From Alphaproteobacteria bacterium (GTDB lineage: Bacteria > Pseudomonadota > Alphaproteobacteria > UBA2966), in NCBI GenBank assembly GCA_018650465.1, contig JABIFY010000002.1, forward strand, positions 1-64,000: a stretch of 64,000 bases of DNA, in the 5' to 3' direction. This document shows, in pieces, positions 1-64,000 of this stretch; the stretch's first letter is position 1; every line of letters begins with the position of its first letter. The position numbers and the translations under genes are program-made. Below the pieces are notes generated by a model that had not been told where the DNA came from, did no database searches, and saw only the letters and a list, made by a program, of their open reading frames with translations.

Positions 1-1347
1 CCCTGCCTGCAATATCAGATCAAGCGCTGCACGGCCCCCTGTGTCGATCGCATTACGCCTGAAGACTATCAGTTGCTGCTGGATGACGCCCGGGCCTTCC
101 TGAAGGGTAAAACCCACGACATTCAGGGCCGCATGTCCAAACGCATGCAAGAGGCCGCTGAAATCCAGGATTATGAAACCGCCGCCGTTCATCGCGACCG
201 TATCAAGGCCCTGACCACTATCCAGGCCCGCCAGGGCATAAACGTGCAGGGCATCGATGAAGCTGACGTGATTTCAGCCTGGCAGGAAGGTGGCAGCACC
301 TGCATCCAGGTCTTTTTCTTTCGCTCGGGCCAAAACTATGGCAACCGGGCCTATTTCCCTATTCAGGCCCGCGATGCCGAGGCCAGCGAAGTGATGGGCG
401 CTTTCATCGGCCAGTTTTATGCTGACCGGCCGCCACCCAAAATGGTGCTGCTAAGCCACGACGTTGACCGGGCCGACCTGATCGAAGAAGCGCTGGGCGT
501 ACGGGCCGGGCACCGTGTGCGTCTGGCGGTGCCAAAACGCGGCGAAAAGCTGAAGCTGATTGATCACGCCCGCGCCAATGCCCGCGATGCCCTGGCCAGA
601 CGGGCAGCCGAAAGTGCCTCGCAGCGTAAATTGCTGGATGGCGTGGCCCGTCTGTTCGGTCTGGAACAATCGCCCAGTCGCATCGAAGTCTATGACAACA
701 GCCATATCCAGGGCAGCCATTCCACCGGCGGCATGATCGTTGCCGGGCCCGACGGCCTGATGAAAAACCAGTACCGCAAATTCAACTTCAAAGATGAAAA
801 ACTGGTGCCGGGCGATGATTTTGGCATGATGCGCGAAGTCCTGACCCGGCGTTTCGCCCGCCTCATAAAAGAAGACCAGGACCGTTCCGCCGGGATGTGG
901 CCGGACCTGATCCTCATTGATGGCGGTGCGGGACAGTTGAGCACCATTGAACAGGTCTTTGCAGATCTCGGCGTGTCCGGTGTCTGCCTGGTCGCCATCG
1001 CCAAGGGTCCCGACCGCAACGCCGGGCGAGAAGTTTTTCACATGCCCGGCAAAGCACCTTTCTCTCTGCCCTTGCGAGACCCCGTATTGTTCTTTTTGCA
1101 GCGCCTGCGCGATGAAGCCCACCGCTTTGCCATTGGCACCCACAGGGCCAAGCGCAGCCAGGCCATCCACAAATCCCCTCTGGATGGCGTACCCGGTGTC
1201 GGAGCCCGGCGCAAAAAGGCTTTACTGCACCGCTTTGGCTCGGGCCGGGCCGTGGAACAGGCCGGAATCGAAGACCTGGCCACTGTCGAAGGTGTCTCGC
1301 GCAATCTGGCGCAAAAAATATACGATCATTTTCACAGCAATAGCTGA
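1..1347 (+). CDS. uvrC: UvrABC system protein C (excinuclease subunit), 5'-truncated by window edge
   Basis: Nucleotide excision repair endonuclease subunit that makes both incisions around a UvrB-bound lesion. The open frame enters at base 1 with no start codon in the window, so the N-terminal GIY-YIG domain is mostly missing. The first visible residues (CLQYQIKRCTAPC) follow that domain. Next come a UVR motif (about residues 45-70 of the visible part), the RNase-H-like endonuclease core with YDNSHIQGSHSTGG, and a C-terminal helix-hairpin-helix pair (VPGVGARRKKALLHRFG). Ending before pgsA is a common alphaproteobacterial order. Identity is clear; only the start is unseen. Confidence 0.97.
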   Translation, partial: PCLQYQIKRCTAPCVDRITPEDYQLLLDDARAFLKGKTHDIQGRMSKRMQEAAEIQDYETAAVHRDRIKALTTIQARQGINVQGIDEADVISAWQEGGSTCIQVFFFRSGQNYGNRAYFPIQARDAEASEVMGAFIGQFYADRPPPKMVLLSHDVDRADLIEEALGVRAGHRVRLAVPKRGEKLKLIDHARANARDALARRAAESASQRKLLDGVARLFGLEQSPSRIEVYDNSHIQGSHSTGGMIVAGPDGLMKNQYRKFNFKDEKLVPGDDFGMMREVLTRRFARLIKEDQDRSAGMWPDLILIDGGAGQLSTIEQVFADLGVSGVCLVAIAKGPDRNAGREVFHMPGKAPFSLPLRDPVLFFLQRLRDEAHRFAIGTHRAKRSQAIHKSPLDGVPGVGARRKKALLHRFGSGRAVEQAGIEDLATVEGVSRNLAQKIYDHFHSNS

Positions 1348-1424
1348 TCCGGGGCTGGATTCGGCGCTTTTGCAGAGTATGATCGCCTCTTGCATACCGC
1401 TCGTTTATGGACCCCTGACCGATC

Positions 1425-2042
1425 ATGATCACCAGCCTGCCAAATCTGCTCACCCTTTCCAGGATTTTTGCCATTCCGGCACTTATCGCTGCTTTCTATC
1501 TGGATTCTTTTATGGGGAACTGGATCGCCTTTGGCATTTTTGCCGTGGCGGGTATTACCGACTTTTTCGATGGCTACCTCGCCCGAATCCGCAACGAACA
1601 ATCCGTTCTCGGCCAGTTTCTGGATCCGGTCGCCGACAAATTACTGGTCGCCGCTGTGCTGATGTTGTTAGTGGCTTTTCAACGCGTCACCGATGTTTCC
1701 ATTCTGGCCGCCATCGTCATCCTGTGCCGCGAGATCATGGTCTCGGGTTTGCGGGAATTCCTGTCAGAAATCCGCGTTGGCATGCCTGTCAGCAAGCTGG
1801 CCAAATGGAAAACCACGGTGCAAATTCTGGCCATGGGATTTTTGTTGACCGGTGACGCCGGAGATATCTTGCTGCCGATCGGCTGGACCCAAATCATTGG
1901 CATCACCTTGCTGTGGATAGCCGCCGGCCTGACCATATATACGGGTTATGATTACCTGCGCCTGGGCCTGAAGCACATGACTGAAGAACCCGTAATAAAC
2001 ACCGGTCTCCCAAACACCGACCTCAACGACGACGAATCCTGA
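1425..2042 (+). CDS. pgsA: CDP-diacylglycerol--glycerol-3-phosphate 3-phosphatidyltransferase
   Basis: Integral membrane enzyme making phosphatidylglycerophosphate, the first committed step to phosphatidylglycerol and cardiolipin. The 205-aa protein carries the CDP-alcohol phosphatidyltransferase signature DG-x2-AR-x8-G-x3-D-x3-D (FFDGYLARIRNEQSVLGQFL, then DPVADK) and several hydrophobic helices. The length is normal for the family. It lies 77 bp after uvrC and 8 bp before mobB, so it probably shares a transcript with the molybdenum-cofactor genes. The hydrophilic tail (about the last 25 residues) is unremarkable. Confidence 0.95.
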   Translation: MITSLPNLLTLSRIFAIPALIAAFYLDSFMGNWIAFGIFAVAGITDFFDGYLARIRNEQSVLGQFLDPVADKLLVAAVLMLLVAFQRVTDVSILAAIVILCREIMVSGLREFLSEIRVGMPVSKLAKWKTTVQILAMGFLLTGDAGDILLPIGWTQIIGITLLWIAAGLTIYTGYDYLRLGLKHMTEEPVINTGLPNTDLNDDES

Positions 2043-2050
2043 AGCCTGAC

Positions 2051-2566
2051 ATGGAAATCTTTGGCATTGCTGGCTGGAGTGGCAGCGGAAAAACGACCTT
2101 GCTGGTCAAATTGATCCCGGAACTGACAGGGCGTGGCATCCGGGTTTCAACCATCAAACATGCCCATCATGGTTTCGATTTTGACAAGCCTGGCAAGGAT
2201 AGCTGGGAACATCGAAATGCCGGTGCCACAGAGGTCATGATCACATCGGATAATCGCTGGGCCTTGATGCGGGAACTGCGCGACGAGCCTGAACCAAACC
2301 TGGCCGAATGTGCCGCCCACATGAGTGACGTAGACCTGCTGCTTGTGGAAGGCTTCAAGCACGAAAGCCACAACAAACTGGAGGTCAGCCGTCAGGCGAC
2401 CGGAAAGGCGTTGTTACAGCCTGACGATCCCCATATCGTCGCTGTTGTTTGTGACGCCGCCTTGCCCCATATCAATGTGCCGGTGCTGCACATCGACGAT
2501 ATCACAGCTGTGGCCGATTATATTCTCGACTACACGGGTTTGGATGCAAAAGCGGGAGCAGCCTGA
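2051..2566 (+). CDS. mobB: Molybdopterin-guanine dinucleotide biosynthesis adaptor MobB
   Basis: Small P-loop GTPase-like protein that assists MobA in attaching GMP to molybdopterin. The 171-aa sequence opens with a Walker A motif (GWSGSGKTTLLVKL, residues about 8-21) and contains the MobB pattern VDLLLVEGFKHE around residue 95-106. It starts 8 bp after pgsA, and its TGA is followed immediately by the ATG of moeA, indicating tight co-translation. No mobA is visible here, so it must lie elsewhere. Confidence 0.93.
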   Translation: MEIFGIAGWSGSGKTTLLVKLIPELTGRGIRVSTIKHAHHGFDFDKPGKDSWEHRNAGATEVMITSDNRWALMRELRDEPEPNLAECAAHMSDVDLLLVEGFKHESHNKLEVSRQATGKALLQPDDPHIVAVVCDAALPHINVPVLHIDDITAVADYILDYTGLDAKAGAA

Positions 2567-3829
2567 ATGGTACAATTGACCGACGACTGCTTTCGCGGTG
2601 ACGAACGCCTGATGCCGCTGGACGAGGCGCTGGCTTTGCTGGCCGACCGCATCATACCCGTTGTTGATCGCGAATCTGTTGCCTTGGCCGAGGCCGGTGG
2701 CCGGGTGCTGGCGGCAGATATTGTTTCCGCCCTGAACGTCCCGCCGCACGATAATTCTGCCGTTGACGGCTATGCTGTTCGTCAGTTTGACTTACCGGCG
2801 GACGGTAATGTCGATCTGGAGATTGTCGACCGCGCCGCCGCCGGTCACCCGGCATCAAAACCGGTCAGCGCTGGCCAGGCCGTGCGCATTTTCACAGGCG
2901 CTGCCATGCCCGAAGGTGGTGACAGCGTCTTCATGCAGGAAGATGTCGAGGCCAGTGAAGACGGCACCCGCGTTGTTGTGCCCGCAGGCTTGAAGGCTGG
3001 CGCCAACCGACGTAAGGCGGGCGAAGACATATGCAACGGTGATACGATCCTGACGAAGGGCCGCCGCTTGCGTCCCCAGGATTTAGGCTTGGCGGCATCG
3101 ATTGGCACCGAATCTGTTCAAGTTTTTCGAACACTGAAAGCCGCCATCTTTTCCACCGGCGACGAAGTCCGCGAACCCGGTCAGCCTCTGGCGGCTGGTG
3201 ACATTTACGATGCCAACCGCTTTGTGCTGCGCGGCCTGATCGAAAAGCTGGGCGTTGTCGTCACGGATCTTGGTATCCTGCCTGACGACGAAGCCACCAT
3301 CCGCGCCGCCCTGGAAAAAGCGTCCCATGAACACGACGTTATTCTCACTTCTGGTGGCGTGTCGGTGGGTGAAGAAGATCATATTAAACCGGCGGTCGAG
3401 GCTTTGGGCTCGTTACATTTCTGGCGACTGGCGGTCAAGCCTGGCCGCCCTGTAGCTCTTGGCCAGGTGGGCAAAGTGCCCTTCGTTGGCCTGCCCGGAA
3501 ACCCCGCCGCCGCCATGGTGACCTTCTTGCGCTTTGCCCGACCCATGATCCTGCAACTGGCGGGCGACGCTGATACCACCCCCCTTATCGTCCAGGTCCG
3601 TGCCGGGTTCAGCCACAAAAAGAAAATCGGTCGCCGGGAATGGGTGCGGGCCAGCATTGCTGCAAACCAGCAAGGCCTGGCCGAAGCCCAAAAATTTCCC
3701 CGTGAAGGGGCCGGGATTCTCAGTTCCATTTCAGGCAGTGATGGCCTGGTAGAACTGCCGGAAGAAATGACACAACTGGAGCCCGGAGATATGGTAGACT
3801 TTATCTCCTTTAATGAGGTAGGCGCGTGA
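2567..3829 (+). CDS. moeA: Molybdopterin molybdotransferase MoeA
   Basis: Inserts molybdate into adenylylated molybdopterin. The 420-aa protein has the expected MoeA landmarks: PHDNSAVDGYAVR near residue 60, the GDEV...DANRF stretch around residues 205-225, and SGGVSVGEEDHIK in the MPT-binding MogA-like domain near residue 265. A C-terminal MoeA domain IV follows. The gene starts at the base after the mobB stop, and its own TGA overlaps the GTG start of moaD. Length is typical. Confidence 0.97.
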   Translation: MVQLTDDCFRGDERLMPLDEALALLADRIIPVVDRESVALAEAGGRVLAADIVSALNVPPHDNSAVDGYAVRQFDLPADGNVDLEIVDRAAAGHPASKPVSAGQAVRIFTGAAMPEGGDSVFMQEDVEASEDGTRVVVPAGLKAGANRRKAGEDICNGDTILTKGRRLRPQDLGLAASIGTESVQVFRTLKAAIFSTGDEVREPGQPLAAGDIYDANRFVLRGLIEKLGVVVTDLGILPDDEATIRAALEKASHEHDVILTSGGVSVGEEDHIKPAVEALGSLHFWRLAVKPGRPVALGQVGKVPFVGLPGNPAAAMVTFLRFARPMILQLAGDADTTPLIVQVRAGFSHKKKIGRREWVRASIAANQQGLAEAQKFPREGAGILSSISGSDGLVELPEEMTQLEPGDMVDFISFNEVGA

Positions 3830-4077
3830 ACATTCATTATTTTGCCTGGATGCGGGAACAGATCGGCAAGTCCGTGGAAACCGAATCTCCCCCGGCACAC
3901 ATCGACAATATCGACGACCTGCTGGACTGGCTGACAAATTTAAGCCCGGCCCATGCCGAGGCTTTGGCCGACCGGACAATTATCGGCGTAGCCGTCAACA
4001 AGGAATTTGTTGAACCTGGTGCAAAACTTGAGGATGGTGACGAGGTCGCCTTGTTCCCGCCCATAACAGGCGGTTGA
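3826..4077 (+). CDS. moaD: Molybdopterin synthase small (sulfur carrier) subunit MoaD
   Basis: Ubiquitin-fold sulfur carrier whose C-terminal glycine thiocarboxylate donates sulfur in molybdopterin synthesis. The 83-aa protein ends in PPITGG, the required Gly-Gly terminus. Its GTG start overlaps the moeA stop (GTGA), so translation is likely coupled. moaE follows 13 bp later, giving both synthase subunits in order. Confidence 0.95.
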   Translation: MNIHYFAWMREQIGKSVETESPPAHIDNIDDLLDWLTNLSPAHAEALADRTIIGVAVNKEFVEPGAKLEDGDEVALFPPITGG

Positions 4078-4090
4078 GAGAGTCCTTTAG

Positions 4091-4543
4091 ATGATCCGTG
4101 TACAGGCAGAAGATTTTGACGTGGGGGCTGAAATGGCAGCCCTGACCGGTGCCCGCAAGGACATCGGTGCCGTCGTCAATTTCATCGGCAAGGTACGTGA
4201 CCTGGAAGACGGTGCCCTGTCAGCCATGACCCTGGAACATTACCCCGGCATGACGGAAAAGATGCTGGCGGACATCGAAGCACAAGCACTCGAGCGCTTT
4301 GATTTGCAAGAAACCCTGATCGTCCATCGTTACGGCAAGCTGGAACCGGGCGCGCAGATCGTTCTGGTCATCACTGCCTCCGCCCATCGCCAGGCCGCGT
4401 TTGAAGCTTGCGCCTTTTTGATGGACTGGCTGAAAACCAAAGCGCCTTTCTGGAAGCTGGAAGAAAGTGACAAAGGCCGTACCTGGGTCGAAGCCAAACA
4501 AGCCGACAACGACGCGGTAGATCGCTGGCAAGAGCAAAGCTGA
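4091..4543 (+). CDS. moaE: Molybdopterin synthase catalytic subunit MoaE
   Basis: Large subunit of molybdopterin synthase; it converts cyclic pyranopterin monophosphate using MoaD thiocarboxylate. The 150-aa sequence shows MoaE features: GAVVNFIGKVRD near the N-terminus, LEHYPGMTEK, IVHRYGKLEPGA, and the catalytic C-terminal region APFWKLEESDKGRTWVEA with its lysine. It forms an operon with moaD. Its stop shares one base with the ATG of the following desaturase gene (TGATG). Confidence 0.96.
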   Translation: MIRVQAEDFDVGAEMAALTGARKDIGAVVNFIGKVRDLEDGALSAMTLEHYPGMTEKMLADIEAQALERFDLQETLIVHRYGKLEPGAQIVLVITASAHRQAAFEACAFLMDWLKTKAPFWKLEESDKGRTWVEAKQADNDAVDRWQEQS

Positions 4544-5565
4544 TGCAGGTTGACGCCAAAATAGATGCCACCGGAGAAATTTTCCTGGACCAGGCCGAGG
4601 CCCGCAAGGCATCAAAGCGACTGGCCCCGGACGTGGTGCGAAGACTGACCAGATTGTCAGACAGAAAAGCGGCCTGGTCGTTAAGCAAAAACATAACCCT
4701 GGCCCTGGTGGGCATCGTGCCTGCCCTGCTGGTCTGGAACGTCTGGACGGTGTTGTGGGCCTTGGTCATTGTGCCGCTGGCGGCCCACGGTTTCGCCATC
4801 CTGTCACACGAGGCCGTGCATTATCGCCTGTTTTCCAACCGCACTATGAACGAGATTATCGGTCGCGGCTGTGGCCTGATCATCGGCGTTTCCATGTGCA
4901 CCTACCGCGTGGTGCACCGGTTACACCATAACCATTTGTACGAACGCGACCTCGACCCCGACCTGGCGTTGATGGCGGGCTATCCGCGCGGCAAATTTTA
5001 TCTTTTCAAAAAACTGCTGATCGACTTCACCGGTATTACGGCCTACAAAAATTACAGCTATTTTATGGGTCGCCCGGCGAAGAATTCCGAGACCAATACA
5101 CGCGTCAAACCCCTGGACGACACATCACCAAAACTACGCCGCGACGCCAAACAAGACCGCATCATGGTGGCCGTCTTTCATATCACAATGTTGGTGCTGG
5201 CGGTTTCGACGGGTCTGTGGCGCGAATACCTGCTGCTCTGGCTCCTGCCTCTGGTCACCGTCTTCCAGGTTATCCTGCGCCTGCGTGCCGTCCTCGAACA
5301 TGGTGCCGTGACCGATTTTTCATCCCCCCTGACAGCGTCGCGCACCAACCTTGCACCCACATTGGTTTGCTGGTTCCTGTTCCCGCACAAGGTCAACTAC
5401 CACGTCGAACATCATCTCTATCCGTCGGTACCGCATTACAACCTGCCCGCCTGCCACCAGGCCTGCCGTGATGCCGGCATGTTGGATGGTGCCGAGGTCG
5501 TGCCCATTGGTGAAGCCCTGGGCAAGATTTTCGCGGACCGACCTGCGAAGGTTGTTGCGGTTTAG
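4543..5565 (+). CDS. Membrane fatty acid desaturase family protein
   Basis: Predicted membrane di-iron desaturase or hydroxylase. The 340-aa protein has three histidine clusters: HEAVH (about residue 90), HRLHHNH (about 125), and NYHVEHHLYPSVPHY near residue 285, plus four or so hydrophobic spans. The substrate cannot be told from sequence; fatty acyl chains are the default for the family. The start overlaps the moaE stop by one base, so it is translated from the molybdenum-cofactor message although desaturases need iron, not molybdenum. The gene ends before a palindromic repeat facing a convergent gene. Confidence 0.85.
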   Translation: MQVDAKIDATGEIFLDQAEARKASKRLAPDVVRRLTRLSDRKAAWSLSKNITLALVGIVPALLVWNVWTVLWALVIVPLAAHGFAILSHEAVHYRLFSNRTMNEIIGRGCGLIIGVSMCTYRVVHRLHHNHLYERDLDPDLALMAGYPRGKFYLFKKLLIDFTGITAYKNYSYFMGRPAKNSETNTRVKPLDDTSPKLRRDAKQDRIMVAVFHITMLVLAVSTGLWREYLLLWLLPLVTVFQVILRLRAVLEHGAVTDFSSPLTASRTNLAPTLVCWFLFPHKVNYHVEHHLYPSVPHYNLPACHQACRDAGMLDGAEVVPIGEALGKIFADRPAKVVAV

Positions 5566-5628
5566 CGTGACCATAGCGGCCAAACTGCTTTAAGATTGCT
5601 TCGCCGATTCCCCAAACCTCAATATCCT

Positions 5629-5658
5629 CGTCATGCCCGGATCAAGTCCGGCATGACG
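5629..5658. repeat. Palindromic extragenic element between convergent genes
   Basis: A near-perfect palindrome: CGTCATGCC on the left and GGCATGACG on the right, around a GGATCAAGTCC-type core. It sits between the convergent desaturase and DsbA-like genes. The core word (CCGGATCAAGTCCGG) is a small dispersed repeat often seen in alphaproteobacterial spacers; a second copy lies at 38469-38487. It may act as a bidirectional terminator or REP unit. Confidence 0.6.
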
Positions 5659-5674
5659 ATATGGGATGCTTTGA

Positions 5675-6271
5675 CTACCCTCGCATCAACTCATCTTCAA
5701 TAAACTCCATGCGGTCCTTGCCCCAGTAGAGTTCGTCGCCGACAAAGAAGCTGGGCACGCCGAAGACGCCGCGTTCCATGCCGCGGTTTGTGCTGTCGGC
5801 CAGTTCCTGGCGGACCTCGTCGCTTTCACTCAAAATTTCAAATTCTTCCGCATCAACACCTAACGCCGTGACGACGGGCCGCAATCCGGCATAGTTCTGA
5901 ATGCTGGCATTATCACGCTCCCAATATTCCACAAAAAGGGCATCGATATATTCAGCCTCCAGGCCGAAGCGGCGCATAGCGAGGGAGCCGCGTAAGGCCC
6001 GGCTGGTTTTGATGGGGAATTCTGTGGGGATACGAAAGGGCAGATCATACCTTATAGCCCAGCGTTCAAGGTCCCGCTTGCGGTTGGCAATCTTGATGGC
6101 CGGTTCTTCCATCAGCACATAATTATGATGGCGAAAAACATAACCCAGATTAAAGGGATGAAAGATAATCTTCGTGCCTGTCTTCGCCAGAATCGGTTTG
6201 ATTAAGTGCATGGCAAAATAGGCATTTGTACTGCCGATCTCCCAATACATTTCAACGGTTTTGTTACGCAT
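5675..6271 (-). CDS. 2-hydroxychromene-2-carboxylate isomerase / kappa-GST-like DsbA-fold protein
   Basis: DsbA-fold oxidoreductase of the HCCA isomerase/kappa-GST type, 198 aa from the chosen start. The N-terminal YWEIGSTNAYFA carries serine where thiol-disulfide enzymes carry cysteine, as in glutathione-dependent isomerases. The cis-proline loop is FGVPSFFVGDELYWGKDR. I chose ATG at 6271 because AGAGGT lies six bases upstream; an earlier in-frame start at 6304 adds a non-conserved extension. A terminator separates it from the upstream gene, so it is probably monocistronic. The true substrate is unknown. Confidence 0.85.
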   Translation of the reverse strand: MRNKTVEMYWEIGSTNAYFAMHLIKPILAKTGTKIIFHPFNLGYVFRHHNYVLMEEPAIKIANRKRDLERWAIRYDLPFRIPTEFPIKTSRALRGSLAMRRFGLEAEYIDALFVEYWERDNASIQNYAGLRPVVTALGVDAEEFEILSESDEVRQELADSTNRGMERGVFGVPSFFVGDELYWGKDRMEFIEDELMRG

Positions 6272-6309
6272 AAGACCTCTCAGGTTGATTACAACTGACA
6301 GCATGCCAC

Positions 6310-6338
6310 AAAAAAAGAGAGGCCGAAGCCCTCTTTTT
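6310..6338 (-). terminator. Intrinsic terminator after the 432-aa unknown gene
   Basis: In the minus-strand transcript GAGGGC-UUCG-GCCUCUC forms a short GC-rich hairpin with a UUCG loop followed by a U run. It lies just past the stop at 6354. The opposite side also has a T run, so it may work in both directions. Confidence 0.75.
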
Positions 6339-6353
6339 CCGAAACCATATCAA

Positions 6354-7652
6354 TCAACTGTCGGCCGGTTCCTGATCTTCGTCAGCCTCCGGGTAGCCCT
6401 CCAACTCATCAACGGCTTCCTCCGCCATTGCCCTCATCAGGACCTGTTCGCTATCCGTATATTGTTTGGCCGCATCAACCAGGTCGGCCATATCTTCGTC
6501 TGTTGACCGGGGTGGGTCGGCGAACATAGCAACTTCGTCAGGCACAGGAATATTTTCAATTTCAGTTGGTGGATGTTTGATCCCCGCCCAGTCCAATGCA
6601 TCCTTCAATCTTGAAAGTTGTTGCTTTTGCTCATTGCGCCAGACGTCGGCTGGTTGGGAGTCCGATACATCAAGGAAGTCATCGCTGTAACTCGAAGGCA
6701 GACTGATATTGAACTTGTGTATTTCTTCAATGATCTGGATCGACGTGGCGCCATTTTCCTTCAGGTGGTCGTACAAATCCTGCCGTTGTTGCTGAACTTT
6801 CAGAATCGGGTTCCCCGGATCACCCATACCATAGCCATTCGAGACCTTCGAAAAATCTCCGTCAGCAATGGCTTTTTCAAAGACAGCAGATGGGATAAGC
6901 ATGCCGTCTGTGCTGTGCCCCATTTGATAAGCCCGCTTGGCCGCATAACTTGAATCCGTAGCCAATTCAAGGGCGTCGTCCCTGGCGATCACATCTTCCG
7001 ACCGCCGCACGTTGGACCCGCTTTTCAAAAAGATATTAGCCTCGGTTGCGAGAATATCCGCCAGTTCCTCTATTTTCTTCTGCCGAAGATTACCTTCGCC
7101 GCCAAAGTCACGTGCGGCCCAATAGCTGTCAGGCTGTTTGATCTCGTGTCGCACAAATTCCTTATAGATTTCCGCAGGCGTCCTGCCTTCTTCCGTCATC
7201 CGGTCATAGATGGCTTCGCGTTCTCTGGTCGCACGATCGAATTCTGCCTGGCGCACCTCGTGTCCGGCCTGAAATTCTGCCCAATCCTCAGACGAACCGT
7301 TTGCGGGCGGAATCTTGATCAATGAAAACATTCCCGATTTACCAGGTCCGTTCAAAAAACGGCCCCCAAGCTCGGGATCATCCAGCATCGATTGATAGTC
7401 AACTCTATGAAATCCAACTTTTTTGACCTCAAGCTTCTCTCCCTGCTCATTCAGCAGGTAGGTCAACGTGTCCGATGCAATGGCTGGTCCGGTCGTTTTC
7501 ATGGGCGTGGCATCAGTTGTTTTATCAGTTGCCCGGGCGGCGCTCTGAGAAGACGAATTGATGTTCTCCCCTGTGTCTGCCACTTCATCAGCTGCCGTTG
7601 TTCTTGGTGGCTGTAGCAATGTTGAATATGGATCCTGGCCTTGAACTTGCAT
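6354..7652 (-). CDS. Hypothetical protein, 432 aa, with an internal 33-residue repeat
   Basis: No family recognised. There is no signal peptide or membrane span; the first ~55 residues are low-complexity (Ser/Thr/Ala rich) and the last ~25 very acidic, so it is probably cytosolic or exported by a route without a cleaved signal. Residues 145-177 and 290-322 align without gaps as a repeat: R-x2-(I/L)-YD-x-(M/L)-x-E-x-G-x-T ... I-x2-E ... I-x2-P-x-SY. The ATG has GGGA eight to ten bases upstream. It is flanked by terminators at 6310 and 7986, so it is likely a single-gene transcript. Confidence 0.8.
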   Translation of the reverse strand: MQVQGQDPYSTLLQPPRTTAADEVADTGENINSSSQSAARATDKTTDATPMKTTGPAIASDTLTYLLNEQGEKLEVKKVGFHRVDYQSMLDDPELGGRFLNGPGKSGMFSLIKIPPANGSSEDWAEFQAGHEVRQAEFDRATREREAIYDRMTEEGRTPAEIYKEFVRHEIKQPDSYWAARDFGGEGNLRQKKIEELADILATEANIFLKSGSNVRRSEDVIARDDALELATDSSYAAKRAYQMGHSTDGMLIPSAVFEKAIADGDFSKVSNGYGMGDPGNPILKVQQQRQDLYDHLKENGATSIQIIEEIHKFNISLPSSYSDDFLDVSDSQPADVWRNEQKQQLSRLKDALDWAGIKHPPTEIENIPVPDEVAMFADPPRSTDEDMADLVDAAKQYTDSEQVLMRAMAEEAVDELEGYPEADEDQEPADS

Positions 7653-7985
7653 TTTGATTTCCCGTCACTTAAGTCCTGATTTGATCAGGATCTGTTTTAT
7701 TGCCGGTTTTATTATGCAAGCCATGAGCCACTTTAACGACGCCCTCGCCAGCCTGTCGCCTCGCTTCGGGACTTGGAAGGCAGGCCTGGGACAAAGCTGC
7801 CTTCCCGCAAAGGTTTCGACATGGTTAACAAAAAGTAGAGCCTTGAAAAATACTTTTCCGCCTGTTTTTGTAACAGCAGATCAGCTCACCAGGGATCGGC
7901 AAAAATAGCCAGCTGCCCCCCTGAACAGGCAAGGAGTGCCTTTGCAGGGCGGAAGAAATTTCCCGATGACAAAAATCTGGCAGAT
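7653..7985. other. Intergenic region without a convincing gene
   Basis: About 330 bp between the ilvE terminator and the start of the 432-aa unknown gene. It should hold the promoter of that minus-strand gene. One 84-codon plus-strand frame crosses it but has no family resemblance and no good ribosome-binding site. I see no RNA gene or repeat beyond a short GC-rich inverted stretch near 7745-7785. Confidence 0.5.
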
Positions 7986-8014
7986 AAAAAAAGGGAGGCC
8001 GAAGCCTCCCTTTT
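7986..8014 (-). terminator. Intrinsic terminator of ilvE
   Basis: Minus-strand RNA GGGAGGC-UUCG-GCCUCCC followed by seven U. This is a perfect 7-bp stem capped by the extra-stable cUUCGg tetraloop, 20 bp after the ilvE stop. The plus strand also ends in TTTT, so the element may be bidirectional. Confidence 0.9.
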
Positions 8015-8033
8015 CAAAATATGTTGTCCAGGT

Positions 8034-8924
8034 CTATTCAGCAGCCATCGCGTGTTGGCGGACCAGACTGTCATAGTCATTCATCAGATTGCGGGTGATG
8101 TCCTGGACCTTGAAGGTCATGTCATCGATCTTGCTGATGGGGGTGACTTCGACGGCGGTGCCGGTGATGAAGATTTCTTCGGCGTCTTTGATCTCTTCCG
8201 GCATAATGGCCCGTTCGACGATTTTATAGCCACGGGCGCGGGCAAGGTCCATGGCAGTGCGGCGGGTGATGCCGTCCAGGAAACAATCCGGTGTCGGCGT
8301 GTGGATCACACCATCAAAGACAAAGAAAATATTAGCCCCGGTGCATTCCGCGACCTGGCCGCGCCAATCCAGCATCAGGCTATCCTGATAGCCTTCCGCT
8401 TCGGCGGCATGTTTGGACATGGTGCAGATCATGTAAAGACCAGCGGCCTTGGCAAAAACGGGCGCGCTTGTTGGAGGTGGGCGGCGCCATTCCGCTGTTT
8501 TCAAAGAGATGCCCTGCATACGAGATTCGGGCGAAAAATATTGTGGCCAGGGCCAGGCGGCGATGGCGACATGGATTTTTGTATCCTGGGCCGAGATCGC
8601 CATCATCTCACTGCCGCGCCAGGCCACGGGGCGCAGATAACCATCAGTGATGTCGTTGGCAGCCAGAACATCGATACAGGCCTGATTAATCTCGGCGACG
8701 GTATAGGGTATTTCCATACCCAAAGTTTTGGTGCCATCAAACAAACGTTCCGTATGTTCGTTCAGTTTGAAGATTTCACCTTCGTAGGCGCGCACACCTT
8801 CGAACACAGATGACCCATAATGCAGGCCGTGGCTCAGCACATGGGGGTGGACATCGCGCCACGGCGACAATTGGCCGTTGGACCAGATAAAACCATCACG
8901 GTCATCAAAACTTGGCGAAGACAT
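8034..8924 (-). CDS. ilvE: Branched-chain amino acid aminotransferase
   Basis: Fold-type IV PLP aminotransferase interconverting branched-chain 2-oxo acids with Leu, Ile and Val using glutamate. The 296-aa length is typical. The PLP lysine is in the APVFAKAAGLYM stretch (about residue 160); other marks are the start SFDDRDGFIWSNGQ, HVLSHGLHYGSSVFEGVRAY, and AECTGANIFFVFDG. It is divergent from the MarR gene across a 173-bp spacer and ends at a strong terminator, so it is monocistronic. D-amino acid transaminases are relatives, but the SSVFEGVRAYEG block favours IlvE. Confidence 0.93.
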   Translation of the reverse strand: MSSPSFDDRDGFIWSNGQLSPWRDVHPHVLSHGLHYGSSVFEGVRAYEGEIFKLNEHTERLFDGTKTLGMEIPYTVAEINQACIDVLAANDITDGYLRPVAWRGSEMMAISAQDTKIHVAIAAWPWPQYFSPESRMQGISLKTAEWRRPPPTSAPVFAKAAGLYMICTMSKHAAEAEGYQDSLMLDWRGQVAECTGANIFFVFDGVIHTPTPDCFLDGITRRTAMDLARARGYKIVERAIMPEEIKDAEEIFITGTAVEVTPISKIDDMTFKVQDITRNLMNDYDSLVRQHAMAAE

Positions 8925-9017
8925 GTCGACATTCTCCAGGATCGTCTATGCTAGGGTTGCAGTACCCATGACGGGCGCCGCAACCAAAGTGAAGGCCCAT
9001 CACTCTTGGTTAGATTA

Positions 9018-9108
9018 TTACGTTACACTGGGCCAAATGCGCAACAAAATAACGTTTGGTGCTGCAATACGTAACATTATGAGTTTTATATGTCAACATG
9101 ACTGACAT
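9018..9108. promoter_or_regulatory. Candidate operator region upstream of and overlapping the petP start
   Basis: The ilvE/petP spacer repeats the core ACGTTA/TAACGT three times (9018-9026, 9048-9056, 9068-9075). It ends in an inverted repeat ATGTCA-N7-TGACAT at 9090-9108 that spans the petP start codon. Such spaced inverted words fit autoregulation by the MarR protein encoded here. This is inference from symmetry and position only. Confidence 0.4.
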
Positions 9109-9586
9109 AAAGTCAAATGCCAATCCGCTGTTCCTGCGCGAAGAAGAACTGCGCCAGGGGATCGAACTGCTGTTTTACGCCTATCGCGACTTCACCAGTG
9201 ACCCGGATGAAATTCTCTCGACCTATCGCTTTGGCCGTGCCCATCATCGTGCCGTGCACTTTATCGGGCGAAATCCGGGCATGACTGTGGCAGAACTGCT
9301 GGCCATTCTGCGCATCACCAAACAGTCGCTCTCGCGCGTATTGTCGCAATTGATCGACCGGGGTTTTGTTGAGCAAAAAAAGGGGGCTGAAGATCGCCGC
9401 CAGAGGCTGCTGTATCTGACAGAATCCGGTATTGATCTCGAACTGCGCCTCTCGCAACCCCAACAAGCCCGTGTGGCCCGGGCCTACCGTGAAGCCGGGG
9501 CCGAGGCCGTTGAAGGCTATCGCAAGGTTTTGATGGGGTTGATTAAAGATGATGATCGCGCCCGCATCAAAAAGACTTTCCGTTAA
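9098..9586 (+). CDS. petP: MarR-family transcriptional regulator, PetP-like
   Basis: Winged-helix regulator, 162 aa. The central part reads GRAHHRAVHFIGRNPGMTVA then a recognition helix region (RITKQSLSRVLSQLIDRGFV) and the wing with EDRRQRLLYLTESG. It is followed 6 bp later by an OmpR-type response regulator; this MarR-OmpR pair matches the petP-petR pair known upstream of petABC in Rhodobacter. Here the petABC operon is 25 kb away. Function beyond DNA binding is inferred from that pairing. Confidence 0.8.
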   Translation: MTDIKSNANPLFLREEELRQGIELLFYAYRDFTSDPDEILSTYRFGRAHHRAVHFIGRNPGMTVAELLAILRITKQSLSRVLSQLIDRGFVEQKKGAEDRRQRLLYLTESGIDLELRLSQPQQARVARAYREAGAEAVEGYRKVLMGLIKDDDRARIKKTFR

Positions 9587-9592
9587 CGGATC

Positions 9593-10279
9593 GTGGCGGA
9601 CGAACAACCTCATATCCTGGTTGTCGACGATGATACCCGTCTGCGGGAATTGTTGCGCGACTACCTGATGAAAAATGACTATCGGGTGACAGTGGCGGAA
9701 CATGCCGACGATGCCCGACGCTATATGGTGTCGCTGCAATATGACCTGCTGGTGCTGGATGTGATGATGCCGGGCGAAACCGGTCTTGAGCTGGCGCAGT
9801 CCATTCGTCGCACCTCGGATGTGCCGATCCTGATGCTGACGGCTATGGGCGAAGCCGATGACCGCATCGCCGGGCTGGAGCATGGCGCTGATGACTACCT
9901 CGCCAAACCCTTTGAGCCACGTGAATTGTTGCTGCGCCTGCAAAGCCTTTTGCGCCGTTCTGCACCGCGGGAGCCAGCCCAGCCGATTGAGCCCCTGAAT
10001 TTTGGCAACTTCCGCTTTGATGTGGTGCGCGGCGAGATGACCAACAACGGCGACATCGTGCATCTGACCTCCAGCGAGGTTTCCGTACTGCGGCTGTTTG
10101 CCAATCGCATCGGCATGACCATCAGTCGTCTGGAAATCAGTGAAAATGGTGGTGGCGGCAGCGAACGTGCAGTCGACGTGCAAATTGCGCGCCTGCGGCG
10201 TAAGATCGAACCCGACGCCCGGACCCCACGCTATTTGCAAACGGTCTGGGGCGAAGGATACATTCTCTGGACGGACTGA
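9593..10279 (+). CDS. petR: OmpR-family two-component response regulator, PetR-like
   Basis: DNA-binding response regulator, 228 aa. The receiver domain has the acidic pair in HILVVDDDTRL, the phospho-acceptor Asp in LLVLDVMMPGETG (about residue 54), and the conserved lysine in YLAKPFEPRELL. The C-terminal winged helix has SERAVDVQIARLRRKIEPD and the terminal TVWGEGYILW. It starts with GTG at 9593, 6 bp after petP, and precedes a sensor kinase by 28 bp, making the likely cognate pair. In R. capsulatus PetR is essential for bc1 expression; the same role here is inferred. Confidence 0.9.
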   Translation: MADEQPHILVVDDDTRLRELLRDYLMKNDYRVTVAEHADDARRYMVSLQYDLLVLDVMMPGETGLELAQSIRRTSDVPILMLTAMGEADDRIAGLEHGADDYLAKPFEPRELLLRLQSLLRRSAPREPAQPIEPLNFGNFRFDVVRGEMTNNGDIVHLTSSEVSVLRLFANRIGMTISRLEISENGGGGSERAVDVQIARLRRKIEPDARTPRYLQTVWGEGYILWTD

Positions 10280-10307
10280 CTTTGGACGGATTGATCGCAA
10301 GCTTCAA

Positions 10308-11642
10308 ATGCTGAAACGTTTTCTGCCCACCACCCTTTTTGGCCGCTCGCTGGCCATCATGATCACGCCCGTCGTGTTGTTGCAAATCGTTGCGACCTAC
10401 ATCTTTTATGAGCGCCACTGGTATTCCGTCACCCGGCGCCTGAGCCAGGGCCTGGCTGGCGACATCGCCATGATCGTTGATTTGCACCGGGATACCAAAG
10501 GCGGCGATCTTTCTCAGGAACTGAAGCAGCGCATCTATCACAACATGCAAATCAGGGCACAGTTTTTTGGTAATGAAATTCTGCCAAACAAGCCGCCCCA
10601 GGTATCGGTCACCAACCGTATTCTTGATCAGGTCCTGGACCAGGCTCTGAATGATCGCTTCCAGCGCCCCTATCGCATGGACACCACCAGCTTTGGCCGT
10701 GAAATCGAAGTGCGCATCCAGTTTGCCGATGGCGTTTTGCAGGTGCTGACACCGCGCAAGCGTGTTTCCAGTCCGACAACTTATATTTTCATCATGTGGA
10801 TGGTCGGGGCTTCGTTGATCTTTCTGGCCATCGCCGTTCTGTTTTTACGCAACCAGATCCGTCCTATTCGAAAACTATCCGAAGCCGTGGACCAGTTTGG
10901 CAAGGGTATCGATATTGCTGACCTGAAGCCCAAAGGGGCAACGGAGGTTCGCCAGGCGACTGTTGCCTTTTTGCGCATGCGCGACCGCATCCGGCGCCAG
11001 ATCGACCAACGCACAGAAATGCTGGCCGGTGTCAGTCACGATTTGCGCACCCCGCTGACCCGCATGAAATTGCAGTTGGAAATGCTGGACAGCGATGCTG
11101 AAAGCGACAACCTGAAGGCAGATGTTGCGGATATGGAGCGCATGGTCGAAAGCTATTTGGCCTTCGCCCGTGGTCAGGACACCGAAGCCTCCAGCCGCTG
11201 CAACCTGGGTGACCTGGTAACTGACGTCGCCATGACGGTGCGCCGGGATGGGGGCAAGGTTGATGTGCAGCTGCCTGACAACATTTCAGCCGATCCTGAT
11301 CTATTGCAGGCCTTCGTGCGCCCGGTCGCGTTCAAGCGCTGCCTTTCTAACTTGATGAGCAACGCCCAACGCTATGCCGAGCATATTCAGGTAACTGTCC
11401 GCAAGGACGAAGACTATGTGCATATCACGGTGGACGATGATGGCCCCGGCATTCCAGCAAACAAACGCAAGGACGTGTTCCGCCCCTTCCTGCGTCTGGA
11501 TCAGTCCCGTAATCTGGAATCGGGCGGCAGCGGTCTGGGTCTGGCCATCGCCCGCGACGTGGCGCGCAATCATGGCGGGGACATCATTCTGGGTGACAGC
11601 CCCAGCGGTGGCCTCAGGGCATTGGTTCGATTGCCGGTTTGA
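10308..11642 (+). CDS. Membrane sensor histidine kinase (EnvZ type)
   Basis: Likely partner of the PetR-like regulator. The chosen start gives 444 aa. There are two transmembrane segments (about residues 15-35 and 155-180) bracketing a ~120-aa periplasmic sensor domain, a HAMP linker, a HisKA box LAGVSHDLRTPLTRMKLQLE (His near residue 245), and a HATPase domain with DDGPGIP and GGSGLGLAIARDVA. ATG 10308 was preferred over longer in-frame extensions because the membrane anchor follows it at once. The signal is unknown. Confidence 0.92.
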   Translation: MLKRFLPTTLFGRSLAIMITPVVLLQIVATYIFYERHWYSVTRRLSQGLAGDIAMIVDLHRDTKGGDLSQELKQRIYHNMQIRAQFFGNEILPNKPPQVSVTNRILDQVLDQALNDRFQRPYRMDTTSFGREIEVRIQFADGVLQVLTPRKRVSSPTTYIFIMWMVGASLIFLAIAVLFLRNQIRPIRKLSEAVDQFGKGIDIADLKPKGATEVRQATVAFLRMRDRIRRQIDQRTEMLAGVSHDLRTPLTRMKLQLEMLDSDAESDNLKADVADMERMVESYLAFARGQDTEASSRCNLGDLVTDVAMTVRRDGGKVDVQLPDNISADPDLLQAFVRPVAFKRCLSNLMSNAQRYAEHIQVTVRKDEDYVHITVDDDGPGIPANKRKDVFRPFLRLDQSRNLESGGSGLGLAIARDVARNHGGDIILGDSPSGGLRALVRLPV

Positions 11643-11672
11643 TCTGGATCGCCCCGGTTCAAACCTAAATGG

Positions 11673-12014
11673 TCAGAACAGTCTGCCGCCGTTCGGAACC
11701 TTGTGATCCGGTTGCAACAGAACAACTTCTCCCTTGTCGTCCGGTACGCCCAGCACCAGAATTTCAGACATGAACTTGCCGATTTGCCGGGGCGGAAAAT
11801 TCACTACGGCAACGACCTGTCGGCCTACCAGTTCTTCTCTGGTGTAATAGATCGTGACCTGTGCGGAGGATTTGCGAACACCAATGTCATCACCAAAATC
11901 AACGCGTAATTTGTAGGCGGGTTTCCGTGCGTCGGGAAATTCATCGACGGCGATGATCGTGCCAACACGAACATCCACTTTCAAAAAATCTTCAAACGTT
12001 ATTTGTTCAACCAC
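11673..12014 (-). CDS. CsaA-like tRNA-binding-domain protein
   Basis: Small OB-fold protein, 113 aa, of the CsaA/EMAP-II tRNA-binding family, proposed to act as an export-related chaperone or tRNA-binding factor. The signature includes FLKVDVRVGTIIAV, DARKPAYKLRVDFGDDIG, RKSSAQVT and NFPPRQIGKFMSEILVLG. GTG at 12014 is the best start because the conserved fold begins there; the frame extends further upstream but that part is antisense-like and overlaps the tetR end. It lies 28 bp after the TetR gene and is probably co-transcribed with it. Confidence 0.87.
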   Translation of the reverse strand: MVEQITFEDFLKVDVRVGTIIAVDEFPDARKPAYKLRVDFGDDIGVRKSSAQVTIYYTREELVGRQVVAVVNFPPRQIGKFMSEILVLGVPDDKGEVVLLQPDHKVPNGGRLF

Positions 12015-12042
12015 TTTTCCCACCAAACCAAACGAAAGCCGA

Positions 12043-12705
12043 TCATCCGGCTGCTGTTTGCTGATCCTCTTGCCGAAAGGAACGCTGCCCCTGAAGGCTC
12101 GATACCAGGCGGTCTGTCCTGGACAGGTGACGATCAAGTGCCGACATCGTGGCCGACATATCTTTGCTCTCGTCTTTCAACCATACCCGCATGGTCGCAA
12201 TTATGATCACATCAAGACCTGCGGCCCTAAGGCGACCTTTCAGGCCGGACGAAGACACGCCGGCTTTTTCCAACATCCAGATCATTGATTGTCGACGTCT
12301 GGCCCCCAGGCAAATTGCCGCCACCGGATCATAGGGCAGGTCACGGGCAATCGCCTTGATGGCACCGCGCCAGGGCTGCAAGGCATCGAAGCGTTGCATG
12401 GCGACATCAAACAGTCTGTCCTTAACGGGTTCATCAGGATCAGCCGTGGTGTCATTGTCCAAAACCACCTGATCAACCCGCCGGACAAAATGGCTTAACA
12501 AAGCTGATTTTCCGGGCACCAATCGCTGCAACTGTGCAAGGCTCAATCCAGCTTCGTCCGCGATATCGCGCAAAGTCAGATCGCGCCAACCAAGTTGCTC
12601 AGCCAGCTTCAACATGGCATCCAGCACCTGATCCAAAGGATCAGCCGGAACGGCCTTGGCTGGCTTCTTCTTCGATTTTGTTTTACCTGTGTTTTCGACC
12701 ATCAT
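12043..12705 (-). CDS. TetR-family / COQ9-like protein
   Basis: About 220 aa. A lysine/alanine-rich N-terminus is followed by a TetR helix-turn-helix: WRDLTLRDIADEAGLSLAQL. The C-terminal half (MRVWLKDESKDMSATMSALD, then RHLSR) resembles the COQ9 domain, so a role in ubiquinone biosynthesis rather than, or besides, gene control is possible. ATG 12705 was chosen because AGGA lies six bases upstream; a GTG at 12735 is also in frame. It lies downstream of proC, as in many alphaproteobacteria. Confidence 0.8.
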   Translation of the reverse strand: MMVENTGKTKSKKKPAKAVPADPLDQVLDAMLKLAEQLGWRDLTLRDIADEAGLSLAQLQRLVPGKSALLSHFVRRVDQVVLDNDTTADPDEPVKDRLFDVAMQRFDALQPWRGAIKAIARDLPYDPVAAICLGARRRQSMIWMLEKAGVSSSGLKGRLRAAGLDVIIIATMRVWLKDESKDMSATMSALDRHLSRTDRLVSSLQGQRSFRQEDQQTAAG

Positions 12706-12800
12706 CTTCTGTCCTGTTCGGAAAATAGATAGCACTTTCTCCGCCCTTTTCCAGGCCGGAACTTCTTAAAACTGGAATTACTTATTGCATCATTCACAGA

Positions 12801-13619
12801 TCAGGCGAGTTTGGCTAATGCCCGCGAGCGGTCAGCCGCCGCCGCCACAGCCCGTGTCATAAGCTGTTGCAAGCCATCACTTTCCGCCATCAAGACCTCT
12901 AACGCTGCCGCCGTGGTCCCGCCCGGACTTGTGACATTTTTACGCAATGTGGCAGCGCCATCATCGGCCTGCCGGGCCAGCTCCCCCGCCCCGCTGACCG
13001 TCGCACTGGCCAGTTGCGTGGCCATATCAGCAGACAATCCAGCTTCCTGTCCCGCCTTCGCCAGACACTCAATTAATAAAAAGACATAAGCCGGGCCACT
13101 GCCTGAGGTGGCGGTGACGGCGTCGATTAAACCTTCATCATCAACCCAGCCCACATCGCCAACGGCTTCCAGCATATCATTGCACAGGGTGCGTTGCGCG
13201 TCTGAAACATTTTTGTTGGGGCAAGCCACCGTAATACCGCGCCGCACGGCAGCAGGTGTGTTTGGCATGGACCGGACAATGGCCGCGTTGGATCCGAGGA
13301 AATTTTCAAAGGTCGAAATGGGCGTGCCTGCCGCGATGGAAAGGTAAACCGCCGAGGCTGTAAAACCGGCAAAGGCCGGGGCCGCGTCCGCCATCTGTTG
13401 TGGCTTGACCGCAAAGATCACCACCGCCGGGGCCAGATCAGCCGGCAAGCCAGCGGGCGTGTCATAGACGTTGACGCCCAGCTTCGCTGCTGCTGCCGCG
13501 TTGTCGGCGAAAGGCTCAACAATATGAACACTGTCGGCTGCCATGCCGCGATCCAGCCAACCGCCCAGCATAGCGCCGCCCATTTTGCCACAGCCAACAA
13601 GTAATACAGGTCCGGACAT
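12801..13619 (-). CDS. proC: Pyrroline-5-carboxylate reductase
   Basis: Last step of proline biosynthesis: NAD(P)H-dependent reduction of pyrroline-5-carboxylate. The 272-aa protein has the Rossmann start VLLVGCGKMGGAMLGGWL, VRSMPNTPAAVRRG, and the family signature DAVTATSGSGPAYVFLLIEC plus LRKNVTSPGGTTAAALEVL. Its length is standard. It sits between ybjN (upstream) and the TetR gene, an order common in Rhodospirillales. Confidence 0.97.
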   Translation of the reverse strand: MSGPVLLVGCGKMGGAMLGGWLDRGMAADSVHIVEPFADNAAAAAKLGVNVYDTPAGLPADLAPAVVIFAVKPQQMADAAPAFAGFTASAVYLSIAAGTPISTFENFLGSNAAIVRSMPNTPAAVRRGITVACPNKNVSDAQRTLCNDMLEAVGDVGWVDDEGLIDAVTATSGSGPAYVFLLIECLAKAGQEAGLSADMATQLASATVSGAGELARQADDGAATLRKNVTSPGGTTAAALEVLMAESDGLQQLMTRAVAAAADRSRALAKLA

Positions 13620-13926
13620 CGTATTTTCCTTTTTCCAATTTCCCCTTCCTGGGGAAATTGATTGACGCTCAAGCGCCGCTAGTGGCTTTGGACCTCAATG
13701 GTCCTTGTTAGCTCACAAATTATGATGTGTTGGTGACTAGCATTGTGCCGCCACAAACCCGTGGTTGCAACATGGATGGCAGACGATATGTGAGGCTTAA
13801 CCTGCTTCAACCAGAATCGAATCTGGTTCATCTGTAACCAAGGATGTGACCACATCCCCGGCGCATGCGCCGCCCCAGCGGAGCCAGTGCCGAAGGCATA
13901 CCTGGCGCGAGCTAAAACAAGTCTGC
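13620..13926. other. Intergenic region between ybjN and proC with short palindromes
   Basis: About 300 bp without a credible gene. It contains an inverted repeat AACCAGA-N6-TCTGGTT (13809-13828) and the perfect palindrome GGCGCATGCGCC (13860-13871). The latter is followed by GCGGAGCCAG, a word also found in the REP-like elements at 14721 and 38532, so a decayed repeat is possible. It should include the proC promoter. Confidence 0.4.
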
Positions 13927-14421
13927 TCACGCCTCGCCGTGAGTCTCCAGCATGGCGGCGGCCAGGGCTTCATCGGCTGACTTGCCACCCCAGACCAGGA
14001 ACATGAAAGCCGGGAAAACCCGCTCACATTCCAGCAAGGCGATTTCCACCAGTTCTTCAATTTGCGTTGAGCTGGCACCGTTGTCGCCGACCATCAAGGC
14101 CTGGCGAAACATCAGCATGCCGTCTTCAGCACACAGATCAAAATGCCCGATCCACATGCGCTCGTTGATTTTGGCCAGCAGCATACAGACATCGGCATAG
14201 CGTTGTTCGGCCACCTTCATGTCAAAGGCGCAGGTGAACTGCATGACGCTCAGGTCTTCGCGCCAGGCAAACCAGAGTTGATACTTGTTCCATTGACCAT
14301 CCACACAGACGGCAAGTTCCTCGTCCGTCGGGCGCTCAAACAACCATTCGTTTGCGGAAACAAGCTGTTCAACAAGATCTAGCGGATTTGCTGCAGAAAA
14401 ATCGAGTTCAGCGATACTCAT
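13927..14421 (-). CDS. YbjN-domain protein
   Basis: Putative sensory-transduction regulator of the YbjN family (T3SS-chaperone-like fold), 164 aa. Recognisable parts are DLVEQLVSANEWLFERPTDE, a tryptophan-rich strand region (YQLWFAWREDLSVMQFTCAF), and ALLECERVFPAFMFLVWGG. I chose ATG 14421; the frame runs 132 bases further upstream but that part is not protein-like for the family. It is adjacent to proC as in relatives. The molecular role is not established. Confidence 0.82.
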   Translation of the reverse strand: MSIAELDFSAANPLDLVEQLVSANEWLFERPTDEELAVCVDGQWNKYQLWFAWREDLSVMQFTCAFDMKVAEQRYADVCMLLAKINERMWIGHFDLCAEDGMLMFRQALMVGDNGASSTQIEELVEIALLECERVFPAFMFLVWGGKSADEALAAAMLETHGEA

Positions 14422-14720
14422 GGCCACCCCCACTTTGCAGGTCTCGTCAGAAAGGGGATCAGCAGCAATCGGACTATCAGTATTATTGTGGCCAGGCTGC
14501 CCCAACCCACCCTGAGGGTTCGACGCCTGATTATCCCTGATCAGCCCAAACACGCAACATATTGCGCCCGCACACCCCTCAAAACACTATGGGGGGTAGA
14601 CTGACACGACATATAGCGGAATTCAAGCGTGATATCGCTTGGGGCTGGTAGAAAGTTGTGGATAAGGTTGATTTGGTAAGGGGATACAGAATTGATGAGC
14701 CCTAATTTTAACGCAGCTCA
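14422..14720. other. Intergenic region upstream of ybjN
   Basis: About 300 bp between the ybjN start and the REP-like element. It holds the presumed ybjN promoter. No gene, RNA or strong hairpin was seen. Confidence 0.4.
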
Positions 14721-14908
14721 GCCAAATCCGGTGCCTGGCACAAGCATCTTTGCGAAGCTGCCTGGCTCCGCATTTGGCGGATTTTTCAGGCACCAGCGTG
14801 GTCGATAATTTGATGGCCACAACAGAAACCGCCCATTGTTCGCGGGCTTTACCAACACCGACCGCAAAAGCGGAGCCAGGCACGAAGAATGCCAGGCACC
14901 GGTTTTCC
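14721..14908 (+). repeat. 188-bp REP-like paired element, copy 1
   Basis: The left end carries GGTGCCTGGCAC then CTGCCTGGCTCCGC; the right end carries the reverse forms GCGGAGCCAGGCA and TGCCAGGCACCGG, so the ends form an imperfect inverted pair. Copy 2 at 38532-38719 is the same length in the opposite orientation: 57 of 61 bases match at the left end and 41 of 44 at the right end, while the middle 83 bases are much more diverged. The structure suggests a REP doublet mobilised by a transposase encoded elsewhere. Confidence 0.85.
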
Positions 14909-15292
14909 TCTGTTTTCCTTCAATGAACAAAAAAACCCGCGCGAAACATACTTCGTGCGGGTCAGCCGGTCGGTCGAAATTTGTTCAGGGTTCCTGAGTA
15001 TCATATTAATGTCTTTTATCTCCTGGTTCAGTATTTTGATCGCATCTGTATAAGGCTTGATTTCAATTTCGAGGGCATTAATTTCACCATCTAGCCTGTC
15101 TCTTTCGGCAATATCCCCCGAATTATGGGCTGCCTCTTTATCTTTCAGCAGGCCGCCTAACTTGGTCGTCAGCGGTAATTTTGCCCATTTAAGATCATCT
15201 CTTCTTTTTTCCTTTTCTTTGCGTCGTGCAATTAGTTCTGCCTTGCTTTCGCCAAAATATTGGCTCTGTTGATTGGATGAAAACCCATTCAT
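14849..15292 (-). CDS. Coiled-coil hypothetical protein whose tail reads through a terminator and a REP element
   Basis: 147-aa frame. Residues 1-110 are charged and helical (ARRKEKEKRRDDLKWAK; later DGEINALEIEIKPYTD), fitting a coiled coil of unknown function. Codons for residues about 111-120 coincide with an intrinsic terminator hairpin at 14929-14962, and those after about 128 lie inside the REP-like element. The last ~35 residues are therefore probably not native: the original stop may have been lost by a frameshift or by the repeat insertion. The gene starts after the terminator of the upstream unknown gene. It could be a decayed gene. Confidence 0.45.
   Translation of the reverse strand: MNGFSSNQQSQYFGESKAELIARRKEKEKRRDDLKWAKLPLTTKLGGLLKDKEAAHNSGDIAERDRLDGEINALEIEIKPYTDAIKILNQEIKDINMILRNPEQISTDRLTRTKYVSRGFFCSLKENRGKPVPGILRAWLRFCGRCW
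14929..14962 (-). terminator. Intrinsic terminator inside the coiled-coil frame
   Basis: The minus-strand RNA folds as ACCCGC-a-CGAA-loop-UUCG-c-GCGGGU followed by seven U. It is a textbook terminator but lies within an open reading frame, implying that the true gene end was upstream of it. Confidence 0.8.
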
Positions 15293-15309
15293 TGTCTTGA
15301 TCTTTCCAT

Positions 15310-15333
15310 AAAAAAAGGCCGCGTAGTGCGGCC
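15310..15333 (-). terminator. Intrinsic terminator after the 317-aa membrane protein
   Basis: Minus-strand GGCCGC-ACUAC-GCGGCC followed by seven U; a perfect 6-bp GC stem. It ends the transcript of the unknown gene at 15444-16394. Confidence 0.88.
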
Positions 15334-15443
15334 TTGGAGTATTTATTCAATTGCTGTGATTAGTCCGTAAATTCTAATTACCGATCATTGGAGCCTCCTT
15401 TCAGTTCAACCATTTCCCGATACATTCGAGATTTCACCATTGA

Positions 15444-16394
15444 TCACTTTGACAAGCCAAATAAATTGATGCCAGTCCACTTGTAGATAATCAGAAGTCC
15501 CCGCCCAAAAAGATCGCTCAAGTCATTTGTGAAAATGAAATATTCGCGAATATTGCCGACCTTCCTGGGTCGCACGCCTATGACATCATACTTGCTGACC
15601 ATGGATATTTTCCGGGGAAGAGCGTGGTTCCATGGGAAAAATACCGTATGCCCAACGCGGCCCGCAACAAGGTATTCATAATAGTAAATGTAAATACGCC
15701 CCGTACGAGAAACAGTTGATGCAATGCCGCCCGATAAGCCCCTGCCTTGAGGGGTAAGATATCGATGACAAAACATGTTATTTATTGGCAATCGCAATTC
15801 GGTGCGGTCGTCTTCGGCACAAGCCTGAACAACCGGGTCCACCAAAACCCTGGTTGTTACGTAGGGCTTATAACCGTCTTCAATGACCACATAATCGCCT
15901 TTGGAAATCTTCTCTGTCTTAGATACATTGTGGTCCCATTCAATAATATCATGTTTGCAAAATGCCGGGCAAACGACATTTTTTGTTTCGACGTGCATAA
16001 AAAGAACATGCCGATCCTGGTTCAGTGTGATGAAAATCGCGATGGCGCAAGGCAAAGCAAAAAACAGCAAAGGCTTCAGGGACCGACGATCCAGGTTTTT
16101 CCAATCCAGCGCCAACAGGAACCAGGTGGTATATTCAGCGATCTGCACAAATCTATCGAACAATACAGCGGGCAAAAAGTTCCGATTATCCCATTCGACT
16201 GGCTCATTTCGAAGCGCAAACCTTACGACCAGATAAAACACAAACAGCGACACTCCGAAAACTCGACGGCCAATCGACACCTGATGCAAGCCAGGCACAA
16301 GGATAAAGGCAGCCAGTTTGACGACATAATTCGCGCCCCTGACCAAAGTCCAGTCGGGCGTCATATAAGGTATCTTCGATTGCAAAAGTTCCAT
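15444..16394 (-). CDS. Hypothetical membrane protein, loosely signal-peptidase-like
   Basis: About 316 aa from ATG 16394 (a GTG at 16493 would add 33 residues). The N-terminal third holds four likely membrane segments; the first (VVKLAAFILVPGLHQVSIG) resembles the PGLGQ-type helices found in front of some S26-family peptidases. The soluble part contains KGDYVVIEDGYKPYV and a late VSKYDVIGVRPRK, weakly like S26 strands, but I cannot find the catalytic Ser/Lys. Base composition is more AT-rich than its neighbours, fitting an acquired gene. Function unknown. Confidence 0.65.
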   Translation of the reverse strand: MELLQSKIPYMTPDWTLVRGANYVVKLAAFILVPGLHQVSIGRRVFGVSLFVFYLVVRFALRNEPVEWDNRNFLPAVLFDRFVQIAEYTTWFLLALDWKNLDRRSLKPLLFFALPCAIAIFITLNQDRHVLFMHVETKNVVCPAFCKHDIIEWDHNVSKTEKISKGDYVVIEDGYKPYVTTRVLVDPVVQACAEDDRTELRLPINNMFCHRYLTPQGRGLSGGIASTVSRTGRIYIYYYEYLVAGRVGHTVFFPWNHALPRKISMVSKYDVIGVRPRKVGNIREYFIFTNDLSDLFGRGLLIIYKWTGINLFGLSK

Positions 16395-16601
16395 ACCTGA
16401 TACTATGCAGGGACCAGGCCGGGAATTCTGAATGTTTCTGTATTTTTGTTCGATGAGGGACGATTTAAAAACCTTTTCATGCCCCTCTGACACCTAACTC
16501 CATCACATCTTTTTGCACATTACACGTATTTTGTGGCTTTTGCTACCCATAAAACGTATATAATTCGTAAAAACAGTAGCCCGCCTGATTTAGCCTTCAA
16601 A

Positions 16602-16892
16602 TCAGTCTGTTTTATCGGCGGCTTTCGCCTTGGCTTTTGATGGCTTCTTCGTCATTGCGGCTTCCATAGCATCCAGGCGGGCGCGCAGGGCTTCGTTTTC
16701 TGTACGAGCGGTAGCGGCCATGGCTTTGACGGCGTCGAATTCTTCGCGGGTGACCATGTCCATGTTGGCCAGGACGCGTTCGAACTGGTCGCGCAGGCGG
16801 TTTTCGACTTCGCCGCGCACGCCTTGCAAGGTGCCAAGGGCACCGGTGGCGACGCGGGCGAGGTCATCCAGCAGGCGATTATCGGTTTGCAT
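16602..16892 (-). CDS. ubiK: Ubiquinone biosynthesis accessory factor UbiK-like (YqiC/BMFP) protein
   Basis: 96-aa coiled-coil protein of the YqiC/BMFP family that helps assemble the ubiquinone biosynthesis complex. It has LLDDLARVATGALGTLQGVR, then REEFDAVKAMAATAR and a heptad-like ENEALRARLDAMEAAM, ending in a lysine/alanine-rich tail. It is divergent from lgt, the common alphaproteobacterial arrangement. Family membership is clear; the role in this organism is inferred. Confidence 0.85.
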   Translation of the reverse strand: MQTDNRLLDDLARVATGALGTLQGVRGEVENRLRDQFERVLANMDMVTREEFDAVKAMAATARTENEALRARLDAMEAAMTKKPSKAKAKAADKTD

Positions 16893-17049
16893 GTCAGGCT
16901 CCTGAAGTCGTTATTATCTGTAAGCGCTAATATGGGCGTCAAAGGCAGGCTGGGCAAGGCCGCTTGCGGCGCATGTGTGCACATCCTATATATTCGACTT
17001 ATACATTCGTGACGGGTGCACAACCACACCGCATTCATAAAGGTCTTTC

Positions 17050-17862
17050 ATGCTGTTGAGTCTGCTCGCTGCCCTGCAATTCCCACAAATTGATCCGATC
17101 ATTTTCCAGATCGGGCCGCTGGCCATTCGCTGGTACGCTCTGGCTTATATCGCCGGGTTGATGCTGGGCTGGAAATATATTGTGCGCCTGGTGCGGCGTG
17201 ATGGCGACAAGGCCGCCATGTCGGAAGTCCAGGTTGATGACTTCCTGGTCTGGGCCACTATTGGTGTTGTATTGGGTGGACGCCTTGGGTATGTGCTGTT
17301 TTACCGACCGGGCTTTTATCTGGATAATCCCGGCGAAATTCTGGCTGTCTGGCAGGGCGGCATGTCTTTCCACGGCGGCTTGTTGGGCGTCACCGCCGCC
17401 ATGCTGCTCTTCAGCCGCAAATATAAACTCAGTTTTTTGGGCGTTACCGACCTGATTTCCATGGCCGCCCCCATTGGCCTGTTTTTTGGCCGCCTCGCCA
17501 ACTTCATCAATGGCGAATTATGGGGCCGGACCAGTGATGTGGCCTGGGCCATGGCCTTTCCCCATGGCGGGCCAGCACCGCGCCACCCCAGCCAGATTTA
17601 CGAATCCCTGTTGGAAGGCGCGCTGCTGTTCCTGATTCTGTGGTATTTACGCAACAAAACCGACAAGGCAATGCAGCCCGGGTTTTTGACTGGTATCTTC
17701 ATCGGCGGTTATGGTCTGGCCCGATTTGCGGTGGAGTTCTTCCGCGAGCCCGATGCCCATCTGGGCTTTTTGTTTGCCGGGGCGACCATGGGACAAATGC
17801 TATCCCTGCCGCTGGTCCTGCTGGGGGCCTATCTGGTCCTCAGGGCCGCAAAGAAGGCCTGA
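17050..17862 (+). CDS. lgt: Prolipoprotein diacylglyceryl transferase
   Basis: Inner-membrane enzyme that transfers diacylglycerol from phosphatidylglycerol to the lipobox cysteine of prolipoproteins. The 270-aa protein has the LGGRLGYVLFY motif, MSFHGGLLG, and the Lgt signature GRLANFINGELWGR with its essential arginine and Asn/Glu, followed by HPSQIYES. About seven membrane spans. It starts an operon with the methyltransferase gene 5 bp downstream. Confidence 0.97.
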   Translation: MLLSLLAALQFPQIDPIIFQIGPLAIRWYALAYIAGLMLGWKYIVRLVRRDGDKAAMSEVQVDDFLVWATIGVVLGGRLGYVLFYRPGFYLDNPGEILAVWQGGMSFHGGLLGVTAAMLLFSRKYKLSFLGVTDLISMAAPIGLFFGRLANFINGELWGRTSDVAWAMAFPHGGPAPRHPSQIYESLLEGALLFLILWYLRNKTDKAMQPGFLTGIFIGGYGLARFAVEFFREPDAHLGFLFAGATMGQMLSLPLVLLGAYLVLRAAKKA

Positions 17863-17867
17863 CAACC

Positions 17868-18998
17868 ATGTCCGCTGACATCCATAGCCAGGCCCTGGCC
17901 AAACATTTTGCCGACCTGATCCGCGCCACAGGCCCGGTCACAGTTGAACGCTGGATGGCCGATTGCCTCGGCCATCCGGAACACGGCTATTACATCACCC
18001 GCGATCCCTTTGGCACCGACGGTGACTTTATAACAGCGCCGGAAGTCAGCCAGATGTTTGGTGAGTTGCTGGGGCTGTGGTGCGCCCAAACCTGGATGCA
18101 GATGGGCTCACCCAATCCCGTACGCCTGATTGAATTGGGGCCGGGACGCGGGACCTTGATGGCCGATGCCATGCGTGCAGCAAAGGCCCTGCCTGCTTTT
18201 GTGGATGCGGTCGACATTCACCTGGTGGAAACCAGCCCCGTGTTGCGCGAAAAACAAAAAGAGACCCTGAGTGGTTATCAGGTAAATTGGCATGACAACT
18301 TCGAAGATGTGCCACCAGGCCCGGCGCTTGTACTGGCCAATGAATTGTTTGACGCGTTGCCCATTCGCCAGTTCATCAAAAGCCAGATTTCCGATAAAGA
18401 AGACGTGACGTGGCTGGAGCGGCTGATTGATCTGGATCCGGAAGACGGCAGTAAATTTCGCTTTGTCGCCAGTCCAGGCCCCTCGCCTGCGGCATCGCTG
18501 CTAAGCATTGATCTTGATTACAACCCGGACGACAGCATCGCCGAAATGTGTCCGGCTGGATTGCGTCTTGCCCATACCATTGGTGCCCGCCTTGCGGTCC
18601 AGGGAGGCGCTGGCCTGTTCATCGATTACGGCTATGGGCAAAGCCAGACCGGCGACAGTCTGCAAGCCTTGCTGGGGCATGCGCCTCATCCTGTGTTGGA
18701 ACAACCTGGCAACGCTGACATCACGGCCCATGTGGATTTTTCCATGCTGGCCCGAAGTGCAATGGAGGCTGGTGCCAGTGTTCACAAGATAATTGAACAG
18801 GGCCTGTTTTTAACGGCGCTGGGACTGGACCAGCGGGCCGCGATGCTGAAAAGCCAGGCCCCGACTGACGTGGTGTCAGAAATAGACGCGGCACATCAAA
18901 GATTGACCGCGCCAGACCAGATGGGCACCCTGTTCAAAGTGTTGGCCATCAGCCACCCCGACTTAGACGCCCTGGCCGGTTTTGAGGACATCACATGA
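17868..18998 (+). CDS. SAM-dependent methyltransferase, MidA/NDUFAF7 family
   Basis: 376-aa class I methyltransferase. Family marks are TVERWMADCLGHPEHGYYIT, DFITAPEVSQMFGELLGLW, the SAM-binding LIELGPGRGTLMADAMRA, and VLANELFDALPIRQF. The eukaryotic homologue methylates a complex I subunit arginine; the bacterial target is not established. ATG 17868 lies 5 bp after lgt; the frame continues upstream inside lgt but conserved sequence begins here. Its stop overlaps the pgeF start (ATGA). Confidence 0.93.
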   Translation: MSADIHSQALAKHFADLIRATGPVTVERWMADCLGHPEHGYYITRDPFGTDGDFITAPEVSQMFGELLGLWCAQTWMQMGSPNPVRLIELGPGRGTLMADAMRAAKALPAFVDAVDIHLVETSPVLREKQKETLSGYQVNWHDNFEDVPPGPALVLANELFDALPIRQFIKSQISDKEDVTWLERLIDLDPEDGSKFRFVASPGPSPAASLLSIDLDYNPDDSIAEMCPAGLRLAHTIGARLAVQGGAGLFIDYGYGQSQTGDSLQALLGHAPHPVLEQPGNADITAHVDFSMLARSAMEAGASVHKIIEQGLFLTALGLDQRAAMLKSQAPTDVVSEIDAAHQRLTAPDQMGTLFKVLAISHPDLDALAGFEDIT

Positions 18999-19774
18999 TC
19001 ATCTGCGCCAACAATCTGGAAAAACTGCCGGGCATCCGGCACGGTTTTTTCACCCGCGAGGGCGGCGTATCGACAGGCATATATAAGGGACTAAATTGTG
19101 GTCCGGGCTCGAACGATGATCCTGATCATGTGTTCGAGAACCGCAATATTGTTGCTGCAAACCTGGGCGTGGCAGGCGAAGACCTTTGCTCGCTTTACCA
19201 GGTGCATGGCAGCGATGTGATGTTGATCCAGGGCGGCTATCCCGATGACCAGCGCCCGCAAGCCGATGGCATGGTGACCACCACCCCTGGTGTGGCCCTG
19301 GGCATTTTGACAGCGGATTGCGCCCCGGTTTTATTTGCTGAACCAGAAACAGGTGTGATTGGTGCGGCCCATGCGGGCTGGCGTGGTGCCCTGGATGGTG
19401 TAACCGATATGGTCATCGAAGCCATGATGGACCTGGGCGCCAGGCGCAGTAAAATCAGCGCCGTCGTTGGCCCTTGTATTTCTCAGGAATCTTATGAGGT
19501 CGGCCCGGAATTTCCGCAATATTTCCTGGACGAAGACGCGGCCAATCAAGAATTTTTCATCCCCGCCGCCCGCGCGGATCATTTTCTGTTTAACTTAAGT
19601 GACTATGTCCACATGCGCCTGGCTGAGGCCGGTGTCGGCCAGGTCGAAAGCCTGGGTCTGGATACGGGTGCCGACGAAGCCCGCTTCTTCAGTTATCGCC
19701 GCGCTACACATCGTGGTGAACCAGACTATGGCCGCCAGATCTCCGCCATCGCCCTCGCCCCGGCTCTGAATTAG
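18995..19774 (+). CDS. pgeF: Peptidoglycan editing factor / purine nucleoside phosphorylase-like (YfiH, laccase-domain) protein
   Basis: 259-aa YfiH/DUF152 protein. Visible motifs are HGFFTREGGVSTGIY, the metal-binding histidine in LYQVHGSD, LTADCAPVLFAEPETGVIGA with the AHAGWRGALDG block, and GPCISQESYEVG. Family members act on adenosine or cytosolic muropeptides; which applies here is unknown. It overlaps the methyltransferase stop by four bases and collides tail-to-tail with the amidase gene (stops overlap). Confidence 0.93.
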   Translation: MIICANNLEKLPGIRHGFFTREGGVSTGIYKGLNCGPGSNDDPDHVFENRNIVAANLGVAGEDLCSLYQVHGSDVMLIQGGYPDDQRPQADGMVTTTPGVALGILTADCAPVLFAEPETGVIGAAHAGWRGALDGVTDMVIEAMMDLGARRSKISAVVGPCISQESYEVGPEFPQYFLDEDAANQEFFIPAARADHFLFNLSDYVHMRLAEAGVGQVESLGLDTGADEARFFSYRRATHRGEPDYGRQISAIALAPALN

Positions 19775-21060
19775 GGCGATACCGGCGGCACGACGGGCTG
19801 GAATAATTCCGATAATACCCGCCCGACTTCCAGCAATCGTTCGTCTGAACCGGCGGGGCCGTCAATCTCAAGCCCCACAGGCAAGCCAGCACCATCTTGG
19901 CCGACAGGCACCGTCAATCCGGGAATGCCGGCGACACTGCCGGGGCTGGTATTGCGCGAAATGGTGGAGAAAACGGGCACAGTTTCACCATTGTGCATCA
20001 TGGTCACATCTTCCCAAAGGGGCGGGGCTGTCATTACCACGGTCGGGAAAACAATCGCGTCCAGACCGTGGCCTGCAAAAGTCTGTTGAAACGACGTCTG
20101 CAATTGCGGTCGCAGATTGTTCAGGGCATCCAGGTAAACCGCTTCCGGGATCGGGGCCTCGTCGATCATGGCCGTGAAAATGTCCGCGACGTCAGGCGAA
20201 GCCAGACCAGCCCGCAAATCATCGAGCGATCCCAGCCCCTTGTCGGCCAGAAAGTTTGTCCATTCCCGCCGGGCTTCAAACAGGGCAATGGGAAATCCGG
20301 CAGCTTCATCCAGTTCGCCAACCCGGTCGACCTCGCAGTCGATCAAGGTGACCCCCGCGGACCGGATTGTTGCCAGTGCCTTTTGCGCCGCTTCAGAAAC
20401 ACCCGGCGACAGGTTTTCATAAAAGAAAGCGCGGGGGACACCGATCTTCAGATTGTCTGCGTTCATGCTTTGGCCATGATCTTTGCCAGCAGTTATCACC
20501 TGGTCAACGACCTGGATATCGGCAACACAACGCGCCATAATGCCAATCGTGTCGCGGGTCGGCGACAGGGGCAGGACACCCGTATGGGGATAACGACCCA
20601 CGCTCGGCCGGAAGCCATAAACACCACAAAAGGCCGCCGGAATGCGGGCCGAACCGCCGGTATCGGTGGCCAGACCAAAGGGCACAATCCCGCCAGCCAC
20701 AGCAGCAGCTGTCCCCCCACTGCTACCGCCTGGTGTGTGGCCCAAATTGTGCGGATTGCGCACTGGACCAAAGCCGCCATTGTTGCTGGTCACACCAAAA
20801 CCCAGCTCGTGCATATTGGCCTTGCCCAGCAACGTCGCCCCGGCCTTACGTAACCTTTTGACAACCTCAGCATCCTGCGTTGGCTGATAGTCCTTCAGGA
20901 AAGGACAGCCACCTGTCGTGGGCAGATCGGCGGTCTCGATGTTATCCTTGGCAACAAAAGTCATGCCTTGAAGGATTTGATCGCCCGATGGACTGGCAGA
21001 CCCTGTCTGATCAGCCGGCAGGGTACTGGTCAGACAGTTCAGCTTGTCCCGGCTTGTCAT
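19771..21060 (-). CDS. Amidase signature-family enzyme
   Basis: 429-aa amidase with the Ser-Ser-Lys triad: Lys in FVAKDNIET (about residue 37), Ser in TPGGSSGGTAAAVAGG, and nucleophile Ser in ATDTGGSARIPAAFCG. The substrate cannot be assigned; indoleacetamide hydrolase or allophanate-hydrolase-like activity are options for the subfamily. The N-terminus is rather short for the family. Its start overlaps the nitronate monooxygenase stop by four bases, so the two are translated together. Confidence 0.9.
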   Translation of the reverse strand: MTSRDKLNCLTSTLPADQTGSASPSGDQILQGMTFVAKDNIETADLPTTGGCPFLKDYQPTQDAEVVKRLRKAGATLLGKANMHELGFGVTSNNGGFGPVRNPHNLGHTPGGSSGGTAAAVAGGIVPFGLATDTGGSARIPAAFCGVYGFRPSVGRYPHTGVLPLSPTRDTIGIMARCVADIQVVDQVITAGKDHGQSMNADNLKIGVPRAFFYENLSPGVSEAAQKALATIRSAGVTLIDCEVDRVGELDEAAGFPIALFEARREWTNFLADKGLGSLDDLRAGLASPDVADIFTAMIDEAPIPEAVYLDALNNLRPQLQTSFQQTFAGHGLDAIVFPTVVMTAPPLWEDVTMMHNGETVPVFSTISRNTSPGSVAGIPGLTVPVGQDGAGLPVGLEIDGPAGSDERLLEVGRVLSELFQPVVPPVSP

Positions 21061-22079
21061 CCAGTCACCTTTAAACCACTCACAATACCAGCCGCATCTG
21101 CCATCATGCGTTCGACGATTTGCGCCGCTGGCTCCACGGCCTTGATCTGGCCCACACCTTGACCACTTAGCAGGGGCATTTCATCAAAGTCACCGGTAGT
21201 CGGCGGCATGGGTGCAAAGTTGGTGAAGCGTTGCAGGTCCATTTCCTCGCCGCCCAGATTGGTATGACCGACAACAGGTTCACCTGATGTATCCTCGGGC
21301 GCGTCCCCTTCACGGCCTTCATATTCAGCAACGACTTTGTTGCGCAGCACCCGCATGGGGTTAAAGCCCGGCATGGCCTTGCCAAAAATCCCGCTGAGGG
21401 TCGTATCCGTGCCTGTCGCCGCCACCAGTCTGGCTTTGTAATCATCATGGGCAAAGGCTTCGACACTGGCCACAAGGCGGGTGCCCACCCAGACACCATC
21501 GGCCCCCAGGCCCAAGGCACCGGCAACAGCACGCCCATCGGCGATACCGCCCGAGGCCAACACCATGGCACCTCCTGCCGCGTCAATGACTTCCGGTAGC
21601 AAGGTGAACAAGGGCATGGAGCCATAATTATGGCCACCAGCTTCACTGCCCTGGGCGATGACAACGTCAACACCACTGGCCACGGCTGTTTTGGCGGCCT
21701 CAACCGAACCAACCTGCTCCCAAATCTTGATCCCGGCGGCTTTCAGCTTGGCCAACATTTCTGCCGGTGGATTGCCCCAGTGAAAGGACACAATCGGCAC
21801 CTGCTCCTCAACACAAACATCGATATAGGCAGGATCAGTGAATATGGTGATGAAATTGATGTTAAAGGGACCGTCCACGGCTTGTTTGATGCCCTGGATC
21901 ATCATGCGCAACACATCCGGCGGCATCAGGCCAACGCCCAGGGCACCGATACCACCCGCTTTGCAGACAGCAATACAGAGGTCTGGTGTCATGCCGACAA
22001 AAGCCATGCCAGCACAGGCAAAAGGATGTTTGACGCCATAGGCATCTGAAAAGCGGGTTGAAATGGTATTTTGAGACAT
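21057..22079 (-). CDS. Nitronate monooxygenase family FMN enzyme
   Basis: 340-aa TIM-barrel flavoprotein of the 2-nitropropane dioxygenase/NMO family. It shows AGGIGALGVGL near the N-terminus, the IAQGSEAGGHNYG motif with active-site histidine (about residue 150), and the FMN-phosphate loop VLASGGIADGRAVAGALGLG. It oxidises alkyl nitronates in characterised members; the natural substrate here is unknown. First gene of a two-gene operon with the amidase and divergent from an AraC regulator that may control it. Confidence 0.88.
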   Translation of the reverse strand: MSQNTISTRFSDAYGVKHPFACAGMAFVGMTPDLCIAVCKAGGIGALGVGLMPPDVLRMMIQGIKQAVDGPFNINFITIFTDPAYIDVCVEEQVPIVSFHWGNPPAEMLAKLKAAGIKIWEQVGSVEAAKTAVASGVDVVIAQGSEAGGHNYGSMPLFTLLPEVIDAAGGAMVLASGGIADGRAVAGALGLGADGVWVGTRLVASVEAFAHDDYKARLVAATGTDTTLSGIFGKAMPGFNPMRVLRNKVVAEYEGREGDAPEDTSGEPVVGHTNLGGEEMDLQRFTNFAPMPPTTGDFDEMPLLSGQGVGQIKAVEPAAQIVERMMADAAGIVSGLKVTG

Positions 22080-22228
22080 CTGGTCTTCCCCATATTAAAA
22101 AATCTGTGTGGGAAGTGTGGCCAGAGGTCAAAGGCCGGTCTTGCACCAGCCTGCATATTTTTCGACTGAGGGTGCATGACGGTTTGCAGGCGTTGACGCT
22201 GGCCCGCCTTCAACGCCAGAATACCGCC

Positions 22229-23200
22229 ATGAAGAGTGAAGGAACGCAAAGCTGGACCACAGGCGCAGTCCGGGAAAGTGAGCGCTTTGACTATTGGCGT
22301 GAGGTGGTCTGCGAGACGTTTGTCGAGCTGGACCCCCGCCCCCTGCATCAAAGCCGCTTTTATGGCGAAGTTGAAGCTTCCCGGGTTGGTGATTTCGGCA
22401 TTGCACAAATTGCGGCCAGCGCCCAGAAAGTAGTGCGTTCACGGCGTGAGATTTCCCGCGCCAACAATCCCTGTTATTTCCTCAATATTCAGTTGGAAGG
22501 CAGCGGCCTGACGGCCCAGGGCGGTCGTGAAAGTGTCCTGGTGCCAAGCGATATGGTGCTGCTGGATGCCACCCGCCCCTTTGAGATGACCTTTAATGAT
22601 CGTTTCAGCCAGATGTCCCTGACGATTTCCGATAGTGTTATCGGGCAGCTTCCGCCTGCCGCACAAGACGACCTGGCCGGCTTGTTCATCAACCGCAATC
22701 TGCCTGAGGCCCGACTGCTGAAGAGCTATGGCAGTCTGATGCGCGATCAGGGCGATGTTGAAGATCATATGTTTGCAGACCTGATGACAAAACAATTGGC
22801 GGGTATCTTTCACCATGCCGTCAATCGACGTCGGGGCCTGACCCTGAAACAGGCAGATCATTGGGGGCAAAAGCTGCTGACAACCATCAAGGCGGCTGTG
22901 CGTCGGGATTTGGGCAATGCCGGCCATACACCGGCACGAACGGCGGATAAAGTTGGCGTTTCCGTGCGACTGCTGCATCAGGCTTTCGCCCGCAACGGCG
23001 AAACATTTGGCCGCTGGCTGCTGGCTGAGCGTCTGGATACGGCGCGCGGCGTCCTTGCCGATAGCCACAACGCCCACCAAAGCATTGCCGAAGTCGCCTA
23101 CGCCCTCGGTTTTGCAGATCAAAGCCATTTTGGCCGGGCCTTCAAGGCCCGCTTCTGCCAAACCCCAAAACAATTCCGCAAGGCAGCTTTCAACGCCTGA
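22229..23200 (+). CDS. AraC-family transcriptional regulator
   Basis: 323-aa regulator with an N-terminal AraC-binding-like ligand domain (RFDYWREVVCETFVELDPRP onwards) and a C-terminal double HTH (SVRLLHQAFARNGETFGRWL; then SIAEVAYALGFADQSHFGRA). ATG 22229 begins the conserved domain; the frame runs upstream but that part overlaps the NMO leader. It is divergent from NMO-amidase by 149 bp, so it probably controls that operon. The inducer is unknown. Confidence 0.92.
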   Translation: MKSEGTQSWTTGAVRESERFDYWREVVCETFVELDPRPLHQSRFYGEVEASRVGDFGIAQIAASAQKVVRSRREISRANNPCYFLNIQLEGSGLTAQGGRESVLVPSDMVLLDATRPFEMTFNDRFSQMSLTISDSVIGQLPPAAQDDLAGLFINRNLPEARLLKSYGSLMRDQGDVEDHMFADLMTKQLAGIFHHAVNRRRGLTLKQADHWGQKLLTTIKAAVRRDLGNAGHTPARTADKVGVSVRLLHQAFARNGETFGRWLLAERLDTARGVLADSHNAHQSIAEVAYALGFADQSHFGRAFKARFCQTPKQFRKAAFNA

Positions 23201-23216
23201 ATATGAGGGCCTGATC

Positions 23217-23282
23217 ATGCATTATGCTGTTTTTATGATCGCCTTGTTACTGTTCGGCCTGCTGTCGACCTGCTTTTTTTGA
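23217..23282 (+). CDS. Possible 21-aa hydrophobic membrane peptide
   Basis: Short frame MHYAVFMIALLLFGLLSTCFF, essentially a single membrane helix, starting 17 bp after the AraC gene with GAGGG about eight bases before its ATG. Nothing is known to compare it with. It could be a small membrane protein translated with the regulator, or chance. Confidence 0.3.
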   Translation: MHYAVFMIALLLFGLLSTCFF

Positions 23283-23481
23283 CCAAATATTGAGCAGATG
23301 AGCAATGAATCGAGATTCATTTGTTGGAATCAGGATTCAGCGCCGGTTCTTCGTTTACAGGCTGCCATCCGCCTGCTAAATTCCGCCGCGAAATTGATGG
23401 TTTGGGTCATTGTTGCAGGCCCGTGTACAGACCCGCCCGGGATGCCTAGCCGCAGTCCTCGCGGGCAACGAGGAATTCAGC

Positions 23482-24414
23482 ATGAAAGTGCTTGCCGGAA
23501 ACAGTAATCGGCCACTCGCCGAAGCTATTGCCGCCTGTCTCAATATTCCCCTCACAAAAGCCAGTGTTCGACGCTTTTCCGATATGGAGGTGTTTGTCGA
23601 AATTCAGGAAAATGTGCGTGGTGAAGACGTTTTCATCATTCAGCCGACATCCTACCCGGCCAATGACAACCTGATGGAGCTGCTGGTCTGCATTGACGCC
23701 CTGCGTCGCGCCTCAGCCCGCCGGATTACCTGCGTGGTGCCATACTTCGGTTATGCCCGCCAGGACCGCAAACCCGGTCCCAGAACACCCATTTCCGCCA
23801 AGCTGGTGGCCAATATGATCGCAACTGCGGGCGCCGACCGGGTTTTGACCATGGACCTGCATGCGGGCCAGATCCAGGGCTTCTTTGATATCCCCACAGA
23901 TAACCTGTTTGCCGGTCCTGTTTTTGGCATCGATATCGAAAAGAACTTCAATACGGGCGATTTGACCTTCGTATCACCCGATGTGGGCGGTGTTGTGCGG
24001 GCACGTTCCCAGGCAAAAAGGGTTGACGCGGACCTCGCAATCATTGATAAGCGGCGCGAACGCGCTGGTGTCTCCGAAGTCATGAATGTCATTGGAGATG
24101 TAACTGATCGGGATTGCATCATTGTTGATGACATTGTCGACAGCGCCGGAACATTGTGTAACGCCGCCGACGCCCTGATGGAACAGGGTGCCAAATCGGT
24201 GTCCGCCTATATCACCCACGGGGTGCTGTCGGGGGGTGCTGTGGCTCGGGTCGCGGCTTCTTCGCTGGACAAGCTGGTCACAACTGACAGCATTCTGGCG
24301 ACCGAAGCTGTCAGGGTTTCACACAATATCCGGCAAATTACAATTGCACCGTTGCTGGCCGATGCCATGAAACGCATCAGTGAGGAACGGTCGGTTTCCA
24401 GTCTGTTTGATTGA
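23482..24414 (+). CDS. prs: Ribose-phosphate pyrophosphokinase
   Basis: Makes PRPP from ribose 5-phosphate and ATP. The 310-aa protein has [36 protein letters not shown], the catalytic [25 protein letters not shown], and the PRPP-binding [21 protein letters not shown] 23482 is preceded by GAGGAA; an upstream in-frame ATG at 23410 is outside the conserved protein. A terminator follows at 24461. Confidence 0.98.
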
Positions 24415-24460
24415 TCTGCGATCTTTATTGATTTCTGATTGGACGTGACTGATTAAGCTG

Positions 24461-24483
24461 CCTGGCCACCTGGCCGGGTTTTT
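24461..24483 (+). terminator. Intrinsic terminator of prs
   Basis: CCTGGCC-ACCT-GGCCGGG forms a 7-bp stem with one G-U pair, followed by five T, about 46 bp after the prs stop. Confidence 0.85.
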
Positions 24484-24511
24484 GAGCATTACAGGAACAG
24501 GAACCTGGTTG

Positions 24512-24567
24512 GCGGCACCCTTGGAGGCCGCACCGCAAACTGTTTCGTGGCTGATCTCTGGATCAGC
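24512..24567 (+). promoter_or_regulatory. Structured 5' leader of rplY
   Basis: Two hairpins lie between the prs terminator and rplY: GCGGC/GCCGC (24512-24531) and a perfect 7-bp GCTGATC-TCTG-GATCAGC (24550-24567). A leader with stable hairpins before a ribosomal-protein gene could serve autoregulation, but no known leader family is recognised. Confidence 0.35.
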
Positions 24568-24608
24568 GACCAGATGTCTGGGTAATGGAATTTTGAGGAG
24601 AATTTAAG

Positions 24609-25265
24609 ATGGCTGAAGTTATTCAACTTCCCGCCGAGGCGAGAGAACGAGGCGGCAAGGGGGCCGCTCGGGCTATGCGTCGCGAAGGCAGGATTCCCGC
24701 CGTGATTTACGGTGCAAAAAAAGACGTAACCATGTTGACCATGGACGTGCGTCACGTTGCCAAGGAATACAACAAGGGTGGCTTCTTCAGTCGCCTGTTC
24801 GAAGTTGTCATCGACGGCAAGGCAGAACGTGTTTTGCCACGTGATTTGCAACTGCACCCGGTCACAGACTTGCCCATGCATGCTGACTTCCTGCGTTTGT
24901 CCAAAGGCGTCAAGATCCGCATCAACATTCCGGTGTCTTTCACCAATGAAGAAGAATCTGTTGGTTTGAAACGCGGTGGCATTCTGAACATTGTGCGCCA
25001 CGAAATCGAATTCATGGTGCCCCCGGATTCTATTCCAGAGGCTATCGTTGTCGACATGGAAAAATGGGACGTTGGTGATTCGATCCACATCGAAGACATC
25101 ACTTTGCCCAGCGACATCACGGCCACCATCGATCGTAACTTCACAATCGCTACAATCGCATCGCCGGTTGTCGAGAAAGAGATTGTTGAAGATGAAGATG
25201 GTGCTGAAGGTGAAGACGGCGAAGGTGAAGCCGACGGTGAAGCCGAAGGCGACGCAGAAGAATAG
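24609..25265 (+). CDS. rplY: 50S ribosomal protein L25/general stress protein Ctc
   Basis: 218-aa long-form L25 (Ctc type) binding 5S rRNA. The N-terminal L25 domain shows ARERGGKGAARAMRREGRIP and AVIYG; the TL5 C-terminal domain includes HADFLRL and GGILNIVRHEIEFMVP. The tail is a 30-residue acidic, glycine-rich stretch. It is preceded by GAGGAG and followed 9 bp later by pth, the standard rplY-pth-ychF order. Confidence 0.97.
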   Translation: MAEVIQLPAEARERGGKGAARAMRREGRIPAVIYGAKKDVTMLTMDVRHVAKEYNKGGFFSRLFEVVIDGKAERVLPRDLQLHPVTDLPMHADFLRLSKGVKIRINIPVSFTNEEESVGLKRGGILNIVRHEIEFMVPPDSIPEAIVVDMEKWDVGDSIHIEDITLPSDITATIDRNFTIATIASPVVEKEIVEDEDGAEGEDGEGEADGEAEGDAEE

Positions 25266-25274
25266 CCTTGAATC

Positions 25275-25880
25275 ATGCTCCTGCTGGTTGGTCTGGGGAA
25301 TCCTGGACAAAAGTACGAGCATAACCGGCATAACATTGGGTATGTGGCGGTGGACGAAATCGTTCACCGCCATTCCTTTGGCCCCTGGAAATCTCGTTTT
25401 CAGGGTGTAGTGTCGGAAGGCAGACTGGGATCGCAAAAGGTCCTGGCCCTTAAACCTGCGACTTTTATGAACTTGTCCGGCCAGTCGGTTGGTGACGCCA
25501 TGCGCTTCTACAAGCTTGGTCTTGAAGATGTTGTGGTGCTGCACGACGAACTGGCGCTTGAACCTGGCAAGATGAAGGTCAAGGCAGGCGGCGGCAGTGC
25601 CGGCAATAATGGCATCAAAAGTATTACCCAGCATATCGGCCAGGAATATCGCCGGGTGCGCATCGGCATCGGTCATCCCGGTGATAAAAACAAGGTCTCG
25701 GGCTATGTCCTGCATGACTTTGCCAAAGCCGATCAGGCCTGGATTGATGACCTTATTCCAGCCATATCTGATGCCGCCCCCAAACTGGCGGACGGCGACG
25801 ATGCGGGATTTATGAATGATGTGGCCCGGATGCTGAAACCCAATAACCACAAGTCGGCGCCCGACGGCGCGCCTTCCTGA
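25275..25880 (+). CDS. pth: Peptidyl-tRNA hydrolase
   Basis: Releases peptides from prematurely dropped peptidyl-tRNA. 201 aa with [20 protein letters not shown] (catalytic His in RHNIG), [33 protein letters not shown] with [11 protein letters not shown], and [10 protein letters not shown]. The final ~13 codons, the stop and the region beyond are duplicated once as an imperfect 50-bp tandem repeat (25841-25940). Confidence 0.97.
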
Positions 25881-25940
25881 CAGAAGTGCCAAATAACCAT
25901 AAGACGACGCCCGACGGCGCGGCGTCCTGATAGAAATGAT
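25841..25940. repeat. Imperfect 50-bp tandem duplication at the pth end
   Basis: Two adjacent 50-bp units (25841-25890 and 25891-25940) match at about four bases in five. Unit 1 contains the last codons and stop of pth; unit 2 is non-coding and supplies the spacer just before ychF. Since 50 is not a multiple of three, unit 2 is out of frame relative to pth. Confidence 0.85.
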
Positions 25941-25949
25941 TGTAGAGCA

Positions 25950-27047
25950 ATGGGATTTACCTGCGGAATTGTCGGACTGCCCAATGTGGGCAAGTCGACC
26001 CTGTTTAACGCCCTGACAGAAACCATGTCGGCGGAAGCGGCCAACTACCCCTTTTGCACAATCGAGCCCAATGTAGGTCGCGTGGCCGTGCCGGACGAGC
26101 GTATCGAAAAGCTGGCCGCCCTGGCCGGGTCCGCAACCTTGTTGCCGACGCAACTTGAATTTGCCGACATCGCGGGCCTCGTTCGCGGGGCCAGTAAAGG
26201 CGAAGGTCTGGGCAATCAGTTCCTCGCCAAAATCCGCGAAGTCGATGCCATTGTGCATGTGTTGCGCTGCTTTGAAGACGACAACATTACCCACGTTGAC
26301 GGCAAAATCGATCCCGTCGCCGATGCTGAAACAGTCAACACAGAACTGTTGTTGGCTGATCTGGAAAGCGTTGAAAAACGTGCGGATGCCGCTGCCAAAC
26401 GGGCCCCGTCCGGCGACAAGGAAGCCAAAGCCTTACACAATGTTTTACAAAAGGTCCTGGTGGTTTTGCAGGATGGCCAGGCCGCCCGCACGGTCGATAT
26501 TGACAAGGAAGAACAAAAGATTTTTGATGGTCTGCAATTGCTGACGGCCAAGCCTGTTCTTTATGTCTGCAACGTCGAAGAAGACGCTGCCGGTGAGGGC
26601 AACAGCCAGTCTGCGCGAGTGGCCGAAATGGCCACTGCAGAAGAAGCCTCCAGCGTTGTGATCTCAGCGGCCATCGAAGCCGAGGTCTCGCAACTGGATG
26701 CCGAAGAGCGCACCGAGTTTCTGGAAACCCTGGGTCTTTCGGAAACGGGCCTGGCCCGCATCATTCGTGCGGGATACGAACTTCTTGATTTGATTACCTT
26801 TTTCACCGTGGGGCCGAAAGAAGCACGGGCCTGGACCGTGCGTCGCGGCGCCAAGGCGCCCCAGAGTGCCGGTGTCATTCACACCGATTTTGAGCGCGGT
26901 TTCATTCGCGCCGAAACCATCGCCTATGATGATTTCATCAATGGCGGCGGCGAACTGGGAGCCAAGGACAACGGCAAAATGCGCGCCGAAGGCAAGGAAT
27001 ATGTCACCTGTGATGGCGACGTTTACCACTTCCGGTTTAATGTTTAG
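25950..27047 (+). CDS. ychF: Redox-regulated ATPase YchF (OLA1 family)
   Basis: 365-aa Obg-family P-loop protein that prefers ATP and binds ribosomes. The G1 motif is GIVGLPNVGKSTLFNAL; other motifs are ADIAGLVRGASKGEGLGNQF and the specificity-altered NVEED, and the C-terminal TGS domain has ITFFTVGPKEARAWTVRRG and AGVIHTDFERGFIRAE. It lies 69 bp after pth. A very long inverted repeat follows. Confidence 0.97.
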   Translation: MGFTCGIVGLPNVGKSTLFNALTETMSAEAANYPFCTIEPNVGRVAVPDERIEKLAALAGSATLLPTQLEFADIAGLVRGASKGEGLGNQFLAKIREVDAIVHVLRCFEDDNITHVDGKIDPVADAETVNTELLLADLESVEKRADAAAKRAPSGDKEAKALHNVLQKVLVVLQDGQAARTVDIDKEEQKIFDGLQLLTAKPVLYVCNVEEDAAGEGNSQSARVAEMATAEEASSVVISAAIEAEVSQLDAEERTEFLETLGLSETGLARIIRAGYELLDLITFFTVGPKEARAWTVRRGAKAPQSAGVIHTDFERGFIRAETIAYDDFINGGGELGAKDNGKMRAEGKEYVTCDGDVYHFRFNV

Positions 27048-27071
27048 ACATATAGAAATTTGACTTCCGGA

Positions 27072-27139
27072 CCGCCCGCACCCCCTCCCGACCACCCAAT
27101 GCAATTATCCTGTGGGTGGTCGGGAGGTGGAGCGGGCGG
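27072..27139. repeat. 27-bp inverted repeat (large hairpin) after ychF
   Basis: Arms 27072-27098 and 27113-27139 pair at 25 of 27 positions around a 14-base loop. The arms are GC-rich, with CCGCCCGCACC at the outer left and GGAGCGGGCGG at the outer right. There is no T run, so it is not a standard intrinsic terminator; it could protect or separate transcripts of ychF and the MaoC gene. Confidence 0.85.
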
Positions 27140-27171
27140 CTTGGCCATCAAACATAAAAAGGCCTTCCACA

Positions 27172-27615
27172 ATGTATCTTGAAGAATACACCGTCGGCAT
27201 GGAACGCGAATTTGGCAGCAAAACTGTCAGCCGCGAAGAAGTCATTCGCTTTGCAAAGGAATTTGATCCGCAACCTTTTCACATCGACGAAGCAGCCGCA
27301 AAGGACACCATGTTCGGTGGTTTGATCGCCAGTGGCTGGCACACATGCGCCATGCTGATGCGCATGTTGTGTGATGAATTCCTGATCGATGATGAAGGTA
27401 GCCTGGGCTCAGGCGGCGTCGATGAAATTCGCTGGAAAATGCCGGTGCGGCCAGGTGATACACTGCGGGTTCGTTCTTGTGTGACAGAGGTCCGCGGCAG
27501 TGAAAGCAAACCGGACCGCGGTATTGTGCGCTCCGACTATTCTGTGATTAACCAGGACGACCAGGTTGTCATGACAACAAAAAGCATGGGCTTCTTCCTC
27601 AAGCGTCCTGTCTGA
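27172..27615 (+). CDS. MaoC-family dehydratase
   Basis: 147-aa hot-dog fold hydratase. It has the (R)-specific hydratase pattern DPQPFHIDEAAAKDTMFGGL followed by IASGWHTCAMLMR, including Asp and His of the active site. It would hydrate an enoyl-CoA or similar thioester, but the substrate is unknown. ATG 27172 was chosen since the frame upstream falls in the inverted repeat. Confidence 0.9.
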   Translation: MYLEEYTVGMEREFGSKTVSREEVIRFAKEFDPQPFHIDEAAAKDTMFGGLIASGWHTCAMLMRMLCDEFLIDDEGSLGSGGVDEIRWKMPVRPGDTLRVRSCVTEVRGSESKPDRGIVRSDYSVINQDDQVVMTTKSMGFFLKRPV

Positions 27616-27718
27616 TCACACTTAATCTAACGAAACAAGGCCTTACCTTGCTTGTTGTGACATCAATCAATAATCTTGAGGCCATAATTCAACATCTGAC
27701 TCCCAGGGGGGATTTCAC

Positions 27719-28396
27719 ATGAGCACCTCAACCATTTCTTTGACCGCGGCCGATGGCCACGAATTTGCCGCTTACGAATCCATTCCCACAGGTGAGATCA
27801 AAGGACGCCTGGTTGTCGTCCAGGAAATCTTTGGCGTTAACGAACATATCCGCGACGTCTGTGACCAGTTTGCCACGCGTGGCTTTCACGCCGTGGCCCC
27901 TGCCATGTTTGACCGCATCGAGCGTAACTTCGAAAAAGGCTATGACCAGGAGGGCATGGAGGCTGGCATCGCCATCATGAACGCCATCGAATGGGACGAC
28001 GCCCTGGCCGATATTCAGGCGACCGTGGACCATCTGAAAGACGCAGGCCCTGTTGGCGTTGTCGGATATTGCTGGGGCGGTAGCATCGCCTGGCTGGCCG
28101 CCTGCCGCGTCAACAATGTGGCCGCCGCCGTTGGCTATTATGGTGGCAAGATTATTCAGTTCATCGAAGAGGCACCCAAATGCCCGACCATGTTGCATTT
28201 TGGCGAAAAGGACACAGGCATCCCGTTAACAGATGTCTTGCAGATCGCTGGCAAGCACGCCGCTGTCGAAGTTTTCACCTATCCCGACGCCCAACATGGT
28301 TTCAGCTGTGACGCCCGCGCTTCCTTTGACAAGTTTTCCTCAGACAAGGCTCTGACCCGCACTTTGCCATTATTCACGGAACATCTGGCAGGTTAA
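27719..28396 (+). CDS. Dienelactone hydrolase family protein
   Basis: 225-aa alpha/beta hydrolase. The nucleophile is Cys in GVVGYCWGGSIAW (about residue 117), the acid is likely Asp in the FGEKDTGIP region, and His is in YPDAQHGFSCDAR. Members hydrolyse dienelactones or other esters; a specific substrate cannot be assigned. A strong AGGGGGG ribosome-binding site lies 8 bases before ATG. The stop codon is part of a palindrome shared with the convergent VOC gene. Confidence 0.92.
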   Translation: MSTSTISLTAADGHEFAAYESIPTGEIKGRLVVVQEIFGVNEHIRDVCDQFATRGFHAVAPAMFDRIERNFEKGYDQEGMEAGIAIMNAIEWDDALADIQATVDHLKDAGPVGVVGYCWGGSIAWLAACRVNNVAAAVGYYGGKIIQFIEEAPKCPTMLHFGEKDTGIPLTDVLQIAGKHAAVEVFTYPDAQHGFSCDARASFDKFSSDKALTRTLPLFTEHLAG

Positions 28397-28417
28397 ATGG
28401 TGGCTGGCACCATTTAA
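28393..28417. terminator. Palindrome containing both convergent stop codons
   Basis: TTAAATGGTG-GCTGG-CACCATTTAA is a perfect 10-bp inverted repeat. The stops of the dienelactone hydrolase (plus) and the VOC gene (minus) are both within its arms. It probably works as a shared 3' hairpin, although no long T run follows. Confidence 0.65.
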
Positions 28418-29283
28418 AGACCGGCGGGTGGGCGGGCGAATTCAATAACGACGCCGTTGGCATATTCCGGCGCGACACGCACCGTGCCGTTGTCTGAATG
28501 CGCATAAGGAATGCCAGCCGTGGTCAGGAAATCTGCAGCCGTATCCGGTGTGTCGACGTTCAGGGAAACACCCACGATATACGGTGCTTCAATCGTCTCA
28601 TCAAGGCTGACATCAGGATAGATCAATTTTGCATCATCGCGGGTGACAAAGATCAAACTGGCGGAACCGGTAAAGGCGGCGAGAGAATCATCTGTCGGTG
28701 AACAGCTGCCTGCACCAAACAGTTTCTCATAAGGCGTTAACAAGGGTTCCGGGTTGTCGACAATCACGGTGATCGAGGTAATGCCGCGCGCGCCATTGGC
28801 ATGCAGTTGCCATTCCGGGCGCCAGACCACAGCCGGGTCCAGGTGCTGGCAGACGAACATATTCATATCGGGTGTTGAGGCTTGCGGCAGTTTCACCAAA
28901 CGGAAACGGGCATTGACGAGGTCACCTCCGCCCGGCATTTCCACGTCCCGCGACAGGTCGCTGATATCGTCGGGGGCAAGGCCAGCTTCGGTCAAGGATG
29001 TTTGGGCGGCACGGGCATCATCACTGGACAGGGCGACGCCAAACAAACCTTCCTTCTTCTTCAGGGCGGCTTCCAAACTGACGCTGGGTTGGGAGGTATC
29101 CACCAGGCCGATCAGTTCGAGATAGTCATCTTCAAACATGATGCAATAATTGGCCGTGCCCCAGCCTTTATGGCGGCCAAAGGGCGTCAGCGTGAAACCA
29201 AGGCGCGCCCAGATATCGCGCGCCGCGTCCAGATCACGTACCCCGACAAGGCCATGATCGATTCCTGTAATTGAATTTGCCAT
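28414..29283 (-). CDS. VOC/glyoxalase-like protein
   Basis: 289-aa member of the glyoxalase-3-like VOC group: the start GIDHGLVGVRDLDAARDIWA then LGFTLTPFG and YCIMFEDDYLELIGLVD, with a second repeat of the fold in the C-terminal half (FLTTAGIPYAHSD). It is the last gene after the mtnP-apt-mtnA-aldolase/SDR series, 110 bp downstream. It might handle an aldehyde or other small product of that pathway, but this is only context. Confidence 0.75.
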   Translation of the reverse strand: MANSITGIDHGLVGVRDLDAARDIWARLGFTLTPFGRHKGWGTANYCIMFEDDYLELIGLVDTSQPSVSLEAALKKKEGLFGVALSSDDARAAQTSLTEAGLAPDDISDLSRDVEMPGGGDLVNARFRLVKLPQASTPDMNMFVCQHLDPAVVWRPEWQLHANGARGITSITVIVDNPEPLLTPYEKLFGAGSCSPTDDSLAAFTGSASLIFVTRDDAKLIYPDVSLDETIEAPYIVGVSLNVDTPDTAADFLTTAGIPYAHSDNGTVRVAPEYANGVVIEFARPPAGL

Positions 29284-29393
29284 AACGTATTTTCGCCTTC
29301 TAGCGTGAACCTGTAAAGCCCGTCACCTGTGACCGATCATCGCAGGGAATTCTGGATAGGCGAAGCGGGCTGGCTATGCGATTAAATGGAGCT

Positions 29394-31451
29394 TTACCTC
29401 AAACTAGCGGCGATATTTCCACCATCCACCGTTAGGACGGCCGCCGTGGTTTTACGACCAAGGGCCAAATCCAGAAAGGCTTTTGCCACGTCATCAACAG
29501 TGACTTCACGCTTGAGTAAATTTCCATCACCAAGATACTCTTTCACCGTCAGGCCGCGTGCCTTGGCCCGGTCTTCCAACATGCCACCGGCAAAAATACC
29601 TGTATTCACCCGGTCGGCATTAACAGCATTCGAGGTGATTCCATCAACACCATATTCCAGGGCGTACTGTTTCATCAGGAACAGGGTCGCCGCCTTGGGC
29701 AAACCATAAGGGCCAAAATCTTGGCCGGGATTAACCGCCTGTTTGGAGGTATTAAACAACAGGGCTCCGCCCGTGCCCTGGGCCTGCATCACCCGCACCG
29801 CATTTTGCGCAATCGTTTGATGGGCAAAGAAATTAAGCTCGAAACTCTGACGCAGGACTTTGTCTGAAACCTCACCAATGCGGCCCTGCCAGGCCGCCCC
29901 GGCATTGGAGACAACGATATCAACACCGCCATAAGTTTTGCAGATATGATCAAAAGCCCGGCGCACAGCCCGCGCGTCCGTCACGTCACAGGCGATGCCC
30001 ATAGCCGCACCAGCAATATCATCAGCCACACGCGCGACCGCTTTGGCATCCCGGTCCAGTACGACAACCGCAGCACCCTGGGCGGCAAACATGCGGGCTG
30101 TAGCTTCGCCGATGCCCCCGGCCCCGCCGGTCACGATGGCCACCCGTCGAGCCAGGGGGGCTTCAGCCCCTTTCGAAAGCTTGGCCTGTTCCAGTGACCA
30201 ATATTCAATATCAAACATGTCCGTTTCCGGGATGGGCCGGAAGGTGCCGATGGCCTCGGCATCAGTGATTACATTCACCGTATTTTCCGCAATATCCGCA
30301 GCAACCGCTGCATCTGAGGCAGACTTACCCACACCAAACAGCCCCAGCCCCGGCACCAGAATGACACGCGGCGTGGTATCCAGTTCAACCTTGACCGCAT
30401 CTCGTTTGCCATTGTGGCGGGCAAAATATTTGTGGCTGGTTGCGGCGAATTTATCGCAAGCCTTTTTGGTGGATTTGATGAAATCTGGAACATCGCCCGC
30501 GTCGGGAGCGGCCACCAGCAAGGGCCAGTTTTTGGTGCGGATATTGTGATCAGGCGTGACAACTCCGATCTGGCTGTAACGGGCCGCCTCCTTGCCATTC
30601 ACATAGGTACGGATGGCCTTGTTGGTACGGAAATCCAGCACCATGCGTTTGGGTTCTGAGGCGCCATCATTATCCGCGATCAAGCCACGCAGGATCGGGG
30701 CAACATCAGCAACGGATGCAATCTTTTTGGGCAGAGCCGCGGATACAAATACCTTTTTGCGGCCCGTTTTCAGACGATCCTCCGCCACGGTCACCAGGCT
30801 GATCATACGTTCATAGGCTTCACGGGCTGTTTCACCAAAGCTGAAGATCCCGTGCTTCAGCAAGATCAAGCCTTCAACGTCTCGATTGGCCTCGTAGACT
30901 TCGGCAGCCTTGATGGCAAGGTCGAAGCCCGGCATGACATAGGGCACCAGGGCCGCGCGATCACCGTAAATATCTGCAGCGATTTTGTCGCCGTCCGGCT
31001 GATCCGTAACCGCCAGCACCGCCGTTGAGTGGGTATGGTCGATGAACTTATGCGGCAGAAAGGTATGCAGCAGAGTTTCCACCGACGGATTGGGCGAAGT
31101 CGAATCCAGCAAGGCACCGCGCTGGGCGTCGACCATATCTTCATCTGACAAGGCTTTGAGAGGGCGCAGGGCCTGTAGTGCATCAATACGTAAGGCTGGC
31201 AGGCCACGTGGTTCAATAGCCCCCATATCCCAGCCACTGCCTTTGACGCAGAGAACATCGATGGTCTTGCCGCTGACGTCTTTCATGCGAGTTTTGACAG
31301 ATGTATTGCCGCCGCCATGCAAGACCAAACGGGGATCACCGCCTAGCAGTCGCGTTGTGTAAACCCGTAGTGCGAGGTCTTTGTTCACACCCTGGCGGGC
31401 GTAAGCTCCCACCATTTTTTTGGCTTCGGCCTCACGCCAGAGAGATTTCAT
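29394..31451 (-). CDS. Bifunctional class II aldolase / short-chain dehydrogenase
   Basis: 685-aa fusion. The N-terminal ~400 residues form a class II aldolase/adducin domain: LVLHGGGNTSVKT (phosphate loop), SVETLLH with a candidate acid, the zinc ligands in FIDHTHSTAVLAV, and LLKHGIFSFG. The C-terminal ~250 residues form an SDR with VTGGAGGIGEATARMF, SNAGAAWQG, the serine in LLFNTSKQ and YGLPK (catalytic Tyr/Lys). By default such fusions are called rhamnulose-phosphate aldolase/dehydrogenases. Directly downstream of mtnA, the better guess is 5-methylthioribulose-1-phosphate cleavage to DHAP and 2-methylthioacetaldehyde, with the SDR reducing or oxidising the aldehyde. Confidence 0.85.
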   Translation of the reverse strand: MKSLWREAEAKKMVGAYARQGVNKDLALRVYTTRLLGGDPRLVLHGGGNTSVKTRMKDVSGKTIDVLCVKGSGWDMGAIEPRGLPALRIDALQALRPLKALSDEDMVDAQRGALLDSTSPNPSVETLLHTFLPHKFIDHTHSTAVLAVTDQPDGDKIAADIYGDRAALVPYVMPGFDLAIKAAEVYEANRDVEGLILLKHGIFSFGETAREAYERMISLVTVAEDRLKTGRKKVFVSAALPKKIASVADVAPILRGLIADNDGASEPKRMVLDFRTNKAIRTYVNGKEAARYSQIGVVTPDHNIRTKNWPLLVAAPDAGDVPDFIKSTKKACDKFAATSHKYFARHNGKRDAVKVELDTTPRVILVPGLGLFGVGKSASDAAVAADIAENTVNVITDAEAIGTFRPIPETDMFDIEYWSLEQAKLSKGAEAPLARRVAIVTGGAGGIGEATARMFAAQGAAVVVLDRDAKAVARVADDIAGAAMGIACDVTDARAVRRAFDHICKTYGGVDIVVSNAGAAWQGRIGEVSDKVLRQSFELNFFAHQTIAQNAVRVMQAQGTGGALLFNTSKQAVNPGQDFGPYGLPKAATLFLMKQYALEYGVDGITSNAVNADRVNTGIFAGGMLEDRAKARGLTVKEYLGDGNLLKREVTVDDVAKAFLDLALGRKTTAAVLTVDGGNIAASLR

Positions 31452-31547
31452 AGTTGGGGTTCCTCAAGTAATGTTTGAATGCTCAAGCTCAATCGAAACG
31501 CCCTATGGATACTGGCCTTCGCAGTATGACGAAACGAAAAGTATCCT

Positions 31548-32642
31548 TTATCTGCGTTCTGGATAAAGGCCCAACAGACCTTCCGTCGATGCCTCGGCCA
31601 CACCGCGTTCAGTAATCAGGCCTGTGACCAGGCGCGCTGGTGTCACATCAAAGGCATAATTAGCCGCCGGGGTTCCTTCGGCCACGATTGAAACAGTTTC
31701 CATGTTGCCAGTCGCCGTGCGTCCCCGCATTTCCGTAACCTCGGTCGCATCGCGCTGTTCGATGGGGATGTCCCGCACGCCATCCTTGATGGTCCAGTCG
31801 ATGGTGGAATAAGGCAAACCCACATAAAAGGGAATGCCATTGTCGTGCGCCGCCAGGGCTTTCAGATAGGTGCCGATCTTGTTGCAGACATCGCCATTGC
31901 CTGCTGTGCGGTCGGTGCCGGTAATGCAAAGGTCAACCATGCCATGTTGCATCAGATGCCCACCCACATTATCCACAATCAGGGTATGCGGCACACCATG
32001 CTGGCCCAGTTCCCAGGCAGAGAGCGATGCGCCCTGGTTACGTGGTCGGGTCTCGTCCACCCAGACATGCACCGGAATCCCGGCTTCATGAGCGACATAA
32101 ACCGGTGCCAGGGCCGTACCCCAATCAACGGTCGCCAGCCAGCCTGCATTACAGTGGGTCAGCACATTGACCGGCCCCTGTTTGCCCTTGGCTTCATAGA
32201 TACCGGCTATGATCTTCGCACCGTGCTTGCCGATACTGTGACAATTGTCTGCATCTTCGTCACAAATATCCGCCGCCAGTTTCAGGGCGGCACCGTGGCG
32301 CATCGACACCTCTAGCGGCATCAAAACTTTGCGCGCTTCATCCAGGGCCCATTTCAGATTGATGGCCGTTGGTCGTGTCGCCAGTAAAGTATCGTAGGCC
32401 GCATCAAATTCCGCATCACTGGCCCCCTGCGCCATGGCCAGCACCACACCATAGGCCGCTGTGGCCCCGATCAGGGGTGCACCACGCACCAACATGTCCG
32501 ATATGGCGACAGCGGCATCCTCAAGGGTCTTTAACTGAACAACCTTGAATTCGTGCGGCAGCAGGGTTTGATCGATAATCTCAATGACCGCGCCATCATC
32601 AATCGGCCAGATCGTGCGCCAGGATTTGCCATCAACTTTCAT
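31548..32642 (-). CDS. mtnA: S-methyl-5-thioribose-1-phosphate isomerase
   Basis: Converts methylthioribose-1-phosphate to methylthioribulose-1-phosphate in methionine salvage. The 364-aa eIF2B-related protein has the catalytic Cys in [15 protein letters not shown] and the catalytic Asp in [20 protein letters not shown], plus [18 protein letters not shown]. It sits between apt and the aldolase/SDR fusion, spaced 33 and 96 bp, within one minus-strand series. Confidence 0.96.
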
Positions 32643-32675
32643 GTCTCAGTTCTCCGCCCGAATCGAAATAAAGGT

Positions 32676-33203
32676 TCAATCGCCCTCAAATTCACACAAA
32701 GTCAGGATCGGGATGTCGCGCTCAACAATTTTCGCCCGTCCACCCAGATCCGGCAGATCGACAATGAAAGAACATGCGACGACCTTGCCGCCTGCCTGCT
32801 GGATCAAATCGATAGAGGCACAGGCGGTCCCGCCCGTCGCAATCAAATCATCTATCAGCAAAACCTGCTCACCCGGTTTGATGGCGTCTGTGTGGATTTC
32901 GACCGTATCCGTGCCGTATTCGAGATCATATTCCTGACCGATGGTCTCCCACGGCAGCTTGCCTTTTTTACGCACTGGCACAAAGCCGACGCTCAACTGA
33001 TGAGCCACGGCACCACCAAGAATAAAGCCGCGGGCTTCGATGCCGGCAACCTTGTCGATCTTGACTCCGGCATGGGGCTGAACCAGTTCATCAATGGTTT
33101 TGCGGAACCCGACAGGGTCCAGCATCAGGGTCGTGATGTCACGAAACATCACACCTTCGACGGGGTAATTGGGAATCGTACGAATTTTGCTTTTAATTGG
33201 CAT
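32676..33203 (-). CDS. apt: Adenine phosphoribosyltransferase
   Basis: Recycles adenine to AMP using PRPP. 175 aa with [34 protein letters not shown] and the PRPP loop [14 protein letters not shown]. Placed right after mtnP, it would recover the adenine released from methylthioadenosine. Confidence 0.97.
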
Positions 33204-33235
33204 GGGAATAATCGCTTTTGTTTAGATGAAAAAAA

Positions 33236-34117
33236 TCAGAGCACACGCCCGGCGACGGCATCAAGGCGTTTGACGGCCTCAGGATCGCGGGCTTCGGGGG
33301 CGGTAATCATGGCAAATTCAAGGGCCCGATCACAGCCGTGTGGGCAAGTCTCCGGGCGGCCATTTGCCAGTACGGGGGCCACGTCCTTGACCAGCGAGCG
33401 GGCATTGTCCGCATTGCCTGTTAAAACCCGAATGATGTCAGCAACCTCAACATTGTCGTGGTCCGGGTGCCAACAATCGTAATCCGTTACCATGGCCACT
33501 GTGGCGTAACAAATCTCCGCTTCACGGGCGAGTTTGGCTTCCGGCATATTGGTCATGCCAATGACATCGCAGTTCCACGACCGATAGAGATTTGATTCAG
33601 CCAAAGAAGAGAACTGCGGTCCTTCCATGGCGAGGTACGTGCCCCCGCGCGAAACAGGAATATCCAGCGTTTTCGCCGCAGCCTCAAGATGATCACCAAG
33701 GCGAGCGCAAACCGGATGAGCCACCGAAACGTGGGCCACACAGCCTTCGGTAAAAAAGCTTTTTTCGCGGGCGAAGGTGCGGTCAATAAACTGGTCAATG
33801 ACAACAAAAGTGCCTGGGCTGAGTTCTTCCCGAAAACTGCCAACCGCACTGACAGACACAAGATCAGTGACCCCTGCCCGCTTCATGGCATCGATGTTGG
33901 CGCGATAATTAATGCTGCTGGGTGATTGTTTGTGACCCCGGCCATGGCGCGGCAGGAAAACCAGTTGCACGCCATCCAGTTCACCAAACAACAATTCGTC
34001 CGATGGTTTGCCAAAAGGGCCTTCGATTTTTTCCCAGTGCGTATTGGTCAGTCCATCAATGTCATAGACGCCGCTGCCGCCCAAAATGCCGATCACTGGT
34101 TTCGCTGTATCACTCAT
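33236..34117 (-). CDS. mtnP: S-methyl-5'-thioadenosine phosphorylase
   Basis: Phosphorolyses methylthioadenosine to adenine and methylthioribose-1-phosphate. 293 aa with IGILGGSGVYDIDGL, the phosphate/base sites FLPRHGRGH and SVSAVGSFRE, and GMTNMPEAKLAREAEICYA. First gene of the series mtnP-apt-mtnA-aldolase/SDR-VOC. It follows petC, from which a terminator separates it. Confidence 0.96.
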   Translation of the reverse strand: MSDTAKPVIGILGGSGVYDIDGLTNTHWEKIEGPFGKPSDELLFGELDGVQLVFLPRHGRGHKQSPSSINYRANIDAMKRAGVTDLVSVSAVGSFREELSPGTFVVIDQFIDRTFAREKSFFTEGCVAHVSVAHPVCARLGDHLEAAAKTLDIPVSRGGTYLAMEGPQFSSLAESNLYRSWNCDVIGMTNMPEAKLAREAEICYATVAMVTDYDCWHPDHDNVEVADIIRVLTGNADNARSLVKDVAPVLANGRPETCPHGCDRALEFAMITAPEARDPEAVKRLDAVAGRVL

Positions 34118-34189
34118 GCCTGATTCCGGTGTGTAATTTCAGTCACAAAAACCTAGCATTTGCTGCGCTTTAAAAAAACGTTCAAGGAC

Positions 34190-34219
34190 AAAAAAAGGGC
34201 CGCCGAAGCGACCCTTTTT
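34190..34219 (-). terminator. Intrinsic terminator of petABC
   Basis: Minus-strand GGGUCGC-UUCG-GCGGCCC then seven U; a 7-bp stem with one G-U pair and a cUUCGg loop, just after the petC stop. Same architecture as the ilvE terminator. Confidence 0.88.
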
Positions 34220-34236
34220 CCGATTTAATGTCCAAA

Positions 34237-35019
34237 TCAGTGCGCGTCGCGCCAGACCCGGCGTTTGACCAGCCAGAACAGGATTGTCAGGATGATCAAA
34301 AAGATCATCGTTTTCAGACCTGTGCGATGGCGGTCTTCCAGTTTGGGCTCGGCAGCCCACATCAGGAAAGCACCAACGTCTTTGGCCTGCTGATCGGCGG
34401 TGGCTGCGGTGCCATCGACATATTCAATGCCATCATCAGATAGCGGCGGTGCCATGGCAATTTGGGTGCCCGGGAACCAGGCATTGTATTCCATGCCTTC
34501 TGCAACTTCGTGACCCGCAGGCGCGTCCGAATAGCCTGTCAGCAATGTATAAACATAATCGGCACCGCCAACACGAGCCTTGGCAATCAAGGACAAGTCA
34601 GGTGGCAGAGCACCGTTGTTGCTGGCGCGGGCTGCCTTGTCATTGGCAAAAGGTGCTGGTAGAGCATCCGACAAACGGGCAGGGCGCATGAACATCTCAC
34701 CATCGTCATCGGGGCCGTCTTCAGCCTCATATTCTGCCGCGACTGCCTTGGCCTGGGCTTCTGAAAAACCAATATCCAAAAGATTGCCAAAACGTACATA
34801 TTTCAGACTGTGACAACCGGCACAAACTTCAGAGTAAACCTGATAGCCGCGCTGGACCTGGGCCCGATCATAGGTCCCCATGGGACCATTGAAGGACCAT
34901 TTTTGGGTCTTCAGGGCAGGACCCCCACCACCGGAAGCGGCGGCAACGGTGGCTGTTAATACCAGAGCCGCAGTGACAGCAAAGATACGTGAAGCATTTT
35001 TAATAATCTGAACAGACAT
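34237..35019 (-). CDS. petC: Cytochrome c1 of the bc1 complex
   Basis: Haem c subunit of ubiquinol-cytochrome c reductase that passes electrons from the Rieske centre to cytochrome c. 260 aa with an N-terminal signal segment, the haem motif VCAGCHSLKYVRF (CxxCH), and a C-terminal membrane anchor (MIFLIILTILFWLVKRR). Its start overlaps the petB stop by one base (TAATG). Confidence 0.97.
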   Translation of the reverse strand: MSVQIIKNASRIFAVTAALVLTATVAAASGGGGPALKTQKWSFNGPMGTYDRAQVQRGYQVYSEVCAGCHSLKYVRFGNLLDIGFSEAQAKAVAAEYEAEDGPDDDGEMFMRPARLSDALPAPFANDKAARASNNGALPPDLSLIAKARVGGADYVYTLLTGYSDAPAGHEVAEGMEYNAWFPGTQIAMAPPLSDDGIEYVDGTAATADQQAKDVGAFLMWAAEPKLEDRHRTGLKTMIFLIILTILFWLVKRRVWRDAH

Positions 35020-36254
35020 TATTTTGCCTCCTTCGCTGTGTCATCACCAAGCACAGAAGCCGCAATCGAATCCGGCAAGGGCTTGGGTTTTTCAAACCAG
35101 CCAACGATCGGCATCACCAGAATGAAGTGGGCGAAGTAGTATGCCGTTGCAATCCGGCCAATCAGGATAAAGGACCCTTCAGCCGGATTGGCACCGACCC
35201 AACCCAGGATCAAACCGTTCACCACAAAAATCCAGAAGAACTTGCTGTAGATCGGACGGAATGTCGCCGACCTTACACGCGATGTATCCAACCACGGGAT
35301 CACAAACAGGATCAGGATAGCACCCAGCATCAAGGCAACGCCGCCCAGCTTGTCAGGCACGGCCCGCAGGATGGCGTAGAATGGCAGGAAGTACCATTCC
35401 GGCACAATGTGGGCAGGTGTAACCAGGGGATTTGCCGGAATATAGTTATCCGGATGGCCCATATAGTTCGGGTTAAAGAATACCCAGTAAGCCAGAATGA
35501 TGAAGAACACACCGAAGCCCACAAGATCCTTGGTCGTGAAATATGGGTGGAACGGCAAGGTGTCTTTTTCGGATTTGACGTCAATGCCTAATGGGTTGTT
35601 GGACTTGCTGGTATGCAAGGCCCACAGATGTATGAACATCAAGGCAAAAATTACAAATGGCAGCAGATAGTGCAGGCTGAAGAAGCGCTGCAAGGTCGGC
35701 CCTGCCACGGAATATCCGCCCCACAACCATGTCGTGACCGCTTCGCCCACGATCGGTATGGCCGTGAACATGTTGGTGATCACGGTTGCACCCCAGAAGC
35801 TCATTTGGCCCCATGGCAGCACATAACCCATAAAGGCTGTGGCCATCATGGCGAGGAAGATCAGGATACCAAACCACCACAGCAATTCACGTGGTGCTTT
35901 GTAGGAGCCAAAATAAAGCCCGCGGAACATGTGGATGTAGACCGCCACAAAGAACAGCGAGGCACCGTTTGAATGCAAATAACGCATCATCCAGCCATAG
36001 TTCACATCACGCATGATATGTTCGACGGATTCGAATGCCATATCCGCATGTGGCACATAATGCATGGCCAGGACGATACCGGTGACGATCTGCAACACCA
36101 GGGCCACACCTGCGATGGACCCAAGGCTCCACCAGTAGTTCAGGTTGCGCGGTGTCGGATATTCGGTACCGACGGAATGATTGATAAACGAAAAGATCGG
36201 CAGACGGGTTTCGACCCACTGCATGACCTGATTGGTAACGCCAGGATTGCTCAT
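35019..36254 (-). CDS. petB: Cytochrome b of the bc1 complex
   Basis: Membrane core subunit with two b haems and both quinone sites. 411 aa with eight hydrophobic helices, the histidine pairs for the two haems (in [14 protein letters not shown] and [16 protein letters not shown], and their later partners), [19 protein letters not shown], and the Qo loop [18 protein letters not shown]. Lies between petA and petC. Confidence 0.98.
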
Positions 36255-36265
36255 GTCAGTGCCCT

Positions 36266-36814
36266 TTACCCGATCCGAATGTGAGAGTCGTCAAGGAAGA
36301 TGTAAGGCGGCACACCGAGATTATTCGGCGCCGGGCCTTTGCGGATACGACCGGAAGTATCGTAGTGCGAACCATGGCACGGGCAGAACCAGCCGCCAAA
36401 TTCACCTTTGACTTCGGTTGATTTCTGACCCAGCGGCACACACCCGAGGTGCGTACAAACACCGATCAGGATCAGCCATTCGGCTTTCTGGACGCGATCA
36501 GCATCCAGGGCGACGTCGGGCAAACTGGCGCTATCGTCAGTTATTGCTGTCGCGATCTCTTCGGCGGTGCGATGGCGCACAAAAACCGGTTTGCCGCGCC
36601 ACATCACTGTGATGGCCTGACCGACTTCAATAGTTGAAATATCCAGTTCAGTGGAAGCCAGCGCCAGCACATCGGCGGACGGGTTCATCTGATCAACCAA
36701 CGGCCAGACAAAGAGACCGGCACCTACTGCCGACATGGCCCCCGTCGCGATATAAAGAAAATCGCGGCGCGTGGCACCATCTTCGTGACCGCCTTCAGGC
36801 GTTGTGGTCGTCAT
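36266..36814 (-). CDS. petA: Rieske iron-sulfur protein of the bc1 complex
   Basis: 2Fe-2S subunit, 182 aa. A twin-arginine-type N-terminus ([18 protein letters not shown]) precedes a membrane anchor; cluster ligands are in [12 protein letters not shown] and [13 protein letters not shown]. First gene of petABC, divergent from trmL across ~250 bp that must contain its promoter. Regulation by the PetPR-like system at 9.1-10.3 kb is plausible but not visible in sequence. Confidence 0.97.
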
Positions 36815-37065
36815 CGATAGATCACCTTAATCATTATGATACTACAAATAGCTCAGGGCCCGGCAGACACGACCTTGCGGACGTGGTCCGGTGGACCCGC
36901 GAATTATGCCCGGATTTTTTGCATTAATTGAGGCCAATGTCCAGTGCCAGGTTGCTATTCAGGTCCCTGTTAAAGACGTATATTAGCCCTACATCTGTTG
37001 CCGTGCGGCAGTTTGACGCATATAGAACAGCAGATACAGTGGTTGAAGCTGACTTCAGGACCGAA

Positions 37066-37563
37066 ATGCGAATTGCCATATACGAGCCAGATATCCCTCA
37101 AAATCTTGGGGCTATGATCCGTCTGGGAGCTGCCCTGGACGTGCCGTTGGACGTGATCGAGCCGTGCAACTTCCCCTTTGGCGGCAAACAAAGCCGTAAT
37201 AAGCAAGTCCGCCGGGCGGGCATGGACTATCTTGAGCTTGTCGACCTGGACATGCATTCTTCCTGGTCTGCCTTCGAAACAACGCGCCAGACAACGAATT
37301 CACGCCTGGTGCTGCTCACCACATCGGGGGCGGTCGATTACCGGGACGTTACCTATCAGGCGACAGACCGGTTGCTGGTCGGCAGCGAGAGCAGCGGCGT
37401 ACCTGGCTTTGTCCATGACGCTGCAGACATCCGGGTCTGTATCCCCATGAATCCGCCTGCCCGGTCTCTAAATGTGGTCAATGCCGCAGCCATGGTGCTG
37501 GGCGAGGCCCAAAGTCAAATACGTCGTCAAATTCGTCTTTCCGAGGAAAATCAAAATGAGTGA
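37066..37563 (+). CDS. trmL: tRNA (cytidine(34)-2'-O)-methyltransferase
   Basis: SPOUT methyltransferase for the wobble base of tRNA-Leu. 165 aa with [35 protein letters not shown] and [20 protein letters not shown] (the trefoil-knot motifs). ATG 37066 has CAGGA upstream and starts the conserved domain; an earlier in-frame ATG would add 46 unrelated residues. Overlaps hemF by 8 bp. Confidence 0.95.
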
Positions 37564-38434
37564 ATTGGTTGAAGAGCACAAACAGACCGCCGAGACCTGG
37601 TTCAGGTCCCTGCGCGATCAAATCTGTGCTGATTTTGAAGCCATTGAAGATGAATATGCCGGCGATGCCCACGAGGACCTGGCCCCTGGCCGTTTTGTGC
37701 AGTCGCCCTGGCAGCGCACAAAACTGGACGAGGCCGATGGCGAAGAAGGGGGTGGCGGTGTGATGTCGGTGATGAAAGGCCGGGTTTTTGAAAAGGTCGG
37801 GGTCAATATCTCCACCGTCCATGGCGAATTCAGCGAAGAATTCCGCGAGCGCATTCCCGGCGCACAGGAAGATCCACGCTTTTGGGCCAGTGGCATTTCA
37901 CTGGTCGCCCACATGCGCTCTCCCCTGGTGCCTGCGGTGCACATGAATACCCGCCACATCGTGACCACCAAAGCATGGTTCGGCGGCGGCGGTGATCTGA
38001 CACCAATGTTTGTAGATGACGACGATACCCGTGATTTCCACGCCGCCTATCAGGCCGCCTGCGACAAACACGACCCCGCTTATTATACAAAGTTCAAAAA
38101 ATGGTGCGATGAATATTTCTATCTGCCCCACCGTAACGAAGCCCGTGGTGTCGGCGGTATCTTCTATGATCAGCTGGACACCGGCGACTGGGACAAGGAT
38201 TTTGAATTCACCCAGGACGTGGGCCGCGCCTTCCTGGAAGGCTACGCCCCATTGGTTCGCAAACACATGAACAGCCCCTGGACAGACGACCAGCGCGAAT
38301 TCCAGTTAGTGAAACGCGGAAGATACGTCGAATTCAATTTGTTGTACGACCGGGGAACAACCTTTGGCCTGAAAACCGGCGGCAACACCGAAGCCATTCT
38401 GATGTCCATGCCGCCCGAAGTGAAATGGCCTTGA
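37556..38434 (+). CDS. hemF: Oxygen-dependent coproporphyrinogen-III oxidase
   Basis: Aerobic haem synthesis step converting coproporphyrinogen III to protoporphyrinogen IX. 292 aa with [40 protein letters not shown] and [21 protein letters not shown] 37556 follows CCGAGGAAAA and overlaps the trmL end. Placing a haem gene next to the bc1 operon is functionally coherent, though they are divergent units. Confidence 0.97.
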
Positions 38435-38468
38435 GGGAAACGAAGGCCGAATCATAAATCATAGTTAC

Positions 38469-38487
38469 GCCCGGACTTGATCCGGGC
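38469..38487. repeat. Short palindromic repeat after hemF
   Basis: GCCCGGA-CTTGA-TCCGGGC, a perfect 7-bp inverted repeat. Its core is the reverse complement of the one at 5629-5658, so both belong to one dispersed family. It may form the hemF transcript end. Confidence 0.65.
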
Positions 38488-38531
38488 ATCCTGTTTATAT
38501 TTATCTAATGTTCGGTCGTGCGACCAACCAG

Positions 38532-38719
38532 GGAAAACCGGTGCCTGGCATTCTTTTTGCCTGGCTCCGCTTTTCCAGCCGATATTTGCAATGCCTGTGA
38601 ATAGCGAGTCATTTCGACGGAGTTCGCCAAGCCATTAGCTATCTTGGTGCATATAGCCTCCGCCAAATGCGGAGCCAGGCAGCTTCGTGAAGACGTTTGT
38701 GCCAGGCACCGGATTTGGC
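38532..38719 (-). repeat. 188-bp REP-like paired element, copy 2
   Basis: Inverted relative to copy 1 at 14721-14908 and identical in length. It begins with GGAAAACCGGTGCCTGGCA and ends with TGCCAGGCACCGGATTTGGC. The outer 61 and 44 bases are highly conserved, the centre much less. It lies between the 3' ends of the convergent hemF and ZIP genes. Confidence 0.85.
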
Positions 38720-38750
38720 TTGGCATCGCCAGGAAACCGATCCACAAAAG

Positions 38751-39593
38751 CTAGTGCGAAGCTTCCAGAAAGCCGATGCCATAGGCGGCAAAAACGCCGA
38801 GGAACAGGGCGACGGTCAGGTTGAGTTTGTCGTGGCTGTGGAACTGGATTTCAGGCAGCAGGTCACTGAGTGAAATACAGATGAAAACGCCCGCAGAAAA
38901 CGCGAGGGTATTGGCGACGATGATATTTTGCATATCGCCAAACTGGCCGGCCCCGATCAAAAACAGATAAGCGCCAATAGGGCACATAGTGGCGAAAACC
39001 AGGTTCATCAGGACTCTGGATTTCAGGTTCCAGCCACTGGCTTGCATCAGGGCTGAAATGGACATGGCATCCAGTGGCTTGTGCAGGACGATGGCGACAA
39101 AGACACCAAAGCCTGAAAGGACAACCGGCGCATTTTCCAGCGCGTCGGTCTGAACAGATGCGCCAAGGGCGACGCCATCACTTAAAGTATGCAAAGCAAG
39201 GCCAAAGCTGATGCCGACCCAACTGAGGCTGTGTACAAGCTTGTGGGCGCTGGCATGGTCGTCGCCGTGACAATGATCGTGGTCCAGGCTTTGGTTCAGC
39301 TCGACAGGATCATGCTGGTGGAAATGAAACAGGCGCAACAGCACAAACATAAAGAGCAAACCGGCCATCAACCACCAGACGGCATTGTCGACTGCGTGTT
39401 CGCTGCCAGCCATATGGATGGCATGGGGCAGCAGATGATAAAAGGCCACGCCCAGCATCAGGCCTGCCACAAAGCTCATCAAGATCTGGGTCTGGGTGTG
39501 CTTTAGTTTAATCAGTGACGGCAGCCAGCCGCCAACAAGCGACGCGACCACGATCGCGACAGAATAATAAAACAGTAAAAGTTCAATGCTCAT
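38751..39593 (-). CDS. ZIP-family divalent metal transporter
   Basis: 280-aa membrane protein with about eight hydrophobic segments and a histidine-rich loop (LDHDHCHGDDHASAHK, about residues 103-118). The ZIP core motifs are ALHTLSDGVALGAS in helix IV and VLHKPLDAMSISALM in helix V, with metal-binding His and Asp. Likely moves zinc (or Mn/Fe) into the cytoplasm. No neighbouring regulator was seen. Confidence 0.9.
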   Translation of the reverse strand: MSIELLLFYYSVAIVVASLVGGWLPSLIKLKHTQTQILMSFVAGLMLGVAFYHLLPHAIHMAGSEHAVDNAVWWLMAGLLFMFVLLRLFHFHQHDPVELNQSLDHDHCHGDDHASAHKLVHSLSWVGISFGLALHTLSDGVALGASVQTDALENAPVVLSGFGVFVAIVLHKPLDAMSISALMQASGWNLKSRVLMNLVFATMCPIGAYLFLIGAGQFGDMQNIIVANTLAFSAGVFICISLSDLLPEIQFHSHDKLNLTVALFLGVFAAYGIGFLEASH

Positions 39594-39741
39594 GACAGAG
39601 GGCTTTATGGGAGTGAGGCTTCGGGCATGCTTAAGCGATTAGTTTAAACAGGTAAAGCAAAAGCCTGGATAGTTTCATTGTTGAGGAAGTTCGCTACGAT
39701 AGACATATGACTGTTCACAACGTCCACAAAGAGGCATCCGA

Positions 39742-41409
39742 ATGACTGACAGCTATACCGTAGGCGATCTTGTTGCCGAATTTTTGCAGGCTTGTGGGGT
39801 CGAGACCGCCTTTGGCGTGATTTCAGTTCACAACATTCCCATGCTGGACGGTATCGGCCGCCGCAACGCCATCCGATTTGTCACCGCGCGGGGCGAAGCC
39901 GGAGCGGGCCATATGGCGGATGCATACGGCCGGGCACGCAATCAATTATCGGTGCTGTTTACCTCGACAGGACCGGGTGCCGCCAATGCCGTGGGCGCGC
40001 TGGTTGAGGCCCGCTTCGCCGGTGCCCCCCTGTTGCACCTGACTGGTCAGACAGCCACGGCAAACCTGGGTCGGCATCAGGGCACCGTGCATGAGGTGGC
40101 AGATCAGTTGGGCATGTTGGCATCGGTTTCAAAATATGCCTGCCGCGTGACCTCACCACAAACAGCCTGGGGAACCTTGTGCCATGCAGCGGCCCAGGCC
40201 CTGACGCCGCCTATGGGGCCAGTCAGCGTAGAAATCCCCATCGATATCCAGCGCGCCACTGTGTCTCGACCTTCAGACCTGGATCATTTCAGCCTGCCCA
40301 TTACAAGGCTGCCAGAACCCAAAGCCGATATGCTGGATAAAGTTGCTGACAAATTGGCGACAGCCAGGCGCCCCTTATTGTGGTGTGGCAATGGTGCCAG
40401 GTTTGCAGGCGAGGCTGTTGGCCGACTGGCGGACATGGGTCTGCCGGTGATGACATCCTGGCAGGGGCGCGGCGTCTTGCCCGAAGATCATGCCCTGTGT
40501 CTGGGTGGCCTGAACGGTACCGGTACACCCCTGATCGAAGCCTGGTTCAAAACTGTTGATATGATGCTGGTCGCCGGGTCACGTCTGCGCGGTCATGAAA
40601 ACATGGACATGTCCATGGCCCTGCCTGACCGGCGCATTCAAATTGACGCCGACCCAACAGCCAATGGTCGAACCTATGACTGTGAAGATTTTTTGTGCGG
40701 CGATGCGGCATTTGTATTGGAACAATTGGCGGACCGACTGGAAGGTCGGCTGAAACCCGAAGCCGGTTATGCCGCTGAGGTCGTCGACCTGAAAGTCCGG
40801 ACCATTGCCGCCTACAAGGACATGCTGGGCGACTATGCGTCTTTCCCCGATGACCTGCGGGCCGTAATGCCAAGGGATGCCTTGCTTGTGCGAGATATCA
40901 CCTTGAGTGGCAGCACCTGGGGGCATCGTTTGTTTCCGATCTACGATCCGCGCAATAACATCTATCCGGTGGGCGCCGCCATTGGACCTGGCCTGCCCAT
41001 GGGCATTGGTGCTGCCATCGCGGCATCAGACGGGCGCAAAGTCGTGGCCATGTGCGGTGACGGTGGCTTCAACATGAGTCTGGCTGAACTGCCCACAGCC
41101 GCCCAGGAAAATGTCGATATTGTTTTTCTGGTGATGAATGATGCGGGCTATGGCGTTATCCGCCACATTCAGGACGCCATGTATGGCAGCCGGCATTTTT
41201 ATGGTGACGTCCACAGCCCCGATTTCAAAACCCTGGCTGCGGCCAGCGGCTTGCCCTATTGGCGTGTCGACAAGCCATCGGGTCTGGGCGACGCCATGAC
41301 AGAAGCCCTGGCCGTCGCCGGTCCAGCCCTGGTGGAGGTCGACATGACAGTCATCGGCCCCTACCCCCGCTACTTCGCGCCGCCGCCACATGCAACTGAT
41401 GGCGACTGA
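39742..41409 (+). CDS. Thiamine diphosphate-dependent enzyme, acetolactate-synthase-like
   Basis: 555-aa three-domain ThDP enzyme. The catalytic glutamate is in FVTARGEAGAGHMADAYGRA, and the ThDP/Mg motif is MCGDGGFNMSLAELPTAAQE followed by NDAGYGV. It resembles biosynthetic acetolactate synthase large subunits, but there is no ilvN-type regulatory gene nearby, so a catabolic decarboxylase or carboligase with another 2-oxo acid is more likely. AGAGG precedes the ATG by eight bases. It is convergent with the thioredoxin-like gene. Confidence 0.88.
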   Translation: MTDSYTVGDLVAEFLQACGVETAFGVISVHNIPMLDGIGRRNAIRFVTARGEAGAGHMADAYGRARNQLSVLFTSTGPGAANAVGALVEARFAGAPLLHLTGQTATANLGRHQGTVHEVADQLGMLASVSKYACRVTSPQTAWGTLCHAAAQALTPPMGPVSVEIPIDIQRATVSRPSDLDHFSLPITRLPEPKADMLDKVADKLATARRPLLWCGNGARFAGEAVGRLADMGLPVMTSWQGRGVLPEDHALCLGGLNGTGTPLIEAWFKTVDMMLVAGSRLRGHENMDMSMALPDRRIQIDADPTANGRTYDCEDFLCGDAAFVLEQLADRLEGRLKPEAGYAAEVVDLKVRTIAAYKDMLGDYASFPDDLRAVMPRDALLVRDITLSGSTWGHRLFPIYDPRNNIYPVGAAIGPGLPMGIGAAIAASDGRKVVAMCGDGGFNMSLAELPTAAQENVDIVFLVMNDAGYGVIRHIQDAMYGSRHFYGDVHSPDFKTLAAASGLPYWRVDKPSGLGDAMTEALAVAGPALVEVDMTVIGPYPRYFAPPPHATDGD

Positions 41410-41423
41410 CGCAAAGTTAAACC

Positions 41424-41864
41424 TCAGCTGCAGCTGGCAGCATTTTTGGCGCGTGGCGGTGCCTTGTCCAGAAGTTGCTTGATGATCCCCTGACTGGTCT
41501 GAGCGACAACGCGTCCAACCTCGCCTTGTTGGTTCAACATCACCAGCGTGGATTGACGACTGATGCGCAAATTCTGACTGACGGGCGATCGGGCGTGAGC
41601 ATCCCAATCAACATAGACGAAGGCAATATTCTGGTCGTAGTTGGTGTTGGCAGCACGTAAATCCCCGATCACACGGACCTGGCGTCGACATGTGCTTCAC
41701 CAGGAAGCGCCAAACTCAAGAAAGACAGAACAACCTTTTGCCAAGGCAGAATCCACGGCCTGCGGTGAATATGGTATTTTGGCTGCCGCCTGTACCGCGC
41801 CTGATAACAACAAGGGCAGAAACATCGACAGTGCCGCGATTACCGGCAACATCATCTTTTTCAA
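41424..41864 (-). CDS. Periplasmic thioredoxin-like protein with in-frame TGA at the first active-site Cys (candidate selenoprotein)
   Basis: Reads as one 146-residue protein if the TGA at 41697-41699 is decoded. A TTG start at 41864 has AGGAGG six bases upstream and gives a signal peptide (KKMMLPVIAALSMFLPLLLS, ending AVQAAA). The thioredoxin core follows: CSVFLEFGASW-[TGA]-STCRRQ, then FVYVDWDAHARS and RQSTLVMLNQQGEVGRVV. Relatives have WCxxC here, so TGA stands exactly for the first catalytic Cys. The frame downstream is open for 90 codons and family-like. It lies 35 bp after ccdA, its natural electron donor. Either a selenocysteine (UxxC) protein or a newly inactivated gene; no selenocysteine machinery is in this window. 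Confidence 0.7.
41670..41694 (-). promoter_or_regulatory. Candidate bacterial SECIS hairpin just after the in-frame TGA
   Basis: From the third base after the TGA the minus-strand RNA can pair CACAUG with CGUGUG and, after a two-base bulge, GAC with GUC around the loop GCCAG. The loop begins with G and contains the start of AGGUC, a word resembling the apical loop of the E. coli fdhF SECIS at nearly the same distance. Weak by itself; suggestive with the TGA position. Confidence 0.35.
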
Positions 41865-41899
41865 AACAAACCTCCTGGTAAAACTCAAATAAGCAAAAC

Positions 41900-42628
41900 T
41901 CACAGGGAAACCGAGAAATCCTGTAACCATAGCGGCAGAATATCCAATAATTGCCCCTCCAGCCAATGGTCGAAGCCAAACAATATGGCCGCGCCAACGC
42001 ACAAAAACGTGATCCCTAATAATGGCTTTGCTCGTTCCGCCAGCACACCCAACGTCTTTTTGCGGCGGATCAGGGCCTCGCGGGTGCCAAAGGCCAGGAC
42101 GATTACAATGCTGGATACGCCAAGGGCAAAAGACGCCATGATAGCCCCGGCCCAAACGATATCCTTGCCTTGAGAGGCCAGTGAGATCGCCCCGCCCAGG
42201 GTTGGGCCAATGCACGGTGACCAAACAGCACCCAGCATGACACCCCCCAGAAACTGGCCACCGAGTCCCGATGTGCGGCCGGACATGTCGTCCTCCATAA
42301 GGCGCTCGTTAGCCCGGCCAGCAAAACCGGCTGTCGCGGCGGCAAAAGCGTCGCTAAACCGCGGAACCATCAGGACAATTCCGAAGCCAACCATCAGCCA
42401 CGCCCCCGCTGTTGTCATCCAGCGCTGATCAATACCGACAGACGCCCCCAGAACAATGACGAACAAGCCCAGCACCACAAAAGAAAGGCTAAGGCCTGCT
42501 GCCAGCGCAAAAGGTCCACGCCTGTCCGCCTGCAACGATGACACCAGCACAATAGGTAATACCGGCAGAACACAAGGGTTCACCAGGGTCAATAATCCGG
42601 CAAGATAACCAAGAAATAGTTCTGGCAA
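41900..42628 (-). CDS. ccdA: CcdA-family thiol-disulfide electron transporter
   Basis: Membrane protein that carries reducing power from cytoplasmic thioredoxin to periplasmic partners. About 242 aa with six hydrophobic helices; the two redox cysteines are in LLTLVNPCVLPVLPIVLV and AVWSPCIGPTLGGA. I chose a TTG start at 42628 because AAGGGG lies seven bases upstream and the first CcdA helix begins at once; the frame remains open upstream without conserved sequence. It precedes the thioredoxin-like gene in an operon. Confidence 0.9.
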   Translation of the reverse strand: MPELFLGYLAGLLTLVNPCVLPVLPIVLVSSLQADRRGPFALAAGLSLSFVVLGLFVIVLGASVGIDQRWMTTAGAWLMVGFGIVLMVPRFSDAFAAATAGFAGRANERLMEDDMSGRTSGLGGQFLGGVMLGAVWSPCIGPTLGGAISLASQGKDIVWAGAIMASFALGVSSIVIVLAFGTREALIRRKKTLGVLAERAKPLLGITFLCVGAAILFGFDHWLEGQLLDILPLWLQDFSVSL

Positions 42629-42726
42629 TGATTTCCCCTTCAGACATCGGTCTGCACGGCAGAGATAAATAATGAAACCGGTGACGAGAAATGTATACAG
42701 GACAGCTTGCTCGAGAGGCAGCGGCT

Positions 42727-42757
42727 GACTATCACAATTGTGAGATATCAGATAGTC
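42727..42757. promoter_or_regulatory. Nested palindromes in the ccdA/cyclase spacer
   Basis: A perfect 12-bp palindrome TCACAATTGTGA (42732-42743) is nested in a wider inverted pair GACTATC (42727-42733)/GATAGTC (42751-42757), 26-56 bases before the cyclase start and on the upstream side of ccdA. Probable operator for a dimeric regulator. The half-site TGTGA recalls CRP-family sites, but the order TCACA-N2-TGTGA is reversed. Confidence 0.45.
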
Positions 42758-42782
42758 TTCTGTTTCAGGGGGAAGCTGGCTT

Positions 42783-45700
42783 ATGCACTGTTCAAAGTGC
42801 GATGCGGAAAACAAAACGGGACGAAAATTCTGCGGCGAATGCGGCGCAGTCCTGGAACGCGTCTGCCTGAAATGTGACTTTGCCAACGATCCCGGCGACC
42901 GTTTTTGCGGCGGCTGTGGCGCGGATATGGACGATGCACCTGACAAATCAACGACACCCACTTCGCCAACACCACCCGAGCCCGTTAGCAGCGAAGCCGA
43001 GCGACGCCAACTGACCATCATGTTTTGCGATCTAGTTGGTTCTACCGCCCTTTCCGAAGCCATGGACCCGGAAGATCTGGCACGTCTGATATCTGACTTT
43101 CAGGATGCCTGCACAAAAGCCATCAAAAAATATGACGGCTATGTGGCCCGATTGATGGGTGATGGCCTGTTGGTTTATTTCGGCTACCCCCTGGCCCATG
43201 AAGACGACCCTGAACGCGCCGTGCGTGCAGGCCTGGATATCGTCGAGACTGTTCCCAAAATCCAGTCGGCGCAAAAATTATCTGTGCGTGTGGGCATTGC
43301 GACGGGGCTGGTTGTCGTCGGTGATCTGGTGGGCGAGGCTTCATCGGCGGAACGAACTGTAGTGGGGGAAACACCTAATCTTGCCGCCCGGCTGCAATCC
43401 CTGGCGGAACCGGATACGGTTGTCGTCGCCCCCTCAACCCGGAAAATGCTGGGCGGTATTTTTGCCTTCAGCGATCTGGGCCGCCATGAACTAAAAGGCC
43501 TGACGGAGCCGGTGAACGCCTGGCGGGCAGATGGATTGCAACAAAGCGGCTCACGTTTCGAAGCCTATCATGGCGGCAACCTGACACCGTTAGTCGGGCG
43601 CAGCGAAGAAATCGCTTTTTTGCAGGAAAAATGGCACCTGGCAAAATCAGGCGAAGGGCAAGCCGTCACGCTTTCCGGTGAGGCTGGTATTGGCAAATCA
43701 CGTATCCTCGAAGCTGTGCAAAGTTTTGTCGGAAGTGACGGTGCACCATCTTTGCAGCTTCAGTGTTCACCACATCACCAATCAACCGCTTTGTATCCAT
43801 TTGTCGACTTTCTTGGTCGCGCCATTAGATCAAATCAAAATCAGGACCCGCACACAAATCTGAAAGAATTGCTGACAAGCGCCGACATCGAAATCCCCGA
43901 GGCCCCTGCCCTGATCGCCAAACTGTTACTCTTGCCAGACACAGATAGATATCCAGCTATGTCGGAGGACGCTCAATGGCAACGCAATGCGACGCTGGGC
44001 ATTATTGCCGATCTGATATTCGGGCTGGCACAAAACAAACCCATGCTGGTTGTTTTTGAAGACGCCCACTGGATTGATCCGACATCGCTGGACTTGCTTG
44101 GTATGCTGCTTGATAAAACCCGCTCGGCGTCCCTCTTGTTCCTCGTGACATTCCGTCCTGAATTTGATCCGCCCTGGCATGGCATGGGGCATGTGGCACA
44201 ACTTAATTTGAACCGCATTTCCCGCAGTCAATGTTCCCAGATCGTCGATAACATTCTGGCTCGGCAGAAAATCCCGGAACAGGTTCTGAAGCATATCCTG
44301 GAAAAAACCGATGGTGTGCCGCTCTATGTCGAGGAAATGACCAAGGCCATTCTCAGTTCCGGTCAACTTGCCGACATTGATAGCGCGTCCGCGACCCTGT
44401 CTATGTCCATCCCCAGCAACCTTCAGGATTCCCTGATGGCGCGCCTGGATCAACTGACGTCGGCCAAGGAAGTCGCCCAGGCTGGTGCTGTCATTGGCAG
44501 GGAATTCAGCCATGACCTTGTGGCCGCCATTGCCGGGCTTGGCGAAGCAGAATTATCATCGGAATTGGATAAACTGATCGAAGCCGAATTGATCTTCCGG
44601 CGCGGATGGCCCCCCAACCAAGTCTATGTATTCAAACATGCTCTGGTGCAGGATACGGCTTATTCCAGTCTGCTGCGAGACAAACGACGCACACTGCATA
44701 AAGCAGTTGCGATAACACTTGAGGCAGGCATCATTGCCAATTCACAAACCGAGCCAGAGACACTTGCCTTTCACCTGAGCGAATGCGGTGACGAAGCACG
44801 TGCCTCTGTTTATTGGGAAACAGCGGCGCGCCGGTCGCAGGAACGCCTGTCCCATACTGAAGCCGCCGCACATTTTGACAAGGCTCTGTCTGGCGTAGGA
44901 CCCGACAAGGTTCGCGAGTTGCAGTTGTGTCTCGACCTGATTGCCAGTCAACGCATGCTCGGCGTGTCCGAACACACACTCAAAACGCTTGAGCGGGCCG
45001 AACCCTTGGCGCATGCCGACATCGACAAAGCGAACATTTTTGTCCAGTTCGGAAACTTGTATTTCCTGTCCGGCGAATCTGAAAAGGCGCAGGCGTCCCA
45101 TGAGAAGGTCCTGGAAATAACCAGACGAACCCTTTTGCCTGAACTCGAATGCCGTGCTCTGAGCGGTCTGGTGGACGTTCACTATATGCGCGGGCATATG
45201 GTGTCAGCCCATCCTCAAGCTGAAGAATGTGTGGCCAGGGCACGTAAATATGGCCTGGACGATGTCGTCATCAACAATTTACCTGCCCTTGGGAACATCA
45301 GGTATTTGTCTCAAGGTCCACTGGCAGCCCGAGAGATTCACGAAACCGTCATAGCTGAGGCTGTCGGGTCCGACCAGTGGCGCGCGGAAATGATCATTCG
45401 TTTCAATTTTTCGGCCATCTCGGTCGATTGCCTGGAGTTTGAACCGGCCTTGGAGCACGCCAAGGCGTCGCTGGCGGCCTGTGAACGCATCGACGCCCTC
45501 GTTTGGATGCCTTTGATGAGACAGTCGATCTTGCGTGTACGCCATGCCATGGGGGAAAATGTCGCCACAGAGATGAAAGAAGTTACCAGGCAAGCGCTGG
45601 AAGTCTCTCCGGCCTTGGCTGGACCTTGGGTGTTGGGTGGATTGGCCCAGGTCGCCACGGACCCGGAAACTGTTCAGGATGCCTTGGAACAGGCGACAAA

Positions 45701-45998
45701 AATTTTTGCGGCGGGCTGCGTCGGTCACAATCAATTGTGGTTCTACCGGGATGCCATCGACGGCTTTCTGCGTTTTGGCCTTTGGGACAAAGCGACAGAA
45801 TGTGCCAATGCCCTGGACGCCTTCACAGCGGCTGAGTCCCTGATCTGGAATGAATTTTTCACTGCCCGCGGTCGCGCCCTTGCCGATCATGGTCGTGGCC
45901 GAGGGTCACGGGACGAATTGCGCCGCGTTGCCGACATGGGCGAAAAACTCGGATTTCTCTATTCGGTTCAGGCCATCCAAACTGCCTTGCAGGACTGA
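42783..45998 (+). CDS. Class III nucleotidyl cyclase with zinc ribbons, AAA ATPase and TPR domains
   Basis: 1071-aa multidomain signalling protein. Residues 3-45 form two zinc ribbons (Cys 3/6/17/20 and 28/31/42/45). A cyclase homology domain follows (about 75-250) with the metal Asp in LTIMFCDLVGSTALSEAMD and GDGLLVYFGYP. An AAA/MalT-like ATPase has Walker A SGEAGIGKSR (about 297) and Walker B LVVFEDAHWIDP (about 422). The last ~400 residues are TPR-like helices. It probably makes cAMP under ATPase/TPR control; the signal is unknown. AGGGGG precedes the ATG. Confidence 0.93.
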   Translation: MHCSKCDAENKTGRKFCGECGAVLERVCLKCDFANDPGDRFCGGCGADMDDAPDKSTTPTSPTPPEPVSSEAERRQLTIMFCDLVGSTALSEAMDPEDLARLISDFQDACTKAIKKYDGYVARLMGDGLLVYFGYPLAHEDDPERAVRAGLDIVETVPKIQSAQKLSVRVGIATGLVVVGDLVGEASSAERTVVGETPNLAARLQSLAEPDTVVVAPSTRKMLGGIFAFSDLGRHELKGLTEPVNAWRADGLQQSGSRFEAYHGGNLTPLVGRSEEIAFLQEKWHLAKSGEGQAVTLSGEAGIGKSRILEAVQSFVGSDGAPSLQLQCSPHHQSTALYPFVDFLGRAIRSNQNQDPHTNLKELLTSADIEIPEAPALIAKLLLLPDTDRYPAMSEDAQWQRNATLGIIADLIFGLAQNKPMLVVFEDAHWIDPTSLDLLGMLLDKTRSASLLFLVTFRPEFDPPWHGMGHVAQLNLNRISRSQCSQIVDNILARQKIPEQVLKHILEKTDGVPLYVEEMTKAILSSGQLADIDSASATLSMSIPSNLQDSLMARLDQLTSAKEVAQAGAVIGREFSHDLVAAIAGLGEAELSSELDKLIEAELIFRRGWPPNQVYVFKHALVQDTAYSSLLRDKRRTLHKAVAITLEAGIIANSQTEPETLAFHLSECGDEARASVYWETAARRSQERLSHTEAAAHFDKALSGVGPDKVRELQLCLDLIASQRMLGVSEHTLKTLERAEPLAHADIDKANIFVQFGNLYFLSGESEKAQASHEKVLEITRRTLLPELECRALSGLVDVHYMRGHMVSAHPQAEECVARARKYGLDDVVINNLPALGNIRYLSQGPLAAREIHETVIAEAVGSDQWRAEMIIRFNFSAISVDCLEFEPALEHAKASLAACERIDALVWMPLMRQSILRVRHAMGENVATEMKEVTRQALEVSPALAGPWVLGGLAQVATDPETVQDALEQATKIFAAGCVGHNQLWFYRDAIDGFLRFGLWDKATECANALDAFTAAESLIWNEFFTARGRALADHGRGRGSRDELRRVADMGEKLGFLYSVQAIQTALQD

Positions 45999-46634
45999 CC
46001 CGATTCGTTAACAGCCTGTTTGCAAGCCTCTTGCTGTTCGTCTGGACAACCCCTCTGTCCGCCTGATTGAGACACCCGATACCTATAGGTTTCTCTCTTC
46101 ACAGGGCGAAAAGTATCGAAAATTTTTCAATTGCTTTTTCAGCTTTGATTCCGATCTGTTTTTCATCTGGTGCGGATGCGACACCAAATAGTTGACGCAT
46201 TTGGATGTCTCCATAAAGCAGACCGGGCGGGTTTTGAAGGGGGATCCTCTATATCTTCAAAATCGATAATCCAGCGAGATATCCAAGAAATTATTCTGGC
46301 AACAAACTTCCTTTCAGGCCTCAATTCACACAACAAGAACTGATCACAGCACCGGTGAAGAACAATGTAAACAGCCGGGGACGGCATGTTTGGGAGGCAT
46401 CAAAAAAACCCACCTTGAGCCACAGAAAACCTGACCCTAGAAAAACTGGTCCCAAAGGTTCCGAACATTATTCAGTGTTTATGTAACGTACTGGAAACAC
46501 TTGTTACACCCGCGAAACCATTCCGGGGCCGTTGGAAATAATTTCGAAACAGCAGTGTGGTTATATCAACCATCAAACTCCAGGAACTTGTTCGGGTTTT
46601 CGGGACGGAACATTTGATATTTGAGGTTTAGCAC
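45999..46634. other. 636-bp intergenic region without recognised features
   Basis: The stretch between the cyclase and the sensor kinase is more AT-rich than the flanking genes and has no family-like frame on either strand; short frames such as 46163-46387 (minus) look random. It must carry the promoter of the kinase gene. No tRNA, hairpin terminator or repeat was found. Confidence 0.5.
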
Positions 46635-47825
46635 GTGAGCACGATAGTAACTATTCTCGATCCAAGCATTTTGACTTTTCTCGGGGTTTCTTCCATCCCG
46701 GTAATGCTGCTGATCAAAAAAGGGACTATGGCGAGCATTGACAGGGGGTTTGTCTTCATTGTCATCGGAGCCACTATCCTGTCTGCCGCCACATTTATCG
46801 ATTATCTGGCGAACGTTATTCTCGGCTTCCAGGTCAGGTCTATTATGTCGACCGGCATTTGGGAAAATCGTGGTCTGATATTGGCCGCTTTGTTTTATTT
46901 TCCCGGCACTGTAATGGCGGCCATCGGGATGTCCTCCTGGTTACCGGCCTTGCAACGGCTGGATCGGGAAATACTACGCCGCAAACAAACTGAAACGGAA
47001 CTAACGGACCTGACACAGGAACTGGAAAGGCTCGCGATCAAGGCGGAAGAGGCAAATCACGCAAAGTCAGAATTTCTGGCTTCCATGAGCCACGAATTAC
47101 GTACCCCGCTCAACGCCGTTATCGGTTTCACTGACATTCTGGGAATGGAAATCCATGGCCCGATCAACACCGAGCAAAAAGACAGTCTGGGTCATATCGA
47201 AATTGCCGGTCGCCATCTTCTGGAGGTCGTCAATGATATCCTCGATTTATCAAAAATTGAGAATGGTGAACTAAAACTCATTGAGGAAGTCATCAACATT
47301 GACGACACGATTGCGGACAGCTTTGCGATTCTCAAACCCCAGTTTGAAGGCAAAAAAATCCAGCCTCACATTGATCGAAAAACCGACATGACACATCTGT
47401 GTGCAGATCGGCGTATCGTCAAACAGATGCTCATCAATCTACTCTCCAACGCCATGAAATTTTCCGGACAGGGTGCCGCCATCAGCGTTCGCATAAGCGA
47501 CCGGCAAGGTGCGCTTTCACTGTCAGTCGTGGATCACGGTATTGGAATGAGGCAGGATCAGGTCGATTATGTGTTGAAACCATTCAGCCAGGTTGAAAAT
47601 GCCATGACACGCTCTCAGGAAGGGACGGGCCTTGGCCTGACCATTGTTAAGCAAATGGTCGAACTTCATGGTGGCAACATCCATATTCAGACATCACCCG
47701 GTTCCGGGACAACAGTCACGTTAACCTTCCCGGTCAACTGCATCTGCGGAGATACTTCCTTGTCGTCGCCCGATTTCGATCAAAATAATTCCAGTTTTCG
47801 TCCTTCAATTCCTGCTGTCATTTGA
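46635..47825 (+). CDS. Membrane sensor histidine kinase
   Basis: 396-aa kinase. The N-terminal ~100 residues contain three probable membrane helices with little periplasmic sequence, then a coiled linker (REILRRKQTETELTDLTQEL), HisKA ASMSHELRTPLNAVIGFTD (His about residue 154) and HATPase motifs NLLSNAMKFSG, VDHGIGM and GTGLGLTIVKQMV. GTG start with GAGGT eight bases upstream. No response regulator is adjacent, so it is an orphan here; it may sense a membrane-embedded signal. Confidence 0.92.
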   Translation: MSTIVTILDPSILTFLGVSSIPVMLLIKKGTMASIDRGFVFIVIGATILSAATFIDYLANVILGFQVRSIMSTGIWENRGLILAALFYFPGTVMAAIGMSSWLPALQRLDREILRRKQTETELTDLTQELERLAIKAEEANHAKSEFLASMSHELRTPLNAVIGFTDILGMEIHGPINTEQKDSLGHIEIAGRHLLEVVNDILDLSKIENGELKLIEEVINIDDTIADSFAILKPQFEGKKIQPHIDRKTDMTHLCADRRIVKQMLINLLSNAMKFSGQGAAISVRISDRQGALSLSVVDHGIGMRQDQVDYVLKPFSQVENAMTRSQEGTGLGLTIVKQMVELHGGNIHIQTSPGSGTTVTLTFPVNCICGDTSLSSPDFDQNNSSFRPSIPAVI

Positions 47826-48015
47826 CAGGCACAGGCCTTGCCAAGCTCTATGGGCCGTTCGAAGCAAGCATTTGAAAGCGCAAAGTCTCCGGAACTGGCA
47901 GCCGACATGCAGGCCTGGATAATCTCGATCGAAACGGGTGGCGCAGTGCACTGGCACGGTGGCCAGGGCTTTGCTATATTTTTCCGAACGGATTTAACAG
48001 CGGAAGGATTGAGAC

Positions 48016-48882
48016 ATGCGGGTCGGAATAATTGGCGTGGGACTGATGGGTCACGGAATCGCGCTGAACGTGCTGAAGGGTGGTTTTTCCCTGGTCATGA
48101 TGGACCATCCCGGTAATCAGCCGTGCGACGATCTCATCGAGATGGGCGCCGCGCAGCAGGGCTCTCCAGCTGCGGTGGCAGCGGAAGCGGATCTGGTGAT
48201 CCTCTGTCTCACTGGCTCACCACAAGTGGAGGCGGTGCTGACCGGGGAAGCCGGGGTGATCTCTGCGCTCAAGCCCGGGACCATCGTGGTGGACTGCTCG
48301 ACTGCGCTGCCGGAGTCGACCGAGCGCATGGCCGCACTGGTGGCCGCGGCCGGGGGACAATTTCTGGACGCGCCGATGACGCGGCTGGCGAAGCAAGCGC
48401 ATGAGGGAACGCTGAATATTCTGGTCGGCGGCGAGGCTGATGTGCTGGACGCGGCGCGGCCGGTGCTGGATACATTCACTGAAAATATCGATCATGTCGG
48501 CGGCGTCGGCGTCGGGCATCGCATGAAGCTGTTGCACAATTATGTCTCCATTGGCCATATGACGCTGCTGGCGGAAGCCGCAGCGCAGGCGGCCGAGGCT
48601 GGGGTGGAGGCTCAAGTCTTCGTCGATGTGCTGGCCAAAGGTGGCGGCGCCGGGGCGGCACTGGAGCGGCTGCGCAAGTGTATCTTGACGGGCGATGCAA
48701 GCGACGTCCCCTTCTCCATCGGCAACGCAATCAAGGATATCGATTATTATCGCGAGATGGTCGGCGACGGGACCGGGAGCCGGACCGTCGCAGACGGCGT
48801 CTCGGCAGCGATCGGGGCGACGGTGGAAGCAGGGCATGGGGACTCCTATGTGCCCGAGCTGACGCGGCTGTTTCGGGGCTGA
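48016..48882 (+). CDS. NAD(P)-dependent oxidoreductase, 3-hydroxyisobutyrate dehydrogenase family
   Basis: 288-aa beta-hydroxyacid dehydrogenase: Rossmann start VGIIGVGLMGHGIALNVL, substrate loop FLDAPMT, and catalytic Lys in GVGHRMKLLHNYVSIGH. The exact hydroxyacid is not predictable. Codon choice differs from neighbours (more GCG and GGG, higher GC in the first half), and it is flanked by non-coding stretches with short repeats, so recent acquisition is likely. AAGGA precedes the ATG. Confidence 0.9.
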   Translation: MRVGIIGVGLMGHGIALNVLKGGFSLVMMDHPGNQPCDDLIEMGAAQQGSPAAVAAEADLVILCLTGSPQVEAVLTGEAGVISALKPGTIVVDCSTALPESTERMAALVAAAGGQFLDAPMTRLAKQAHEGTLNILVGGEADVLDAARPVLDTFTENIDHVGGVGVGHRMKLLHNYVSIGHMTLLAEAAAQAAEAGVEAQVFVDVLAKGGGAGAALERLRKCILTGDASDVPFSIGNAIKDIDYYREMVGDGTGSRTVADGVSAAIGATVEAGHGDSYVPELTRLFRG

Positions 48883-49021
48883 ACACCCCAAGCGGCCCGG
48901 TCATCTATCAATGCCAAGCCAGGCAACGCTTATTCAACCCCGAGCGCGTTCAACTTCGAGAGCGAGCAACCGAATATTCAAATCGTTGAATGACTGCCTG
49001 GGGTCATTGCCAAACGACTGG

Positions 49022-49072
49022 TATGTGATTTCCCATGCTATGTGATTTCCCATGCTATGTGATTTCACTGTG
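49022..49072. repeat. Three tandem 17-bp repeats
   Basis: Units of TATGTGATTTCCCATGC at 49022, 49039 and (diverging after TATGTGATTTC) 49056. They lie in the spacer between the dehydrogenase-like gene and the CoA-transferase. May be regulator sites or slippage products. Confidence 0.75.
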
Positions 49073-49157
49073 TCCGCTTTGCCTGAGAGAGCGGACATGT
49101 TTTACTGCTGATCACAAAATTCATCGTACACGGCATCAATATTCAGGAGATACCTAG

Positions 49158-49190
49158 ATGGTCGCAAAGATGGCCGACAAAAAATCATGA
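49158..49190 (+). CDS. 10-aa leader ORF coupled to the CoA-transferase
   Basis: ATG at 49158 with AGGAGA eight bases upstream encodes MVAKMADKKS and ends in TGA overlapping the next ATG (ATGA). The downstream CoA-transferase has no own Shine-Dalgarno, so the short frame probably loads ribosomes for it, or is the remnant of an older N-terminus. Confidence 0.4.
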   Translation: MVAKMADKKS

Positions 49191-50404
49191 CTAACCCTCA
49201 ATCGGCACCACTGGCCCCAATCGCTCCACTGGCAGGTGTGCGACTTGTCGCTATCGAACGGTTTGGTGCTGGTCCTTACGCCACAGCCCATTTTGCCGAT
49301 TTGGGGGCCGATGTTATTCGCATCGAACATACCAAGGGTGGACTGGATGCAGCCCGACTGACGGGGCCCTTTTTTCTGGGTGAAAATGATTCGCTGTTTT
49401 ACCAGGCATTTAACGGTAACAAACGTTCACTGACCCTGGACCTGAAGACCCCTGAAGGGCGCGAAATTCTCGAACGCCTGGTGGCTTCAGCGGATGGTGT
49501 GCTTGATAATCTGCGTGGTGATCAGCCGGAAAAACTGAAGACAACCTACGAACATCTAAAAGCCTTCAACAAAAAAATTGTCTGCGGCCATATTTCCGCC
49601 TATGGCCGCGAGGATGAACGCACTGCCTGGCCGGGCTACGATTATTTGATGCAGGCCGAAGCCGGATTTTTTTCCCTGACAGGCGAACCTGACAGCCCGC
49701 CCAGCCGTTTTGGTCTGTCGATGATCGATTATATGACCGGCATGACCATGGCTTTTGCCTTGCTGGCGGGCATTATGGCGGCACGCGAATCTGGTGAAGG
49801 TCGGGACGTGGATGTATCCCTGTTTGACGTGGCCATGCATCAGCTCACCTATCCTGCGGCCTGGTATCTGAACGAAGGGCATGTCACCAGGCAGGTTGCC
49901 CGCTCAGGCCATCCCTACTCCGTGCCCTCCCAATTGTGCAAAACGGCAGATGGCTGGATATTCATCATGTGCCAGACACAGAAGTTCTGGGAAATATTGT
50001 GTGCGCGCATGGGCCGGGAGGACCTCGCCCAGGATGACCGCTTTGCCCAAAGCGCTGACCGACATGAAAACCGCAGCGAACTCAGTGATATTCTGGATGA
50101 TGTTTTATCGGCAAAAACAACAGCGGACTGGATTGATCTGTTTGCCGGCGATGTACCTTGCGGCCCGGTAAACGATATCGCCCAGGCTCTGGATAACCCC
50201 TATTTTGTCAAACGCGATGGCATTCGAACAGTGCCCCATGCCGACAAGCCCGAATTGAAAGTCGTGGCCAGCCCCATTCGCATGGGCGCGCCGGTGCAAA
50301 ACCGGCCCGCCCCGAAGCTGGGTGCCGATAATGAAGATATCCTGCGTGAATTGGGTTTCGACGCCGAACAAATCAAAAAACTAAAAGACAGTGGCGTGCT
50401 CTGA
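49187..50404 (+). CDS. Family III CoA-transferase (CaiB/BaiF)
   Basis: 405-aa CoA-transferase. It begins GVRLVAIERFGAGPYATAHF then ADLGADVIRIEH, and keeps the catalytic aspartate in SMIDYMTGMTMAFALL (about residue 181). Transfers CoA between carboxylic acids; the substrates are unknown. The start has no clear ribosome-binding site but overlaps a 10-codon frame with a strong one. First of three paralogues within 6 kb. Confidence 0.9.
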   Translation: MTNPQSAPLAPIAPLAGVRLVAIERFGAGPYATAHFADLGADVIRIEHTKGGLDAARLTGPFFLGENDSLFYQAFNGNKRSLTLDLKTPEGREILERLVASADGVLDNLRGDQPEKLKTTYEHLKAFNKKIVCGHISAYGREDERTAWPGYDYLMQAEAGFFSLTGEPDSPPSRFGLSMIDYMTGMTMAFALLAGIMAARESGEGRDVDVSLFDVAMHQLTYPAAWYLNEGHVTRQVARSGHPYSVPSQLCKTADGWIFIMCQTQKFWEILCARMGREDLAQDDRFAQSADRHENRSELSDILDDVLSAKTTADWIDLFAGDVPCGPVNDIAQALDNPYFVKRDGIRTVPHADKPELKVVASPIRMGAPVQNRPAPKLGADNEDILRELGFDAEQIKKLKDSGVL

Positions 50405-50418
50405 CAACTGGCTGAGCT

Positions 50419-51483
50419 TTAGAAATATTCCTCAACCAGTTTCCAGGCAGCATCGGCCCTGCCTTTGGCAAGTTCACCATAATTGAGCGCATCTTCCGAC
50501 GAGGCATTGCCGTCCAGGCCGCGTTTGTAAACGCCCTGAATGATGGCTGTGCTGCGGAAAAGCGAGAAGATGACAAAATAATGGAAGTCCTCAATTTGAT
50601 CGCGCCCGGCATAATGACAGTAGCGTTCGACAAATTCTTTTTCGCTGGGGATCCCCATGGCGTCGTGATCCAATGAACTGAATTCACCGACACTCAACAC
50701 TTCGCCGTGGTAACTGGCACAGCAATATCCCAGATCTGCCAGGGGGTGGCCGATGGTCGACAGCTCCCAATCCAACAAGGCGGTAATCTTTGGCTTGCTC
50801 GGATGCGTGATGGTGTTGCCAGGGCGGTAATCGCCATGCACGATGGAGACGGATTGATCCACGGGTAAATTGTCAGGCAGCCAGGCCATGATCCGATCCA
50901 TAGACGGAATTTCTTCTGTTTTCGACGCCTCATATTGTTTGGACCAGCGTGAAACCTGGCGCTCCAGATAACCACTGGCGCGACCAAAATCTTCGAGGCC
51001 TGCGGCCACGTAATCAACAGAATGCAGGGTGGCCAGAACACGGGCAAAATCATCAAAAAATTGGGTGCGCTCTTCAGGCATCATGCCCGGCAGTCCGGGA
51101 TCGTGAAAGACCCGGCCTTCAACCATTTCCATGACAAAAAAGTCAGTGCCAATGATGTCGGGATCCTGGCACAAATGCAGGGCGCGCGGTACGGGAACAT
51201 CACTGTCTTGCAAGGCACTGATGATGCGGAATTCACGGTCTACGGCATGGGCCGACGGCAAAAGATTTCCTGGCGGTTTCTTGCGCAGGACAAATTTTCG
51301 CCCGCCCGATGTGATTTGATAAGTCGGATTGCTTTGCCCGGCGGCAAACTGGCGCACATCGATATCACCAGCGAACTCAGCAATATGTCCACGCAAATAG
51401 TCCGCCAGGCGGGCTTCATCAAAGCGATGGGCCTCACGAACCTTTGAAGTTTGTACTTCGCCACCGTCGGTCATAATTGGCAT
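50419..51483 (-). CDS. APH-like phosphotransferase (ACAD10/11-kinase type)
   Basis: 354-aa aminoglycoside-phosphotransferase-fold kinase. It has FAAGQSNPTYQITSGGRKFV, VLRKKPPG, the catalytic loop IVHGDYRPGNTITH (HxD) and the metal motif ALLDWELSTIGHPLADLGY. The type commonly accompanies acyl-CoA dehydrogenases and SDRs and may phosphorylate hydroxyacyl substrates. It lies 6 bp downstream of the SDR gene, in one operon. Confidence 0.88.
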   Translation of the reverse strand: MPIMTDGGEVQTSKVREAHRFDEARLADYLRGHIAEFAGDIDVRQFAAGQSNPTYQITSGGRKFVLRKKPPGNLLPSAHAVDREFRIISALQDSDVPVPRALHLCQDPDIIGTDFFVMEMVEGRVFHDPGLPGMMPEERTQFFDDFARVLATLHSVDYVAAGLEDFGRASGYLERQVSRWSKQYEASKTEEIPSMDRIMAWLPDNLPVDQSVSIVHGDYRPGNTITHPSKPKITALLDWELSTIGHPLADLGYCCASYHGEVLSVGEFSSLDHDAMGIPSEKEFVERYCHYAGRDQIEDFHYFVIFSLFRSTAIIQGVYKRGLDGNASSEDALNYGELAKGRADAAWKLVEEYF

Positions 51484-51489
51484 CTCCGC

Positions 51490-52260
51490 TTAGCGACCAC
51501 TTGAACTGGTGACACCACCGTCCACAGTGATTGTTTGACCTGTCGTCCAACTACCCGCCTCAGAGGCCAAATAAATCGCTATCCCGGCAATGTCTCTGGG
51601 CTCACCCAGCCGTCGCAGGGGTGTGCCTTCAATGCGATCATCTGCCATTTCCGGGTTTTCCCACAAGGCACGGGCAAAGTCCGTTTTGACCAGACCGGGT
51701 GCAATGCAATTTGCGCGGATATTATCCGGCCCCAGTTCGGTCGCCAGGTTGCGTACCATCTGCATATCGGCGGCCTTGGAGATACAATAAGCCCCGAGCG
51801 TGGCACTGCCGCGATAACCGCCAATAGAGGATACGATAATGATCGAGCCGTCTTTGCGCGTGACCATCTCCGGGGCCACCATCTGGACCAGCCAATGGTT
51901 TGATTTGATATTCACATCCATGACTTTTTCAAAGGCACTGTCCGGAATGGTCAAAGTCGGACCGTAATGAGGATTGGCGGCGGCATTGCAAACAAGGATA
52001 TCGATCTTGCCATAAACCTTGCGGGTTTCCGCGACCAGGGCCTGCATCTGTTCCTTGTGAGAAATGTTGCAGGGAATGGCGACGGCCTCACCGCCTGTAT
52101 CCCGGATCGATTGTGCGACTTCTTCACAAACATCGCCCTTGCGTGAGGTAATGACCACCTTTGCGCCGTGGGCGGCCATTTCCTCGGCGATGGCTTTGCC
52201 AATGCCTTTGGTGGATCCGGTGATGACAGCGACCTTGCCGGTCAGATCGAACAGGTTCAT
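51490..52260 (-). CDS. Short-chain dehydrogenase/reductase
   Basis: 256-aa classical SDR: VAVITGSTKGIGKAIAEEMA (cofactor loop), VCNAAANPHYG, catalytic Ser in IIIVSSIGGYRG and YCISK (Tyr-x3-Lys). ATG 52260 starts the conserved protein, although the frame stays open upstream across the divergent promoter region. It forms an operon with the APH-like kinase and is divergent from the second CoA-transferase. The substrate is unknown, probably a hydroxyacyl or alcohol. Confidence 0.9.
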   Translation of the reverse strand: MNLFDLTGKVAVITGSTKGIGKAIAEEMAAHGAKVVITSRKGDVCEEVAQSIRDTGGEAVAIPCNISHKEQMQALVAETRKVYGKIDILVCNAAANPHYGPTLTIPDSAFEKVMDVNIKSNHWLVQMVAPEMVTRKDGSIIIVSSIGGYRGSATLGAYCISKAADMQMVRNLATELGPDNIRANCIAPGLVKTDFARALWENPEMADDRIEGTPLRRLGEPRDIAGIAIYLASEAGSWTTGQTITVDGGVTSSSGR

Positions 52261-52423
52261 TGATGCGAGCTCCCAAAATAATGATACCTCTACAGATGCC
52301 ATCCTTTGCAAAATCGAACAAGGGTTCGCCGGGCGAATTGCATTTGAACTGAATATTGTCGAAAATGGCACCACGTCCGGTTCCGGACCAATCGATATCA
52401 ACCACCATGATCGGGAAAAGAAT

Positions 52424-53584
52424 ATGAAGCTGGAAGGCGTCCGCGTACTGGACCTTTCATTGTTCCTGCCAGGACCAATGCTGACACAAATGATGTCCGA
52501 CCATGGGGCGGAAGTTATCAAGGTGGAACCCCGCGGCAAGGGTGAGCCCAACCGGGAAATTGATCTGAAGCGCGATGGTATATCCGTTTTTTTCGCCAAC
52601 ACACATCGCGGCAAAAAATCCATCGAACTTGATCTGAAGTCCGATGAAGGCAAGGAAATCCTTTATCAGCTGGCAGAAAAATGCGATGTCTTTGTCGAAG
52701 CTTTCCGGCCAGGCGTCGTCAAACGCCTGGGCGTCGACTATGACACTATTAAAAAACGCGCGCCCAATATCGTTTATTGTTCTGTTTCGGCCTTTGGCCA
52801 GGACGGCCCCTACGCAGGCATCCCGGCCCATGATCTGGCCACCGAAGCCTTGGCCGGCATATTAAGCGTCACCCAGGGACAGGATGGCAAACCGGCTATG
52901 CCCGGCATCGCAGCGGCGGACATCATTTCGTCCATGATGGGTTTGTCTGCTGTCCTGATGGCGCTGCTGCGTCGCAAGGAAACCGGTGAAGGTGATTTCA
53001 TCGACATGGCCATGATGGATGCCCTCGTCAGTTCTGTGCCCAATAACATGGGATCTGTATTTGCGGACAAAAAACCGCCGGTGGTCAAGGACCAACGCCC
53101 ATGGGGCGGCAATGCCATGTACAATATTTATGAAACAGCAGACGGCAAGTTTGTCGTTATGGGTGCCGCCGAATTGCATTTTGCCAAAAATGTGCTGGAA
53201 GCCCTGGGCCGTCCGGATTTGCTTGATCTTTGCCAGCCACCACCTGGCCCCAATCAGGAGCCTGTGCGCGAATTTCTGAGAGAAACCTTCCTCAGCCGCA
53301 GTCAAGCTGACTGGATTGAGTTTTTCAAGGATATCGAATGCGCCTTTGTCCCCGTACAGAATATGCGGGAAGCGATGGATGATGAACATGTGCACTACCG
53401 GGAGATGGTCCTGGTGGACAAACACGGCCACGAGCACATCGGCACCCCGCTAAAGTTCCTGAACGAGCCGGGTCAGCTCAATCTCGATTTGCCGGGACAG
53501 GGAGAACACAGCGAACAAATTATCCGTGATCTGGGCTATTCGGACGACCAGATCAAGGCCTTGAGAGAGAACAAGGTTATTTGA
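52424..53584 (+). CDS. Family III CoA-transferase (CaiB/BaiF)
   Basis: 386 aa. It begins EGVRVLDLSLFLPGPMLTQM then DHGAEVIKVEPRG; the catalytic Asp is in PGIAAADIISSMMGLSAVL (about residue 165), close to alpha-methylacyl-CoA racemase-type members, so a racemase activity is also possible. ATG 52424 was chosen at the conserved N-terminus. Convergent with the third paralogue, stops only 2 bp apart. Confidence 0.9.
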   Translation: MKLEGVRVLDLSLFLPGPMLTQMMSDHGAEVIKVEPRGKGEPNREIDLKRDGISVFFANTHRGKKSIELDLKSDEGKEILYQLAEKCDVFVEAFRPGVVKRLGVDYDTIKKRAPNIVYCSVSAFGQDGPYAGIPAHDLATEALAGILSVTQGQDGKPAMPGIAAADIISSMMGLSAVLMALLRRKETGEGDFIDMAMMDALVSSVPNNMGSVFADKKPPVVKDQRPWGGNAMYNIYETADGKFVVMGAAELHFAKNVLEALGRPDLLDLCQPPPGPNQEPVREFLRETFLSRSQADWIEFFKDIECAFVPVQNMREAMDDEHVHYREMVLVDKHGHEHIGTPLKFLNEPGQLNLDLPGQGEHSEQIIRDLGYSDDQIKALRENKVI

Positions 53585-53586
53585 TC

Positions 53587-54993
53587 CTAGCCGAGCCAAA
53601 CTGGCTCATCGCCGCCCAGCGCAGGTGTGGGTCGGGACCAGTGTGGTGTGGTTTCGGAAAAACGAATGACCGGTGCCAAATGACGTAGATGGCCGTAGGA
53701 CGTTTGAGAGTCCATCTGCCAGCCCACCGCTTCTTCTGCTGTGATGCCAAGGTCAGCATTCGGCACTTCAACCCTGCCCTGGCGTTCCACCAACATAGCG
53801 GTCTGGCAGAGCGATACCTTGACGTGATAGCTGCCGCCTTCAGCGGCCCGACGGGCCAAAGCCAGCAGCGTGCCATAGGCCCCCAGATAGCCTGTGATAT
53901 ATTCACAGACATTGACCGGCAACAACGCTGGCCTTTGCATTTCGCTGTCCAGGCCATTGTCGTGGCAGAGCCCGGTGACAGATTGCGCCACTTGCTCCCA
54001 CCCGGCACGATCCTGAAAAGGGCCGTGCTGGCCGTAACAATTGATTGTTGTGTAAATCAGGCCAGGGCGCAGAGCGGACAGTTCTTCCACCCCGAAACCA
54101 TGCCCATCGAGCACGCCGGGGCGATAGCCTTGCGAAAATACATCGGCCTGCTGCACCAGCTCCTTCAACAGGGCGGCTTCATCCAGATTTTTGATATCGA
54201 GATAACAGCTGCGTTTGCCGTGCGATAAATCAATCACGAAATTTTTGATCTGGGGTACTGACCGGGCACCAACCATCAGCACGTCAGCGCCCTGTTCGGC
54301 CAGTGTTCTGGCAGCGACCGGACCGGCCAAAATGCGTGTCAGATCAAGCACCCGAATACCCGACAGAGCCCGGCCCTGGACGGGAAAAGGTTCTGGTGCA
54401 CTGTCAGCAATCTTTTCAATCTCAACAACTGGCTGTGCAGCCAGGGCCTTGCCTTGTGGATGGGCCAACCATTCGGCAGGTGTCCGGACCCTGCCACCAC
54501 AAGCCCCGACTTCGGCGATAGCATCTTCTAGTGCTTGCGCATCCCATTGGCGGACAGCGGCGCCAACGGCTTCCGGCGTGACTTCACATTTCAGAACATC
54601 TGCCACCCGTTTCTTCAGATGGGACAGACCAAAATGAGGTAGAAACCAGCGATCATCCCTTGTCGGATAAGGCTGGATCACTTCATAGGCCGCCGCCGCC
54701 GCAGGTGAGTTGCCCATGACCCGAAAATTTCCGTCTTCGTCGCGCCTTTGCAGGTGGGCAAAGCTGTGCAAGGCCGCTGCTGCCTGACGCACATTCACTG
54801 AAACCGTTTGGCTGCGTCCGGTCTTCATCTCATGGATATCCGATACAGCAACGCCGACCGCAGCCAGTACCGCTGCGCCGCTCTGTGCAACCCGGAAAGG
54901 TGTCGCATAGACAGGATCAACACCTTCGATCCCCACATCCAGCCTTGCAGGCAAGTTGCGAACCGCCATAAGCTCTTTGTAAGCCTTGTTCAT
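53587..54993 (-). CDS. Family III CoA-transferase, long two-part form with Glu at the catalytic position
   Basis: 468 aa. The usual N-terminal strand GIRVLDLTRILAGPVAARTL appears only at about residue 210; before it is a ~200-aa segment that itself looks like a partial CaiB domain (VYATPFRVAQSGAAVLAAVG). In the C-terminal part the expected DYxTG reads VCEYITGYLGAYGTLL, that is Glu replaces the catalytic Asp seen in both neighbouring paralogues. It may be altered in activity or specificity. Confidence 0.82.
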   Translation of the reverse strand: MNKAYKELMAVRNLPARLDVGIEGVDPVYATPFRVAQSGAAVLAAVGVAVSDIHEMKTGRSQTVSVNVRQAAAALHSFAHLQRRDEDGNFRVMGNSPAAAAAYEVIQPYPTRDDRWFLPHFGLSHLKKRVADVLKCEVTPEAVGAAVRQWDAQALEDAIAEVGACGGRVRTPAEWLAHPQGKALAAQPVVEIEKIADSAPEPFPVQGRALSGIRVLDLTRILAGPVAARTLAEQGADVLMVGARSVPQIKNFVIDLSHGKRSCYLDIKNLDEAALLKELVQQADVFSQGYRPGVLDGHGFGVEELSALRPGLIYTTINCYGQHGPFQDRAGWEQVAQSVTGLCHDNGLDSEMQRPALLPVNVCEYITGYLGAYGTLLALARRAAEGGSYHVKVSLCQTAMLVERQGRVEVPNADLGITAEEAVGWQMDSQTSYGHLRHLAPVIRFSETTPHWSRPTPALGGDEPVWLG

Positions 54994-55120
54994 AATTCGT
55001 TTTTCAAAAAGTTGAACCTACCTCTATTTAGTAAGATAGCTTTTAATTCAACGAATACATCACTTAAATCAAGAAATAACAGCCTGGCGCCAGCGACAAC
55101 CAAATAGTGATTTCGACAAT

Positions 55121-56935
55121 ATGACTACATCAATCGGTGAACGCGGACTGAGATCTATCTACGAGGACTCTGCTGACCTGTTACTTCGCGTCAGCGAGGA
55201 CGGGACGATTAATTACACCAATCTTGCATCTGTGAAACTACTCGGGCTCTCAACAGAAGAAATAGTCGGCAAGAACATTTCTGATATCACGCAGGATTTC
55301 GTTATTCAGGGCGAAAGACTCGACGAACAAACTGTCATTTTTAAAAACCATCAAGGTGAAGACACCCTGCTCGAAACCAGGTGGCGAAGCTTTGTCAATG
55401 ATCCTGACATCGGCGGAATCATCGTCAGGGCACGGGATGCAAGTCGCAGCCGGGAACTGGAACGTGAACGGCAATATACGCTCGACCTGTTTACAGCGGC
55501 CTTTCGTGTCAACAATGCCATGTGTTCCATCACCGATCCCGAAAATGGCGAACTTCTGGACGTCAATGAAGTTTGGGTAGATACCCTTGGCCATAGCCGG
55601 GAAGAAGCCATAGGCAAAACATCACTGGAACTGAATATTTGGGGCCCGACTGAAAATCGGGACAAGGCCGTTGGAAAATTGCGTTCTGAAGGGCGACTGC
55701 ACCACTTTGAGACAGATGTTTTTGCAAAAGGCGGAAAAAGCCTGACGGTTTCCATTAGCGCTGAAATAATTACTATTGCCGGCATTGAGCGCCTTTTCTT
55801 TTCTTCGACGGATGTGACGGAAGAACGCAACAGAGAAGCCATTTTACGTGAAAGCGAAGCCCGGTTTCGGGATATCGCAGAATATTCCAGCGACTGGTTT
55901 TGGGAACTGGACCAGGATTACCGGTTCACATTTGTTTCCCAAGGCGCAGATTTATTAGGTGATTTTGACCACACCAAATATCTGGGCATGTCCCTGCCCG
56001 AGCTTTTTACTTTTCCAGAGCAACCGCCGGGCGACAGGTTACTTGAACAAATGTTGCACGCCCGCCAAGCTTTCAAACGTGTCCGTCTTGAATTTGTCCC
56101 ATCTGATGGCGATGTCAGCTATCACGAATTCAGCGGTAAACCTCTGTTTGACGAAACCGGGATATTCATTGGATATCGTGGCACCGGCACCAACACAACT
56201 TCTGAAGTCCTGGCCGAAGCAAACCGCAAGGCCACCGAGGAAAGACTGCAACAGGCTCAAAAAATGGAAGCCGTCGGGCAATTGACAGGCGGTGTCGCCC
56301 ACGATTTCAATAATTTGCTGACTGTTATTCTCGGCAATGCAGAAATGTTGACTGAAACGCCAGAAAACAGCAAACAGATCACCGCCATCATGCAGGCTGC
56401 TTTGCGGGGCGGAGAACTGACAGGTAATCTGCTGGCCTTTTCACGAGCCCAGGTTCTCAATTCTCTGGATTTTCGTCTGGACGAGCAGTTGCAGCCAATG
56501 CTGGCAATTCTGCCACGTACATTGGGGGAGTTCATATCCATTACGTCCAAAACACAACCGGACCTTTGGCAATGTCACGCCGATCCCGGCCAGGTCGAAA
56601 ATGCACTACTCAATCTTGCGATCAATGCCCGTGACGCTATGCCTGATGGCGGTCATCTCGAAGTCCTATATGCCAACCGGACAGATCAGGCAGGTGAGTA
56701 TGTCACGATGACAATCAGAGATACTGGATCGGGCATGTCGGAAGAAATTCAGGAAAAAATACTGGAACCCTTTTTCACGACAAAGGATGTCGGCAAGGGC
56801 ACTGGTCTGGGATTGAGTATGGTATACGGATTTGTTGAACAGTCCGGTGGGAAACTTTCCATTCAATCGACACCAGGTGTCGGCACCGCCATTGAAATCA
56901 GTTTACCCAGAGCGACACCCGAAGAACAAAAATGA
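55121..56935 (+). CDS. Soluble multi-PAS sensor histidine kinase
   Basis: 604-aa kinase with no membrane segment. Three PAS domains in a row (starting near SIYEDSADLLLRVSEDGTIN, FRVNNAMCSITDPENG and EYSSDWFWELDQDYRF), then HisKA EAVGQLTGGVAHDFNNLLTV (His about residue 394) and a HATPase with NLAINARDAMPDGG and GKGTGLGLSMVYGFVEQSGG. No receiver domain is attached and no regulator is adjacent. Its stop overlaps the start of the EamA transporter (ATGA), linking the two in one transcript. Confidence 0.92.
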   Translation: MTTSIGERGLRSIYEDSADLLLRVSEDGTINYTNLASVKLLGLSTEEIVGKNISDITQDFVIQGERLDEQTVIFKNHQGEDTLLETRWRSFVNDPDIGGIIVRARDASRSRELERERQYTLDLFTAAFRVNNAMCSITDPENGELLDVNEVWVDTLGHSREEAIGKTSLELNIWGPTENRDKAVGKLRSEGRLHHFETDVFAKGGKSLTVSISAEIITIAGIERLFFSSTDVTEERNREAILRESEARFRDIAEYSSDWFWELDQDYRFTFVSQGADLLGDFDHTKYLGMSLPELFTFPEQPPGDRLLEQMLHARQAFKRVRLEFVPSDGDVSYHEFSGKPLFDETGIFIGYRGTGTNTTSEVLAEANRKATEERLQQAQKMEAVGQLTGGVAHDFNNLLTVILGNAEMLTETPENSKQITAIMQAALRGGELTGNLLAFSRAQVLNSLDFRLDEQLQPMLAILPRTLGEFISITSKTQPDLWQCHADPGQVENALLNLAINARDAMPDGGHLEVLYANRTDQAGEYVTMTIRDTGSGMSEEIQEKILEPFFTTKDVGKGTGLGLSMVYGFVEQSGGKLSIQSTPGVGTAIEISLPRATPEEQK

Positions 56936-57816
56936 CCGAAACCCGTGCAACCCTGATTGGTGCGATCGCCGTTCTGCTGTGGGGGGCGTTGGCCCTGTTC
57001 ACCACATGGACCGGATCAGTTCCGCCTTTTCAGCTCGTCTGCCTGACTTTTTCCATCGCTTTTTTGCTGGCATTATCAAATTGGATTATCCGGCGTGAGA
57101 ATCCGCGGAAATATTTGCGACATCCCTTACCCGTGTGGATTTTCGGCATTGGTGGTCTGTTTGGCTATCATGCCTTTTATTTTCTCGCCCTGAAAAATGC
57201 GCCGGTTGTCGAGGCCAGCTTGATCGCCTACCTGTGGCCACTGTTAATTGTACTCTTTTCTGCCTTGTTGCCGGGGGAGCGTTTGCGCTGGTTTCATATT
57301 GTCGGCACTTTGGCAGGCTTGTCGGGAACTGTCGTCCTGGTCACGGATGGTGGTAGCGTTTCCTTCAAGGATGAACATATCGTTGGATATGCTGCCGCCT
57401 GTGCCTGTGCCCTGACCTGGTCCGGTTATTCCGTGCTCTCGCGCCGCTTTGAGCATGTACCAACCGACACTGTAGGCTGGTTTTGCGGGGCGACAGCCGT
57501 CCTCGGCGGCATAGCCAGTTTGATATTTGAAACCCCGGCCTGGCCAGCAGACCCCGCCATCTGGCTGGGAATTTTTCTGCTGGGCCTGGGGCCGGTTGGG
57601 GCCGCCTTTTTTGTCTGGGATGTGGGCATGAAGCGCGGCAATATTCGGGTCCTGGGTGCTGTTTCCTATTCAGCCCCGATGATCTCGACATTGCTTTTGA
57701 TTGCCTTTTCAGACGCCATGGCGACGGGCGCCGTCTGGTTTGCCTGCCTGGCCATCGTCGGGGGGGCAATATTGGCAGCCAAAAACATGATTTTTGCAGA
57801 ACCGAAAAAGGTTTGA
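56932..57816 (+). CDS. EamA/DMT-family transporter
   Basis: 294-aa drug/metabolite transporter with ten predicted helices in two EamA repeats (first repeat ending near PGERLRWFHIVGTLAGLSG; the second starting near GYAAACACALTWSGYSVLSR). Probably exports a small metabolite or amino acid; the substrate is unknown. Translationally coupled to the PAS kinase. Confidence 0.9.
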   Translation: MTETRATLIGAIAVLLWGALALFTTWTGSVPPFQLVCLTFSIAFLLALSNWIIRRENPRKYLRHPLPVWIFGIGGLFGYHAFYFLALKNAPVVEASLIAYLWPLLIVLFSALLPGERLRWFHIVGTLAGLSGTVVLVTDGGSVSFKDEHIVGYAAACACALTWSGYSVLSRRFEHVPTDTVGWFCGATAVLGGIASLIFETPAWPADPAIWLGIFLLGLGPVGAAFFVWDVGMKRGNIRVLGAVSYSAPMISTLLLIAFSDAMATGAVWFACLAIVGGAILAAKNMIFAEPKKV

Positions 57817-57923
57817 TCAAGATTGCCGGGAAAAAACTGCCTGGCTTCGGAAAAATCTGGTAACCCGGCCACTAATTGCCGCCCGGCAGAAGTCCAAAAC
57901 CCCCGTATTCTGCGGCCTGTGAA

Positions 57924-57939
57924 TGGCACAATCCTTGCG
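57924..57939 (+). promoter_or_regulatory. Sigma-54-type promoter
   Basis: TGGCAC-AATCC-TTGC matches the -24/-12 consensus (TGGCAC-N5-TTGC) exactly. It is about 82 bp before the start of the 154-aa unknown gene. Sigma-54 promoters need an enhancer-binding activator; none is nearby. Confidence 0.65.
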
Positions 57940-57970
57940 TATTAAGTGGGGTGAATTGACGAAGCCCCCA

Positions 57971-57997
57971 TTCCTGATCACATCAGTCGATCAGGAA
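57971..57997. promoter_or_regulatory. Perfect 9-bp inverted repeat in the 5' leader
   Basis: TTCCTGATC-N9-GATCAGGAA lies between the sigma-54-like promoter and the unknown gene. As RNA it would be a hairpin ending ~23 bases before the start; as DNA a repressor site. Confidence 0.5.
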
Positions 57998-58020
57998 GCA
58001 TTTATCGACAGGGAACCGGG

Positions 58021-58485
58021 ATGGACGCGACAACGCCAGAAATGATGAGTTCGATGATGGATACCGGGCGCACACACACCATTACTATTCCTGTGACACC
58101 CCGGACCAACGCCTCTCTGGCCCATTACAGTTCAATCATTTCAGAACAGGTCCAGGCCCACACCCCTTGGCAGGAAATCACCGACCGCTATGACGTGCCC
58201 AATATGGGCGGACCGGAGGTGGTTATGTTCGCGCATGATCTGGTCTCCATCGGCATTGACCAGAACGAGGCCCTGGCCGTTACCTGGCCCATTTCCAGCC
58301 GAAACTTGATGGAAAAAATTGGCCGCTCGGAGTCGGCGCCGAAGATCGACAACTGGGATGACGTATTGCATCACCACATGAACCAGCGCAACATCGCCAA
58401 GAACCGGCACAATTTCTCCCGCGTTGCCTGGCTCGATAAACTGATCCGTCTGGCCCGGAACTTTGGTGACAACGACTTGCCCTGA
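58021..58485 (+). CDS. Hypothetical protein behind a sigma-54-type promoter
   Basis: 154 aa, no family recognised; no signal peptide or membrane segment. The N-terminal ~30 residues are Met/Thr rich and probably disordered; the middle is helical (HDLVSIGIDQNEALAVTWPI) and the C-terminus basic (NIAKNRHNFSRVAWLDKLIR). GGGAACCGGG precedes the ATG. The regulatory layout (exact -24/-12 element plus inverted repeat) argues that it is a real, conditionally expressed gene. The function is not known. Confidence 0.75.
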   Translation: MDATTPEMMSSMMDTGRTHTITIPVTPRTNASLAHYSSIISEQVQAHTPWQEITDRYDVPNMGGPEVVMFAHDLVSIGIDQNEALAVTWPISSRNLMEKIGRSESAPKIDNWDDVLHHHMNQRNIAKNRHNFSRVAWLDKLIRLARNFGDNDLP

Positions 58486-58492
58486 CCAGACA

Positions 58493-58544
58493 ACAACGGC
58501 ATGCTCAGGGCTGAATCCCTGTTCCCTTAAACCAGTGCTGTTGT
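58493..58544 (+). promoter_or_regulatory. Structured leader just upstream of metC-like gene
   Basis: ACAACGGCA (58493-58501) pairs over nine positions with TGCTGTTGT (58536-58544) and encloses a CAGGG/CCCTG hairpin (58506-58521) and a single-stranded UUCCCUUAAACCAG. It ends 6 bases before the ATG, and no Shine-Dalgarno is visible, so folding could set translation. It does not match a riboswitch class I know. Confidence 0.35.
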
Positions 58545-58550
58545 CGAACC

Positions 58551-59699
58551 ATGAAAAACAAATTCTCTCCCGAAACGATGGCGGCCCAGGCCATGGGTTT
58601 TGTCGATCCTGAAACCAAAGGACTGACCCCGCCTGTTCACACGTCAACGACCTATCTGCGTGACGCCGACAACCAATACCGCTCGGGCCTGGTCTATTCA
58701 CGGGACAACAACCCTACCTACAATTATGTCGAAGACTTGCTGTCTGAACTCGAAGGCGGGGACGACGCCATGGTGCTGGCATCCGGCATGGCAGCGGCCA
58801 CCTGTGTTTTTATGGCCCTGACGCCAGGTGATCATGTGGTTGCACCGAAAGTCATGTACTGGAGTTTGCGCAACTGGCTGGATCAAACCGCCAGACGCTG
58901 GGGTTTGGATGTCACCTTCGTCGACACAGATAGTCCGGCTGATTTGCAGGCCGCAGTCATCAAGGGCAAAACCAAACTTGTCTGGATCGAAACCCCGGCC
59001 AATCCCATGTGGTCAGTTACTGACATTGCACAAGCCGCAACAATCGCCCACGAAGCCGGAGCCCAACTGGCCGTCGATAGTACCGTGGCCACGCCGGTTC
59101 ACACCTGCCCGATCAGTTTCGGAGCCGACTATGTCATGCATTCCGCAACCAAATATCTGAACGGCCATTCCGATGTTATCGCCGGCGCGCTGATTACCGC
59201 CAAAAAGGACACCCTTTGGGAAAATATGCGACAAAACAGGGGTCAAATGGGGGCTGTATTGGGTCCCTTCGAAGCGATCCAATTGCTGCGCGGCATGCGA
59301 ACCCTGTTCTTGCGTGTGCGCCAATCCAGTCAGTCAGCCCAACAGATCGCTGAGACTTTACGCAGCCATAACGCCATTTCAGAGGTTTTGTATCCCGGCC
59401 TGCCCGACTTTCCCGGCCATGACATTGCAGCCCGCCAGATGAAGGACGGCTTTGGTGGCATGCTGTCGATCCGCCTGAAAGCCGGTGAGGCAGCCGCCAT
59501 CGCGACAGCCGCCCATGTCCAACTCTGGCACCGGGCCACGTCGTTGGGTGGTGTAGAAAGCCTGTTGGAACATCGCGGCAGCATCGAAGGGGCCGGATCG
59601 CCGGTGCCACTTGATTTGTTGCGACTGTCGGTTGGCATTGAAGATCCGGAGGACTTGATTTCTGACCTCAATGACGCCCTAAATAGAGCCACGACTTAA
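58551..59699 (+). CDS. metC: Cystathionine beta-lyase / trans-sulfuration PLP enzyme
   Basis: 382-aa Cys/Met-metabolism PLP enzyme. Marks: LTPPVHTSTTYL, YSRDNNPTYNYVEDLLSELE, VLASGMAAATCVFMAL, and the PLP lysine in YVMHSATKYLNGHSDVIAGA (about residue 199). By sequence alone it could be cystathionine beta-lyase, gamma-synthase or another family lyase. The initiating ATG has no clear ribosome-binding site and follows a stable leader structure. Confidence 0.88.
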   Translation: MKNKFSPETMAAQAMGFVDPETKGLTPPVHTSTTYLRDADNQYRSGLVYSRDNNPTYNYVEDLLSELEGGDDAMVLASGMAAATCVFMALTPGDHVVAPKVMYWSLRNWLDQTARRWGLDVTFVDTDSPADLQAAVIKGKTKLVWIETPANPMWSVTDIAQAATIAHEAGAQLAVDSTVATPVHTCPISFGADYVMHSATKYLNGHSDVIAGALITAKKDTLWENMRQNRGQMGAVLGPFEAIQLLRGMRTLFLRVRQSSQSAQQIAETLRSHNAISEVLYPGLPDFPGHDIAARQMKDGFGGMLSIRLKAGEAAAIATAAHVQLWHRATSLGGVESLLEHRGSIEGAGSPVPLDLLRLSVGIEDPEDLISDLNDALNRATT

Positions 59700-59733
59700 T
59701 AGAACGACGACCTGAAACCCCGGTTTTGAAGGA

Positions 59734-60288
59734 ATGACCATGCGCCCTGCCCTCGCTGTAATTGCCAACGTTTTCACAATCTTCACCTTGTTGATTGCTG
59801 GTGCAGCATCTGCACGAGATTTGAACATTTCTGCTTTTGCCGGTCAGTGGCAAGGAAGTGGTGTGTCGGAAAGTGAAGTCAGCGCCACCTTCAGCATGAC
59901 AGCCCGCGATCTCAACGTGGCTATCGAGATTCAGGGCGACAACTTTGTTGTCACGACAACAACGGTTCAGCGCAAAAAGGGTGATCCCTCAAATCCGCAA
60001 GCTGTGCGTAAAACCAGCAAGCGGGAATTTATTCCAGGCGCAAAACCCGGTGTCTGGCTGGCCAAAGGCAATGGCACCCCGGCCTCAGGGCAGGCCTTCA
60101 CCTGGGCCAGGATCAAGGATCAAACCCTGACCATCACATCTGTTGAAGTGAACAAGGATGGCGGCAGCAATATGCTGATCTATGATCGCAGCCTGACAGC
60201 CTCTGGTATGAAGCTTGAATTCCGGCGCTTGGTCGATGGCTTCCTTGTGCGCACCGTCAGTGGCCCCCTCATCAAACTTGCTAAATAA
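59734..60288 (+). CDS. Secreted hypothetical protein
   Basis: 184 aa with a clear signal peptide (hydrophobic NVFTIFTLLIAGAASA, cleavage near ASA-RD). The mature part is beta-rich, with alternating hydrophobic strands such as FAGQWQGSGVSES and MLIYDRSLTASGMKLEFRRL, suggesting a small periplasmic barrel (lipocalin-like), but no named family was recognised. It starts 34 bp after metC and overlaps the end of cca by 8 bp tail-to-tail. Confidence 0.8.
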   Translation: MTMRPALAVIANVFTIFTLLIAGAASARDLNISAFAGQWQGSGVSESEVSATFSMTARDLNVAIEIQGDNFVVTTTTVQRKKGDPSNPQAVRKTSKREFIPGAKPGVWLAKGNGTPASGQAFTWARIKDQTLTITSVEVNKDGGSNMLIYDRSLTASGMKLEFRRLVDGFLVRTVSGPLIKLAK

Positions 60289-61504
60289 GCCGCTTCAACT
60301 CTGCGATACAAGCATCGCGATCAGCATTAAACTCCCCGGCAATCCACCACGCTTGCATCGCTTTGACAAGTTCACCGACCTGCGGGCCAGCCGGTAGCCC
60401 CAAATCCAGAACATCCTGCCCCTTCAGGGGAAATTGTGGACGACGCCAGCGGTCGATCCGTTGGCGCAGACCGGTCCAGCCTGCGCGATCCTTTGCAGCC
60501 TTTGCCTGGTTCAGATAAGAAGCATCCAGAGCGGCCTCCACACCTCTGATATAAAGCAATTTTCGCAGGTCCCGGTCCGGCAGGTCCGGTGACAGGTTAT
60601 CCATGCGGTCCGCCAGTGCCAAAACCCGTATTTTCTGTACATTGGACAAACGAAAGCTGGCGGCAAAAGTTTTTGCATCTGGTTTGTCCGGCTGGCCAAG
60701 CACAAACAACCGGCGCAAGGGGTCGGGCGATCCGGCGTCGACCTCAATTTTCACCAATTGCCGCAAATTATTGATATGCTGATCTCCGGGCAAAATCTGC
60801 GACAGCACGCTCGCCTCGGCCATCAACTGAACAGTGGGCACCGGGTCCAGGGCTGACAGTAACCGCAACATTTCCGCCGAGATGCGCTCCGCTGAAAGCC
60901 TGGGCAGCTGATGCGCATGGTCCTTGCAGGCTTTCAGACCTGCTGCATCAATATCACCTGAACTGTAATGAGCGAAAAACCGAAAAAACCTTAATATGCG
61001 TAGCACGTCTTCCTGAATACGGTCATCCGCGTCGCCAACAAAACGAACAGCGCCCGCGCGAAGATCAGCAAGCCCGTCGACCGGATCATACAAGGTGCCA
61101 TCCAGGTCACAATAAATGGCGTTGAAGGTCAAATCCCGGCGTCCGGCGTCTTCCAACCAGTCGTCGGTAAAGGCAACCTCCGCATGGCGGCCATCGGTTT
61201 CCACGTCACGTCGCAGGGTCGTCACCTCAAAGGGCTGGCCGTTGGCAATGGCTGTAACCGTGCCATGTTTCAGGCCGGTGGGCACCGACTTCAGACCCGC
61301 TGCGGCCAATTTTTCAAGGACTATTTCCGGGGCGTCGGACGTGGCGATGTCGATATCCTTGACGGGCCGGTCCAGCAAGGCATCGCGTACACAGCCGCCA
61401 ACAAACCGCGGCGTGGTACCCCTTGTCGAAAGCGCCACCATCACATCGCGTGTCTCCTGGCGCGTCATCCAGGGCTGCAGCGCGAGCTGTCCGGCAGGTT
61501 TCAC
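60281..61504 (-). CDS. cca: CCA tRNA nucleotidyltransferase
   Basis: Adds or repairs the 3'-terminal CCA of tRNAs (or, for some relatives, poly(A) tails). Around 407 aa with RFVGGCVRDALLDRPVKDID (nucleotidyltransferase motif with the two Asp), RRDLTFNAIYCDLDGTLYDP and EDVLRILRFFRFFAHYSS. GTG 61504 sits four bases after the DUF6111 stop with AGGG upstream; a TTG at 61531 is the alternative and ATG 61468 would cut conserved residues. Confidence 0.93.
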   Translation of the reverse strand: MKPAGQLALQPWMTRQETRDVMVALSTRGTTPRFVGGCVRDALLDRPVKDIDIATSDAPEIVLEKLAAAGLKSVPTGLKHGTVTAIANGQPFEVTTLRRDVETDGRHAEVAFTDDWLEDAGRRDLTFNAIYCDLDGTLYDPVDGLADLRAGAVRFVGDADDRIQEDVLRILRFFRFFAHYSSGDIDAAGLKACKDHAHQLPRLSAERISAEMLRLLSALDPVPTVQLMAEASVLSQILPGDQHINNLRQLVKIEVDAGSPDPLRRLFVLGQPDKPDAKTFAASFRLSNVQKIRVLALADRMDNLSPDLPDRDLRKLLYIRGVEAALDASYLNQAKAAKDRAGWTGLRQRIDRWRRPQFPLKGQDVLDLGLPAGPQVGELVKAMQAWWIAGEFNADRDACIAELKRLI

Positions 61505-61508
61505 CGGA

Positions 61509-61775
61509 CTATTCGACCCTGCCAGGTTCAATCACGCCATTGACCATTTTGGGTGGAATATATTTTCCTTTTTTGCCATCGCTTTTATCCAGTCCTGTCA
61601 CCAGCAAGGCAGTGATCATCAGGACTAGTCCGACAATGGAAAGGGATACCCAAGGCGTTTGTCGCAGGGGAGCCTGCCCAGCAGCTGCCCGTCGGCGTTC
61701 AATCCAGGCCCAGACAAAAAACATCAAGAACGGCAAGCCGAAAATAATGCCGTATTTCAATAGTTTGAACAGCAT
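61509..61775 (-). CDS. DUF6111-type small membrane protein
   Basis: 88 aa with two membrane helices (LLKYGIIFGLPFLMFFVWAW and VSLSIVGLVLMITALLVTGL) joined by a basic loop, and a hydrophilic tail. Members of this family are regularly encoded between the CoA pyrophosphatase and cca genes in alphaproteobacteria; no function is known. Confidence 0.8.
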   Translation of the reverse strand: MLFKLLKYGIIFGLPFLMFFVWAWIERRRAAAGQAPLRQTPWVSLSIVGLVLMITALLVTGLDKSDGKKGKYIPPKMVNGVIEPGRVE

Positions 61776-61810
61776 GGATCAGCTCCTGGAATTGATTGTT
61801 GGGACAAACG

Positions 61811-62440
61811 TCATTCAGCGACATCCGGTCCGGCGATGCGGGCATGCAGGGCCACCAACATACCGGCCGTTGCCCCCCAGATATCACGGTTCTCGTAGGG
61901 CATGACATAAAAATGCCGCTCAATCCCTTTATACACAGCACTGCGGCGGTGGTGATTTGTCGGGTTCATGAGGAACGAAAGCGGCACTTCAAATACTTCG
62001 GCAACCTCAAACTCATCAATCTGAAGGATATATTCCGGTGAGACAAAACCCACAACCGGCGTAATGCGATAACCTGTCCCCGTTCGGTAGGTATCTATTT
62101 CAGCGATAATTTCAATATGCTCGCGACCGACACCGATTTCTTCATGGGTTTCCCGCAAGGCCGTCTCTATGGCATTTTCATCTTCCGGTTCAACCCGCCC
62201 ACCAGGAAAACTGATTTGCCCGGCATGATTATGTAAATGGTCCGTGCGTTTGGTCAGCAACACGGTCAAACCTTCCGGGCGTTCCACCAGCGGCACCAGA
62301 ACAGCCGCCGATTTTAGATCTGCTTCCTTGATCTCTTGCCCTTCCAGCCACAGGGATGGATTGAGGTCAAAATCACTTTTACCTGCGCCGTTAACTGATC
62401 CCGTCAGTCGCTCGATAATAATTGCTTTGCTTTCAGACAT
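61811..62440 (-). CDS. NUDIX hydrolase, CoA pyrophosphatase type
   Basis: 209 aa. The Nudix box is GGRVEPEDENAIETALRETH continuing EEIGV, preceded by the CoA-pyrophosphatase (UPF0035-like) stretch KRTDHLHNHAGQISFPGG. It would cut CoA or acyl-CoA to 4'-phosphopantetheine and 3',5'-ADP. Lies 35 bp upstream of DUF6111 and 39 bp after DUF1285, in one operon. Confidence 0.9.
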   Translation of the reverse strand: MSESKAIIIERLTGSVNGAGKSDFDLNPSLWLEGQEIKEADLKSAAVLVPLVERPEGLTVLLTKRTDHLHNHAGQISFPGGRVEPEDENAIETALRETHEEIGVGREHIEIIAEIDTYRTGTGYRITPVVGFVSPEYILQIDEFEVAEVFEVPLSFLMNPTNHHRRSAVYKGIERHFYVMPYENRDIWGATAGMLVALHARIAGPDVAE

Positions 62441-62479
62441 TCTGATCCGTCAGTTTTCCGATATTTCTTCAGTTTTCCG

Positions 62480-63148
62480 TTATTTCCAAAGGGTCCCCCC
62501 AATTTCAAAGCAGGTGCCAGCACTCCAGACCGCCAGCATATCACGATCTGTTTCTTCCGCCAGATCAACCAGGTCATAGAATACCGACCGCACAATCAAG
62601 GCCTCAAGATTGTGCCTGACCAAAATATAGGGTGATGGCTCGCCAGTTTCATCATCTATGACTACGCGCAAGGGGTGGTCGGCGTCCATGGTCACCTGAT
62701 CATCGACATTGGTCCGGAACGTCAGTTTCCGGTCATTCCCTTCGCCTTCGACAAACATTTCCACTGCTGTGAAGGGGGCGTCATCGACCTTGATGAGAGC
62801 CTTTTCCACCGGGGTTATCAAATAATATTGCCCGTCATCTTCCAGCCGCAAGACAGTGGAAAACAGCTTCACCAAAGGTTTACGGTTGATGATCGATCCC
62901 AGATAGAACCAGCTGCCATCGCGGGCAATGCGCATATCGATTTCATGGTTGCGAACACCGCCTGCTGATTCTGAAGACAAGGCGCCATCAAACATCGCCT
63001 GATCTGCCGACGTCAGCTTTTCGGGCTGTTGGTAAGTTGAATTATTTGTCTTATTCGACGCTGAAGGCACAGAATCCCTCTCGATATCGTGATGATCGTG
63101 GGGTACCTTTTCAGGGTCTGATCTATTTGAATCGTTGTCTGGCGTCAT
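62480..63148 (-). CDS. DUF1285-domain protein
   Basis: 222 aa from ATG 63148. The first ~60 residues are polar and probably disordered; the conserved DUF1285 core starts near MRIARDGSWFYLGSIINRKP and includes PVEKALIKVDDAPFTAVEMF and PYILVRHNLEALIVRSVFYD. Function unknown; the gene is divergent from moxR and upstream of the nudix gene as in relatives. Confidence 0.85.
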   Translation of the reverse strand: MTPDNDSNRSDPEKVPHDHHDIERDSVPSASNKTNNSTYQQPEKLTSADQAMFDGALSSESAGGVRNHEIDMRIARDGSWFYLGSIINRKPLVKLFSTVLRLEDDGQYYLITPVEKALIKVDDAPFTAVEMFVEGEGNDRKLTFRTNVDDQVTMDADHPLRVVIDDETGEPSPYILVRHNLEALIVRSVFYDLVDLAEETDRDMLAVWSAGTCFEIGGTLWK

Positions 63149-63225
63149 GATTTTGATAATGGCTGCCCTTTGGCGCAATCGTCGCACTTCGCTGGTGTCT
63201 TGATGCTACACCTGGAGGATATCCT

Positions 63226-64000
63226 ATGAGTATAACTGACCCTCAGCCTGTCGCCAATGATGGCCAGGAAGGCAAAGAGGATTTGGCCGCAGATGTCGAA
63301 AAACTGGTGCAAAACCTGGCAGATGTCAAAAGCGGGATTGCACAAGTTATCTACGGGCAGACAGAGGTTATCGATGAAGTCCTGATTACCTTGCTGGCAG
63401 GTGGCCACGCCCTGTTGATCGGCGTACCAGGCCTGGCCAAAACACGCCTGGTCGAGACCTTGGGCACCGTTCTGGGGCTGGCAGAAAAAAGGGTTCAGTT
63501 CACACCAGACCTGATGCCGGCAGATATCATTGGCTCGGAAGTTCTGGAAGAAAGCGATACAGGCAAGCGATCCTTCCGCTTTATCGAAGGACCGGTTTTC
63601 TGCCAGTTATTGATGGCGGATGAAATCAACCGGGCCAGCCCACGCACCCAGTCCGCCCTGTTGCAGGCCATGCAGGAAAAGCAGGTATCCGTCGCCGGGC
63701 AGCGCCATATCCTGCCCAAACCCTTTCACGTTCTGGCCACCCAAAACCCGCTGGAGCAGGAAGGCACCTACCCCCTGCCGGAAGCCCAGCTGGACCGTTT
63801 TTTGTTGCAGGTTGATGTGGGTTATCCGGACCTTGAAGCTGAACGGCGGATGTTGCTGGCAACAACGGGCGACGATGAGCAAACGGCCCGTGAAGTCATG
63901 ACCGCCGATGATTTGATGGCCGCCCAGCGTGTCATCCGTCGCTTGCCCGTTGGGGAGAGTGTCGTCGACGCCATATTAGGCCTGGTGCGATCCGGGCGAC
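63226..64000 (+). CDS. MoxR-family AAA+ ATPase (3'-truncated by window edge)
   Basis: About 258 codons are visible. Walker A region LLIGVPGLAKTRLVETLG, Walker B LLMADEINRASPRTQSALLQ, MQEKQVSV, sensor 1 ATQNPLEQEGTYPLPEAQLD and RF. MoxR ATPases act as chaperones maturing complexes with VWA-domain partners, which normally follow in the operon (outside this window). GGAGGAT precedes the ATG. Confidence 0.95.
   Translation, partial: MSITDPQPVANDGQEGKEDLAADVEKLVQNLADVKSGIAQVIYGQTEVIDEVLITLLAGGHALLIGVPGLAKTRLVETLGTVLGLAEKRVQFTPDLMPADIIGSEVLEESDTGKRSFRFIEGPVFCQLLMADEINRASPRTQSALLQAMQEKQVSVAGQRHILPKPFHVLATQNPLEQEGTYPLPEAQLDRFLLQVDVGYPDLEAERRMLLATTGDDEQTAREVMTADDLMAAQRVIRRLPVGESVVDAILGLVRSGR

What the first reader, a model, noticed from the sequence alone, without database searches (positions are those of the whole stretch)
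41424..41864. Candidate selenocysteine thioredoxin (UxxC) paired with CcdA
Seen: on the minus strand, signal peptide and thioredoxin core are in one frame, interrupted only by TGA at 41697-41699, precisely where WCxxC relatives carry their first catalytic Cys (GASW-TGA-STC). The frame stays open for 90 family-like codons to a second TGA. Known: Sec is inserted at UGA and often replaces catalytic Cys in thioredoxin-fold proteins; CcdA (41900-42628) feeds electrons to such periplasmic partners. Inference: this is a selenoprotein. A chance nonsense mutation hitting exactly that codon with no other decay is possible but less tidy.
Basis: partly seen in the sequence, partly recalled or inferred. 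Interest (0 to 1): 0.88.

Follow-up and report, generated by a model that had tools for sequence, protein, structure and literature searches.

The report
Periplasmic selenocysteine thioredoxin paired with CcdA
A marine alphaproteobacterium appears to make a periplasmic thioredoxin whose key catalytic cysteine is replaced by selenocysteine, read from an in-frame UGA codon, next to the gene for the membrane protein that probably recharges it; this adds a well-supported but unannotated branch to a known class of selenium proteins.

Summary
A 146-codon minus-strand frame (41424-41864) encodes a signal peptide plus thioredoxin domain, interrupted only by TGA at 41697-41699, where relatives have the first Cys of WCxxC.

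Evidence that this TGA is selenocysteine:
- The genome has tRNA-Sec, selA, selB and selD.
- Ten distinct orthologues from marine Alphaproteobacteria all have TGA there. tRNA-Sec was found in 9 of those 10 genomes, and in none of 17 genomes tested that carry Cys forms.
- The frame beyond the TGA is under protein-level selection (dN/dS about 0.15).
- Codons +5 to +10 after the TGA show no synonymous change in the Sec genes (0/196 same-residue codon pairs) against 57% in the Cys genes. They form a bSECIS-like hairpin with loop CGUGY.
- The motif TGA-N19-UCCGUGYGA occurs only twice in the 4.8-Mb genome: here and in a SelW-like selenoprotein gene.

ccdA lies directly upstream in nearly all orthologues, Sec or Cys. 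Best reading: CcdA passes cytosolic electrons to this periplasmic UxxC thioredoxin. The final substrate is unknown. UxxC thioredoxins are a known kind; this CcdA-linked branch has Ser/Ala where thioredoxins have cis-Pro and fits no curated NCBIfam model.

The parts
41424..41864 (-). Coding sequence of the UxxC thioredoxin (TTG start, internal UGA=Sec, terminal TGA)
   Evidence: Translation, Pfam, AlphaFold model with mean pLDDT 88.6 and a thioredoxin fold
41697..41699 (-). In-frame TGA = selenocysteine codon (residue 56, first position of UxxC)
   Evidence: TGA in all ten distinct orthologues of the Sec group; TGC/TGT in the Cys forms
41688..41690 (-). Resolving Cys codon (Cys59 of U-S-T-C)
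   Evidence: Invariant in 40 aligned relatives
41662..41683 (-). bSECIS-like hairpin: GCC-A-GRUC-[CGUGY]-GAUC-RR-GGC, apical loop starting 21 nt after the UGA
   Evidence: 97% of pair cells form, 14-50% when the helix is slid by one to three columns; Cys homologues lack it; zero synonymous change over codons +5 to +10
41669..41699 (-). TGA-N19-TCCGTGYGA motif, one of only two in the 4.8-Mb genome
   Evidence: Pattern search of five genomes
41787..41864 (-). Predicted signal peptide (hydrophobic, AVQA-A cleavage-like), residues 1 to about 26
   Evidence: Read by eye; low-confidence stretch of the model; no signal-peptide predictor was available
41550..41552 (-). Ser105 at the place of the thioredoxin cis-proline (RQSTL, where thioredoxins have IPTL)
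   Evidence: Ser in 36, Ala in 4 of 40 relatives; position by alignment with solved thioredoxins
41430..41432 (-). C-terminal Cys145 in a short tail seen only in the family of this genome
   Evidence: Cys near the C-terminus in P0001, P0002 and the gene of L009; the tail is absent from the other Sec forms
41871..41876 (-). AGGAGG ribosome-binding site of the thioredoxin gene
   Evidence: Sequence
41900..42628 (-). ccdA-like gene (DsbD_TM, 242 aa), upstream partner in the same orientation
   Evidence: Pfam PF02683; upstream of the thioredoxin gene in 33 of 35 loci

Best explanation
The gene encodes a secreted thioredoxin-fold selenoprotein. SelB with Sec-tRNA(Sec) reads the UGA at 41697-41699 as selenocysteine, guided by a bSECIS hairpin immediately downstream, giving a W-U-S-T-C active site in the periplasm. 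CcdA, from the upstream gene, most likely carries electrons from cytosolic thioredoxin across the inner membrane and re-reduces the Sec-Cys selenenylsulfide. The selenothioredoxin then reduces a periplasmic disulfide, sulfoxide or peroxide substrate that is not encoded next to it. Shown by sequence: gene, machinery, TGA conservation, RNA element, ccdA pairing. Inferred: Sec insertion in the cell, periplasmic location, direction of electron flow. Unknown: the substrate. The confidence given is for the selenoprotein reading; for the CcdA-fed reductase role I put about 0.8.
For: Machinery in the same genome: tRNA-Sec 69.1 bits, ARAGORN tRNA-SeC(tca); selB 468 bits and selA 600 bits beside it, selD 428 bits, all above curated cut-offs. 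Ten distinct orthologues with TGA at one codon. tRNA-Sec in 9 of the 10 TGA genomes and in none of 17 genomes tested with Cys forms. Selection beyond the TGA: dN 0.166, dS 1.08 against the same-genus orthologue. RNA constraint: 0/196 synonymous differences at codons +5 to +10 in Sec genes against 934/1635 in Cys genes; upper stem complete in all ten Sec genes and in no Cys gene. The same loop at the same spacing in a SelW-like CxxU gene; the motif search finds only these two genes in G000, and the reversed control pattern finds none. ccdA directly upstream in 33 of 35 loci. Thioredoxin fold predicted with confidence.
Against: The hairpin is no more stable than shuffled sequence (mean z 0.1), so its support is conservation, not energy. 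Covariation is slight: one compensated pair and one G-U/A-U pair, with 58/500 shuffles reaching the observed score. No tRNA-Sec was found in one TGA genome (G396 of L091, a MAG). In L009 (G003) no ccdA lies directly upstream. No expression or labelling data exist.
Confidence: 0.95

Rival explanations
1. A pseudogene or sequencing/assembly error: a chance nonsense mutation in an ordinary WCxxC thioredoxin.
For: The window is a draft assembly (163 contigs); a single TGC/TGT to TGA change would give the same reading.
Against: Ten distinct genes from independent assemblies carry TGA at the same codon; downstream codons are under protein-level selection; RNA-level constraint after the TGA.
Confidence: 0.01
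2. UGA is read as Trp or Cys genome-wide (a reassigned code), not as selenocysteine.
For: The frame is open if TGA is read as any residue.
Against: TGA is the ordinary terminator of this very gene and of ccdA; long neighbouring genes are open under table 11; the genome has the full Sec machinery; the in-frame TGAs seen sit at catalytic U positions of Trx and SelW.
Confidence: 0.01
3. Selenocysteine is inserted, but the protein is not a CcdA-driven reductase. It works as an oxidase/isomerase, a peroxidase-like enzyme or a metal-binding protein, helped by Ser in place of the cis-proline.
For: Ser/Ala replaces cis-Pro in all 40 relatives. The Trx-fold survey PMC2757866 says that this proline may prevent metal binding to CxxC and that peroxiredoxins have Arg at that place. 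L009 has no adjacent ccdA.
Against: Adjacency to ccdA in 33 of 35 loci, in Sec and Cys forms alike, points to a reductive relay; both catalytic positions are kept in all 40.
Confidence: 0.15

Closest known systems
Sec-containing thioredoxins and Trx-like selenoproteins (UxxC; 'Thioredoxin PF00085', 'Trx-like 1 COG0526', 'Thiol:disulfide interchange protein' in PMC13188914, PMC9312934 and PMC2398784)
   Same: Thioredoxin fold, Sec at the first catalytic position of UxxC, bSECIS after the UGA, marine bacteria; 321 'Trx-like 1' selenoproteins are counted in GOS, some of which may be this branch.
   Different: Secreted, in a two-gene unit with ccdA, Ser/Ala at the cis-Pro position. No NCBIfam model (June 2026) reaches its cut-off (best TIGR01068, 31.8 of 96.8 bits). 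CcdA is not mentioned in the main text of the four selenoproteome papers searched.
Roseobacter-type periplasmic WCxTC thioredoxins downstream of ccdA (e.g. L096-L120; Pelagimonas, Ruegeria, Shimia)
   Same: Direct homologues (about 40-52% identity), same ccdA-trx gene pair, same Ser at cis-Pro, same fold.
   Different: Cys in place of Sec; no bSECIS hairpin; no tRNA-Sec in the ten such genomes tested from this scan.
CcdA-fed extracytoplasmic thioredoxins such as pneumococcal Etrx1/Etrx2 (PMC3914529) and the SoxV/SoxW pair
   Same: A DsbD_TM/CcdA membrane protein paired with a secreted thioredoxin; in pneumococcus the redox partner is a methionine sulfoxide reductase.
   Different: Those use Cys; no sox or msr gene was recognised beside the pair in the neighbourhoods listed. 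The analogy is to how it works, not family membership.
Edwardsiella thioredoxin-like protein Trxlp (PDB 5zf2, 5zpv; PMC6636751)
   Same: Closest solved structure by sequence and fold (30% identity, TM 0.87 by target length), also with QST at the cis-Pro position.
   Different: CxxC protein, described as an effector of a fish pathogen; not a selenoprotein.

Membership tests
Bacterial selenoprotein (UGA decoded as Sec) | selA, selB, selD and tRNA-Sec in the genome | tested here: met
Bacterial selenoprotein (UGA decoded as Sec) | In-frame UGA at a position that is Cys in homologues, conserved among orthologues | tested here: met
   Ten TGA orthologues, Cys elsewhere
Bacterial selenoprotein (UGA decoded as Sec) | Coding constraint on both sides of the UGA | tested here: met
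   dN well below dS after the UGA; upstream dN is low (0.038) but dS was saturated
Bacterial selenoprotein (UGA decoded as Sec) | bSECIS hairpin just after the UGA with G early in a small apical loop | tested here: met
   Hairpin with loop CGUGY, G at loop position 2, zero synonymous change, absent from Cys forms; stability alone not above shuffles
Bacterial selenoprotein (UGA decoded as Sec) | Selenium present in the purified full-length protein | not testable with these tools
   Needs 75Se labelling or mass spectrometry
Thioredoxin superfamily, UxxC thioredoxin type | Thioredoxin fold and W-[CU]-x-x-C | tested here: met
   Pfam PF00085 above cut-off, fold match, invariant W55, U/C56, C59
Canonical thioredoxin | cis-Pro opposite the active site, before the third strand of the core fold | tested here: not met
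   Ser 36, Ala 4 of 40: a thioredoxin-like protein, not a canonical thioredoxin; TIGR01068 thioredoxin equivalog cut-off not reached
CcdA-coupled periplasmic thioredoxin | Adjacent ccdA with both transmembrane Cys | tested here: met
CcdA-coupled periplasmic thioredoxin | Electron transfer from CcdA to the thioredoxin | not testable with these tools
   Needs a biochemical or genetic redox-state assay

The most novel reading that the evidence does not exclude
A selenium-based transmembrane thiol relay: CcdA recharges a dedicated periplasmic selenothioredoxin that lacks the cis-proline, a combination not described in the selenoproteome papers consulted here, perhaps tuned for a hard-to-reduce or metal-linked substrate in low-oxygen seawater bacteria.
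Probability: 0.4. Interest if true: 0.6.

Novelty: new variant of a known kind. Interest (0 to 1): 0.5.

Why it matters
It adds an unannotated, CcdA-linked branch of UxxC thioredoxins to the selenoproteome of uncultured marine Alphaproteobacteria, and shows that the TGA splits a real gene that standard gene calling would report as fragments. It offers a natural Sec/Cys pair of the same ccdA-trx unit (this lineage against Roseobacters) in which the benefit of selenium in a periplasmic relay can be tested. The element shared by the Trx and SelW genes (TGA-N19-UCCGUGYGA) is specific enough to find selenoprotein genes in this lineage by pattern alone.

Tried and rejected
Pseudogene, sequencing error and code reassignment were considered and rejected (see rivals). 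Thermodynamic stability as evidence for the bSECIS failed: MFE folding of fixed windows gave different structures from sequence to sequence, and z-scores were near 0; conservation and comparison with Cys genes were used instead. Formate dehydrogenase as a further selenoprotein: no internal stop in the TIGR01553 matches listed for this genome; only matched stretches were seen. A sox-cluster role (SoxV/SoxW): no sox genes were recognised by eye in the neighbourhoods listed. No NCBIfam selenoprotein model covers it. One of the nine motif hits (G200:C187, L190) is not a recognisable selenoprotein gene and is taken as chance.

Full report
Observation. The minus strand at 41864-41424 reads TTG...TGA as one frame with a single internal TGA at 41697-41699. 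It starts with a hydrophobic secretion-type segment, has GASW-TGA-STC at the active-site place, and stays open for 90 codons to a second TGA. An AGGAGG stands 6 nt before the TTG. Read through, it matches Pfam Thioredoxin and Thioredoxin_7 above their cut-offs, and AlphaFold gives a confident thioredoxin fold (mean pLDDT 88.6; most of the domain above 95) matching many solved thioredoxins. The gene upstream, 41900-42628, is a DsbD_TM/CcdA protein with NPCVLP and SPCIGPT.

Machinery. The window lies in a 4.8-Mb draft genome; its nearest named relative (same genus) is an Alphaproteobacteria MAG. The same genome holds a tRNA-Sec (69.1 bits; ARAGORN tRNA-SeC, anticodon tca), selB and selA side by side next to it, and selD, all above curated cut-offs.

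Relatives. A search of 96 genomes found the same codon as TGA in the same-genus genome G001 (76% identity) and in G003 of the same family (53%). A class-wide search added G293 and G200 of another family, and a scan of 84,980 species added L090, L091, L092, L094 and L095. That makes ten distinct sequences, all W-TGA-x-T-C, from MAGs titled Alphaproteobacteria or Rhodospirillaceae bacterium where a title is known; several titles point to low-oxygen waters (SI isolates, which I take to be Saanich Inlet, and an Arabian Sea bin; the low-oxygen reading is my own knowledge). The 25 closest other homologues in that scan, mostly Roseobacters, have TGC or TGT. tRNA-Sec was found in nine of the ten TGA genomes (all but G396) and in none of 17 tested genomes with Cys forms, where the best match to the tRNA-Sec model is a tRNA-Ser or tRNA-Leu. 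In a tree of 40 relatives the Sec forms are one side of a branch with moderate support (72/68; 74% of bootstrap trees), so one origin is likely but not proven.

The codons beyond the TGA are used. Against the same-genus orthologue, the part after the SECIS region has dN 0.166 and dS 1.08. Codons +5 to +10 after the TGA show no synonymous difference at all among Sec genes (0 of 196 same-residue codon pairs; 44-59% in the segments outside codons +5 to +13), while Cys genes vary at the same codons in 57% of pairs. These bases form GCC-A-GRUC-[CGUGY]-GAUC-RR-GGC. Pairing is 97% in the Sec set and 14-50% when the helix is slid by one to three columns; the four-pair upper stem is complete in all ten Sec genes and in no Cys gene. 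Two cautions: the fold is not more stable than shuffled sequence, and covariation is slight (the shuffle control reaches the observed score in 58 of 500).

A second gene gave a further check. The genome has a SelW-like (PF10262) gene with CxxU at an in-frame TGA. Its downstream hairpin has the same CGUGC loop closed by UC/GA pairs, with the stem changed in a compensated way between genomes (CUCUC/GAGAG against CCCUC/GAGGG), and the same 19-nt spacing from the UGA. Searching TGA-N19-TCCGTGYGA in five genomes gave nine matches: four in Trx genes (G200's own Trx gene departs by one base), four in SelW genes, and one unrelated; in the window's genome only the Trx and SelW genes match, and the reversed control pattern has no match. 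The pattern was taken from these two genes, so the test speaks to its rarity in the genome, not to an independent discovery.

Function. ccdA is directly upstream in 33 of 35 loci, Sec and Cys alike (missing in L009 and L099), while the other neighbours change between lineages. The two genes thus form a stable unit. From the established roles of CcdA/DsbD (general knowledge) and of CcdA-fed extracytoplasmic thioredoxins (for example pneumococcal Etrx with its partner SpMsrAB2, PMC3914529, abstract), I infer that CcdA reduces this protein and that it reduces a periplasmic substrate. No substrate gene is linked. All 40 relatives have Ser or Ala at the cis-Pro place of thioredoxins; PMC2757866 states that this proline may prevent metal binding to CxxC, so metal binding or altered substrate choice is an open alternative. 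In the family of this genome a short C-terminal tail ends near a Cys (own gene, L008 and L009), which is absent from the other Sec forms; its role is unknown.

Known or new. UxxC thioredoxins and Trx-like selenoproteins are long known, including hundreds of marine reads (PMC1088965, PMC2398784, PMC13188914). What is new here is this particular branch: secreted, CcdA-paired, without the cis-proline, and not covered by any NCBIfam model at its cut-off. CcdA does not appear in the main text of the four selenoproteome papers searched. Whether some 'Trx-like 1' GOS reads belong to it could not be tested.

Noticed in passing
L188 (G000:C136:33661-33867); also L185, L186, L187: A second selenoprotein gene in the same genome: SelW-like (PF10262) CxxU with in-frame TGA and a bSECIS sharing the CGUGC loop and the 19-nt spacing of the thioredoxin gene.
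   Followed up: yes
G000, G001, G003, G200: The TIGR01553 formate dehydrogenase matches listed show no internal stop codon, so formate dehydrogenase, a common reason for Sec use in bacteria, does not seem to be a selenoprotein here; only matched stretches were inspected.
   Followed up: partly
window 41430-41432; L008 and L009: A short C-terminal tail with a Cys near its end in the thioredoxins of the family of this genome (ASCS, GSCT, KPCSG), absent from the other Sec forms; a possible extra redox residue.
   Followed up: partly
L009 (G003:C211): The only Sec-form gene without ccdA directly upstream in the sequence held.
   Followed up: no
G036:C1:2202083-2202979 (L055): G036, whose best tRNA-Sec model match is a tRNA-Ser, still has a SelD match above cut-off inside a 740-residue open frame: perhaps a fused SelD used for selenouridine or another selenium trait.
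   Followed up: no
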